Shown here: piece by piece, positions 1-33,655 of the stretch
How the letters are laid out: each line of letters starts with the position of its first letter
Position numbering within the stretch: the stretch's first letter is position 1
The notes under the pieces: generated by a model
What the model was told of the DNA's origin: nothing
Database searches by the model: none
Seen by the model: only the letters and a program-made list of their open reading frames with translations
IMG/VR virus record: IMGVR_UViG_3300009002_000016
Coordinates: 1-33,655 of that record
Direction: 5' to 3' (one strand)
Source of the DNA: a virus
DNA length: 33,655 nt
Made by a program: the position numbers and the translations under genes

Positions 1-420
1 ACAATGTATGCCGGACCATCGCTTACTGTTTTTCAAAAACCAGGCGATGAGTATATCGGATCTGATAATAAGATTGCTAATATCGATATGGTGTTTTGGG
101 GTTGGGCTGGAGCTCGTTATGAATTGACAGCTCGTTTATCTGTTCAAGATTCTCCAAATAGCGCTGGTATTGTATACGATGCTATTAGATTCTGTAAAGT
201 TGCTTCTGAAATGGGAATTGTTGGTTACTTACGTGGTCCATCAGCTTGGTCGCAAAAGACTCCACCAGAACAACTTAAAACTGCAGATGCTAAGTTTGAA
301 TGTGATGCTTTAGCTCGTAGAGTTTTGACTGATAAAACACGTCCACAACTTAAAGAAAATAAGCCTAAAGTTGAAGATCTAACTTATACATTCCAATCAG
401 GTGAAAACGATTATGCCTAA
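1..420 (+). CDS. ino1: myo-inositol-1-phosphate synthase, C-terminal part (5' end outside window)
   Basis: The reading frame is open from base 1, so only the C-terminal ~139 residues are seen and the ATG at 4 need not be the start. The segment with RLSVQDSPNSAG, then DAIRFCKVASEMGI and RGPSAWSQKTPP, matches the conserved C-terminal block of inositol-3-phosphate synthase (family form: SVEDSPNSAG...GPSAYFMKSPP). The family converts glucose 6-phosphate to inositol 1-phosphate with NAD. The gene overlaps the downstream HAD gene by 8 bases, so the two are probably translated together. In a phage it may supply inositol phosphate for a modification, but that role is inference. The family call is firm; completeness cannot be judged. 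Confidence 0.85.
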   Translation, partial: TMYAGPSLTVFQKPGDEYIGSDNKIANIDMVFWGWAGARYELTARLSVQDSPNSAGIVYDAIRFCKVASEMGIVGYLRGPSAWSQKTPPEQLKTADAKFECDALARRVLTDKTRPQLKENKPKVEDLTYTFQSGENDYA

Positions 421-790
421 GCAGTTAATTAATACTTTTGATATCGATGGTGTAATCTATTTTGGTGAGGACGTAACTGGTGTGCGTCCTGGTCGAGACG
501 ATGTTATTATTACAGGAAGATCATATCAACAAGAGCTTGATACTATTTGTATGTTAAAATCTCGTGATATACATAATCATGTGATGTTTAATCCACTAAA
601 ACGAAGCGATGACACATATAGTCGAAAAGCTTCAGGTATTCATAAAGCTAAATGTATCACAAAGCTTAAAGAATCATTTAAGATTGGACTTCACTTTGAA
701 GATGATCCTATTCAAATTGAAGAGATCAAAAAGGTTCATCCAGAATTAAACGTAATTCATTTAGTGAGAGAGGGTCTCATTGGATATTAA
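413..790 (+). CDS. small HAD-superfamily phosphatase
   Basis: 125 residues. ATG at 413 is preferred over the in-frame GTG at 401 because AGGTGA (399-404) lies 8 bases upstream of it. HAD motifs are visible: FDIDGVI (catalytic Asp10, Asp12), IITGRS as motif II, and HFEDDP as the acidic motif IV. There is no room for a large cap domain. HAD proteins of this kind remove phosphate from small metabolites or nucleotides. Placement directly after inositol-phosphate synthase and before a glycosyltransferase suggests it could dephosphorylate inositol phosphate or a sugar phosphate. A 5'-nucleotidase role is the main alternative. The substrate is not readable from the sequence. Confidence 0.75.
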   Translation: MPKQLINTFDIDGVIYFGEDVTGVRPGRDDVIITGRSYQQELDTICMLKSRDIHNHVMFNPLKRSDDTYSRKASGIHKAKCITKLKESFKIGLHFEDDPIQIEEIKKVHPELNVIHLVREGLIGY

Positions 791-1619
791 AATAGTAATC
801 CCATCATATAAAAGAGCTGGAGTCAATCCTTCAATTGATAACTTACCTGATGATATAGTTAGTAAATACGTAACTTTAGCTGTAAGAGACGAAGAATATA
901 ATGAATACGTAAAAGCTCATCCTGGTGTTAACATACATAATCTTGGGAAGGGCGTTGATGGTATAGTAGAAACACGACAACGAATTAACGAACAGTTTAA
1001 TGGAAAGATTATGGTTATCGATGATGATAATACTTTCTTTCATATTAGACATGGAGCTCATAAAAAAGATCCAACTAATAAGTATATTGGTAGAGGTCAA
1101 AGACTCGCGTCTGCAGAAGAATATGTTGAAATGCTGAAATACTGCTCAGGACTTTTAGATACATTTGAGTATGGAACAATGAGAAATTTAAATTTTTTAA
1201 GAGATCCTAGATGGGATCCATACACTTTAAATTCTATTTGTTATTGGGTTCATTTCTTTAATTTAGACACATTTGATTATGTTGATTGTAATTTTAGAAA
1301 TGGGCCTAAGTCTGGTTTATGTGAGGATCTGTATTTACCAACTGACTGGTTTGATAAAGGAAATGACTTTTTTACTTTAGTTAAATATAATGTTGGAGAA
1401 ACTACAGGTCAAAACCAGATGGAAGGTGGTTGCAATACTAGTGATAGAGGTATAAGATACAAAGAATCACTAGAACAATTACACGAAATGTTTCCACAGT
1501 ATTGTAAATTAAAAGAAAGTAAAAAGAATACTGAAACATATGGATTTGAAGTTCCAACATTAACTATTAGATTAAATACAAAGAAGAGAAAAAATGATAA
1601 AGCAACACTCCCACTCTAG
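780..1619 (+). CDS. GT-A fold glycosyltransferase, possibly a DNA base glycosyltransferase
   Basis: 279 residues from a TTG start that overlaps the HAD stop by 11 bases; GAGAGAGGG lies just upstream. The N-terminus (KIVIPSYKRAG) is the usual nucleotide-sugar transferase opening, and IMVIDDDNTFF carries an acidic DDD at residues 81-83, the expected metal/nucleotide-sugar site. A later GLCEDLYLPTDWF segment resembles the acceptor/catalytic end of phage glycosyltransferases found beside TET and base-modifying enzymes (TAGT type). It is followed by base-hypermodification and cytosine-methyltransferase genes, which supports DNA glycosylation. A surface-glycan target cannot be excluded. Unlike the next three proteins it has no clamp-like C-terminal peptide. 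Confidence 0.65.
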   Translation: MDIKIVIPSYKRAGVNPSIDNLPDDIVSKYVTLAVRDEEYNEYVKAHPGVNIHNLGKGVDGIVETRQRINEQFNGKIMVIDDDNTFFHIRHGAHKKDPTNKYIGRGQRLASAEEYVEMLKYCSGLLDTFEYGTMRNLNFLRDPRWDPYTLNSICYWVHFFNLDTFDYVDCNFRNGPKSGLCEDLYLPTDWFDKGNDFFTLVKYNVGETTGQNQMEGGCNTSDRGIRYKESLEQLHEMFPQYCKLKESKKNTETYGFEVPTLTIRLNTKKRKNDKATLPL

Positions 1620-2673
1620 TTCTTATAATTATGATTGGTGGTCATTTGATAAAGACCTTATGCTTGACTTCAATCATTTCTTAAAAAAGATTAACGATCG
1701 TGCTGCAATCAAACAAGGGTTTACTGCCGGCCAATACGAAAATCTAAATCGTCATGGAGCAATTGATTATGGCTTAGGCGAAAACGTAGAGTACTTTCAT
1801 CCAACAATTACATTAGATGATCGTATGAGATTTATTGGTACTGAAATTGCTACATCTCGAATGAGCGATACTAATATTGTCGGTAACACGATTATATCTC
1901 ACTTTTATGGAGCTCGTGGAGTTCACTGGGTAGTATCAGGAAAGGAGGGAACCTTTGTTGATTTTGATAGAATTGCAGATGGCGATGATGACTATATTAA
2001 GTTTCTACGTAATAACATCGATAAAGCTATAAGAAATAAGCAACCTATCTGGGGAACAACCGAGTTACACACATCTATTCAAACGTCTGGTAGAAACTAT
2101 TGTCGTAAAAAATATAATGAACCAGATCGTAAGTTTCATCCAGTTGATGTAAGTGAATGGGTTGCTTCTTTCAGAGATACTAAAATCATTGAAGGTATGC
2201 TAGCTGCTAAAGATCTTTTTGAAGTGTTTACTTTATTAAGAACTTTACCAGGAGTTGGCGAATACTATGGTTTCCATTGCGCTACTTCTACGTCGGTTTT
2301 ACCTCAAATGAAGTATCATCACGATCAACGATTTGTCGCACCAGGACCAGGAGCTGTTTATACAATCAAGCTTTTGTGGCCTGATGCTCCTAATAAATAT
2401 CTAGCTGAAGCAATTTATTTTATGAGAGAAAATGCGGCTGAAATTGGTTTGACCAAAGATGTTACATTTCATGAATCAGCATATAATATTGAATTAGACA
2501 ATGGTTCACATTTATTTAAAGAGCAACAGAATGGATTAAAGTATTATGGTACTGAGGTTCTATGTTGCCAATATGGTGTATATCTACAAATAAGAGATGA
2601 CGAAAAAGCATGTGCAAGACGTCAAGTTGCTAGAGCTAAGACGCCACAAAACACGTTAACTGAGTTTTTTTAA
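1594..2673 (+). CDS. HhH-type DNA base hypermodification enzyme (aGPT-pyrophosphorylase / amino acid:DNA transferase-like)
   Basis: 359 residues, ATG at 1594, overlapping the glycosyltransferase by 26 bases. A helix-hairpin-helix-like LPGVGEYYGF (from residue 218) and a PGPGA turn (250-254) after an HHDQRF segment fit the DNA-glycosylase-related family that replaces pyrophosphorylated hydroxymethyl bases with an amino acid or polyamine (alpha-glutamyl/putrescinyl thymine pyrophosphorylase; related helical domain in 5-hmdU kinases). The C-terminus QNTLTEFF is an exact PIP-box pattern (QxxLxxFF), suggesting tethering to the sliding clamp. No 5-hmdU kinase is seen in this window. The family assignment is from recalled motifs, so it is moderate. 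Confidence 0.55.
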   Translation: MIKQHSHSSSYNYDWWSFDKDLMLDFNHFLKKINDRAAIKQGFTAGQYENLNRHGAIDYGLGENVEYFHPTITLDDRMRFIGTEIATSRMSDTNIVGNTIISHFYGARGVHWVVSGKEGTFVDFDRIADGDDDYIKFLRNNIDKAIRNKQPIWGTTELHTSIQTSGRNYCRKKYNEPDRKFHPVDVSEWVASFRDTKIIEGMLAAKDLFEVFTLLRTLPGVGEYYGFHCATSTSVLPQMKYHHDQRFVAPGPGAVYTIKLLWPDAPNKYLAEAIYFMRENAAEIGLTKDVTFHESAYNIELDNGSHLFKEQQNGLKYYGTEVLCCQYGVYLQIRDDEKACARRQVARAKTPQNTLTEFF

Positions 2674-2674
2674 G

Positions 2675-3661
2675 ATGAAAAATATAATCAACTGCCCATT
2701 TATTCCAATAGCAAAACGTCATGCATCTCACCGAGGAGCTCAAGGCGTTATCTATGGAGATATGATTAAGGAAAAATATGGAAACTGCGATGTCAACTAT
2801 GGTGGAGAAATTACAGATCATAATGCTTATGATAATCTCTGGGTTTATCATGGCAGTGATTATAGCGGCGGTCTTAATATGTTTGGTGGCGTTTATGGTT
2901 TCCCATACGTTGCTAACACTGTTAACTTTTCTAAATTTAAAGGTCAAGTCTATTCTATAGGAATGGACTTTCCGCCGTATCATGAAATGATTAAAAATAA
3001 ATTAGCAGCGGCAAAAAGAGATGTTCAGCCAGAATGGCATCAGGTTGATTTAAAAAACCTTGAAAGAATGCATAATACAGCAATTAGAGTTGATTATCCT
3101 AATCCTACAGATAAAGTAGTCATTGGTGATAGTCATTCAATATGTATGTATCGCCCAGGTTGGACTGTTAACAGTGTGCCATTTAAAACTCTTAATGGAG
3201 CTTTGAAAGAAGGCTTTGCCTCATTTATTCCAAGTGAATATAAAGAACTACATTGTTATTTTGGCAATATTGATGTTCGTCATCATATCATTAGATTAGA
3301 AGCAAGTATTATAGAATTAGCTGATAGATACATGGAAGAAGCACGTAAATTTGATGCTAAAATATATGAGTTGTTACCTATTGAAAATGAATCTCGAAAG
3401 ATACCGCAATCTGGTTATCATAAAGGAAAACCTTTCTGGGGATCTTGGCAAGAACGCACTGATATCCGTAATCAATTTAATGACTACATTGAAAAAGAAT
3501 ATGGAATCATAAGATGGACTGATAAACTATTAAATAAAGCTGGCGAACTAGATTTTCAATACATGGAAAAGCCAAAATCAATACATCTATCACGAGAGTT
3601 CTATCCGTACTGGAATGGAATCCAACCTATAAATACAAATACACTTGAGGAATTTTTCTAA
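2675..3661 (+). CDS. SGNH/GDSL-type hydrolase with C-terminal clamp-binding-like peptide
   Basis: 328 residues, ATG one base after the previous stop. SGNH blocks can be traced: VVIGDSHS with the nucleophile candidate Ser153, YFGNIDVRHH as block III (family form GxIDxRxH), and SIHLSREFYPYW with the catalytic-His candidate at 304. Such enzymes are esterases or acyl-group transferases acting on sugars and similar groups. Position between a base-hypermodification enzyme and a cytosine methyltransferase suggests it trims or transfers a group on modified DNA, which is inference. The C-terminus TNTLEEFF closely resembles the QNTLTEFF of the upstream protein. Confidence 0.6.
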   Translation: MKNIINCPFIPIAKRHASHRGAQGVIYGDMIKEKYGNCDVNYGGEITDHNAYDNLWVYHGSDYSGGLNMFGGVYGFPYVANTVNFSKFKGQVYSIGMDFPPYHEMIKNKLAAAKRDVQPEWHQVDLKNLERMHNTAIRVDYPNPTDKVVIGDSHSICMYRPGWTVNSVPFKTLNGALKEGFASFIPSEYKELHCYFGNIDVRHHIIRLEASIIELADRYMEEARKFDAKIYELLPIENESRKIPQSGYHKGKPFWGSWQERTDIRNQFNDYIEKEYGIIRWTDKLLNKAGELDFQYMEKPKSIHLSREFYPYWNGIQPINTNTLEEFF

Positions 3662-3662
3662 T

Positions 3663-4853
3663 ATGACAACCTGGGCAAGCATCGTTCCATTGATTGGTGG
3701 AGAAACCATCGCAATGGAGAATATCTTTAAAACAAAACCAAAATACTTTCTTACATTTGATGGCTTTCAGGCTAACGAAGAACATTTGAGAAATTACTAT
3801 AACAATGAGATACCTTACCTAAACCTCTCAGAGGGAGTCAGACACCCATCTAACGTAGACGTAGTTAATACTATATGTCCATGTGCAGGCTTAAGTTCAC
3901 TGAGTCCATCAGCTTCAAGTAATAATCCAGCAAACGATTGGATGGTAAAATCAGCTGAATACGTTTTAAGTGAAATGTCTCCAAAGGTTTTCTGGGGAGA
4001 AAATGCTCCAAGACTTGCTTCTAAAATGGGAGAGCCTGTAGTAAAAAGACTACGTAAACTAGCTGAAGCTAATGGTTATACATTTAGTATCTTTAAAACT
4101 AAATCATTATTGCATGGTCTAAGTCAAGTAAGAGATCGTACGTTTTACTTCTTCTGGAAAGGAGATACTGTACCATTGTTTGAATATATTGATATACAAC
4201 CAACAATGATTGCTGATGATATTAGAGCTGTAGTAAACGATAAAAATGACCCAATGAGTCAAATTATGTGTAATGATAATAAACCATCTGATGATCCATA
4301 TTACAAATACATCTTAGATGTAATTGAAGGCGGCATTACGCATAAAGAGTTTGCAGCTAAGATTCCAAGAACTATAAATGTGCAAGATTACATTGAGAGA
4401 CACACAACCTATAACAAGGTTGCTGAATGGATGCGAGAACATGGATTTGATAATGTGGCTCGTAAATGTGATAGGGCTTATCATAAGCTCAAAGCTGGTG
4501 GTAACATTATGCGTAAAGGCGTTGAAATTCCTAAAGATAAAATAGGAGCTTTCGTAGGTCATATGCCTTCAAGCATAACTCATCCTGACGAAGATAGATT
4601 CTTAACAGTACGAGAAGCTATGTCACTAATGAAACTACCAACTGATTATCAGATGATCAATGCCAAAAGATCGCTTAATCATATGTGTCAAAATGTGCCA
4701 GTAACTACAGCAGAACATCCAGCTGCTATGGTTAAAAAATATTTAGAAGGTAAATTAGATTTTGTCGATACTAAGTATATGGTACAAGATAATAAGAAAA
4801 AAACCTATGAATGTGAAAAAAACAGTTTACAATTGACTGAATTTATGTTATAA
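3663..4853 (+). CDS. C5 cytosine-specific DNA methyltransferase
   Basis: 396 residues from ATG 3663; an in-frame TTG at 3645 inside the previous gene is less likely. Motifs in order: ICPCAGLS with catalytic Cys74 (motif IV), WGENAP with Glu113 (motif VI) and SQVRDRTFYFF with Gln155/Arg157/Arg159 (motif VIII). The SAM-binding N-terminus (SIVPLIGGETIAME) is a variant form. It transfers a methyl group to carbon 5 of cytosine. In phages such enzymes can feed TET oxidation and glycosylation, and a glycosyltransferase lies upstream, though no TET was recognised here. The C-terminus LQLTEFML again looks like a clamp-binding peptide. The early promoter for the next operon sits in its last codons. Confidence 0.85.
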   Translation: MTTWASIVPLIGGETIAMENIFKTKPKYFLTFDGFQANEEHLRNYYNNEIPYLNLSEGVRHPSNVDVVNTICPCAGLSSLSPSASSNNPANDWMVKSAEYVLSEMSPKVFWGENAPRLASKMGEPVVKRLRKLAEANGYTFSIFKTKSLLHGLSQVRDRTFYFFWKGDTVPLFEYIDIQPTMIADDIRAVVNDKNDPMSQIMCNDNKPSDDPYYKYILDVIEGGITHKEFAAKIPRTINVQDYIERHTTYNKVAEWMREHGFDNVARKCDRAYHKLKAGGNIMRKGVEIPKDKIGAFVGHMPSSITHPDEDRFLTVREAMSLMKLPTDYQMINAKRSLNHMCQNVPVTTAEHPAAMVKKYLEGKLDFVDTKYMVQDNKKKTYECEKNSLQLTEFML

Positions 4854-4854
4854 T
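4826..4854 (+). promoter_or_regulatory. early sigma70-type promoter for the bS21-uvsX operon
   Basis: TTTACA at 4826-4831, a 17-base spacer and TATAAT at 4849-4854, with an extended -10 TG. The element lies across the last codons of the methyltransferase gene and ends ~34 bases before the bS21 start. It is one of seven near-identical copies in the window. Confidence 0.9.
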
Positions 4855-4887
4855 ATACCTATCAATTAAATTATTAAAAGAGGAATT

Positions 4888-5160
4888 ATGCCAAGTATCA
4901 AACTAACAGCACAGCCCGCAAAATACCGTAAAGGTAAAAAGAATCAGCGGCCACAGCAAGACATGCCATTCGATGTTGCTATGAGAAAATTTAAAAAAGC
5001 AGTCGAAGCGGCGGGTATTCTACAAGATGTCCGTAGAAAAGAATACTATGAAAAACCTACGGCAAAGCGCAAGAGAAAGAAAGCCGAAGCTATTGCGCGA
5101 CATAAGAGACAAGTTGGCTCTGTGGAACAAACACAATTCGGCAGGAGAAAAATACGATGA
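4888..5160 (+). CDS. rpsU: phage-encoded ribosomal protein bS21
   Basis: 90 residues; AAGAGGAATTATG gives a good ribosome binding site. The core from ~25 ([18 protein letters not shown]) through [21 protein letters not shown] matches bacterial bS21 almost position for position, including the basic C-terminus. A ~24-residue basic N-terminal part ([15 protein letters not shown]) is longer than the usual host protein. bS21 sits at the small-subunit platform near the anti-Shine-Dalgarno helix and promotes initiation. Phage copies are known in marine viruses and may replace the host protein to favour phage mRNAs. It is the first gene after an early promoter and overlaps uvsX by 4 bases. Confidence 0.92.
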
Positions 5161-6224
5161 GTGTAATGGATAAACTAAAAAAGAACTCAAAGATTAAAAC
5201 TTCGGATACACTATCTGAAAGTATTTTCTTTGGCGATAAGAGTATGACTAAAACTGAAGTGCCAATGATCAATGTTGCGCTATCTGGAGATCCAGATGGT
5301 GGTTTAACATCAGGTCTTACCGTACTAGCAGGTCCATCAAAACATTTTAAAACGTCATTTGCTTTGCTTATGGCTGGTGCTTATCTTAAAGAAAACAAAG
5401 ACGCTGTAATGTTGTTTTATGATTCAGAGTTTGGTTCACCACAATCTTACTTTGAAGCATTTGGTATCGATACTAGTCGTGTACTTCATACTCCAATTAC
5501 TGACGTTGAACAACTTAAGTTTGATTTAGTTGGTCAATTGGATAACATTGAACGTAAAGATAAAGTTATTATTGTTATTGATTCTATTGGTAACCTTGCT
5601 TCTAAGAAAGAATTGGAAGATGCTTTGAATGAGAAATCAGTTGCTGATATGTCTCGAGCTAAAGCAATTAAAGGTCTATTCCGTATGGTAACACCTTACT
5701 TGACTATGAAAGATGTGCCTCTATTGGCTATTAATCATACGTATCAAGAAATGGGTCTATTCCCTAAAGCTGTAGTTTCCGGTGGTACTGGTATTTACTA
5801 TTCAGCTGATAATATCTGGATTCTAGGTCGTAGACAAAACAAGCAAGGTATGGAAGTTACTGGTTATGATTTTATTATCAATGTTGAAAAGTCACGAATG
5901 GTTAAAGAAAAATCTAAAATCCCAGTCTCAGTCTCTTGGGACGGTGGTGTCGAACGTAATTCAGGTCTACTTGAAATCGCTCTTGCTGGTGGTTTTGTTG
6001 TTAAGCCTAATAATGGTTGGTACTGTCGTGTAGATCAAGATACTGGTGAAATGGTTGAACCTAAAGTCCGTGAAAAGACTACTAAGGAAGATGAATTCTG
6101 GGAACCTATTCTTAAGACTCAAAAGTTTAAAGACTTCTTGATTAATCAATATCAGATTGGTCATAAATCTTTAATTGATTTTGACCCAGAAAGCCCTTTA
6201 CAAAATGACCAAAGTGTGGTATAA
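5157..6224 (+). CDS. uvsX: UvsX RecA-like recombinase
   Basis: 355 residues, ATG overlapping the bS21 stop, with AGGAG 9 bases upstream. The Walker A variant GPSKHFKT (residues 59-66), the [15 protein letters not shown] Walker B region and the NHTYQEMG / [19 protein letters not shown] block are typical of T4 UvsX. It forms filaments on single-stranded DNA and drives strand exchange in recombination-dependent replication and repair, working with gp41 encoded just downstream. An early promoter is embedded in its last codons. Length is close to T4 UvsX (about 390). Confidence 0.95.
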
Positions 6225-6225
6225 T
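6197..6225 (+). promoter_or_regulatory. early sigma70-type promoter inside the uvsX 3' end
   Basis: TTTACA at 6197-6202, 17-base spacer, TATAAT at 6220-6225 with TGg before it. The -10 overlaps the uvsX stop codon. Transcription should start near 6232, which is downstream of the ATG at 6228, so this promoter most directly serves gp41. Confidence 0.8.
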
Positions 6226-6227
6226 AT

Positions 6228-6536
6228 ATGGATAAAGAATATACTATAGTTGAACATCCAGATTCTGATTTTTATGCTATTGCTTTGACTGATGAATCTC
6301 CATGGAGTGGTGTTCGATTTATCTATGGTACAGTGTCTATTAAAGAATCGCCAGAAATTGATATGGCTACATTATCATTTTCGTATAATATCAATGATCC
6401 TGGCGATTTTGATCATGACGACTTGACAAAAGATGAAGGATTTAACAACTACATCGGCGAATTATTATCACACATCATTGAAGGAAAAGAAATTGCAGAA
6501 CGAGATACCAACACACGTACTGAGCCATCTACTTAA
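6228..6536 (+). CDS. small conserved protein between uvsX and gp41
   Basis: 102 residues, acidic, no membrane segment. I do not assign a function; a protein of this size and style sits between uvsX and the helicase gene in marine T4-like phages, where T4 has gp40. No Shine-Dalgarno is visible before ATG 6228, and the ATG directly follows the -10 box of the embedded promoter, so it must be translated from readthrough uvsX mRNA or use a later start. Its 3' end overlaps the helicase start by 44 bases. Confidence 0.75.
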   Translation: MDKEYTIVEHPDSDFYAIALTDESPWSGVRFIYGTVSIKESPEIDMATLSFSYNINDPGDFDHDDLTKDEGFNNYIGELLSHIIEGKEIAERDTNTRTEPST

Positions 6537-7881
6537 TAACGAAGAATACTGCAGGCGCGTAATACCATATCTTCAAAAAGAATATTTTGAAGGTTCGCAC
6601 AAAGTAGTATTCGATCTTATTGTAAGCTTCGTATCAACGCACAATAAACTACCAACTGGTAGAGTATTAGATATTGAACTACAAAAAGTAGCTGCTCCTG
6701 AAGATGTTTTAAATCAGTCTTCTATGTTGATTAATGAAATCAATAATAAGACTGATTTAGACACTGAGTATCTTATTATCGAAACCGAAAAGTGGTGTAA
6801 AGATAGAGCAGTTTATCTCGCTATTATGGATTCTATTGGTATTATTGATGGCAAAGATCCTGAAAAAACTGAAGGCGCAATTCCAGAAATACTTTCTACA
6901 GCTCTTGGAGTATCATTTGATCAAGCTATTGGTCACGATTATATTGATGATTCTGATAGTCGTTTTGAATTTTATAACAAGACTGAAGAACGTATTCCGT
7001 GGGATCTTGATTACTTTAACAAGATTACTAAAGGTGGTATTCCAAACAAGACTCTTAATGTTTGTCTGGCTGGTACCGGCGTTGGTAAATCTTTGTTTAT
7101 GTGTCATAATGCAGCTTCTGTTTTACAGCAAGGCAAAAATGTATTATACATAACTATGGAAATGGCTGAAGAAAGAATTGCTGAACGTATTGATGCAAAC
7201 CTAATGGACTTACCTATTCAACAGCTTGAATCATTGCCTAAAAATGTATTTGCTGAAAAGATTCAAAAGATTGCAACAGGTACTATTGGTAAATTACTTA
7301 TTAAAGAATATCCTACAGGTGCTGCTCATTCAGGACACTTTAGGGCATTACTTAATGAATTAAAGATGAAGAAGAAATTTGAGCCAAGTATTATTTACAT
7401 TGATTATTTAAACATATGCTCGTCATCACGTATGAAGGCTATGGGTGGTAGTATAAACAGTTACACTTACATCAAAGCTATTGCTGAAGAATTACGTGGT
7501 TTGGCTATTGAGTTTAATGTTCCAATTATGACAGCAACTCAAACAACTCGTTCTGGCTTTAGTAATACTGATGTTGGTCTTGAAGATACTTCTGAATCGT
7601 TTGGCTTACCAGCAACAGCTGATTTAATGTTTGCGTTAATCGCAACAGAAGAACTAGATGAATTAAACCAAGTAATGGTTAAACAATTAAAAAATCGTTA
7701 TAATGATCCTACTAAGTATAAACGCTTCGTGATTGGCATAGATAGAGCAAGAATGAAGTTATATGATGTAGAGGAATCAGCTCAATCAGATATTATGTCT
7801 GATATGGCTATTCCAGATAAACCAATAGCAACGTGGGGTAATAACGAAACCAAAGACACGTTTGCTGAATTTAAAGTATAG
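6493..7881 (+). CDS. 41: gp41-like replicative DNA helicase (DnaB family)
   Basis: 462 residues. TTG at 6493 is chosen because AAGGA at 6481-6485 lies 7 bases upstream and the N-terminus (IPTHVLSHLLNNEEY) then aligns with the start of T4 gp41 (VEIILSHLIFDQAYF); an in-frame ATG at 6433 lacks support. Walker A AGTGVGKS at 193-200, IIYIDYLN as Walker B, and LGLEDTSESFGLPATADLMFALI-type RecA-core motifs follow. It is the hexameric 5'-3' helicase at the fork, usually working with the gp61 primase. Length matches T4 gp41 (475). Confidence 0.93.
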   Translation: MQNEIPTHVLSHLLNNEEYCRRVIPYLQKEYFEGSHKVVFDLIVSFVSTHNKLPTGRVLDIELQKVAAPEDVLNQSSMLINEINNKTDLDTEYLIIETEKWCKDRAVYLAIMDSIGIIDGKDPEKTEGAIPEILSTALGVSFDQAIGHDYIDDSDSRFEFYNKTEERIPWDLDYFNKITKGGIPNKTLNVCLAGTGVGKSLFMCHNAASVLQQGKNVLYITMEMAEERIAERIDANLMDLPIQQLESLPKNVFAEKIQKIATGTIGKLLIKEYPTGAAHSGHFRALLNELKMKKKFEPSIIYIDYLNICSSSRMKAMGGSINSYTYIKAIAEELRGLAIEFNVPIMTATQTTRSGFSNTDVGLEDTSESFGLPATADLMFALIATEELDELNQVMVKQLKNRYNDPTKYKRFVIGIDRARMKLYDVEESAQSDIMSDMAIPDKPIATWGNNETKDTFAEFKV

Positions 7882-7890
7882 GAAAAAAAT

Positions 7891-8052
7891 ATGAATTGGA
7901 TTAAAGATAGAATTAAAGAAAGAACATCTCTAGATGGAGTATCACTTATTGTGATTTGTGGTTCAGTTATTTTGTTTGGCGGTATTGCTAAACTATTAGC
8001 TTGGATCGGTTTAGGTTGGGGTATTTACACATTGGTACAAAAAGAGGACTAA
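7891..8052 (+). CDS. small membrane protein
   Basis: 53 residues. A basic N-terminus (MNWIKDRIKERTS) is followed by one or two hydrophobic helices (residues ~17-33 and ~35-49). A protein of this form commonly sits between the helicase and thyX genes in marine T4-like phages. It lies between gp41 and thyX in the same operon with 9- and 3-base gaps. Function unknown. Confidence 0.75.
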   Translation: MNWIKDRIKERTSLDGVSLIVICGSVILFGGIAKLLAWIGLGWGIYTLVQKED

Positions 8053-8055
8053 TTA

Positions 8056-8715
8056 ATGTTTAATGTACGCGTTATTTCTCATAGCAAACCAGCTATTGGG
8101 GTCGAATTGAAAGATGATTTGTTGCAAATGGTTGCTTATTGCGCTCGTGTATCAAATCCAAATAATCAAAATAATGAAGCAAGCGCGGAAAAACTAGTAC
8201 AGTATTTGATTAAGCATCAGCATTGGTCTCCATTGGAGATGGTAAGTGTGTGTATGGAAGTCGATACTACTCGGGATATCGCTCGGCAAATTCTTAGACA
8301 TCGATCATTTTCGTTTCAAGAATTTAGTCAGCGATATGCTGATCCCACTCAAGATTTAGCTTTTACTACTCGTGAAGCTAGACTTCAAGATGAAAAGAAT
8401 CGACAAAACTCTGTTGATATTCCTATGGAGGACTCGATCCATCATATTTGGGAGTCATATCAAGAGGTTATTATTGAACGTTGTAAGCATGCGTATGAAT
8501 GGGCTATTAATGCCGGTATCGCCAAAGAGCAGGCAAGAGCAATTCTTCCTGAAGGATTAACGATGTCTCGTATGTATGTCAATGGTACATTAAGATCATG
8601 GATTCACTATATTCAGCTAAGAGCAGCAAACGGCACTCAGAAAGAACACCAAGAGATCGCTAAAGCTTGTGCTGAAGCTATATACCAAATATTCCCTCTC
8701 GATGATGTCATATAA
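8056..8715 (+). CDS. thyX: flavin-dependent thymidylate synthase ThyX
   Basis: 219 residues with AGAGGA before the ATG. The ThyX signature RHRxxxxxxxS is present as RHRSFSFQEFS (residues 81-91), followed by QRY; ARAILPEGLTM and the NGTLRSWIHYIQLR dUMP/FAD-binding segments also match. It makes dTMP from dUMP using methylenetetrahydrofolate and FAD, supplying thymidylate for phage replication, and pairs with the ribonucleotide reductase encoded at 21294. Length is standard for the family. Confidence 0.95.
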   Translation: MFNVRVISHSKPAIGVELKDDLLQMVAYCARVSNPNNQNNEASAEKLVQYLIKHQHWSPLEMVSVCMEVDTTRDIARQILRHRSFSFQEFSQRYADPTQDLAFTTREARLQDEKNRQNSVDIPMEDSIHHIWESYQEVIIERCKHAYEWAINAGIAKEQARAILPEGLTMSRMYVNGTLRSWIHYIQLRAANGTQKEHQEIAKACAEAIYQIFPLDDVI

Positions 8716-8732
8716 CTAAATGATATAAAAAA

Positions 8733-8749
8733 AGTGAATTATTTTCACT
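8733..8749 (+). terminator. possible weak terminator after thyX
   Basis: AGTGAA-TTATT-TTCACT forms a 6-bp stem with a 5-base loop, in an A-rich context just after the ATGATATAA end of thyX and 7 bases before the next promoter. There is no clear U-tract. The same GTGAA/TTCAC core recurs in the strong terminator at 27388. Confidence 0.4.
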
Positions 8750-8756
8750 AAAACAG

Positions 8757-8785
8757 TTTACAACCTCCTTTCTTTATGATATAAT
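8757..8785 (+). promoter_or_regulatory. early sigma70-type promoter for the small-gene cluster
   Basis: TTTACA at 8757-8762, 17-base spacer, TATAAT at 8780-8785 with an extended -10 TG. It precedes the gene at 8822 by a short leader. Confidence 0.9.
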
Positions 8786-8812
8786 ATACCTATATTAAAT
8801 GATAAAGAAAGG
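8767..8812 (+). promoter_or_regulatory. inverted repeat able to hide the ribosome binding site in readthrough RNA
   Basis: CCTTTCTTTAT (8767-8777) is a perfect 11-base inverted copy of ATAAAGAAAGG (8802-8812), which contains the AAGGA of the gene starting at 8822. The left arm lies in the promoter spacer, so RNA starting at this promoter (about 8792) lacks it, while RNA read through from thyX would carry both arms. Confidence 0.5.
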
Positions 8813-8821
8813 AACTACATT

Positions 8822-9151
8822 ATGACACAACTAATTGAAAAAACCCAAGAACTACTGGATCTCATGCAGCATCAACTGCACACTAGGTTCGAACATACCA
8901 TCGATAGCACTCAATATATAATGGAACCAGGTAGGAATTTCATCAAGCTAATTAGAGATGTAGATGGCCGTCAAAGCGTTGTAGGTTTTGTAGTTAAAAA
9001 ATCGCCCAAAGCATTAGATAATAAAACTAATGAAGAGTTTAAAATTGGTGATATGTTAATGGCAAAAAGCTGGAAAGCTCCAGCTACAAACTTTGCTAGA
9101 GGTAACGTATTTGAAGAATTACCAATGAGACAACTTTGTTTTGGACTTTAA
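8822..9151 (+). CDS. uncharacterised phage protein, 109 aa
   Basis: ATG is preceded by AAAGGAACTACATT. The C-terminal half (FKIGDMLMAKSWKAPATNFARGNVF) reads like a conserved phage domain of unknown role; I do not recognise an enzyme motif. No signal peptide or membrane helix. It is first in an early operon of seven small genes, a typical place for host-takeover factors. That role is only inferred from position. Confidence 0.7.
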   Translation: MTQLIEKTQELLDLMQHQLHTRFEHTIDSTQYIMEPGRNFIKLIRDVDGRQSVVGFVVKKSPKALDNKTNEEFKIGDMLMAKSWKAPATNFARGNVFEELPMRQLCFGL

Positions 9152-9161
9152 GGAGAATATT

Positions 9162-9329
9162 ATGAATTTAGAAGAAGTAATTAAAAGCTTAGTTAACGTA
9201 ACACTTACCGAAGATAAGGTAAGAGACATTGTTGGAGCTCCATCAATCGAAGAGTCAGAGACTTGCGAATGTGGAAAAAAGCTTGACCAATGCAAAGATT
9301 CTTATGAACACATGACACACGGAGTATAA
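9162..9329 (+). CDS. small acidic protein with a CxCGKxxxxC motif
   Basis: 55 residues. ATG 9162 is chosen over an upstream in-frame start because AGGAG (9151-9155) is 6 bases before it. TCECGKKLDQC holds three cysteines that could take part in metal binding, but a fourth ligand is not evident apart from His residues near the end (YEHMTH). Function unknown. Confidence 0.65.
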   Translation: MNLEEVIKSLVNVTLTEDKVRDIVGAPSIEESETCECGKKLDQCKDSYEHMTHGV

Positions 9330-9330
9330 T

Positions 9331-9663
9331 ATGAGTAGAACTAATTCTTACGTAATGACAGCCCACGTTGAATCAGCGGGCGATATGCTTGAACTTCAAA
9401 CTGTTAGAAATTCTATTAAGACCATCAATAAGATGGCTAAAGAAACTGATAGAATGAATCAATATCGATATGACTCAGGTTGGACCGATGTTTTATTACC
9501 TTTGACACCAAAGTATCGTGTTAATGTTATGCCTCGTGGACCGCGCACTAAAGCAGCAATTGCTGATGGTCGTAGCCCAAGAGCTTATGATTCATGTCTT
9601 CCAATGCGACATGCCGAAAGACTTGATGTATATATCCATGAACGTTCACAGAGTTATTGCTAA
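9331..9663 (+). CDS. uncharacterised protein, 110 aa
   Basis: Soluble, basic in its middle part (MPRGPRTKAAIADGR). No family recognised. It begins one base after the previous stop, and its stop codon overlaps the next start (TAATG), so translation is probably coupled. Confidence 0.65.
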   Translation: MSRTNSYVMTAHVESAGDMLELQTVRNSIKTINKMAKETDRMNQYRYDSGWTDVLLPLTPKYRVNVMPRGPRTKAAIADGRSPRAYDSCLPMRHAERLDVYIHERSQSYC

Positions 9664-9875
9664 TGTTAAGAGCCTTTAAAGAAGTTACTAATTGGGATGA
9701 ATGTAAACATCCAGTTCTAAACCACACATATATCTTAAATGAACAAGGTCATTGTGTTGGATTTAGATCAACAATATCTAAACAGTATAAAGAATTTAGT
9801 AAACCAATGAAAGGTTTTTCAAAGTCACGTAGAAAATTTATTGAACTTAAACCAGTTGAAAAATATATGAGGTAG
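9663..9875 (+). CDS. uncharacterised small basic protein, 70 aa
   Basis: ATG 9663 overlaps the preceding TAA. Lysine-rich C-terminal half (KGFSKSRRKFIELK). The sequence TNWDECKHPVLNHTYILNEQGHCVGFR contains scattered Cys/His but no clear zinc pattern. No family recognised. Confidence 0.6.
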   Translation: MLRAFKEVTNWDECKHPVLNHTYILNEQGHCVGFRSTISKQYKEFSKPMKGFSKSRRKFIELKPVEKYMR

Positions 9876-9877
9876 TA

Positions 9878-10063
9878 ATGATGAGATATGGAATGGAAGA
9901 TTTAGCAGGACTAATTGTATTAATGGGTTTATCACTTATACTTGGAGTAGTAATTGCAGCTACTTCTGTTCAAGGTACTTGGAGATTAGATGCGGCAAAA
10001 ACAGAATGCGCTCAGTTTAATCCAGATAATGGCCATTTTCAATGGATTGAGATTTCAGAATAA
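9878..10063 (+). CDS. small membrane-anchored protein, 61 aa
   Basis: One hydrophobic helix at about residues 9-29 (LAGLIVLMGLSLILGVVIAA) followed by a short polar tail. Start could be the ATG at 9878 or 9881. It overlaps the next gene by one base. Function unknown. Confidence 0.6.
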   Translation: MMRYGMEDLAGLIVLMGLSLILGVVIAATSVQGTWRLDAAKTECAQFNPDNGHFQWIEISE

Positions 10064-10218
10064 TGATAGAGTATTGGGTTGTAAAATTTACCAAAAACGA
10101 TAATGATCCACTTCATCAGTATCTTTTTGCTATAGAAAAAGACGCAGAAAGCTTTAAAAAAGATATGGATGAAAGGGGTTATATAACTTCAATTACACGA
10201 AACGAGGAATTTGTATAA
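10063..10218 (+). CDS. uncharacterised 51-aa protein
   Basis: ATG 10063 overlaps the previous TAA (TAATG) and its own TAA overlaps the next ATG. The sequence WVVKFTKNDNDPLHQYLFAIEKD suggests a small beta-rich fold. Function unknown. Confidence 0.6.
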   Translation: MIEYWVVKFTKNDNDPLHQYLFAIEKDAESFKKDMDERGYITSITRNEEFV

Positions 10219-10388
10219 TGGAATATTTAATTGGCTTAGTAACTGTAGTTGGTGTTGGATATACTTCGTATATTATCGGCCTTAAAGAAGGCGGCGCTAA
10301 AATGATTGACTCTTTAGAATACTTAGGTATCATTATTGTAGACGAAGACGATAATGTATGGCCAAATAAACAGTACAATCCTAAATAG
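10218..10388 (+). CDS. small membrane protein, 56 aa
   Basis: N-terminal hydrophobic helix (residues 3-21), then GLKEGGAKMIDSLEYLGIIIVDEDDNV. This layout (helix, GxxxGG, acidic tail) recurs in small marine T4-like phage proteins of unknown role. It is the last gene before the late promoter at 10404. Confidence 0.65.
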   Translation: MEYLIGLVTVVGVGYTSYIIGLKEGGAKMIDSLEYLGIIIVDEDDNVWPNKQYNPK

Positions 10389-10403
10389 TAAGAAAAAAAA
10401 TAT

Positions 10404-10411
10404 TATAAATA
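10404..10411 (+). promoter_or_regulatory. T4-type late promoter before the packaged-protein cluster
   Basis: TATAAATA, the T4 late consensus, in the intergenic gap 39 bases before the ATG at 10451 and with no -35 box. T4 late promoters are read by host RNA polymerase with gp55, gp33 and the gp45 clamp. The following genes look like head proteins, which are late genes, so context agrees. Confidence 0.75.
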
Positions 10412-10450
10412 GTATTGTACATTTACTTAAAGGAGTGTTATAATACAATT

Positions 10451-11815
10451 ATGAAAAGTTTTTTATCACTAGAACCAATCCGAGAAGCAGTTAGACTTGC
10501 TCCTGGACAACTCAAAAAACCTAATGCTAATACTGGAGAAGCTAGAATTGATATTCTAGCCAGACTCATACGAGACGAAAAGCCACTCGAATTAGCAAAG
10601 GGTGGAACCTTTAAAGTAACTGAAATCGAAGATGCCTTAGCTCAAATAGAAATATTTAAGAAGCTTGAAAAACCATTCAATCTTCATGGTGATGGTAAAA
10701 CTATCAGCTCTTCAGATCTTGGTAAAAGCAAAGTTTTTGGCGGGGGTGGTGGAGCCGGAGGCGGAACCAAGAATACTCAGATCACTGAAAGTCATCAATG
10801 CGTTATTTGTCAAGCAATGCTAGACAATGGAATACAATCAGAAGAGTTCTTTATGGATGAAGAAATCTTAAAAGCAGCATATAAAAGAGTATATGTTGAT
10901 GCAACATACGAAGAAATTGCTAGTGTAGAGGATGGTTGGTTTCATTCATCGTATGAATCAGCTAAGCTTCTTGTTAAAGATGGTTATATTAATAAGTCTC
11001 AAACATTCCATAGAAACAGTAAATTGATGAACACTGTTTACGCATACAAAAATGTAGCATATAAAAATTCAGATCAAAAACCAGTTAAAGATGATAAGTG
11101 GAATCCAGGTGATTTTTGGGCTGTTGAAAAATCTTTTGATCTTAAATCTTTAAATACAGATTCTATTGCTGGATATAATAAGTCGTTACTTCAAGCATTT
11201 GTTGATAGGCAATTAGTTGCTATATCACTTAAGCTTGTTAAAAAGAAAGCAAAAGCTAAAGAATATAATGTTAAACTACCACCAGATACTGATGATCATA
11301 AGTTACTAAAAATATTACTTCAAGGCGAAAAACGAGGAACCTTTTGGTCTAACAAAGGTGCTACTATTCTCTTTGACGAAGGTAAATTTGATCTAAGAGC
11401 TGGTTCTGCTGGCGGAGCTATCAAAGGAGAAATTGCACTTAAAACTGCTAGAGGCGGCGGTGCTGGATATGGAATCATGCAAGACGCTTTAAAGCTTGTT
11501 ATGAGAAAGAAAATACCAGAAAATGGTAAAATCAATGCAATGGCAAAGAAAATAGTTAAAGGCGATAAGCGATCTATCGCAATATTTTATAAAATGTATA
11601 GTCATTTCTATAAAAACGAAAGCTATGAAACCTTTGAAAAGGAATTACTTAGTAAAGACGTTTATTGGGTTGGATCTAAGATGGCTTGTCTATATGTTGT
11701 ATACATAGTAGATCAAAACACTGGAACAAAAGCTAATAGATGGCTAACTAAAATTATCAATTATGCTGGATCTAAATCTGAAGACTCTAGCGCATACGTA
11801 AAGGTATACGAATAA
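10451..11815 (+). CDS. large capsid-targeted protein of unknown function (possible nuclease-like fold)
   Basis: 454 residues from ATG 10451; the upstream in-frame TTG at 10415 lies inside the promoter region. AGGAG is present at 10431-10435 but 15 bases away. The leader MKSFLSLEPIRE|AV ends in an IxE|A site like that cut by T4 gp21 protease. A glycine-rich run (FGGGGGAGGG, ~97-106) is followed by HQCVICQAM. The pair WNPGDFWAVEKS and LVAISLKLVKKK resembles the D...xLK arrangement of some PD-(D/E)XK-like phage proteins, a weak match. I expect it to be packaged in the head; its activity is unknown. Confidence 0.65.
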   Translation: MKSFLSLEPIREAVRLAPGQLKKPNANTGEARIDILARLIRDEKPLELAKGGTFKVTEIEDALAQIEIFKKLEKPFNLHGDGKTISSSDLGKSKVFGGGGGAGGGTKNTQITESHQCVICQAMLDNGIQSEEFFMDEEILKAAYKRVYVDATYEEIASVEDGWFHSSYESAKLLVKDGYINKSQTFHRNSKLMNTVYAYKNVAYKNSDQKPVKDDKWNPGDFWAVEKSFDLKSLNTDSIAGYNKSLLQAFVDRQLVAISLKLVKKKAKAKEYNVKLPPDTDDHKLLKILLQGEKRGTFWSNKGATILFDEGKFDLRAGSAGGAIKGEIALKTARGGGAGYGIMQDALKLVMRKKIPENGKINAMAKKIVKGDKRSIAIFYKMYSHFYKNESYETFEKELLSKDVYWVGSKMACLYVVYIVDQNTGTKANRWLTKIINYAGSKSEDSSAYVKVYE

Positions 11816-13056
11816 TGAAAGGATTTAAAAATCAACTAGCTGAAGCCGCAGGAAAGAACACTCATATGATTCATATTGAGGATCTTATTCTTGATGGCGG
11901 AGTTAAGGGAGCGCGCCAAGCTATACTTGCATTGAGATCATTGCGAGATATGCTGTCGGGTAACGCAAAATCTGCAGTAGACGTTACTGTTAAATGGGAT
12001 GGCGCTCCCGCCGTATTTGCCGGAGAAGATCCGTCAGATGGCCAATTCTTTGTAGCAAAAAAGGGTATCTTTAATGCTAATCCAAAGATTTATAAGTCTC
12101 ATGCTGATATTGATGCTGATACTTCCGGCGATTTATCTAAAAAGTTGAAAATGGCCTTTGATTACATTAAGCCACTTGGTGTAAAAGGTGTGATTCAAGG
12201 TGACTTTATGTTTGATAATTCTGACCTTAAAACAGAAAGCATTGGTGGAGTTAAACACGTAGTTTTTCATCCTAATACAATCGCTTATGCCATTCCAACC
12301 GATTCTGCTTTAGCAAAAGAGATTAAAAGAGCTAAGATTGGTATAGTATGGCATACAACATATAGTGGAGCAACGTTCGAAACTATGAGAGCTGAGTTTG
12401 GTAGAGAAATTACACCAAAATTAAAAGCTTCTAAAGATGTTTGGATGGTCGACGCTACGCTATCTGATTTATCTGGCACAGCAACACTAACTAAAAAAGA
12501 TACTGAATTACTTAATGGTAAACTTTCAGCTGCTGGTAAACTATTTAAAAAAATATCTGGATCTACTCTTAAAGAGCTAGAATCAAATAAAGAATTAAAC
12601 CTTGTTATTAATGTATATAATAATAGAAAGGTAAGAGATGGTCAAAGAATCACAGACACTAAGAAGCATGCAATAGGTCTTATTATGTTTGTTAAAGATC
12701 GATATCAAAAGGAAATTGACAAAAGAAGCAGTCAAAAAGGAAAAGACGCGCAAATTGCAAAAAGAGATCAATTGCTTGCATTTTTTGACAAATCTAATTT
12801 AAAAAACTTACAAAACGTGTTTGATTTACAAAATTTAGTTGTAGATAGCAAATTAATTATTATAAATAAACTAAACGGTTTAAACAAAATTGGTACTTTT
12901 GTTAAAACTAAATCCGGATTTAAGGTAACCAACCCTGAAGGTTTTGTTGCAATAGATCGTATGGAAGGTGGTGCAGTTAAGCTTGTTGATCGATTAGAAT
13001 TTTCTACTAATAACTTCAGCAAAGATATTATTAAAGGTTGGGACAATCCTAACTAA
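11815..13056 (+). CDS. capsid-targeted ligase-like nucleotidyltransferase
   Basis: 413 residues, start overlapping the previous stop by one base. Leader MKGFKNQLAE|AAG has an LxE|A site. After it, motifs of the covalent nucleotidyltransferase (DNA/RNA ligase, capping) fold appear in order: VKWDGAP (nucleophile candidate Lys60, motif I), VIQGDFMF (near residue 130, motif III position), NPEGFVAI (Glu375, motif IV) and VKLVDR (Lys389, motif V). Ligases use the Lys to form a nucleotidyl intermediate for sealing nucleic acid. The III-IV distance is long for a minimal ligase. Similar phage proteins carry only DUF names (I recall DUF6267), so activity is inference. Confidence 0.6.
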   Translation: MKGFKNQLAEAAGKNTHMIHIEDLILDGGVKGARQAILALRSLRDMLSGNAKSAVDVTVKWDGAPAVFAGEDPSDGQFFVAKKGIFNANPKIYKSHADIDADTSGDLSKKLKMAFDYIKPLGVKGVIQGDFMFDNSDLKTESIGGVKHVVFHPNTIAYAIPTDSALAKEIKRAKIGIVWHTTYSGATFETMRAEFGREITPKLKASKDVWMVDATLSDLSGTATLTKKDTELLNGKLSAAGKLFKKISGSTLKELESNKELNLVINVYNNRKVRDGQRITDTKKHAIGLIMFVKDRYQKEIDKRSSQKGKDAQIAKRDQLLAFFDKSNLKNLQNVFDLQNLVVDSKLIIINKLNGLNKIGTFVKTKSGFKVTNPEGFVAIDRMEGGAVKLVDRLEFSTNNFSKDIIKGWDNPN

Positions 13057-13074
13057 ATGGAACCGAGGATAAAA

Positions 13075-13461
13075 ATGAAATCATTTAAGGAACACGAAGC
13101 AGAACTATCTGAAGATAGTGGCGATTTTTCAGAAGCTATGTCACTTGCACATAGAATGAAAATGAAAGCTAGCTTCAGAAAAAATAAAGCTAAAATTGCT
13201 CTAGGTAAAAAGAAAGCAGCAAGAAAATTAGCATCTCCAGAAAAACTTAAATCACGAGCAACTAAAAAGGCTCGCGACATCATGATTCAAAAAATTCTTA
13301 AAGACAAGAAGAAGGGTGATCTATCATTTGCTGGCAGAGCTGGTATTGAAAAGAGATTAGCATCTAAAAAAGGAGCAATCGCAAAGATTGCTAAAAAGTT
13401 ACTACCGGCAATTAAGAAAGCTGACAGGGCTAAACTAAAAAGTAAAGGTGGTGACAAATAA
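13075..13461 (+). CDS. very basic capsid-targeted protein, probable internal head DNA-binding protein
   Basis: 128 residues. ATG 13075 is chosen since GAGG (13065-13068) is 6 bases upstream; an earlier in-frame ATG at 13057 would add only a few residues. MKSFKEHEAELSE|D and GDFSE|AMS give leader-like sequence with protease-like sites. The rest is extremely rich in Lys, Arg and Ala (KNKAKIALGKKKAARKLAS; KKAIAKKLLP-like helices), as in DNA-packing proteins. A related family is common in marine T4-like phages. Probably packed with DNA inside the capsid. Confidence 0.7.
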   Translation: MKSFKEHEAELSEDSGDFSEAMSLAHRMKMKASFRKNKAKIALGKKKAARKLASPEKLKSRATKKARDIMIQKILKDKKKGDLSFAGRAGIEKRLASKKGAIAKIAKKLLPAIKKADRAKLKSKGGDK

Positions 13462-13462
13462 A

Positions 13463-14650
13463 ATGGAATTTAAGAGTTTTAGCGAATATTTAACTGAAGC
13501 TAAAGGCGAAGTATACTTCGTTTTTGGTAGATTTAATCCACCAACTTCAGGTCATGAGAAACTTTTTGACAAGCTAAAGAAAACTGCTGGTAGTAATCCT
13601 TATCGAATATATGGTTCAAAATCGCAAGATGCTAAAAAGAATCCTTTATCGTTCAAAGAAAAAATAAAATTTTTACGTAAAATGTTTCCAAAGCATGCTC
13701 GTAGTATTATGGCTGACGCTGATGTTAGACACGTTATGGACATTGCTACTAAATTATATGACCAAGGTTATACCTCAGTAACTATGGTCGCAGGCTCAGA
13801 TAGAGTTAAAGAGTTTGATACTCTTCTCAATAAATATAACGGTGTCGATTCTAGGCATGGTTTCTATAATTTCGAAAATGGTATTAAAGTTGTTTCAGCT
13901 GGAGAAAGAGATCCAGATGCTGAAGGCGTTGCTGGTATGTCAGCTTCGAAGCTAAGAGCATTTGCTTCAGATAATGATTTAGAAAACTTTACAAAAGGAA
14001 TGCCTAAAGGATATAAAGATTCAAAAGCATTATTCAATGCAATTAGAAAAGGTATGGGACTAAAAGAAACTCATATGCATCGTAAGCATGTTGAACTAGA
14101 ACCTGTATCAGAAAAAAGAGAACAGTTTGTTGAAGGTACTCTTTTTAAAGAAGGCGATGAAGTTGTATTAAAGGAAACAAATCAAATTGGTGTTATTAAA
14201 AGATGCGGCACTAACTTTTTAGTTGTCGAATTTGGCGAATGGAAAAAAAGAGTTTGGTTAGATGATGTAGAACATTTAGATGAAAAGAAATATACTGACA
14301 TGGATTCTAAAGAAAAAGCAGCATATAATAAACCAAGACCTGATGCACCCGAAAGCCAACATACAAAGAATTTTAAAAAGAAGTTTGGTGAAATGAAAAG
14401 CTTTTCACAATCATTAGAAGAAGCTGATGCTAAAGCAGCTCTTAAAAAGAAAGCTGAAAAATCAGGCATGCCTTATGGTATCCTAAAGAAAGTATTTGAT
14501 CGTGGCTATGCTGCTTGGAAAACAAGTCATAGACCAGGAACAAATCCAACTCAATGGGGATTAGCTCGAGTTAACTCATTTACAACTAAATCATCTGGAA
14601 CATGGGGCAAAGCTGATAAAGATCTTGCCGCAAAGGTAAGAGGAAGCTAA
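13463..14650 (+). CDS. capsid-targeted HxGH nucleotidylyltransferase fused to KOW-like and DUF5824-like domains
   Basis: 395 residues from ATG 13463. Leader MEFKSFSEYLTE|AKG (LxE|A). The enzyme domain has GRFNPPTSGH (HxGH-type site, residues 22-31) and MSASKLR (159-165), matching NMN adenylyltransferase/cytidylyltransferase motifs (ISSTxIR). A short beta domain (GDEVVLKETNQIGVIKRC) follows, then from ~321 a C-terminal domain with AWKTSHRPGTNPTQWGLARV, typical of DUF5824. A second leader-like MKSFSQSLEE|ADA starts at residue 311, and FVE|G at 224, so protease could separate the domains. NMNAT-like activity would make NAD; the substrate is unproven. Confidence 0.7.
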   Translation: MEFKSFSEYLTEAKGEVYFVFGRFNPPTSGHEKLFDKLKKTAGSNPYRIYGSKSQDAKKNPLSFKEKIKFLRKMFPKHARSIMADADVRHVMDIATKLYDQGYTSVTMVAGSDRVKEFDTLLNKYNGVDSRHGFYNFENGIKVVSAGERDPDAEGVAGMSASKLRAFASDNDLENFTKGMPKGYKDSKALFNAIRKGMGLKETHMHRKHVELEPVSEKREQFVEGTLFKEGDEVVLKETNQIGVIKRCGTNFLVVEFGEWKKRVWLDDVEHLDEKKYTDMDSKEKAAYNKPRPDAPESQHTKNFKKKFGEMKSFSQSLEEADAKAALKKKAEKSGMPYGILKKVFDRGYAAWKTSHRPGTNPTQWGLARVNSFTTKSSGTWGKADKDLAAKVRGS

Positions 14651-14886
14651 TGAAATCATTCAAAGAACAATCAAATTTAGATGAAGCTCCACTAGTAATG
14701 GATGATTTAGATATGGTTGATACTCTATTTAAAAAGATTAAAGAAGATATGTATAAAGCAAGACGTCAAAAGAAATCAGAAAAGAATTGGCCTACATTAC
14801 AAATACTGGCTAAACTTGCGGGTTATGGTATTACTAAGAAAGGTCAAAAGGATAGCAAATCGTTTAGGTATGATTTAAAGAAATGA
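14650..14886 (+). CDS. small capsid-targeted protein, 78 aa
   Basis: Leader MKSFKEQSNLDE|AP ends in an LxE|A protease-like site. The remainder (YKARRQKKSEKNWPTLQIL...KKGQKDSKSFRYDL) is basic. Starts on the previous stop (TAATG) and overlaps the next gene by 4 bases (ATGA). No enzyme motif. Likely an internal head protein by leader and position. Confidence 0.65.
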   Translation: MKSFKEQSNLDEAPLVMDDLDMVDTLFKKIKEDMYKARRQKKSEKNWPTLQILAKLAGYGITKKGQKDSKSFRYDLKK

Positions 14887-15122
14887 AAACTTTTGGACAA
14901 TACTTTACTGAAGGTACAGGTAAAAGCGAACCTTGGGAAGATGGATTTAAGCGTAGAGTAGTAAAAGCTACAAGCCCAGAACATTTAGATAAGGGTTATA
15001 AGTGGAGAATTAAGGGTAAAGATAGAGATGAAATATCTATTAAGCTTTACAAAAATAAACCAGATTTTGCTGAATTTAAAAAGCAAATGAAGAGAGTCGC
15101 AGGACATGAATTCGGTGGATAA
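14883..15122 (+). CDS. small capsid-targeted protein, 79 aa
   Basis: Leader MKTFGQYFTE|GTG: MKTF opening and ExG site, with Phe in place of the usual Leu/Ile. The body (WEDGFKRRVVKATSPEHL...) is basic and lacks known motifs. It overlaps its neighbours by 4 and 17 bases. Function unknown; inferred head cargo. Confidence 0.65.
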   Translation: MKTFGQYFTEGTGKSEPWEDGFKRRVVKATSPEHLDKGYKWRIKGKDRDEISIKLYKNKPDFAEFKKQMKRVAGHEFGG

Positions 15123-15783
15123 CTTTAAACAACACTTTGATTTAATGGAAGGTGTAAATGATCCTTCTATTTTTAAGGCAGTATTTCTAGCAGGTGGACC
15201 AGGAAGTGGTAAATCATTTGTTGTAGGTAGAACAGCTTTACAGGCATTAGGATTTAGATTAATTAACTCTGACGATGCTTTTGAAAAGGGTTTAACGAGA
15301 GCAGGACTTACTGCTTCTCCAGAAGACATTGCATCAGCTCAAGGTCAAGCTATAAGAGCTAAAGCTAAAGCTCTTACTGGTAAAATTATGCAAAGGGCTT
15401 TACAAGGTAGAATGGGTATTGTTATTGATGGTACCGGTAAGGACTACGCTAAGATTAAAAAGCAAGTTGATATGTTAAGAGAAATTGGCTATGCTGTTCA
15501 TATGATATTTGTTAATACAGATTTAGAAACTGCATTAGAAAGAAACAAAATGAGACCTCGATCGATAGAAGACAGTTTAGTTACTAAAATGTGGAAAGAG
15601 GTTCAAAAGAATATTGGTAAATTTCAAGGATTATTTAGAAATAGATTAATCATTGTTGATAACTCTAAAGGTTCAGATATCGATAGTCAAACAATTGGAG
15701 CGTTTAAAAGAATAAAAACTTGGGCTGCTAAAGCTCCAGAAAATGCTATTGCTGTAAGATGGATAAAGGGGCAGAAAAAATAA
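15106..15783 (+). CDS. capsid-targeted P-loop kinase (zeta-toxin/polynucleotide-kinase-like)
   Basis: 225 residues. Leader ends FDLME|GVN (LxE|G). Walker A GGPGSGKS at residues 30-37, then LINSDDAFE, GIVIDGTG as a Walker B-like strand, and the lid-type RNKMRPRS. This is the AAA_33/zeta-toxin group of small-molecule, nucleotide or nucleic-acid-end kinases. It lies three genes after the ligase-like protein, so an end-healing partner is possible, but a zeta-like sugar-nucleotide kinase is equally compatible. Overlaps the upstream gene by 17 bases. Confidence 0.75.
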   Translation: MNSVDNFKQHFDLMEGVNDPSIFKAVFLAGGPGSGKSFVVGRTALQALGFRLINSDDAFEKGLTRAGLTASPEDIASAQGQAIRAKAKALTGKIMQRALQGRMGIVIDGTGKDYAKIKKQVDMLREIGYAVHMIFVNTDLETALERNKMRPRSIEDSLVTKMWKEVQKNIGKFQGLFRNRLIIVDNSKGSDIDSQTIGAFKRIKTWAAKAPENAIAVRWIKGQKK

Positions 15784-16160
15784 TGCATAGTTTTTTAGAA
15801 CATATTGAAGAAAGATTTGGTATCTACGAAGGTCAACATGTTCCTTTAGAACAACCTATGATAGAAATAGATGAAGCTGCTGAACCTGAGTTAAATAAAC
15901 CTAAAAGGTCTAGTGGTAAAAAGAAATATGTAGTTTACGTTAAGAATCCTAAAACTGGTAACGTAAAGAAAATAGAATTTGGCGACGAAAAGGGTGGTTT
16001 AACATCAAAAATTAATAATCGTGATGCTGCACGTAATTTTGCTTCTCGACATAATTGCGATGCTAAAACTGATAAAATGAAAGCAGGCTATTGGGCGTGT
16101 CGCCTCCCGAAGTATGCTAAGGACTTGGGGCTTAAAGGTGGTGGATCTTACTTTTGGTAA
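15783..16160 (+). CDS. capsid-targeted DUF5872-like protein
   Basis: 125 residues from ATG 15783, which overlaps the kinase stop; an in-frame ATG at 15759 lies inside the kinase gene and would push the leader inward. Leader MHSFLEHIEERFGIYE|G (IxE|G), plus a second site IDE|A near residue 31. The C-terminal domain (KYVVYVKNPKTGNVKKIEFGD ... RDAARNFASRHNCD ... AGYWACRLPKYA) is a conserved phage and giant-virus domain of unknown activity with paired Cys residues. Likely head cargo or a maturation factor. Confidence 0.7.
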   Translation: MHSFLEHIEERFGIYEGQHVPLEQPMIEIDEAAEPELNKPKRSSGKKKYVVYVKNPKTGNVKKIEFGDEKGGLTSKINNRDAARNFASRHNCDAKTDKMKAGYWACRLPKYAKDLGLKGGGSYFW

Positions 16161-16419
16161 ACCGTATTGGGAAGATGGCGAGGTAAGAACCTTCGATCCA
16201 TCGATCGAAGATGCTGAATACGTTTGGCACAGAGATCATGAAGACCGGGAAATAGAAATTTTAGAAGGCGAGGGTTGGCAAATTCAATTAGAAAGATGCT
16301 TACCATGGCTATTAAAAAAAGGTATGGTGTTTGATGTAAAAAGACATGAATATCATAGATTAATTAAAGGTGTAACACCATTAAAATGTAGGGTAATAAA
16401 ACATGACAACGGCAAATGA
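16114..16419 (+). CDS. cupin-like small phage protein
   Basis: Up to 101 residues. The start is uncertain: ATG 16114 overlaps the previous gene by 47 bases, and in-frame GTGs at 16138/16141 are alternatives. The sequence VWHRDHEDREIEILEGEGWQ ... LPWLLKKGMVFDVKRHEYHRLIKG has the HxD, E and distal H spacing of a single cupin barrel and resembles a small protein of marine T4-like phages. No capsid leader is present. Function unknown. Confidence 0.65.
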   Translation: MLRTWGLKVVDLTFGKPYWEDGEVRTFDPSIEDAEYVWHRDHEDREIEILEGEGWQIQLERCLPWLLKKGMVFDVKRHEYHRLIKGVTPLKCRVIKHDNGK

Positions 16420-16702
16420 ACAAAGAGCTGCACAATCTGCTAGACTAGATAGAATTGAAGAAAAGATCGATAAACTATCTGACGCTATAATTTCATTAGC
16501 CCGCGCTGAGGAAAAAATTGCTACTATGGCAGAATTTGGTAAACAACAAGGGGAACAAATATTAACTCTTATAAATAGAGTTGATAAGTTAGATCAAGTC
16601 GTACGCGAAAACGCGGCGACAGTAAACATTATTAACAAACTATTCTGGATAGTAATCGCGGCAGCCGCCACAGCTATCACAGGAATGCTTTTCATACAAT
16701 AG
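16403..16702 (+). CDS. coiled-coil protein with C-terminal membrane anchor (XhlA-like, possible holin)
   Basis: 99 residues. A long amphipathic, heptad-like region (residues ~5-75, ARLDRIEEKIDKLSDAI...INRVDKLDQVVRE) is followed by one hydrophobic helix at ~80-97 ending at the C-terminus (LFWIVIAAAATAITGMLF). This is the layout of XhlA-type proteins that help form lysis pores. It sits in the head-protein cluster about 2.6 kb before the spanin and lipase genes. A membrane-tethered structural role is the alternative. Confidence 0.55.
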   Translation: MTTANEQRAAQSARLDRIEEKIDKLSDAIISLARAEEKIATMAEFGKQQGEQILTLINRVDKLDQVVRENAATVNIINKLFWIVIAAAATAITGMLFIQ

Positions 16703-16713
16703 GAGAAACTAAT

Positions 16714-17646
16714 ATGAGACTTAATGATAAACAAACCTTAAGCATTGCTGCGGCCGTTGGCAATGTGCTTGAAGGTAAAACAAAAAAGGAAGAAGCAAAA
16801 TATCCACACGATATGTTTCATCCAGAAACTGGGGAAAAGGAAGTAGCTAAGGACGAAGCTGATCATAAAGCTCTTGCTAAAAAAGGCTATACTCACGAAA
16901 AACCAGAAGTCGAAGAAGCCGGTGAGCCTAAAGCTAAAGGCGAAAAAGAATTTAAAGGTAAACATACCGTTAAAAAATCTGGTGAAAAAGAAGATGGTTC
17001 AGTAGTTAAGGAAGAAGTAACTATTTCAATTACCGAAGCTAAGCTTAAAGCTGGTAAAGGTAAAGCTAAGATCGACATTGATCATGAAGGCGATGACATA
17101 AAGGCTACTGAAAAGAAATTTAAAGTAAAATTTAAGAAAACTAAAGATGGTTTTGATCTTTCTGGACAAAAGAAAGACATTTTAGCTTATTTGCAATCAA
17201 ACGAGTATGATATGGATGCAGAAGATATCGAAGACCTTTTCCCAGAACTAATGGAAGATGTCAAAGCTGAAGAGAAAATCGAAGAAGGTTTCTCTAAAGC
17301 TCAGATTAAAAAGGCTGTAGAAATGGCTCTTAAATCAGATGGTAAAATGACTCCAGTTGCAAAAAAGATCGAAAAAATTAAAAAGGGATTGAGTAGCCAT
17401 AAGGAAGTAGCTGCAGCGTTTCAATTAGCTAACGAAGAAGTTAGTGAAGAAGTAGTAGCTGAAGCTTACGCTATGAACGAAGCTAAGTCTAAGATGGAAG
17501 AAGATAAAGAAAGATATCAGAAATTCTTTAAATCTGCTTTGAAAAAGTTTGGAGTAGATTCTCCAGCTCAACTTAAAGGCGATAAAAAGAAAGAATTTTT
17601 TGATTATGTCGATAAAAACTATGAGGCTGATAACGAAGAGGACTAG
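16714..17646 (+). CDS. highly charged Lys/Glu-rich protein with several protease-like sites (scaffold or internal head protein)
   Basis: 310 residues, AGGAG 8 bases before the ATG. Almost entirely Lys, Glu, Asp and Ala, with sites resembling gp21 protease targets along its length: VLE|G (~19), SITE|AK, KIEE|GF and VAE|A. T4 scaffold/core protein gp22 is likewise rich in charge and cut into peptides, so a prohead core role is plausible. The end (FKSALKKFGVDSPAQL...FFDYVDKNYEA) is a compact helical module also seen in marine phage proteins. No catalytic motif. Confidence 0.65.
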   Translation: MRLNDKQTLSIAAAVGNVLEGKTKKEEAKYPHDMFHPETGEKEVAKDEADHKALAKKGYTHEKPEVEEAGEPKAKGEKEFKGKHTVKKSGEKEDGSVVKEEVTISITEAKLKAGKGKAKIDIDHEGDDIKATEKKFKVKFKKTKDGFDLSGQKKDILAYLQSNEYDMDAEDIEDLFPELMEDVKAEEKIEEGFSKAQIKKAVEMALKSDGKMTPVAKKIEKIKKGLSSHKEVAAAFQLANEEVSEEVVAEAYAMNEAKSKMEEDKERYQKFFKSALKKFGVDSPAQLKGDKKKEFFDYVDKNYEADNEED

Positions 17647-17659
17647 TTATATATAATAT

Positions 17660-18031
17660 ATGATGAAAATATTTGACAAGCTTAATAGTAGGAATTTTGA
17701 ACTCTATGCGTCACAGCATTATAATAATCCAGAATGTTGTGACGTAGAAGAGTTTAAAGAAGATTTAACACGGTTTAAGTATCTTAAACGATTACTTAGG
17801 CGATATGAACAATATGGAGATCTTCAAGAAAGACTTATATTAAACCACATTATTGTATTATATAATGTGTTTGGTATAGAAGCCGCTAATAGAATGATGT
17901 GGTTTAAAGTAGAACCTGAACATTATACTATTTTAAAAACTTTCTTGATATTCTTAAATTATTTACCAGAAGATTCACGGGTAGAAATACCATTGGATCA
18001 AAAAATAATAAACAAACTGAGAGAACTTTAA
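17660..18031 (+). CDS. conserved T4-like phage protein (DUF7207-like), 123 aa
   Basis: Start at ATG 17660 or 17663. IFDKLNSRNFELYASQHYNNPEC followed by FKYLKRLLRRYE is a recurrent pattern in marine T4-like phages, where it is a small, helical protein of unknown role. It starts on the previous operon's end and overlaps the next gene by one base. No capsid leader. Confidence 0.7.
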   Translation: MMKIFDKLNSRNFELYASQHYNNPECCDVEEFKEDLTRFKYLKRLLRRYEQYGDLQERLILNHIIVLYNVFGIEAANRMMWFKVEPEHYTILKTFLIFLNYLPEDSRVEIPLDQKIINKLREL

Positions 18032-18624
18032 TGAGCGTAGTATCAAGAACAGCAGATTTATTTTATGCCTTTAGATTCCTAAAGTTATTAGTTTCGTCTT
18101 GGGATAAAACAGATGCTTATGAACTAGGCATTATTGACGCTAATGGTAATGTTCTTAAGAAAGCTAAAGATCGAAAAACTCCACAAGAAAAATCAGCATA
18201 CACGGTTTTTCATAGACTAGTATTTAATGTAAAACGTCTACTTAATAAGTTACCATTTGGTCAAACTAAACTAGCATCGTACGCATCAGCTTTATTTTTA
18301 ATTAAAGAAAATACAGGTCTTACTGATGATGAGATTAGAAACATATTAAACGATGTATTTGACGATTTAGAAGAAACAATTGATATATCTGAAAGCGCTT
18401 CATGGTTTGATAAGAATAATTTGTTATCACCCGGAACATATACATTAGTTCAAGATATTGCCTCTCCAAACACCGGTGAAGTAATCGCTGGTATAAATAC
18501 TAAGGTAAAGGCTATTGATTTTACAGAAGCCTATGGAGAAATATTCGGCTTAAACGTATACCAAGTGGAACACGTTTTAACTAAACAAAAAATACTAGTT
18601 ACTAGTACGGATTTAAAAAGATGA
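18031..18624 (+). CDS. conserved marine T4-like phage protein, 197 aa
   Basis: Soluble. The N-terminal half (KTDAYELGIIDANGNVLKK, YTVFHRLVFNVKRLLNKLP) and the C-terminal LNVYQVEHVLTKQKILVT are blocks I recognise from cyanophage and pelagiphage proteins of unknown function. No leader or enzyme motif. Its place among head cargo genes suggests a role in head assembly or DNA ejection, but nothing in the sequence proves it. Confidence 0.7.
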   Translation: MSVVSRTADLFYAFRFLKLLVSSWDKTDAYELGIIDANGNVLKKAKDRKTPQEKSAYTVFHRLVFNVKRLLNKLPFGQTKLASYASALFLIKENTGLTDDEIRNILNDVFDDLEETIDISESASWFDKNNLLSPGTYTLVQDIASPNTGEVIAGINTKVKAIDFTEAYGEIFGLNVYQVEHVLTKQKILVTSTDLKR

Positions 18625-18830
18625 AAAATTTTAAAGATATGTGGGAAGACGCAGCAGCAAATTCAGTAGCATCGGGTGGTGTATCTATGCCAGCGGATGC
18701 TGTTAAGAAAAAGAAAAAGAAAGATCTATACGATGGTAGAACCAAAGCAGGCCGTAAATTCGTAGAAAGAATACTAGCTAGGCGCAAAGCAGCCGAAGCA
18801 AAAAAGGAAGCAAAAAATGAAAACGTTTAA
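18621..18830 (+). CDS. small basic capsid-leader-like protein, 69 aa
   Basis: MKNFKDMWE|DAAANSVASGG resembles the capsid leaders of its neighbours, though the site is WE|D rather than LxE|A. The rest is a Lys/Arg-rich tail (KKKKKKDLYDGRTKAGRKF...RRKAAEAKK) like a DNA-binding peptide. ATGA overlap upstream, 14-base overlap downstream. Confidence 0.6.
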   Translation: MKNFKDMWEDAAANSVASGGVSMPADAVKKKKKKDLYDGRTKAGRKFVERILARRKAAEAKKEAKNENV

Positions 18831-19257
18831 AGATATTAGAGAAGCTATGTCAACTTGGACAGTGACTGTTCAGAAACCAGTTAACAAGCTTAAGAAAGGC
18901 GATAAGCAAGTTGTTAAAGCTCGTTCAGGTTTTGAAGCAATTAATAAAGCTATGAAGTTGTGGAAAGATCCTGCTCTTAAAGCTGCATCAGCAGATTCAT
19001 TTAAGATTACTAAAGAAGGTCTAGACGAAGCTAGTGATCCTAAAGTTGCTAAAGCTGTCCAAGGACTAAATGATCTTGGCAATAAAATGAAAGGTAAAGA
19101 CGCTAAACAAGTTAAGCGAATTGAAGGATTATTTCGTAAAGGTAATAAAAAAGTTATGCAAGGCGCTTTAAGAGCTCTGGATACTGATCTTAGAGATCAG
19201 ATTGCAGATGTTTTAGAACCTCAGGGCTTTTGGAAAAATGGTGTAGTAGACTTCTAA
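18817..19257 (+). CDS. capsid-targeted basic protein, 146 aa
   Basis: Leader MKTFKDIRE|AMS (IxE|A) is among the closest to the T4 internal-protein leader MKTYQEFIAE|A. A second site, GLDE|ASD (near residue 70), divides the protein into two helical halves, the second Lys-rich (KGKDAKQVKRIEGLFRKGNKKV). No enzyme motif. Last of the leader-bearing genes. Confidence 0.65.
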   Translation: MKTFKDIREAMSTWTVTVQKPVNKLKKGDKQVVKARSGFEAINKAMKLWKDPALKAASADSFKITKEGLDEASDPKVAKAVQGLNDLGNKMKGKDAKQVKRIEGLFRKGNKKVMQGALRALDTDLRDQIADVLEPQGFWKNGVVDF

Positions 19258-19273
19258 TATAGGTTAAAATTAT

Positions 19274-19666
19274 ATGAGTAAAATATTGATTGGAATTATT
19301 GTTGCTATGGGTTTTACTGGTATGATGTATTACCAATTTTCTGTTGTACCAATGAAGAACAAGCTGGAAGAACAAACAAAGGTTATTCTAGCTCAAGATC
19401 TAAGAGATCAAGAACAAAAGGCCGCAATCGAGGCAATTCAAAGTAACTTGGAAAAGACTTCTAATTCTCTTAGAGGTCTTCAAGTACAAAATCAGCAATA
19501 CGAAACACAAATGTCTGAATATATGGATATATTCCGTAGGCATAACATTGCTAAGCTCGCAAGCGCTAAACCTGGATTGATGGAAACACGAATTAATAAT
19601 GCAACAAAGGAGGTGTTTGATGGTATCGAAGCAGATAGCAATCGTATTAGCTCTCTTAATGATTAG
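19274..19666 (+). CDS. inner-membrane spanin candidate (Rz-like)
   Basis: 130 residues: short N-terminus, one hydrophobic helix (residues ~4-22, ILIGIIVAMGFTGMMYYQF), then a long coiled-coil-prone periplasmic part (KNKLEEQTKV...QSNLEKTSNSLRGLQ). This is the layout of i-spanins. The outer-membrane partner starts inside its 3' end in another frame, the usual overlapped spanin arrangement. Spanins fuse the inner and outer membranes in the last lysis step, so the host should be Gram-negative. Confidence 0.75.
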   Translation: MSKILIGIIVAMGFTGMMYYQFSVVPMKNKLEEQTKVILAQDLRDQEQKAAIEAIQSNLEKTSNSLRGLQVQNQQYETQMSEYMDIFRRHNIAKLASAKPGLMETRINNATKEVFDGIEADSNRISSLND

Positions 19667-20111
19667 TGGGTGTAGTCTATTACAACAACCACCTCGTGAA
19701 GTCGAAATAATAACTAAACCAATTAAGATTGATATTGTACAACCAGTATTACCAAGATCTTTAAACTTAAAAGAACCTAAGTGGTACGTAGTTTCAGACA
19801 CTAAAATCATTGAAAATTGTTTAAAGAACGAAGAAGGCAAGTCTGATTGTAAGCTTGGTAGAGAAGATCTATACCCTGAAGGATATACATACTTTGATAA
19901 GTTTATTGATGATATTAAAAAAATGCACGGAGGCGATACAGTATTTGTTGCTATGAGCGTTGCTGATTATGAGCTAATGTCTTATAATACACAAGAAATA
20001 AAAAGATATATTAATCAGCTCGGTGAGGTGATAGTTTACTATAGAAACGTAACAATAGGTAATGAAGATGCTGGAGCAGTGGAAATTAAAGTGGAGAAAG
20101 AAGATGAGTAG
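19620..20111 (+). CDS. outer-membrane lipoprotein spanin candidate (Rz1-like)
   Basis: 163 residues from ATG 19620, supported by the strongest ribosome binding site in the window (AAAGGAGGTG, 19605-19614). The signal peptide MVSKQIAIVLALLMISGC ends in a lipobox with Cys18, so the mature protein is a lipoprotein. Proline-rich stretch after it (QQPPREVE, KPIKIDIVQPVLPRS). The start lies 47 bases inside the i-spanin gene. It is longer than most Rz1 proteins, and a different lipoprotein function is possible. Confidence 0.7.
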   Translation: MVSKQIAIVLALLMISGCSLLQQPPREVEIITKPIKIDIVQPVLPRSLNLKEPKWYVVSDTKIIENCLKNEEGKSDCKLGREDLYPEGYTYFDKFIDDIKKMHGGDTVFVAMSVADYELMSYNTQEIKRYINQLGEVIVYYRNVTIGNEDAGAVEIKVEKEDE

Positions 20112-20859
20112 AATGAAAGACGATATGACGGTATGGCAAAGAGCCGAAGTTGCTGCTAAGTTATCAGCAATTGCCTATATGAATCCTAAGCCGGCTGACA
20201 CGGCATGTAAAAAATTAGGATTTGCTTCGGGTAAAATTATTAGTAGAGATGGAGCTGAAGTACTCATCGCAAAAGATAGAAATGATTTATGGTTTGCCTT
20301 TAGAGGAACAGAGCCCTCTAAGTTAAATGACGTAATGGCTGATCTTAAAGTTATTAAAAATTCAGCAGTAGCTGGAGGTAAAGTCCATGGAGGTTTCCAA
20401 GAAGAAGTCGACGATGTATGGATGGATATTGTAAAAGAACTAGAACATAATGACCAACTAAAGGTAAGAAAAGATGTATATTTTACTGGGCATAGTCTGG
20501 GTGCTGCTATGGCTACTATTAGTGCCACACGTTATGAACCTCAAGAACTCTTCACATTCGGATCACCGAGAGTCGGAGGTCAACGATTCATCAAGAATAT
20601 AAAATGCGATCATTATAGATTTATGAATAATAATGACATTGTATGTAGAATCCCACCAGCATGGCTAGGATTTAGACATCATGGAGAAATGATTTATTTT
20701 AACAGATTCGGCGAAAAGGCTCTTAAGCCGACTTGGGCTGATACATTTTATGGCATTATAGAATCATGGAAAAGATGGAAATTCTTTGATGGCGTTGTAG
20801 ACCATGGAATGCCTAACTACGTTAAAGCTATTAAAAAACTAGCTAAAACGGAGAAATAA
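20104..20859 (+). CDS. class 3 lipase
   Basis: 251 residues from ATG 20104 (GGAGAAAG upstream; an earlier in-frame start at 20062 lies within the spanin gene). The alpha/beta hydrolase triad is visible: GHSLGAA with Ser131, NNNDIVCRIPP with Asp178, and DHGMPNY with His234 (family form DHSMxxY). WFAFRGT supplies the oxyanion-side strand. No signal peptide. It follows the spanin pair by overlap, so attack on host membrane lipids during lysis is likely; packaging in the virion is the alternative. Confidence 0.85.
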   Translation: MSRMKDDMTVWQRAEVAAKLSAIAYMNPKPADTACKKLGFASGKIISRDGAEVLIAKDRNDLWFAFRGTEPSKLNDVMADLKVIKNSAVAGGKVHGGFQEEVDDVWMDIVKELEHNDQLKVRKDVYFTGHSLGAAMATISATRYEPQELFTFGSPRVGGQRFIKNIKCDHYRFMNNNDIVCRIPPAWLGFRHHGEMIYFNRFGEKALKPTWADTFYGIIESWKRWKFFDGVVDHGMPNYVKAIKKLAKTEK

Positions 20860-20860
20860 C

Positions 20861-21223
20861 ATGCATTGGCTATTAATACTTACACTTAAATCAATATTAT
20901 CTTCAATCATTGGTAGTTCATTCTATCAATGGTTTCAAGGTACCACTATGGGTATATGGTTTCAAAAGAAAGTCGATCAATATATGGAATACTTTGCTGT
21001 AAAGTATGACCTTGAATTGGCTAAAAAGGACGCAAAGTTTAGAAAACAATATCCACTTCAAGCTGATCGATTAGATCATCTAGAAGCTGATTTAAATACT
21101 CTAGTAGATCTTCCTCTAATTAGAAAGGCTATTATTTCTTATGTTGATAAAACTAAGGGAAAAATCAATATTGCTCCTAGTGGTGAAATGCCAATCTGGG
21201 TCGATGACAATAGCAAAAAATAA
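20861..21223 (+). CDS. membrane-associated protein with charged tail, 120 aa
   Basis: N-terminal hydrophobic segment (residues 2-20, LLILTLKSILSSIIGSSFY), then a charged, helical domain (KKVDQYMEYFAVKYDLELAKKDAKF). It is the last gene of the lysis-like group and begins one base after the lipase stop. Single helix plus cytoplasmic tail could fit a lysis regulator or holin partner, but no family is recognised. Confidence 0.65.
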   Translation: MHWLLILTLKSILSSIIGSSFYQWFQGTTMGIWFQKKVDQYMEYFAVKYDLELAKKDAKFRKQYPLQADRLDHLEADLNTLVDLPLIRKAIISYVDKTKGKINIAPSGEMPIWVDDNSKK

Positions 21224-21235
21224 TTAAAAAAACAG

Positions 21236-21264
21236 TTTACAAAACCTAAGTTTTATGATATAAT
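21236..21264 (+). promoter_or_regulatory. early sigma70-type promoter for the nrdAB operon
   Basis: TTTACA at 21236-21241, 17-base spacer, TATAAT at 21259-21264, extended -10 TG. Thirty bases before the nrdA start. Confidence 0.9.
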
Positions 21265-21293
21265 ATATAGTATTATTACTTAATTAACTGACA

Positions 21294-23606
21294 ATGAATG
21301 ATGGACAACTAAATATGACGATGCACGTAACTAAGCGTAACGGCACAACTCAGGACTTTGATTTAGAAAAAGTACACAAGGTTTTGGAATGGGCTACTGC
21401 TGATATATCTGGAGTCTCAGTATCTGAGATTGAAATTAAAGCAAACATACAATTATATGATAAGATTCCAGCTTATGATATTCATGAACTTCTCATTAAA
21501 TCAGCGGCAGAGCTAATCTCTGAGCATACGCCTAATTACCAATTTGTTGCAGCACGATTAGTATCTTATAAGCTTCGTAAAGAAGTCTACGGCAAGTATA
21601 CTCCAGATTCTCTTCGAAAAGTTATTATTGATAACGTATCCCGTGAAGTTTATGATGGCTCAATTATGCAGGATTATGATCCAGATGAAATCGATGACTT
21701 AGATTCTTATATCAAGCACGATAGGGATGATACATTTACTTATGCTGGTATGGAACAATTTAGAGGAAAGTATTTAGTACAAGACAGAAAAACTAAACAA
21801 CACTATGAAACTCCTCAAATATTGTATATGATGATTTCAGCAACATTATTTTCTAAATATCCAAAAGAAACTAGAATTAAATACGTTAAGGACTATTATG
21901 ATGCAATATCTCTTTTCTATATTTCGCTCCCTACGCCCATCATGGCTGGAGTTCGTACGCCAACGCGTCAGTTTTCGAGTTGTGTGCTTATTGAATCTGG
22001 TGATAGTTTGGATTCTATCAACGCAACTGCCACTTCAATAGTAAAATATATTTCTAAGAAAGCGGGTATTGGTATTGGCGCTGGTTCAATTAGAGCTGAA
22101 GGATCACGTGTTGGCGATGGATCAGTTGTACATACAGGTCTTATTCCATTCTTAAAATACTTTCAAGCTGCAGTAAAATCTTGTTCTCAAGGTGGTGTTC
22201 GTGGCGGAGCAGCTACAGTATATCTACCAATGTGGCATTATGAATTTGAAGATCTTGTTGTTCTTAAAAACAATAAAGGTATTGAAGAAAATCGTGTAAG
22301 ACATATGGATTATGCATTCCAAGTTAATAAACTAATGTATGAACGTCTACTTACTGGTGGTGATATTACATTCTTTGATCCAAATGATGTTCCTGGTTTG
22401 TATGAATCATTTTTTGATGATCAAGATAAGTTTAAAGAGTTATACGAAAAATATGAAAAAACGCGTGCTGTACGTAAAAAGACTTTACCAGCAACTGAAG
22501 TATTTTCTACATTGATCCAACAACGTAAAGATACCGGTAGAATCTATATTATGAACGTAGATCATGCAAATGAACATGGCGCGTTTAAACCTAAAGTTGC
22601 TCCAGTTCGTATGAGTAACCTATGTTGTGAAATTGATCTACCAACAAGCCCACTATCAGATAACCCAGATGAAGGAGAAATATCTTTATGTACATTATCA
22701 GCAATCAATTGGGGATTAATCAATGAACCCAGAGAATTTAAAAAGTATTGCAATCTATCTGTTCGTGCTCTCGATGAGTTGCTTGATTATCAGTCTTACC
22801 CTGTACGCGCAGCAGAACGGGGCACTATGAATCGTAGACCACTTGGTATAGGTATTATCAACTTAGCATATTTCCTAGCTAAACGTGGTCTTAAATACGA
22901 TGAAAGTGCATTTGAAATTGTGGATGAATACGCAGAAGCATGGTCTTATTATCTAATTGAGGCTTCTCAGCAATTAGCAAGTGAAAAAGGTGAAATTCCT
23001 TTAAAAAATCACACAAAATATGCCGATGGAGTGTTGCCAATTGATACATATAAAAGAGAGCTAGATAATATATTAGAGAATAAAGAAAGACTACCGTGGA
23101 ACGAGCTTCGAGAGAAACTCAAAGAAACAGGTACTCGTAATTCTACACTCATGGCACTTATGCCAGCAGAAACAAGCGCTCAAATTTCTAATAGCACGAA
23201 TGGTATTGAACCACCTCGAGCATTAGTTAGTTACAAACAGTCAAAGGATGGAGTAATGGCTCAGGTAGTTCCTGGTTACCACCATCTTAAAAATAAGTAT
23301 GACCTATTGTGGGATCAAACTTCCCCTGATGGTTATCTTAAGATCTGTGCGATTCTACAAAAGTACATAGATCAAGGCATTAGTGTAAATACATCTTATA
23401 ATCCAGAACACTTCGATGATAATAAGATTCCTATGTCTGTAATGATGACTGATTTGGTAACAGCATATAAGTACGGATTAAAACAACTTTACTATTTCAA
23501 TACGTTTGATGGGGCTGGAGAAATGACAGATGAAACAACCCATCACGCATACGATGGAGAGAGTTCACAATACGAAGAAGACGACTGCGAAAGCTGTAAA
23601 ATATAA
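21294..23606 (+). CDS. nrdA: class Ia ribonucleoside-diphosphate reductase large subunit
   Basis: 770 residues. N-terminal ATP-cone (VTKRNGTTQDFDLEKVHKVLEWA), catalytic SNLCCEI (Cys/Glu pair), redox Cys in FSSCVLIESGDS, KQLYYFNTFDGA with the paired radical-transfer tyrosines, and a C-terminal CESC that accepts electrons. Together with NrdB it reduces NDPs to dNDPs. No strong ribosome binding site before ATG 21294; the in-frame ATG at 21315 (MTMHVTKRNG) is an alternative start. Size is near T4 NrdA (754). Confidence 0.96.
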   Translation: MNDGQLNMTMHVTKRNGTTQDFDLEKVHKVLEWATADISGVSVSEIEIKANIQLYDKIPAYDIHELLIKSAAELISEHTPNYQFVAARLVSYKLRKEVYGKYTPDSLRKVIIDNVSREVYDGSIMQDYDPDEIDDLDSYIKHDRDDTFTYAGMEQFRGKYLVQDRKTKQHYETPQILYMMISATLFSKYPKETRIKYVKDYYDAISLFYISLPTPIMAGVRTPTRQFSSCVLIESGDSLDSINATATSIVKYISKKAGIGIGAGSIRAEGSRVGDGSVVHTGLIPFLKYFQAAVKSCSQGGVRGGAATVYLPMWHYEFEDLVVLKNNKGIEENRVRHMDYAFQVNKLMYERLLTGGDITFFDPNDVPGLYESFFDDQDKFKELYEKYEKTRAVRKKTLPATEVFSTLIQQRKDTGRIYIMNVDHANEHGAFKPKVAPVRMSNLCCEIDLPTSPLSDNPDEGEISLCTLSAINWGLINEPREFKKYCNLSVRALDELLDYQSYPVRAAERGTMNRRPLGIGIINLAYFLAKRGLKYDESAFEIVDEYAEAWSYYLIEASQQLASEKGEIPLKNHTKYADGVLPIDTYKRELDNILENKERLPWNELREKLKETGTRNSTLMALMPAETSAQISNSTNGIEPPRALVSYKQSKDGVMAQVVPGYHHLKNKYDLLWDQTSPDGYLKICAILQKYIDQGISVNTSYNPEHFDDNKIPMSVMMTDLVTAYKYGLKQLYYFNTFDGAGEMTDETTHHAYDGESSQYEEDDCESCKI

Positions 23607-23616
23607 GGAAAAATAA

Positions 23617-24690
23617 ATGGCTGTATTGAAAAAGAATAAAAAATCACACTTATTAAAGAATATGTTTCTTGATGAGGCGGTTGATATTCAAAGATATGAT
23701 GAAGTAAAATATCCACAGATGGATAAAATAACAGATAAACAACTAGGTTTCTTTTGGAGACCTGAAGAAGTAGATGTATCAAAAGACAAAAAAGACTTTA
23801 ACGCTCTTACAGAAAACGAACAACATATTTTTACGAGCAATTTAAAGAGACAAATTCTGCTTGATAGCGTACAAGGACGTGCTCCTAATTTAGCGTTCTT
23901 GCCTATTGTATCATTACCTGAAGTAGAGAACTGGATTGAAACCTGGTCATTCTCTGAAACAATTCATAGTAGATCATACACACATATTATTCGTAATATC
24001 TATCCAGATCCATCTTTTGTATTTGATGATTTATTATCGCAAAAGAATATTATGGATTGTGGTAAATCTATTGGTAAATACTATGATGATCTTATTGACT
24101 GTAATAATGGTCCAACAAACAAAATGGATCATAAGCGAGCTATTTGGATGGCTATGATGAGTGCTAATGCATTAGAAGGTGTTAGATTCTATGTCTCTTT
24201 TGCATGTTCTTGGGCATTTGCTGAACTTAAAAAGATGGAAGGTAATGCAAAGATTATTAAGTTGATTGCTCGAGATGAGAACGTTCACTTAGCTTCAACT
24301 ACAACTATGCTAAAGCTTCTCAAGAAAGAAGATAAAGATTTTGAAAAGATCGCAAAAGAAATGGAACCACAATCAATTGCTTTATATGAAGAAGTAATTA
24401 ATCAAGAAAAAGAATGGGCTCAATATTTATTTCAGAATGGTTCAATGATTGGACTTAATGAAAAGATTTTAGCTGATTATATTGAATGGATTGGATGTAA
24501 ACGTATGAGAGCTATTGGATTACCATGTCCTTATGTAGTTCCACAAGCAAATCCATTGCCATGGACTGAAAAGTGGATTGGCGGCGGTAATGTTCAAGTT
24601 GCGCCACAAGAAACAGAGATTAGTTCATACGTAATTGGTGGAGTCAAACAAGATATAGATAGTAATGCGTTAAAAGGATTAAGTTTATGA
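23617..24690 (+). CDS. nrdB: class Ia ribonucleoside-diphosphate reductase small subunit
   Basis: 357 residues. Diiron site and radical region: ETWSFSETIHSRSYTHI (Glu ligand, His ligand and radical Tyr) and ARDENVHLAST (Glu/His ligands). It generates the tyrosyl radical used by NrdA. Ten bases separate it from nrdA, and its stop overlaps the glutaredoxin start. Confidence 0.96.
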   Translation: MAVLKKNKKSHLLKNMFLDEAVDIQRYDEVKYPQMDKITDKQLGFFWRPEEVDVSKDKKDFNALTENEQHIFTSNLKRQILLDSVQGRAPNLAFLPIVSLPEVENWIETWSFSETIHSRSYTHIIRNIYPDPSFVFDDLLSQKNIMDCGKSIGKYYDDLIDCNNGPTNKMDHKRAIWMAMMSANALEGVRFYVSFACSWAFAELKKMEGNAKIIKLIARDENVHLASTTTMLKLLKKEDKDFEKIAKEMEPQSIALYEEVINQEKEWAQYLFQNGSMIGLNEKILADYIEWIGCKRMRAIGLPCPYVVPQANPLPWTEKWIGGGNVQVAPQETEISSYVIGGVKQDIDSNALKGLSL

Positions 24691-24905
24691 TGGTAGAAAT
24701 ATTTGGAAAAGACGAATGTCCATATTGCGATTTTGCGCTTAAAAGAGCTCAAAAACTAAACGTGGATTTTACATATAAAAAGCTAGGAAAGGATTTCACT
24801 CGGGAAGAGCTGTTTGAGCAATTTCCGACAGCACGTACATTTCCACAAATTAAAGTTGATGGAGTTGCTATAGGCGGGTGGGAGCAATTTAAAAACATAG
24901 GATAA
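24687..24905 (+). CDS. grx: glutaredoxin
   Basis: 72 residues with the redox CPYC at 11-14 and the cis-proline TFPQIKV segment followed by GGWEQF. It supplies electrons to the reductase encoded just upstream, the role of T4 NrdC. Overlaps nrdB by ATGA. Confidence 0.93.
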   Translation: MMVEIFGKDECPYCDFALKRAQKLNVDFTYKKLGKDFTREELFEQFPTARTFPQIKVDGVAIGGWEQFKNIG

Positions 24906-24908
24906 CAT

Positions 24909-25049
24909 ATGAAACGATCAGTAGTTAACTGTGAAGTTTGTTATAATAGAAGTATAATAGGTCATGACGAAGATGAGATTGTTTTATTCTGTCCTCATTG
25001 TGGCGAAGAACAGGAAGAAGCTCTAGAAGAACTAGACTTTAACGAGTAA
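24909..25049 (+). CDS. small zinc-ribbon protein
   Basis: 46 residues. Two CxxC pairs (CEVC at 8-11, CPHC at 28-31) separated by 16 residues form a clear zinc ribbon; the C-terminus is strongly acidic (EEQEEALEELDFNE). Likely a nucleic-acid or protein-binding adaptor; function unknown. Confidence 0.8.
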   Translation: MKRSVVNCEVCYNRSIIGHDEDEIVLFCPHCGEEQEEALEELDFNE

Positions 25050-25050
25050 T

Positions 25051-25476
25051 ATGACATGGCATTATCAAGGCAAAGAATGGCAATTGCCAGAAGAGTTCAG
25101 TCACAAAGACGTATATGGATTTGTGTACATGATAACGAATCGGGCAACGGGAAAGAAGTACGTAGGGAAGAAGTTCTTTTGGAGTCAGAAAACTCTAGGG
25201 ATAACGAAGACAAGGAAAAGGCGTAAAAGGTTATTAGTAGAATCTGATTGGATGAGCTATTGGGGTTCTAATAAGCATCTTCAAGAAGATCATAATAAAA
25301 TTGGAAGTGATGGGTTTTACAGAGAAATATTACATCTTTGTAAAACTAAAGGGGAATGTTCATACATGGAAGCAAAAGAACAATTTGATAGAGAAGTGTT
25401 ACTTACTGATGATTACTATAATGGTATTATTCAGATTAAGCTTGGTGGTAACGCAGTTAAAAACTTTTCAAAATAA
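25051..25476 (+). CDS. GIY-YIG endonuclease
   Basis: 141 residues. GFVYMITNRATGKKYVGKKF is a GIY-YIG variant (VYM...YVG) with downstream basic TRKRRKRL, WMSYWGSNKHL and ECSYMEAKEQFDREVLL, a pattern of small phage nucleases. No separate DNA-binding domain, so either a free-standing homing endonuclease or a host-DNA degrading/recombination nuclease. It starts one base after the zinc-ribbon gene. Confidence 0.8.
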   Translation: MTWHYQGKEWQLPEEFSHKDVYGFVYMITNRATGKKYVGKKFFWSQKTLGITKTRKRRKRLLVESDWMSYWGSNKHLQEDHNKIGSDGFYREILHLCKTKGECSYMEAKEQFDREVLLTDDYYNGIIQIKLGGNAVKNFSK

Positions 25477-25479
25477 ACG

Positions 25480-25508
25480 TTTACATTTGCTAAAAAGTAT
25501 GATATAAT
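25480..25508 (+). promoter_or_regulatory. early sigma70-type promoter before the rnh operon
   Basis: TTTACA at 25480-25485, 17-base spacer, TATAAT at 25503-25508, extended -10. Spacer and leader nearly identical to those at 27428 and 30738. Confidence 0.9.
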
Positions 25509-25537
25509 ATACATATTAATTGATAAGGACTTTAAGT

Positions 25538-25879
25538 GTGAAAAGCAACGTAATACAATTTCCAACACATATTCGAGAGGCTGCTATAGCTGATGAATAT
25601 GACGAAATACGAAGCGAGTTTGAAGAATTTACAGATGAGTGTAGAGAAACATCTCAAATAATTCTTCTTATGATTGAAGAGTTATTATTAAACGATGCTA
25701 GTTCATTTGATGATATTGATTTTAGAGATAGCAATATGCCAGAATCTAAAGATATGTTTGTTATAGTCAATATGATCTCTTCAATGCTAATGAAATATGG
25801 CGGAGCGCATCATTTTTTACACGACCACTTCGATGAAATATATGATAAATTAATGGAAACAATAGGACCTGATGAATGA
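25538..25879 (+). CDS. uncharacterised acidic protein, 113 aa
   Basis: GTG 25538 is the likely start: AAGGA (25525-25529) is 8 bases upstream, in the same leader (GATAAGGACTT) that precedes the ATG at 30791. Glu/Asp-rich, helical (EIRSEFEEFTDECRETSQI). No family recognised. Overlaps rnh by 4 bases. Confidence 0.65.
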   Translation: MKSNVIQFPTHIREAAIADEYDEIRSEFEEFTDECRETSQIILLMIEELLLNDASSFDDIDFRDSNMPESKDMFVIVNMISSMLMKYGGAHHFLHDHFDEIYDKLMETIGPDE

Positions 25880-26730
25880 TTTTACTTGATTATAGCCAGA
25901 TAGCGCTATCTAATATTATAGTACAAAAATTAAATGATGAAGATATGATAAGGCATATGATACTAAACAGTATTCGTATGTACAATAAAAAGTATCGACA
26001 CGAATACGGCCAAATGGTTATTTGCGCTGATGGTTCTGGGTACTGGCGTAAAGATTACTTTCCTGAATATAAAGGAATGCGTAAAAAGAATCGTAAAGAG
26101 TCAGATCAAGACTGGGGAGAGATATTTAGAATCTTAAATCTAGTGCGTGAAGAGTTAAAAGAAAACTTTCCATATAAAGTAATCCACCTAGATGGATGCG
26201 AGGCTGATGATGTCATTGGTACTCTTACTATGAATACTCAAGAATTTGGTCAACATGAACCAGTGATGATTGTCTCATCAGATAAAGACTTTATCCAACT
26301 CCACAAATACAACAACGTCAAGCAATATTCTCCAATTCAAAAGAAAATGGTAGTTGATAAGAACCCTAGGACTTATAAGTTTGATCATATTTGTCGAGGC
26401 GATAAAGGCGATGGCATTCCTAATATTCTATCTCCGGATAATGCTATCATGGAAGGTATTCGTCAATCTCCAATGACTAAGAAAAAAGTTGAACATTGGG
26501 CTGATAATGTAGATAACCTAAAACAAATCATGACTCAAGATGAGTATAGGAACTATCAAAGAAATAAAACTCTTATTGATCTTGAAGAGATCCCTGATGT
26601 CCACCAAAAAAATATTATAAATACTTATAATGGACAAAAAGTCCCAATGAAAATGAAAGTATTGAACTACTTAATTAAAAAAAGATGCAATCTATTGATT
26701 GAATGTGTGGAGGAATTTTACAATGGTTAA
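25876..26730 (+). CDS. rnh: T4-type RNase H (FEN1-family 5'-3' exonuclease)
   Basis: 284 residues. Conserved acidic sites: LLDYSQ at the N-terminus, CADGSGYWRKDYFPEYKG, DGCEADDVIG, SSDKDF and GDKGDGIPN. The protein removes RNA primers and flaps on the lagging strand. C-terminal part lacks long extensions, as in T4 RNase H (305 aa). Followed with 8-base overlap by a DUF6433 gene. Confidence 0.95.
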   Translation: MILLDYSQIALSNIIVQKLNDEDMIRHMILNSIRMYNKKYRHEYGQMVICADGSGYWRKDYFPEYKGMRKKNRKESDQDWGEIFRILNLVREELKENFPYKVIHLDGCEADDVIGTLTMNTQEFGQHEPVMIVSSDKDFIQLHKYNNVKQYSPIQKKMVVDKNPRTYKFDHICRGDKGDGIPNILSPDNAIMEGIRQSPMTKKKVEHWADNVDNLKQIMTQDEYRNYQRNKTLIDLEEIPDVHQKNIINTYNGQKVPMKMKVLNYLIKKRCNLLIECVEEFYNG

Positions 26731-27148
26731 ACCATTAATATCAGAAGTGTTAGCTAATGCTAATAAATTAAAAACTAAAAACGATAGAGTAAACTATCTA
26801 AAAGAACAAGATTGTACAGCTCTTAGGGATATACTACGTATTAACTTTGATGAAACAATTGAATTAGCATTACCACCAGGAGAGCCTCCGTTTAAGAAGT
26901 TTGACGCTGAAGGTAAAAGAAAGCCAAAAGAGCTTAGATTTGAGTATCCAAAATTCTCAAATTTTGTACAATCAGCTACGCCAAAACTTAATCAATTTAA
27001 AAGAGAGACAATTTTTATTGATCTACTCGAATCTATTCACCCGGACGACGCACAATTATTCTGCACAGCCAAAGATAAAAATCTTAAACTCAAATATGTT
27101 ACAAAGGCTATGATTAAAACTGCGTTTCCAAATTTAATAAAAAAATAG
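26723..27148 (+). CDS. DUF6433-like protein
   Basis: 141 residues from ATG 26723; GGAGG (26709-26713) sits 9 bases upstream, so the earlier in-frame start at 26699 is rejected. LALPPGEPPFKKFDAEG, ...FIDLLESIHPDDAQLFCTAKDK and VTKAMIKTAFPNL match the DUF6433 pattern of T4-like phages. Role unknown; adjacency to rnh suggests replication. Confidence 0.75.
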   Translation: MVKPLISEVLANANKLKTKNDRVNYLKEQDCTALRDILRINFDETIELALPPGEPPFKKFDAEGKRKPKELRFEYPKFSNFVQSATPKLNQFKRETIFIDLLESIHPDDAQLFCTAKDKNLKLKYVTKAMIKTAFPNLIKK

Positions 27149-27211
27149 GAGAATCATACCCAAAAAATCTATATCATGATAGTTTCAATTAACTTAACCC
27201 GGAGATTGCTT

Positions 27212-27382
27212 ATGAGTTATATTCAAATTGAACGCCTTAAGAAGGACAGAAACAAGGCACTATACTATCAACGTAAATTATTAAAAAAAGGAAAAGATGT
27301 GTTAGCGTACAAGATGGAGAAGAAAATCGCGCATCTTAATCATTTCCTAGATGATATGGAGGCAATTAGCAAGGCGCATTGA
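27212..27382 (+). CDS. small basic helical protein, 56 aa
   Basis: ATG 27212 preceded by CCGGAGA; an earlier in-frame ATG at 27176 has no ribosome binding site. Helical and Lys-rich (ERLKKDRNKALYYQRKLLKKGK). Function unknown. Ends 5 bases before the terminator stem. Confidence 0.65.
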   Translation: MSYIQIERLKKDRNKALYYQRKLLKKGKDVLAYKMEKKIAHLNHFLDDMEAISKAH

Positions 27383-27387
27383 TAATT

Positions 27388-27427
27388 CCCCTCAGTGAAA
27401 TAATGTGAAAATAATTTCACTGAGGGG
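27388..27427 (+). terminator. strong stem-loop terminator
   Basis: CCCCTCAGTGAAAT (27388-27401) and ATTTCACTGAGGGG (27414-27427) form a perfect 14-bp stem with a 12-base loop, followed by TTT. The TTT is also the start of the next promoter's -35 box, so the terminator ends one operon exactly where the next begins. Confidence 0.85.
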
Positions 27428-27456
27428 TTTACATTTGCTAAAAAGTATGATATAAT
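27428..27456 (+). promoter_or_regulatory. early sigma70-type promoter abutting the terminator
   Basis: TTTACA at 27428-27433, 17-base spacer, TATAAT at 27451-27456, extended -10 TG. Identical in its spacer to the promoter at 25480. Confidence 0.92.
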
Positions 27457-27485
27457 ATACTATATTAAACGATAAAGAATTGAAT

Positions 27486-28052
27486 ATGAATATTTTTATA
27501 TTATCAGATGATCCCATCGAAGCAGCGCAACTACAGTGCGATAAACACGTCGTAAAAATGATTGTAGAATCAGCGCAAATGTTATCAACAGTACATAGAA
27601 TGATAGATGGCGTTATGGAACGCAGACCATCTAAATCTGGTTCTATGCTTCAGTACTTTAAACTTGCCGATGAAAGAGAAGATATTCTATATAAGGCATG
27701 TCATTTTAATCACCCATCAACTATTTGGACTCGCGAAGGCTGTTGTAATTATACTTGGCACTACGAGCATTTCATTGCGCTATGCGATGAGTATACATAT
27801 AGGTATGGAAAAATTCATTCAACAGATACTAAGTTAAGAGAAGCTCTTAAAAAGCTACCTGTTAATATAAAACAAGGTAAAACTCCATATAAGCTAGCTA
27901 TGGGATCTAATCCAGAATGCGTTGTTAATGAGTTAGGTGGAACAAACGCGGTAGAATCCTATAGAAATTTTTATCAAACAAAACAAGAGAAGTTTAAAAT
28001 GATTTGGACTAAAAGAAATATACCAGAGTGGTTTAATTATGCCACTGTATGA
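27486..28052 (+). CDS. conserved T4-like phage protein with CDKHVVKM motif
   Basis: 188 residues from ATG 27486 (TTG at 27480 is the alternative). MNIFILSDDPIEAAQLQ then CDKHVVKMIVESAQML, CHFNHPSTIWTR and PYKLAMGSNPEC are blocks of a family widespread in T4-like marine phages with no proven function. Conserved Asp/Cys/His could bind metal. First gene after the promoter, so expressed early. Confidence 0.75.
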   Translation: MNIFILSDDPIEAAQLQCDKHVVKMIVESAQMLSTVHRMIDGVMERRPSKSGSMLQYFKLADEREDILYKACHFNHPSTIWTREGCCNYTWHYEHFIALCDEYTYRYGKIHSTDTKLREALKKLPVNIKQGKTPYKLAMGSNPECVVNELGGTNAVESYRNFYQTKQEKFKMIWTKRNIPEWFNYATV

Positions 28053-28281
28053 TTTTAAAAATTTAACAACTGGTGAAGTTGAAACAAAGATGATGTCTAT
28101 TTCATCTATGACAGAATACGTAAAAGATCCTAATATTGAACAGGTACTTTCAGCTCCAAAGATTATTGGAGAAACCGGTGGATCCGTTTTAAACAAAGCA
28201 GGCGAAGGATGGAAAGAAGTTCAATCAAGAATTCAAAGTGGAATGCCGCCAGCTGATAGAGGAAATATTAATACAAAATGA
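28039..28281 (+). CDS. FmdB-like small protein lacking zinc-ribbon cysteines
   Basis: 80 residues. MPLYDFKNLTTGEVE aligns with the FmdB zinc-ribbon opening (MPxYEYxCxxCGxxFE), but the Cys pairs are absent. It continues with KIIGETGGSV. Similar small proteins occur in marine T4-like phages. Overlaps its neighbours by 14 and 4 bases. Confidence 0.6.
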   Translation: MPLYDFKNLTTGEVETKMMSISSMTEYVKDPNIEQVLSAPKIIGETGGSVLNKAGEGWKEVQSRIQSGMPPADRGNINTK

Positions 28282-28961
28282 ATAAAAAACCATTACGTTT
28301 AAAGCTAGAACATCTAGCAAAATTAGAACCATTAACACAAAATCAAAAATTAGCATTTGATTCGTTTGAATGTGGTAATCATTTATGTTTAGATGGTTCA
28401 GCCGGTACCGGTAAGACTTTCATATCTTTGTATCTGGCTTTAGAGGCAGTGTTTAAAAAGGAATATGATAAGGTTATTATTGTACGATCTGCCGTTCCTA
28501 CTAGAGATATGGGGTTTCTTCCTGGTACTCAAGAAGAAAAAGAAGATGCTTATACTGCTCCATATAAAGCAATTGTTAATGATCTATTTCAAGATCAAGA
28601 AGCTTGGGGTAAATTAATTTCAAGTAAAAGCATAGAGTTTTTAACTACATCGTTTATTAGAGGATTAACAATAAAGAACGCAGTTGTTATTGTAGACGAA
28701 TCACAAAACTGTAACTATCATGAACTATGTTCAGTTATAACTAGGCTTGGTGAAGACTGTCGATTTATTATGTCTGGCGATTATTATCAATCAGATTTTA
28801 CTCGCAAAGGCGATCAAGATGGCATTAACCGATTTATTGGTATTATTAAACACATGAACTCCTTTGATCATATTGAATTTAAGTGGGAAGACATTGTTAG
28901 AAGTGGCTTTGTACGAGACTTTATTATGACTAAAGAGTTATTTGAAAAGGGCAAATTATAA
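28278..28961 (+). CDS. phoH: PhoH-like ATPase
   Basis: 227 residues. Walker A GSAGTGKT at 40-47, Walker B VVIVDES at 136-142, and MSGDYYQSDF as the sensor region. PhoH is a cytoplasmic P-loop ATPase related to superfamily 1 helicases; in marine phages it is common and its role is unsettled (RNA metabolism or phosphate stress). It sits in the early operon between the FmdB-like gene and a RecB-like exonuclease. Confidence 0.92.
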   Translation: MNKKPLRLKLEHLAKLEPLTQNQKLAFDSFECGNHLCLDGSAGTGKTFISLYLALEAVFKKEYDKVIIVRSAVPTRDMGFLPGTQEEKEDAYTAPYKAIVNDLFQDQEAWGKLISSKSIEFLTTSFIRGLTIKNAVVIVDESQNCNYHELCSVITRLGEDCRFIMSGDYYQSDFTRKGDQDGINRFIGIIKHMNSFDHIEFKWEDIVRSGFVRDFIMTKELFEKGKL

Positions 28962-29266
28962 TGAGTAAGTGGAGACATGAAGAAAAAGAAGATATTCGTA
29001 ACTATGATTTAGAAGCTAGAAATTTAATGAATGGTCTATCAATGAATCAGCGATATGAATTATATCAAATTGTTAATAAAGAAATGAAAAAGCGATGCTC
29101 TGATGAACGTAGATCTGAACTAAAAGCTGTAAGAAAGGCTATTGAATCTACTAGGAATATTGATACATATAAATTAAACTTTATTGTCAATGGCTACAAA
29201 TCAGAAATGGCTCAAAATGGCCGTCCGCAAGATGGCTCTAAAAGACCATGGCGTAAACAAACATGA
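28961..29266 (+). CDS. uncharacterised basic protein, 101 aa
   Basis: Start overlaps the phoH stop by one base. Helical, with many Lys/Arg (KEMKKRCSDERRSELKAVRKA) and a polar C-terminus. No family recognised. ATGA overlap with the exonuclease gene suggests linked expression. Confidence 0.65.
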   Translation: MSKWRHEEKEDIRNYDLEARNLMNGLSMNQRYELYQIVNKEMKKRCSDERRSELKAVRKAIESTRNIDTYKLNFIVNGYKSEMAQNGRPQDGSKRPWRKQT

Positions 29267-29946
29267 ATATAGGAAACTTTGAACATGAACCAATTGATCT
29301 TGGGTATACAGACCTTGTCGCAAAAACTACTAATGCTGGGCGAAAATACGCTGCTCCTAATGGGATTAAGTACCCTTCTATTACTACAGTACTTTCTATA
29401 TTAAGTGAAGACCATATTCGCGAATGGCGAGCAAGGGTAGGAGAAAAAGAAGCTAATAAAATTTCTAAGAGAGCTTCAACTCGTGGTACTGCTGTCCATT
29501 CTGTTTTAGAACGATATGTTGATAATGAAGAAGACTATTTAAAGGATGCAAATCTGATTGTAAAGTCTAACTTTATGGAAGTAAAAGAAATACTTGATAA
29601 AAGATTAACTAAAGTCTATGCCCAAGAAGCTGCTTTATATTCAGAACATCTTGGTGTTGCTGGAAGAGTGGATTGCGTTGGTGTTTTTGATGGACAAAAT
29701 TCTATTATTGATTATAAAACTGCTGCTAAGACTAAGAAAAAAGAATGGTGTGAGGGTTACTTCATACAAGAAACTGCGTATGCTATTATGTGGGAAGAAA
29801 GAACTGGTATGCCAATTACTCAATTAGTTACTGTAATTGCTGGCGATGAAGGAGCTCAAGTCTTTATCGAACATAGAGATAATTGGAGTGAAAAGTTATT
29901 AGACACTATAACCGAATATAAAATGAGAAAGCTTTTTGGACATTAA
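29263..29946 (+). CDS. RecB/MGME1-like PD-(D/E)XK exonuclease
   Basis: 227 residues. Core: YPSITTVLS, GTAVHSVLERYV, GRVDCVGVFDG (Asp137), IIDYKT (Asp150, Lys152) and QETAYA (Gln169), the catalytic layout of single-strand DNA exonucleases related to mitochondrial MGME1 found in cyanophages. Likely processes DNA ends in phage recombination or degrades host DNA. Confidence 0.85.
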   Translation: MNIGNFEHEPIDLGYTDLVAKTTNAGRKYAAPNGIKYPSITTVLSILSEDHIREWRARVGEKEANKISKRASTRGTAVHSVLERYVDNEEDYLKDANLIVKSNFMEVKEILDKRLTKVYAQEAALYSEHLGVAGRVDCVGVFDGQNSIIDYKTAAKTKKKEWCEGYFIQETAYAIMWEERTGMPITQLVTVIAGDEGAQVFIEHRDNWSEKLLDTITEYKMRKLFGH

Positions 29947-29948
29947 TT

Positions 29949-30161
29949 ATGACAATGCCAAATGAAAGAAGATGGGCAATCAAAAATACAGAAATCTTTT
30001 TAAGAGACTTGATGGACCCAAAGAAAACTCCACGTGTACCTAGTGCTATAAGAAAAGAAGCATACCGTTGCCTGAGGCATTATCCAGGCGATTATCATAT
30101 GGAACAAGCAAAAATAGAAGCACCAAAAATCTTTGGTGATTGGGATAGTGAATTTAAATGA
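29949..30161 (+). CDS. BPSL0761-like small protein
   Basis: 70 residues. MTMPNERRWAIKNTEIFLRDL, then IRKEAYRCLRHYPGDYHM, follows a pattern seen in bacterial BPSL0761-type proteins and marine phages. Function unknown. Confidence 0.65.
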   Translation: MTMPNERRWAIKNTEIFLRDLMDPKKTPRVPSAIRKEAYRCLRHYPGDYHMEQAKIEAPKIFGDWDSEFK

Positions 30162-30523
30162 ACTTAATTAGAAATGCAATACAAACGCCAGATGGTACTA
30201 TTTTAGAATCGACCCATCGTCACGATTATAAGACACATACTGATGCCAATGGTAAGACTTATATGGTCGATGGTGGACTTTCATATCTTCGAAGATCAGT
30301 TCATAAAGATCAAAAAGATCTTTCTTTATACGATAATGAATCACACAAAGTTCAAGCATCAGTTTTAAAGTGGGGGACTTATGGTATTAATGGAGATCAG
30401 CCATTAAGCCATATAAGTATTAGTGACATGGATACTGATCATATTGGAAACATATTAGGAATGGGCCGTATAAGTTCAGTTCACAGAAAGTGTATGGAAA
30501 ACGAATTAAAAACTAGGAGATAA
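30158..30523 (+). CDS. conserved T4-like phage protein, 121 aa
   Basis: RNAIQTPDGTILESTHRHDYKTH, then TYMVDGGLSYLRR and WGTYGINGDQPL, are conserved blocks in marine T4-like phages. His/Asp-rich near the N-terminus. Overlaps the previous gene by 4 bases (ATGA). No known activity. Confidence 0.7.
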   Translation: MNLIRNAIQTPDGTILESTHRHDYKTHTDANGKTYMVDGGLSYLRRSVHKDQKDLSLYDNESHKVQASVLKWGTYGINGDQPLSHISISDMDTDHIGNILGMGRISSVHRKCMENELKTRR

Positions 30524-30524
30524 A

Positions 30525-30734
30525 ATGAGAAATTTTAGAGAGCAGATGGTAAAAACATCTATGGCATATATGCAAGCACAAGCAGCAAAGCATCAAATGA
30601 ACGCTGATATTATTTTAAGTAATCAGGTATCAGTCGGAGAGCATTCAGATCAAATGGAAACTCTTGAAAAAGAGCTTGGCTTGATGGCAGATTATGTAGA
30701 AAAGTATGAAATGCTTGAAAAATATTTTAAATAA
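30525..30734 (+). CDS. small helical protein, 69 aa
   Basis: MRNFREQM opening looks superficially like a capsid leader but has no LxE|A site. Gln/Glu-rich helix follows. Last gene before the promoter at 30738. Function unknown. Confidence 0.6.
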   Translation: MRNFREQMVKTSMAYMQAQAAKHQMNADIILSNQVSVGEHSDQMETLEKELGLMADYVEKYEMLEKYFK

Positions 30735-30737
30735 ATG

Positions 30738-30766
30738 TTTACATTTGCTTAAAAGTATGTTATAAT
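30738..30766 (+). promoter_or_regulatory. early sigma70-type promoter
   Basis: TTTACA at 30738-30743, 17-base spacer, TATAAT at 30761-30766, extended -10 TG. Together with its leader it is nearly identical to the copy at 25480. Confidence 0.9.
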
Positions 30767-30790
30767 ATACATATAAATTGATAAGGACTT

Positions 30791-31381
30791 ATGAAAGAAA
30801 TGAAAGAAAATATTATATTAGTTGATTGCGATGGAGTCTTATGTGACTGGGAATACGCATTCCACCAGTGGTGTAAACATAGTAAGGGGTTAATTCCGCA
30901 AAACAGTGAATACAACATTGCCAAGCAATTTGATCTTGAAAGATCTGAAGGTAAAAAATTAGTGACTGAGTTTAATGACTCTGCTGCAATTGCGTTTTTA
31001 CCGCCTTTAAGAGATGCTGTCTATTACATGAAAAGATTAAATATGCTGAATGGCTATAAATTTCACTGTATTACATCATTAAGTACTAATAGCTATGCTC
31101 AAAAGTTAAGAATACAAAACCTTGAGTTATTATTTGGTAAAGAACTATTTGATAAATACATTATTCTAGGTTGTGGTGATGATAAAGACGAAGCTCTTGA
31201 ACCATACCGCGACAGCGAATGCTGGTGGATTGAAGATAAACCAAAGAACGCAGAGCTTGGAGCTAGCTTAGGACTAAATTCTATAATTGTAGCTCACGAA
31301 CATAACGCCTATTACAAAGGTGATATTCCAAGATATTGGAAATGGAAAGAAATTTATAAACATATTACAGGAGAACTTTAA
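30791..31381 (+). CDS. HAD-superfamily 5'(3')-deoxyribonucleotidase-like phosphatase
   Basis: 196 residues, AAGGA 3 bases upstream of the ATG. Motif I LVDCDGVLCDW, motif II HCITSLS, motif IV WWIEDKPKNAE. The N-terminal pattern plus length fit NT5C-like deoxynucleotidases that hydrolyse dNMPs, useful in balancing or recycling nucleotides. It overlaps the next gene by one base. Confidence 0.8.
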   Translation: MKEMKENIILVDCDGVLCDWEYAFHQWCKHSKGLIPQNSEYNIAKQFDLERSEGKKLVTEFNDSAAIAFLPPLRDAVYYMKRLNMLNGYKFHCITSLSTNSYAQKLRIQNLELLFGKELFDKYIILGCGDDKDEALEPYRDSECWWIEDKPKNAELGASLGLNSIIVAHEHNAYYKGDIPRYWKWKEIYKHITGEL

Positions 31382-31554
31382 TGCCCGTAAAATTTAAAGA
31401 TAGTGTTAAGAATCAAAAAACTGGTACAGTACAAAACTATTATATGAAATCAACTTCAACTGATGAGTTGAAAGAAGCTTTAGATAATAGTAATACACAA
31501 CCAAAAAAGAAGCAGAAGATTCGCAATGAATTGACTAAACGTGGTTATGCGTAA
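31381..31554 (+). CDS. conserved small phage protein, 57 aa
   Basis: MPVKFKDSVKNQKTGTV followed by YYMKSTSTDELKEAL and KKKQKIRNELTKRG is a pattern known from small T4-like cyanophage proteins. Basic; function unknown. Overlaps both neighbours. Confidence 0.7.
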   Translation: MPVKFKDSVKNQKTGTVQNYYMKSTSTDELKEALDNSNTQPKKKQKIRNELTKRGYA

Positions 31555-31714
31555 GCTCTGGACGATTTGGAAACATGCACTTGGATCCTTTGATGAAGAG
31601 GATGGGTACGATGCTGAGAATGAAAATCACATCTCTTACATTCGTACATTTATAGTGTTATCAAATCTTGTTTGCGCATACTTAATTATGATTAATATAA
31701 TTAGAGGTTGGTAA
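31547..31714 (+). CDS. small membrane protein, 55 aa
   Basis: MRKLWTIWKHALGSF, acidic loop, then one hydrophobic helix (residues ~33-52, TFIVLSNLVCAYLIMIN). A family of similar single-helix proteins occurs in marine T4-like phages. The 8-base overlap upstream and TAATG overlap downstream imply coupled translation. Confidence 0.7.
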   Translation: MRKLWTIWKHALGSFDEEDGYDAENENHISYIRTFIVLSNLVCAYLIMINIIRGW

Positions 31715-31980
31715 TGGAAACAGTAGTAAATTGGTATAGAATAGTAATGGATCTAAGATACAATCCTTTGAGATTTATTCCAGATCCTGTATTACAAGGC
31801 TACTTGCTCGTAGCTTTGTTTGTAATGTGGTCAGGCTTTTTTGGTCTTATTGCTATGTTTTACATAGGTTGGTTGGGATATAGTATTCCTGTTTCAATAG
31901 CAGTGCATTTATCAATAATTGTACCTACTATTCTTACTAACGCAGTATTTTTAGATGCTGAGCGTAAAGGTAAAAGATAG
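31714..31980 (+). CDS. two-helix membrane protein, 88 aa
   Basis: ATG 31714 follows AGAGG and overlaps the previous stop. Hydrophobic helices at ~28-50 and ~53-77. N-terminal YNPLRFIPDPVLQGYLL matches small marine-phage membrane proteins. Function unknown. Confidence 0.7.
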   Translation: METVVNWYRIVMDLRYNPLRFIPDPVLQGYLLVALFVMWSGFFGLIAMFYIGWLGYSIPVSIAVHLSIIVPTILTNAVFLDAERKGKR

Positions 31981-31988
31981 AGGTATAT

Positions 31989-32168
31989 ATGAACAAGTGG
32001 TGGAGAATCTGGGCGAAGAGTCTAGGTGAAAAGGTTGGGGAGACGGATAGACAAGCCAATACTGTTGCTGGCATTAGAACAGTATGGTGGATTACTCATA
32101 TGTTAACATGTCTAGCAATCATACTTAATGCCATAGCAAATCATGGCTGGGCACTCATCGGATTATGA
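31989..32168 (+). CDS. small membrane protein, 59 aa
   Basis: Amphipathic basic N-terminus (MNKWWRIWAKSLGEKVG) then a hydrophobic helix (residues ~34-57). Same general plan as the protein at 31547, so the two may be old paralogues. Function unknown. Confidence 0.65.
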   Translation: MNKWWRIWAKSLGEKVGETDRQANTVAGIRTVWWITHMLTCLAIILNAIANHGWALIGL

Positions 32169-32281
32169 AAATAACAATAAACGTTGAAGTTGATACAGAA
32201 AATCAAACAGACGTAGATACTATTGAAGATTTAATCGATATAATTAAGCAGATTAAAGACCAAAATACAGAAAATAACTAA
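32165..32281 (+). CDS. very small acidic protein, 38 aa
   Basis: ATGA overlap with the preceding stop. Acidic, with helical IEDLIDIIKQIKDQ. Supported mainly by tight placement; the next gene starts after a late promoter. Confidence 0.5.
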   Translation: MKITINVEVDTENQTDVDTIEDLIDIIKQIKDQNTENN

Positions 32282-32302
32282 TCACTTTAGCTTTTTTACT
32301 TG

Positions 32303-32310
32303 TATAAATA
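32303..32310 (+). promoter_or_regulatory. T4-type late promoter before structural genes
   Basis: TATAAATA in the intergenic gap, 22 bases before the ATG at 32332, which also has AGGAG (32318-32322). No -35 box. Confidence 0.8.
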
Positions 32311-32331
32311 ACAGTAAAGGAGTAAAAATAT

Positions 32332-32595
32332 ATGAGTGATTTATTAGATTTTGATTTTGGCTTTACTGCTGTCGATGAAGACGAGCTAGAAGCTGTACAA
32401 TCTGTCAAATCTGAAGCTACATCAGCTTCGGCTAATGCGCATGAGCTAGAAGATAAGCTTAATAAGTTATACAACTCTATACTTCCTTTATTAACAAATC
32501 TAAAGAAAAATCCAGAAAAAGAATATATTCTATGGCCAAATAGAGTAGCCAAAATAGAACAATTCGAAGATTTAATAACGGGGATAATTAAGTAA
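32332..32595 (+). CDS. conserved T4-like phage protein, 87 aa
   Basis: The opening DLLDFDFGFTAVDEDEL and EKEYILWPNRVAKIEQFE are strongly conserved in cyanophages and pelagiphages, where the gene lies beside structural genes. Acidic N-terminus and coiled-coil-prone middle. First gene behind the late promoter, so probably a virion or assembly protein. Confidence 0.75.
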   Translation: MSDLLDFDFGFTAVDEDELEAVQSVKSEATSASANAHELEDKLNKLYNSILPLLTNLKKNPEKEYILWPNRVAKIEQFEDLITGIIK

Positions 32596-33542
32596 TGCCA
32601 ATTAAAAGTCCAGGTTCTAATAATATATTGTCCTTAGGCACAACAGCAGGTTCCAATTCTTCTATTAGTGGAGAGCACGGTGGTTCTGCACCTCATTCAC
32701 TAAGCGAATATTATCAAATAGCCGGTGGGGGTAAAACACATAGCTATAACACGACTGTGCCAAGTTCGGGTGAAATAAGATTTAGTAATTTTCTTGGTAC
32801 TATGCAAGGAACAGCTACACAATCTGCATCAGGTGGAACCATTGCTTCAACCTGGAGTTCTGTAAACGCTAATAACGGCAGTGGAGGGACCGCGGCCGCT
32901 GGTTCTAGAGTTAATATTACTTTTGAGTATGATAATAATAGAATCAAATTTGAGTTTCAAGATTATGTTACGACAACAGTTAATGGCGCAACAACAACTG
33001 TAAATAAAGACCTCTCAGGTGGCTTAGCGCAAGCTAGTGCAACAACTAAGGACGCAAGATATATAACAGCAGTAAGATATAGATGGGTTTTCCATGATAT
33101 GGATGTATTACATTTTTCTAACAATGGCAGTGGCGTCAAGGTAACTTATGTTTTAGGTCATGATACAGCTCCCTATTGTACAGCAAGTAACAACTCTTAC
33201 ACAACCGGTATTTCGGCCGGAGCTAAAGCAAACTATTCAACGGATTATAGAACACTTAATTTTCCTGGCGGGATAACATCTAACAAGGCATTTAGTACAG
33301 GTATAGAATGCCGCGCTAATGAATCCAGCTCATACGGTGGCTATACTATAGCAACGTCAACGGTACAGCCCAGAGCTAATAGCGTTGCTTCAGGAGGTTA
33401 TCTGCAGCTTCAACTTCAAGTATATAGTGAAGGTGCCTGGCAAACAGCAACCTTATTTACAACCAACGGCACTAGTGTTGGTGATGGCGGTATCCAGATT
33501 ATTAAGGCTCAATCATCAAAAAGTCCTAGTAATAATACTTAA
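32595..33542 (+). CDS. structural protein, tail fibre or decoration-like
   Basis: 315 residues, low in charged residues and rich in Gly, Ser, Thr, Asn (e.g. TATQSASGGTIASTWSSVN). N-terminal SLSEYYQIAGGG ... GEIRFSNFLGT resembles the short repeat found at the start of many marine phage tail or adhesin proteins. The rest looks all-beta. Placement after a late promoter fits a virion component; the exact part of the virion is not determined. Confidence 0.65.
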   Translation: MPIKSPGSNNILSLGTTAGSNSSISGEHGGSAPHSLSEYYQIAGGGKTHSYNTTVPSSGEIRFSNFLGTMQGTATQSASGGTIASTWSSVNANNGSGGTAAAGSRVNITFEYDNNRIKFEFQDYVTTTVNGATTTVNKDLSGGLAQASATTKDARYITAVRYRWVFHDMDVLHFSNNGSGVKVTYVLGHDTAPYCTASNNSYTTGISAGAKANYSTDYRTLNFPGGITSNKAFSTGIECRANESSSYGGYTIATSTVQPRANSVASGGYLQLQLQVYSEGAWQTATLFTTNGTSVGDGGIQIIKAQSSKSPSNNT

Positions 33543-33544
33543 TT

Positions 33545-33655
33545 ATGAATAATCCATTAATAGAATATATTAAAAACTACCAATTAAATGATAAGTTTCC
33601 AGATTACGAAATTTATAAATGGGGGAGCTATGGAAATCCGCTAAGTCATAAACCT
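33545..33655 (+). CDS. start of an unidentified gene, cut by the window end
   Basis: ATG 33545, two bases after the structural gene stop; 37 codons open to the edge (MNNPLIEYIKNYQLNDKF...WGSYGNPLSH). Too little to assign a family. Confidence 0.6.
   Translation, partial: MNNPLIEYIKNYQLNDKFPDYEIYKWGSYGNPLSHKP

Follow-up and report, generated by a model that had tools for sequence, protein, structure and literature searches.

The stretch of DNA analyzed in this study (the window) is a 33.7 kb (33,655 nt) fragment of an uncultured phage related to T4. Between its replication genes and its nrd genes lies an array whose products, in our judgment, probably form a late-expressed set of virion cargo: T4-type leaders would target these proteins to the prohead and be cut, and the cargo would enter the host. 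The original prediction took the array for a capsid-targeted set. Capsid targeting has good support from several sides: the leader, the position of a late promoter, the basic products, the T4-type head genes of the nearest complete relative, C48C1, and published virion proteomes of relatives.

Results

Genes of the array

Ten genes had been predicted to carry the leader, and each of the named starts is an in-frame ATG of a real open reading frame (ORF). Six are the first start listed for the ORF, and the starts at 10451, 13075, 13463 and 15783 sit 36, 18, 15 and 24 nt inside longer ORFs. All features described below are on the plus strand, and a slash marks the predicted cut.

The first gene (10451..11815) encodes a protein of 454 aa with the leader MKSFLSLEPIRE/A (10451-10486) and matches phrog_1462. 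In its AlphaFold2 model (mean pLDDT 87.4), residues 1-12, which are the predicted leader, and residues 99-105 are below 50. Foldseek found nothing for this protein at E 0.001 or better, and the best VIA-align match was AcrF1 (Z 3.5, over 64-69 residues), which is not proof of a new fold.

The second gene (11815..13056) encodes a DUF6267 protein (Pfam PF19782, E 1.3e-101) with the leader MKGFKNQLAE/A (11815-11844) and the motif KWDGAP. Residues K60, D62 and G63 of this KxDG motif I are invariant in 27 rows. The structure model (pLDDT 72.4) gave VIA-align Z values of 5.8-6.5 to RNA ligases, which are under 8, and a best Foldseek E of 0.09; one row (E 0.3) was obtained against the sequences of solved structures. 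These results suggest, but do not prove, a ligase-like nucleotidyltransferase fold.

The third gene (13075..13461) encodes a very basic protein of 128 aa (MKSFKEHEAELSEDSGDFSE/A, 13075-13134; phrog_23027), for which an alternative in-frame start at 13057 is possible. It is followed by the gene for an NMNAT-like nucleotidylyltransferase fused to DUF5824 (13463..14650), with the leader MEFKSFSEYLTE/A (13463-13498) and a second, internal leader, MKSFSQSLEE/A (14393..14422), before the DUF5824 domain. In this chain PF01467 and PF19141 are both above their cut-offs, and it matches phrog_3041 and phrog_395. The nucleotidylyltransferase domain expected in the array is thus present, because the protein passes the curated Pfam cut-off for CTP_transf_like (24 bits vs 21). 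Where DUF5872 had been expected, Pfam identifies DUF5824.

Two small basic proteins come next (14650..14886, leader MKSFKEQSNLDE/A; 14883..15122, leader MKTFGQYFTE/G), then a P-loop kinase, as predicted (15106..15783, MNSVDNFKQHFDLME/G; AAA_33, zeta-toxin, polynucleotide-kinase-like), and a basic protein (15783..16160, MHSFLEHIEERFGIYE/G; phrog_7595). By eye, the latter resembles the C-terminal part of a 650 aa chain of Melnitz. Four leaderless genes with acidic products (starts 16403, 16714, 17660 and 18031; together 16403..18624) lie within the block; 17660 matches phrog_407 and 18031 matches phrog_18642. The idea that the acidic product of 16714 might be a shredded scaffold was rejected, as it has 3 [LI]xE sites vs 3.9 expected. 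The basic product of 18621..18830 (MKNFKDMWED, without an LxE site) is a doubtful cargo, and the last gene (18817..19257) encodes a basic protein with the leader MKTFKDIRE/A.

The solved-structure sequence search gave no match for the 15106 and 13463 proteins, and NCBIfam matched these two only far below its cut-off. The PADLOC defence search matched none of 6 proteins. No near DNA match to 10001-20500 was found in phages, and no protease gene was identified in the window.

The leader and the charge of the products

A site of the form [LIVMF]xE followed by Ala, Gly or Ser within the first 22 residues is present in 8 of 15 block genes and in 1 of 42 genes outside (Fisher p = 3e-5; gene list picked by the analyst from the ORF tables). 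The eight are 10451, 11815, 13463, 14650, 14883, 15106, 15783 and 18817, with leaders of 9-16 residues. The expectation of a leader on ten genes therefore holds for these eight and partly for 13075, which has LSE/D and FSE/A in place of the standard site, and not for 18621, which has no cleavage-type site. The form MK[ST]F proposed for the N-terminus was too narrow, as shown by 11815 (MKGF), 13463 (MEFKSF), 15106 (MNSVDNF) and 15783 (MHSF).

The very basic products that were expected are also found: pI is at least 9 in all nine leader proteins, vs 12 of 48 others. The mature 13075 protein would have a pI of 11.3, assuming a cut at FSE/A. In the pI comparison with the ORFs of related loci, the controls were every plus-strand ORF of at least 100 aa, gene or not.

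A frozen leader profile

We trained a leader profile on DUF6267 homologues only and then froze it, with a threshold of 7. Training used 74 of 79 distinct leaders from IMG/VR loci and DLP6, five being left out as truncated or oddly long. In these 74 leaders the [ILV]xE-type site is kept while the other residues vary, as judged by eye, and P1' is Ala in 42, Ser in 13, Gln in 11, Glu in 6, Asn in 2, and never Gly. Four divergent DUF6267 proteins all have F4 and E10; position 8 is Leu or Ile in them, and position 7 varies. Mutations of T4 IPIII have been reported in which residues 4 and 7 matter for targeting, and residues 8 and 10 for processing (PMC9026906).

Only 6 of 354 ATG starts in the window match the profile, and all of them are inside the array: 11815 (21.4, not an independent score, because the training set contained homologues that share its leader), 13075 (14.5, with the site set at EAE/L, which is not an LxE), 14883 (13.0), the internal start at 14393 (12.2), 13463 (10.5) and 10451 (9.0). 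That is, five of the ten named genes pass. Below the threshold are 14650 (6.5), 18817 (3.5), 15783 (1.6), 18621 (-3.7) and 15106 (-8.0). The false-positive rate per start in shuffled sequence is about 0.1 percent at score 9 and 0.25 percent at score 7.

Some results were counted against the profile. T4 IPII and IPIII score 3.05 and Alt fails, and an internal methionine of the S-CREM2 DNA polymerase gene receives 19.4. When all ATG codons were scanned, internal or unannotated starts made up 3 of 5 matches in S-CREM2 and 5 of 8 in S-SCSM1.

Late promoter

The position of the array behind a T4 late promoter, another point of the original prediction, is supported. The box TATAAATA (10404..10411) lies 47 nt before the 10451 start. 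In 36 of 41 distinct homologous regions a late-promoter box occurs no more than 120 nt upstream of the array's first gene, vs 63 of 803 other ORFs. The boxes of the window alone were rejected as promoter evidence (7 found vs 6.7 expected in shuffled DNA). Exact boxes number only two each in the array stretches of S-SM1 and S-SCSM1. A second peak past the DUF6267 start (152 boxes at +1 to +2 kb) was set aside because the box overlaps invariant codons; the window copy at 12861 corresponds to DUF6267 codons 349-352, of which I350 and N351 are invariant.

Related loci, C48C1 and fused chains

A profile search over related genomes had been suggested as a check, and the matches concentrate in the arrays of the window and of C48C1. 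C48C1 has 8 matches among 1430 starts, and 7 of them surround or fall in the syntenic array, at 57.3-71.8 kb. Portal, head maturation protease, scaffold and capsid genes are annotated in this genome. By eye, FLTE stands in its capsid protein at the position of the T4 gp23 cut. The scaffold contains 17 [LI]xE sites vs 7.5 in shuffles, much as in T4 gp22 (16 vs 5.9).

Among 151 IMG/VR loci, 404 of 15042 plus-strand starts pass at score 9, vs 0 of 2405 minus-strand starts; the 404 also count DUF6267 proteins and repeats from loci that are nearly identical, and 171 distinct matches are other proteins, 36 of which begin at an ATG other than the first in the ORF. The leader is found on about 31 BLASTP clusters, a count reached from 34 by removing three, namely the DUF6267 variants, a cluster contained within a longer ORF, and an internal methionine of ribonucleotide reductase. 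Fourteen clusters have two or more members and show no BLASTP links to each other at E 1e-4; in the largest, fused chains connect several families. The other 17 are singletons, 6 of them scoring at least 14; some singletons are probably due to chance, given the false-positive rate of 0.1-0.25 percent per start.

A leader-like motif also occurs inside fused chains, at domain junctions. In 14 of 23 strict cases there is no methionine within 6 residues before the motif; the strict motif misses the junction type of the window itself. An initial, too strict motif for the fused domain gave one fused and one separate ORF and was superseded by later searches. Judging from its sequence, the internal leader of the 13463-14650 chain probably works as a cleavage site that frees two proteins.

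Virion proteomes of relatives

Published tables and record notes, compared with the sequences, place homologues of the nucleotidylyltransferase in the virions of S-SM1, S-SCSM1, S-SZBM1 and S-CREM2. Their leaders score 10.2, 11.0, 0.0 (MRFRQFIIE/A, missed) and 15.2, respectively. This detection holds for the enzyme of the relatives; for the proteins of the window itself, presence in virions is a prediction from sequence.

In S-CREM2, whose virion proteome comprises 52 of 219 annotated CDS, the frozen profile picks three CDS and all three are virion-detected (p = 0.013 overall, and 0.0007 outside the structural modules, ORFs 84-147 and 200-219). A regular expression, R1, picks 8 of the 219, of which 5 are virion-detected; this result is post hoc, because R1 was written after the S-CREM2 N-termini had been seen, and only the profile was frozen beforehand. 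The interspersed, leaderless ORFs 7-11 are absent from the virion table. The S-CREM2 virion enzymes include a SAM hydrolase, an APH-like kinase and a Cas9-like protein.

Other observations were counted as contrary evidence. Leaderless virion proteins of such arrays are S-SCSM1 gp282, gp280, gp279 and gp277, S-SZBM1 139 and 136, and S-CREM2 155, 156 and 160; the leader is thus not necessary for virion presence in the relatives. S-SCSM1 gp030 has a strong leader (14.4), yet it is not among the listed virion proteins, and DUF6267 of S-SM1 and S-SZBM1 has no leader. Also on the contrary side are the lack of Gly at P1' in the training leaders and the lack of an identified protease gene in the window, which is a fragment. 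The proteome authors mention possible carry-over of enzymes from CsCl purification and leave true packaging open. A T4-type capsid-targeting sequence would explain the virion detection of such enzymes.

Discussion

We propose that each leader acts as a T4-type capsid-targeting sequence, which would bring its protein into the prohead core during assembly. A gp21-type prohead protease would then cleave behind [LI]xE; the basic protein, now mature, would remain beside the DNA in the head and pass with it into the next host. The cargo would include the NMNAT-like nucleotidylyltransferase, the ligase-like DUF6267 protein, the P-loop kinase and small basic proteins. In the fused 13463-14650 chain the second leader would persist until an internal cut frees two proteins in the head. 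We infer that the proteins are targeted, cleaved and injected and that they act early in the host; injection, and action before any phage gene is expressed, are carried over from T4.

The leader might instead serve the head only, that is, the proteins might be targeted and cut for head assembly or DNA condensation and be undelivered or inactive in the host. The cargo is mostly basic and belongs to no known family, and T4 internal-protein lysines alone are reported to touch DNA phosphates, with charge effects on packaging proposed (PMC3012670). However, a nucleotidylyltransferase, a P-loop kinase and the virion enzymes of S-CREM2 are not typical core proteins, and T4 internal proteins are reported to be injected and to inhibit restriction (PMC12373910), so we consider this explanation improbable.

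We think it very unlikely that the shared N-terminus is unrelated to the capsid and reflects translation initiation or membrane binding in late genes of high expression, with virion detection due to contamination. Carry-over is indeed mentioned by the authors of two proteomes, and some array virion proteins lack the leader, but such a feature would not account for the [ILV]xE-type site that stays while other residues vary, for the motif within fused chains, in most strict cases with no methionine close before it, for the choice of virion proteins by the profile in S-CREM2, or for the absence of its leaderless ORFs 7-11 from the virion table. We give hardly any credence to the idea that the similarity arose by chance or by common descent of a few paralogues and is no tag on unrelated proteins: the motif is short and shuffles do pass at a low rate, but the excess on the plus strand and the 14 recurring clusters without BLASTP links argue against it.

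The T4 internal proteins IPI, IPII and IPIII are among the closest known systems. They likewise have leaders of 10-20 residues, in which residue 4 is aromatic and the cut follows LxE or IxE, and their mature forms are described as mutually unrelated and basic (PMC9026906). T4 is reported to have three such genes at two loci, encoding small inhibitors (PMC12373910), whereas the window has about nine leader genes in one array; some of these encode enzyme domains, and one encodes a fused chain that contains an internal leader. The leader had also been ascribed to T4 Alt; this stands for the internal proteins and not for Alt, which by sequence has no IP-type leader. Alt is likewise an enzyme that is packaged alongside the DNA and that gp21 processes, but its reported cuts are at the N-terminus (ITE-6) and near the C-terminus (PMC5694885), and the profile does not recognise it. 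In SPN3US and phiKZ-type giant phages, the ejection proteins are likewise head proteins, whose propeptides a gp21 relative removes by cutting behind a glutamate (PMC5694885, PMC9026906); these propeptides are mostly far longer than the T4 sequence, with one comparable case (20 residues) described in SPN3US (PMC5694885).

The NMNAT/cytidylyltransferase of S-SM1, S-SCSM1, S-SZBM1 and S-CREM2 has a domain homologous to that of 13463 and carries the leader (weak by profile in S-SZBM1), and in the first three phages it lies between the helicase gene and nrdA. In the available parts of the published accounts the cyanophage enzyme is reported as a virion enzyme, without a packaging signal; the window phage belongs to a different, uncultured lineage. 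Our literature search, which was not aimed at polyproteins, found no description of these leaders in such phages. On the sequence evidence, enzymes as cargo and fused chains with an internal leader-like site are new beyond T4.

A more specific idea, which we hold only tentatively and consider rather unlikely, is that the array is a head-shipped kit for repair and counter-defence, partly made as polyproteins, in which DUF6267, the kinase and NMNAT would provide RNA-end repair and NAD resupply. If so, the kit would act at DNA entry, ahead of host defences that cut tRNA or deplete NAD, and the prohead protease would split the polyproteins into separate enzymes at the internal leader copies.

A short leader that can be read in this way would predict virion cargo, so that delivered effectors could be tested for by sequence throughout the cyanophage-like T4 relatives. 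It also suggests that conserved genes such as T4-GC190 may act at DNA entry, and it points to polyprotein cargo.

Relatives of the array

The window, 33.7 kb long, is a viral fragment from a T4-like phage. All ten ORFs named in the original prediction are present, and the block (10451-19257) is flanked by uvsX, DnaB-type helicase, thymidylate synthase and nrdA/nrdB genes. No near DNA match to 10001-20500 was found among 50,697 phage records. At the protein level, DUF6267 (gene 11815) had 440 matches, mostly in cyanophages, and the top matches listed were Phage C48C1 (56 percent), Melnitz and DLP6. Three DUF6267 stretches (L075 723-1955, L080 7064-8305 and L091 1481-2719) each contain one in-frame stop codon, which may reflect sequencing error, a frameshift or a broken copy. 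Directly past the array is a lipase-like ORF (20062-20859; pI 9.5) possessing a GHSLGAA motif, as read by eye, and no leader. The protein of 25051-25476 matches phrog_447, described as NAD synthetase, and also homing endonuclease families; the NAD synthetase annotation looks doubtful.

Leader sequences

Within their first 22 residues, 8 of 15 block genes have [LIVMF]xE with A, G or S as the next residue, versus 1 of 42 genes outside (p = 3e-5). The one outside gene, 30158-30523, is otherwise not leader-like.

We then built a position profile without the window, keeping 74 of 79 distinct leaders of DUF6267 homologues; at the threshold score of 7, 0.25 percent of shuffled N-termini pass. The original prediction had proposed such a leader-model search of related genomes. 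Of 354 ATG starts in the window, 6 matched, every one in the array (DUF6267 itself included). C48C1 gave 8 matches among 1430 starts: seven, DUF6267 among them, fall at 57.3-71.8 kb around the syntenic array, and the eighth is an internal start outside that region. The S-SM1 stretch gave 2 of 349, one being the cytidylyltransferase. The profile missed window genes 14650 (6.5), 18817, 15783, 18621 and 15106.

In T4, 5 of 1408 starts matched, namely IPI, gp61.1, Inh (score 9.0) and two internal starts taken for chance; IPII and IPIII were missed (score 3.05). The gp61.1 protein (L008 18966-19130, minus strand) starts with MKTFKEFIKE/DMVAG (the slash marks the predicted cut) and scored 11.9. Its N-terminus makes it a candidate packaged protein of T4, a role for which we met with no description.

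Among 151 IMG/VR loci, 404 of 17447 ATG starts scored at least 9, a count that takes in DUF6267 itself and near-identical copies. All were on the DUF6267 strand, and none of 2405 starts on the opposite strand reached this score. The 171 distinct leader proteins other than DUF6267, compared by their mature parts, formed 34 BLASTP clusters. Three were dropped, and 14 of the remaining 31 had two or more members. When representatives of 20 clusters were compared with Pfam, PAP2 was above the cut-off in one, three matches were below it, one was a ribonucleotide reductase belonging to a dropped cluster, and fifteen had no match at E 0.01. The mature cargo in the loci was basic (median pI 9.7; 90 percent at pI of at least 9, n = 166), whereas among 1226 other ORFs no shorter than 100 aa, 44 percent reached that pI; in the window, 9/9 leader proteins and 12/48 others had pI of at least 9.

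Late promoter

The late-promoter box TATAAATA lies 47 nt before the 10451 start. The T4 late promoter predicted ahead of the cluster is backed by the homologous regions: of 41 distinct regions upstream of 10451 homologues, 36 have a box within 120 nt, which in 35 lies at 27-77 nt. A box within 120 nt was present for 63 of the 803 other ORFs compared and in 5 percent of shuffled sequences. C48C1 has 25 boxes, of which 7 are at 57.2-68.4 kb and several others precede head and tail genes. The S-SM1 and S-SCSM1 stretches contain two exact boxes each.

Internal leaders and the prohead protease

ORF 13463-14650 consists of NMNAT and DUF5824, each preceded by a leader. The loci contain 69 such fusion ORFs with 45 distinct junctions; a further 16 ORFs have the DUF5824 motif in another arrangement, with a leader-like start, by eye, in 10 of 12 distinct ones. 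A strict leader motif, which does not catch the junction type of the window itself, was present at 23 of 45 junctions versus 4 of 1061 control windows, and a looser one at 38 of 45 versus 239 of 1157. In 14 of the 23 junctions no methionine stands within six residues before the strict motif. For an internal leader that lacks a start codon, a protease site would be a better fit than a second start.

Chains differ among the relatives. By eye, Melnitz has NMNAT, DUF5824 and a 15783-like domain in a single 650 aa chain, and DLP6 has a 722 aa chain of NMNAT, a 13075-like basic part and a DUF5824-like part. NMNAT is fused with the P-loop kinase in locus L089, and one profile, phrog_455, covers DUF6267 and NMNAT.

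T4 gp21 is reported to cut after L/I-X-E, and in IPIII residues 4 and 7 serve targeting and residues 8 and 10 processing (PMC9026906). Comparison of four divergent DUF6267 proteins showed no change at residues 4 and 10, L or I at residue 8 and variation at residue 7. In C48C1 the portal, protease, scaffold and capsid genes are clustered, and its capsid protein has, by eye, FLTE at the place of FLTE in T4 gp23 (residues 62-65); the T4 propeptide is given as 65 residues (PMC5694885). [LI]xE sites numbered 17 in the C48C1 scaffold (7.5 in shuffles) and 16 in T4 gp22 (5.9 in shuffles); neither the 10451 protein nor DUF6267 showed an excess.

Virion proteomes of relatives

The S-SM1 cytidylyltransferase T4-GC190 is listed among purified-virion proteins (PMC3037559). 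Its gene adjoins T4-GC71, the DUF6267 gene, and its N-terminus is MKKFSAFLNE/A.

The S-SCSM1 record marks gp089, gp282, NMNAT gp281, gp280, gp279 and gp277 as virion proteins, and these six genes all sit between helicase/mazG and primase/nrdA. NMNAT (11.0) and gp089 (7.5) passed the profile; gp282, gp280, gp279 and gp277 failed it, although they are virion proteins. Scanning all ATG starts of the record gave 8 matches: NMNAT, gp089, gp030 (14.4; absent from the marked virion proteins) and five internal or unannotated starts. Virion protein gp279 (L167 14490-14699) has a leader-like C-terminal end, ...KKKRTFKEFLEYIE, which recalls the C-terminal processing of T4 Alt.

The S-SZBM1 virion table includes 140 (MRFRQFIIE/A; profile 0.0), 139 and 136; DUF6267 (141) and 142, both leaderless, are not mentioned in the main text of that paper.

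The S-CREM2 virion proteome (Table 3 of its report) holds 52 proteins. Among 219 annotated CDS the profile matched three: ORF13, ORF14 (the APH-like kinase) and ORF154, a 13463 homologue (35 percent over 277 columns). The virion table contains every one of them (p = 0.013, or 0.0007 when ORFs 84-147 and 200-219 are set aside). Three more matches came from the ATG scan, all at internal or unannotated starts; one of these, within the DNA polymerase gene, scored 19.4. ORFs 6-15 (L164 3837-13331, minus strand) form a second cargo-like locus with a SAM hydrolase, a Cas9-like protein, an APH-like kinase and small proteins, all virion-detected and most with leader-like starts; leaderless genes without virion detection lie in between. 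By eye, the SAM hydrolase starts with MKDFDSFLEE and the Cas9-like ORF12 has LRFASFMAE/A, displaced inward. ORFs 7-11 of this stretch have no leader-like start and are absent from the virion table.

Predicted structure and function

The model of the 10451 protein (mean pLDDT 87.4) was poor only at residues 1-12, which are the predicted leader, and 99-105. In DUF6267 (pLDDT 72.4), residues 1-18 were below 50. Its first 15 VIA-align rows were all RNA/tRNA ligases (Z 5.8-6.5), eight being one Naegleria enzyme, with DnaK rows scoring little below; the best Foldseek match was T4 RNA ligase 1 (E 0.09). K60, D62 and G63 of its KWDG are invariant in 27 rows. The ligase likeness is weak, and these results are suggestive only. 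The 15106 kinase matches include phrog_505 polynucleotide kinase. Since a ligase-like protein, such a kinase and NMNAT occur together, the array might serve RNA repair and NAD supply at DNA entry, which we consider unlikely. Jumbo-phage nicotinamide-nucleotide adenylyltransferases, some fused with P-loop kinases, have been read as NAD-centred counter-defence (PMC7824862).

Conclusion

We think it quite probable that this is a late virion-cargo array with T4-type capsid-targeting leaders; false positives in the all-ATG scans reduce our confidence slightly. In the literature searched, which took in few subscription papers, we found no paper attributing a capsid-targeting sequence to cyanophage-like relatives of T4. 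The leader array of the original prediction is borne out, and its interpretation is well supported as far as packaging. By analogy with T4, whose Ip1-3 are reported to be injected and to block type IV restriction (PMC12373910), the proteins may also be injected and act early in the host.

Follow-up and report, generated by a model that had tools for sequence, protein, structure and literature searches.

The window, a virus record of 33.7 kb (33,655 nucleotides), carries on its plus strand an open frame, 13463-14650, whose translation of 395 aa plus stop is probably a two-piece capsid-cargo polyprotein from which the prohead protease yields two mature proteins. The N-terminal leader would take the entire chain into the prohead, where a gp21-type prohead protease would cut after Glu12 and after Glu320, giving a nucleotidylyltransferase with a beta domain (35.2 kDa) and a basic 75-residue DUF5824 protein (8.1 kDa). 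The leader between the domains would be the remnant of the front end of a once separate, separately packaged gene, and both cargo proteins may be delivered into the host along with the DNA. The closest annotated relatives of the window are Kyanoviridae, i.e. T4-like marine phages. The features are listed in Table 1; in all motifs a slash marks the predicted cut.

Table 1. Features of the fused cargo gene and its surroundings, in coordinates of the window.
Feature	Position	Strand	Basis
Putative cargo island	10451-19257	+	Scan with the strict leader pattern
Fused cargo gene	13463-14650	+	Open frame and translation; 122 fused ORFs in the fetched loci before de-duplication
N-terminal capsid leader MEFKSFSEYLTE, predicted cut after Glu12	13463-13498	+	Phe6, Glu12 and hydrophobic residue 10 in 56/56
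Nucleotidylyltransferase domain, residues 15-202	13505-14068	+	PF01467 above cut-off; CoaD/NadD fold
Small beta domain, residues 219-273, FVE/G (222-225) inside	14117-14281	+	Strands in the model
Linker, residues 274-310, KKFGE at its end	14282-14392	+	Little conserved except for the HTKxFKxxFGE tail; split relatives stop there
Internal leader MKSFSQSLEE, residues 311-320, predicted cut after Glu320	14393-14422	+	55/56 fused; low model confidence at 309-318
Predicted mature DUF5824 protein, 75 aa, four helices	14423-14647	+	PF19141; own gene in relatives; model

A ribosome-binding site (-5.1 kcal/mol) precedes the start at 13463, so that the GTG upstream at 13448 is not needed as a start. The N-terminal site of the protein reads MEFKSFSEYLTE/A, residues 222-225 are FVEG and residues 311-323 are MKSFSQSLEEADA. 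The earlier note had placed a second leader, MKSFSQSLEE/A, inside a multidomain protein and a DUF5824-like domain behind it, and both are borne out: in the translation the ATG at 14393 is Met311 with MKSFSQSLEE/A at 311-321, and residues 312-386 give a real Pfam match to DUF5824 (PF19141, E 1.2e-12, 48.5 bits against a gathering cut-off of 25, profile positions 43-124 of 127). The first domain matches PF01467 (cytidylyltransferase-like, 24 bits against a cut-off of 21) as well as phrog_395 and phrog_3041 (cytidyltransferase), and structure comparison over residues 14-202 gave the CoaD/NadD fold (NMNAT/PPAT fold) with Z about 14, the (H/T)xGH-type motif being TSGH at residues 28-31. NCBIfam equivalog models for NMN/NaMN adenylyltransferase activity gave 12-14 bits, far under their cut-offs of 112-397; synthesis of a cofactor of NAD or CoA type in the host would be a guess.

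The AlphaFold model of the fused protein, for which the rows used were 56-94% identical to the window protein, has its lowest confidence at residues 1-4 and 10-13 (N-terminal leader), at 309-318, a segment that takes in the greater part of the internal leader, as well as in the loops 150-157 and 205-209, and is consistent with an exposed, probably flexible seam. For DUF5824 the prediction is a small domain of four helices, for which Foldseek gave no match with E under 0.001 in the PDB, the best matches in the viral library being other DUF5824-type proteins. A likeness to FliE was set aside as a weak sequence match (E 0.05, 23 residues). No mention of DUF5824 was found in the open-licence literature searched, and nucleic-acid binding by the basic DUF5824 protein in the host can only be guessed at.

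To compare gene arrangements, viral contigs with relatives were fetched and the open frames on the matching strand were compared. In about 17 distinct relatives, Phage C48C1 included, DUF5824 is a gene of its own downstream of the nucleotidyltransferase, with a TAATG stop/start overlap between the two in several of them. These stand-alone proteins nearly always begin with a leader, for example MRFKEYINE/G, MKFKDYIEE/K, MLTFKSYLNE/D, MQSLKQYISE/N, MIKFSQYVTE/D, MLNFKNYINE/D, MKSFNNFIKE/D and, in Phage C48C1, MITFKKYLEE, located at the position equivalent to the internal leader of the window. The separate leader-bearing gene that the earlier note had proposed to look for thus exists, and its reading, by which once separate cargo genes, each with a leader, were fused into this one, agrees with this and with an internal site found in 55 of 56 fused sequences. 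Of the 17 split forms with a nucleotidyltransferase end listed, eight have a tail like HTKKFKQMFGDD or KFRDIFGDD directly before the stop, or stop a few residues after FGE or YGE, the tails of the remaining ones being longer. In the fused forms the tail that closes the split nucleotidyltransferases continues directly into the leader (KKFGE-MKSF), which places the seam where the split forms have their stop and start codons, and the distance from site to domain is alike in both. Many samples contributed to the 122 ORFs with the fused form that were counted prior to de-duplication, and the cultured phages Melnitz and HTVC008M have it too, on which grounds an assembly artefact was rejected. In these two phages the cut would be expected at EEFQLDE/KIEGL and DIEIDE/TATAA, respectively.

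The direction of change is likely to be fusion rather than fission, the tree of split and fused forms being unrooted and requiring three changes, of which at least two are forced by starred branches. Fission, with the fused, internally cut cargo protein as the ancestor and the split state derived from it through a new stop and start, is unlikely; most split forms do fall in one part of that tree, which leaves the polarity unsettled, but the internal segment resembles a whole N-terminal leader (MKSFSQSLEE compared with MEFKSFSEYLTE), and this is simplest if it was once N-terminal. MKSF-type junctions are found in separate parts of the nucleotidyltransferase tree, intermixed with FEDF-type junctions, and the seam may be a recombination point.

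Conservation was studied in 56 non-redundant fused sequences, the window included, which share ancestry and are therefore not independent, so that the counts are not probabilities. Phe6, hydrophobic residue 10 and Glu12 of the N-terminal leader are each present in 56/56. A hydrophobic-x-Glu site located 5-9 residues before DUF5824 is present in 55/56; the chance for such a site is 10.9% per stretch of that size, and 500 shuffles of the linkers gave a maximum of 11/56. The sole exception, L056, has LKIE, without a strict P3 match. The residues surrounding the site vary widely, as seen in MKSFSQSLEE, LTFEDFIITE, VHTFKQFVTE and EEDLEE.

It is quite unlikely that the chain is packaged, loses its N-terminal leader alone and stays one two-domain molecule, with the internal motif as a relic of the fusion. 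Such a reading would fit the open-licence literature, where no report of cleavage or of virion peptides was found for the fused protein or its fused relatives, and the presence of DUF5824 within other large viral proteins too, but a relic would decay, and this site is retained in nearly all fused sequences while its surroundings diverge. Sites are found at the seams of other cargo fusions as well. Four other kinds of fusion in relatives keep one: nucleotidyltransferase with kinase in L130 (seam EDLITE/GVYDPGIFKA, the separate kinase of the window having LME/GVNDPSIFKA), the seams MSE/GTG and VKE/GTG of L139 and L067 (window FTE/GTG), the seam MDE/A of L106 (window IRE/A), and sites behind DUF5824 in L141 and L083 (VTE/A and LEE/A).

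A few further features of the leaders and tails were recorded. In the leader of T4 IPIII, residues 4 and 7 serve targeting and residues 8 and 10 processing (PMC9026906). Among internal leaders of the MKSF type, residues 8 and 10 are retained in 17/17, whereas an aromatic residue 7 is present in 0/17, against 14/16 stand-alone DUF5824 leaders and 56/56 N-terminal leaders. One of the 17 was shifted by one helical phrase in the alignment (FSEYNETLDE), and the majority are one kind of sequence. This was rejected as proof of a loss of targeting, also since the leaders MKGFKNQLAE and MKSFKEQSNLDE of stand-alone proteins in the window also have no aromatic residue 7. Right before the internal leader, [FY]GE (residues 308-310, 14384-14392) is present in 56/56 fused sequences, and often corresponds to the FGDD that ends the split proteins. 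A second cut after FGE310, which would free the leader peptide, was considered; in the alignment it would look the same as conservation of the tail. Near the C-terminus of the fused proteins of L033-L036 there is a leader-like SFKDYLKD or SFKNYLKD, recalling the C-terminal processing of T4 Alt.

The earlier note had also raised the inner ATG as a start and a third piece released at FVE/G, and neither held up well. Pairing with the anti-SD upstream of 14393 amounts to just -0.5 kcal/mol, whereas most of the gene starts in the window reach about -3 to -7, and the Met311 codon of the MKSF-type relatives, mostly ATG, is GTG in L012, GTA in L032 and L101 and TTA in L011. Most other fused relatives have no Met immediately before the internal leader. 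An obligatory internal start at 14393 is argued against by these sequences. That the inner ATG is used additionally, giving a separate leader-bearing DUF5824 protein alongside the fused one, is very improbable on the same grounds, even though the ATG is retained in most MKSF-type relatives and the device is known in phage head genes, T4 gene 21 having an internal start at Met45 (PMC9026906). Three mature pieces through an extra cut at FVE/G can be dismissed as most improbable, for although the window has [FY][VI]E/G there, as do roughly half of its relatives, Glu224 is present in just 27/56 (elsewhere Lys, Ser, Gly, Gln, Leu, Asn and others), and the Gly and its neighbours are conserved as part of the beta-domain motif RExYVxGxLF, which leaves FVE/G unsupported as a cut site.

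The two-piece reading depends on a protease of the T4 gp21 type, whose cut motif in T4 is L/I-x-E (PMC9026906). Genes for the protease and gp23 are absent from the window, itself a fragment; a gp21-type protease (Peptidase_S77, PF03420) and gp23 are encoded in 6/10 longer relatives searched, and from these we infer that the phage of the window encodes both. The N-termini of gp23 in relatives, read by eye, contain candidate [LIV]xE sites such as FLSE/A, FIGE/D and VNE/A. The first part of the fused protein is 35% identical (E 2e-43) to gp154 of S-CREM2, which has the leader MKNFSSFLTE/A and was detected by mass spectrometry with 3 unique peptides in CsCl-purified virions, carry-over of an abundant protein not being excluded by the authors (PMC10665884). 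T4 Alt is cut by the T4 protease towards both ends, at ITE-6 and LTE-619 (PMC5694885), the latter showing that a gp21-type protease is able to cut far from the N-terminus.

When the listed ORFs of the window were scanned for leaders under strict rules (M and Phe, followed by [LIVMFY]xE within 22 aa), the pattern was found at nine gene starts, 10451, 11815, 13075, 13463, 14650, 14883, 15783, 18621 and 18817, in addition to the internal Met311, and in no listed ORF outside 10451-19257; by shuffling, the chance per ORF is 0-10%, mostly 1-5%. A looser leader, LME/G, is located at 15106. Stand-alone homologues on other contigs carry leaders, by the looser pattern, in 126/134 cases for DUF6267, 36/37 for the kinase, 23/24 for the nucleotidyltransferase and 51/92 for the basic protein. 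The region resembles a cargo island, comparable to the internal proteins of T4.

Several genes of this region have features of their own. Gene 15783 contains an additional IYE/G site, and 15106-15783, with the leader LME/G, encodes a P-loop kinase/Zeta-like domain. In the DUF6267 protein (11815-13056) the capsid leader is followed by VKWDGAP, which resembles the KxDG motif found in ligases of the nucleotidyltransferase type, and the protein could be a packaged ligase-like enzyme. Larger combinations occur in relatives: in gp18 of Melnitz (650 aa) the nucleotidyltransferase and DUF5824 share one chain with the module of window 15783-16160. Fused ORFs of 637-1060 aa with nucleotidyltransferase and DUF5824 are present in L124, L129, L141 and L148, those of L124 and L148 running off the contig end, and a K/R-rich segment similar to window 13075-13461 is found in L124, L129 and L148.

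A broader idea, to which we would give about even chances, is that in marine T4-like phages leader-bearing cargo genes repeatedly fuse, one leader packages the chain and the protease frees several injected proteins. Since the modules recur split and fused over many contigs, and Melnitz and HTVC008M are cultured, the idea is directly testable. If true, co-packaged cargo would get a fixed stoichiometry, and a leader motif at module borders would serve as a sequence rule for recognising packaged cargo of uncultivated marine phages. It further suggests that phage heads may mature polyproteins of injected enzymes, beyond scaffold and shell proteins.

Compared with known systems, the leader itself is like that of T4 IPI-IPIII, where a short N-terminal leader (CTS) ending in hydrophobic-x-Glu is common to unrelated small proteins and cutting by a gp21-type protease is likewise expected; these are single genes with one N-terminal leader, whereas here a second leader lies within a multidomain protein. 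T4 Alt, an ADP-ribosyltransferase, is also an enzyme cargo with two gp21 cuts, but what its second cut takes off is a C-terminal stretch of 63 residues, described as a propeptide (PMC5694885), while the second cut proposed here would free a domain that is its own gene in relatives. The cytidylyltransferase gp154 of S-CREM2 (PMC10665884) shares the enzyme and beta domains by homology, begins with the same type of leader and was detected in virions, but with 286 aa it is without DUF5824 and without an internal leader.

Polyvalent proteins (PMC5512222) also have several domains per chain and are predicted to be packaged and injected, but in the parts consulted it is peptidase domains of their own, rather than capsid leaders at the seams, that are credited with the processing. 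None of the domains of the polyvalent-protein set, as given in those parts, was found in the fused protein; a sub-threshold LPD25 match was obtained in the neighbouring gene 15759-16160. The ejection proteins of phiKZ and SPN3US are, in the consulted parts of the sources, packaged and matured by a prohead protease after Glu, sometimes at several sites, but the cleavages described there remove propeptides, and no report of a separation of two cargo domains was found in those parts. Nor was a report of a second leader within a cargo chain found in the search, which was confined to the open-licence literature and is weak evidence of absence. By its sequence the fused protein would belong to a known kind, the CTS-bearing cargo matured by the prohead protease, and the difference lies in the second leader inside the chain, before a domain that is a separate cargo gene elsewhere.
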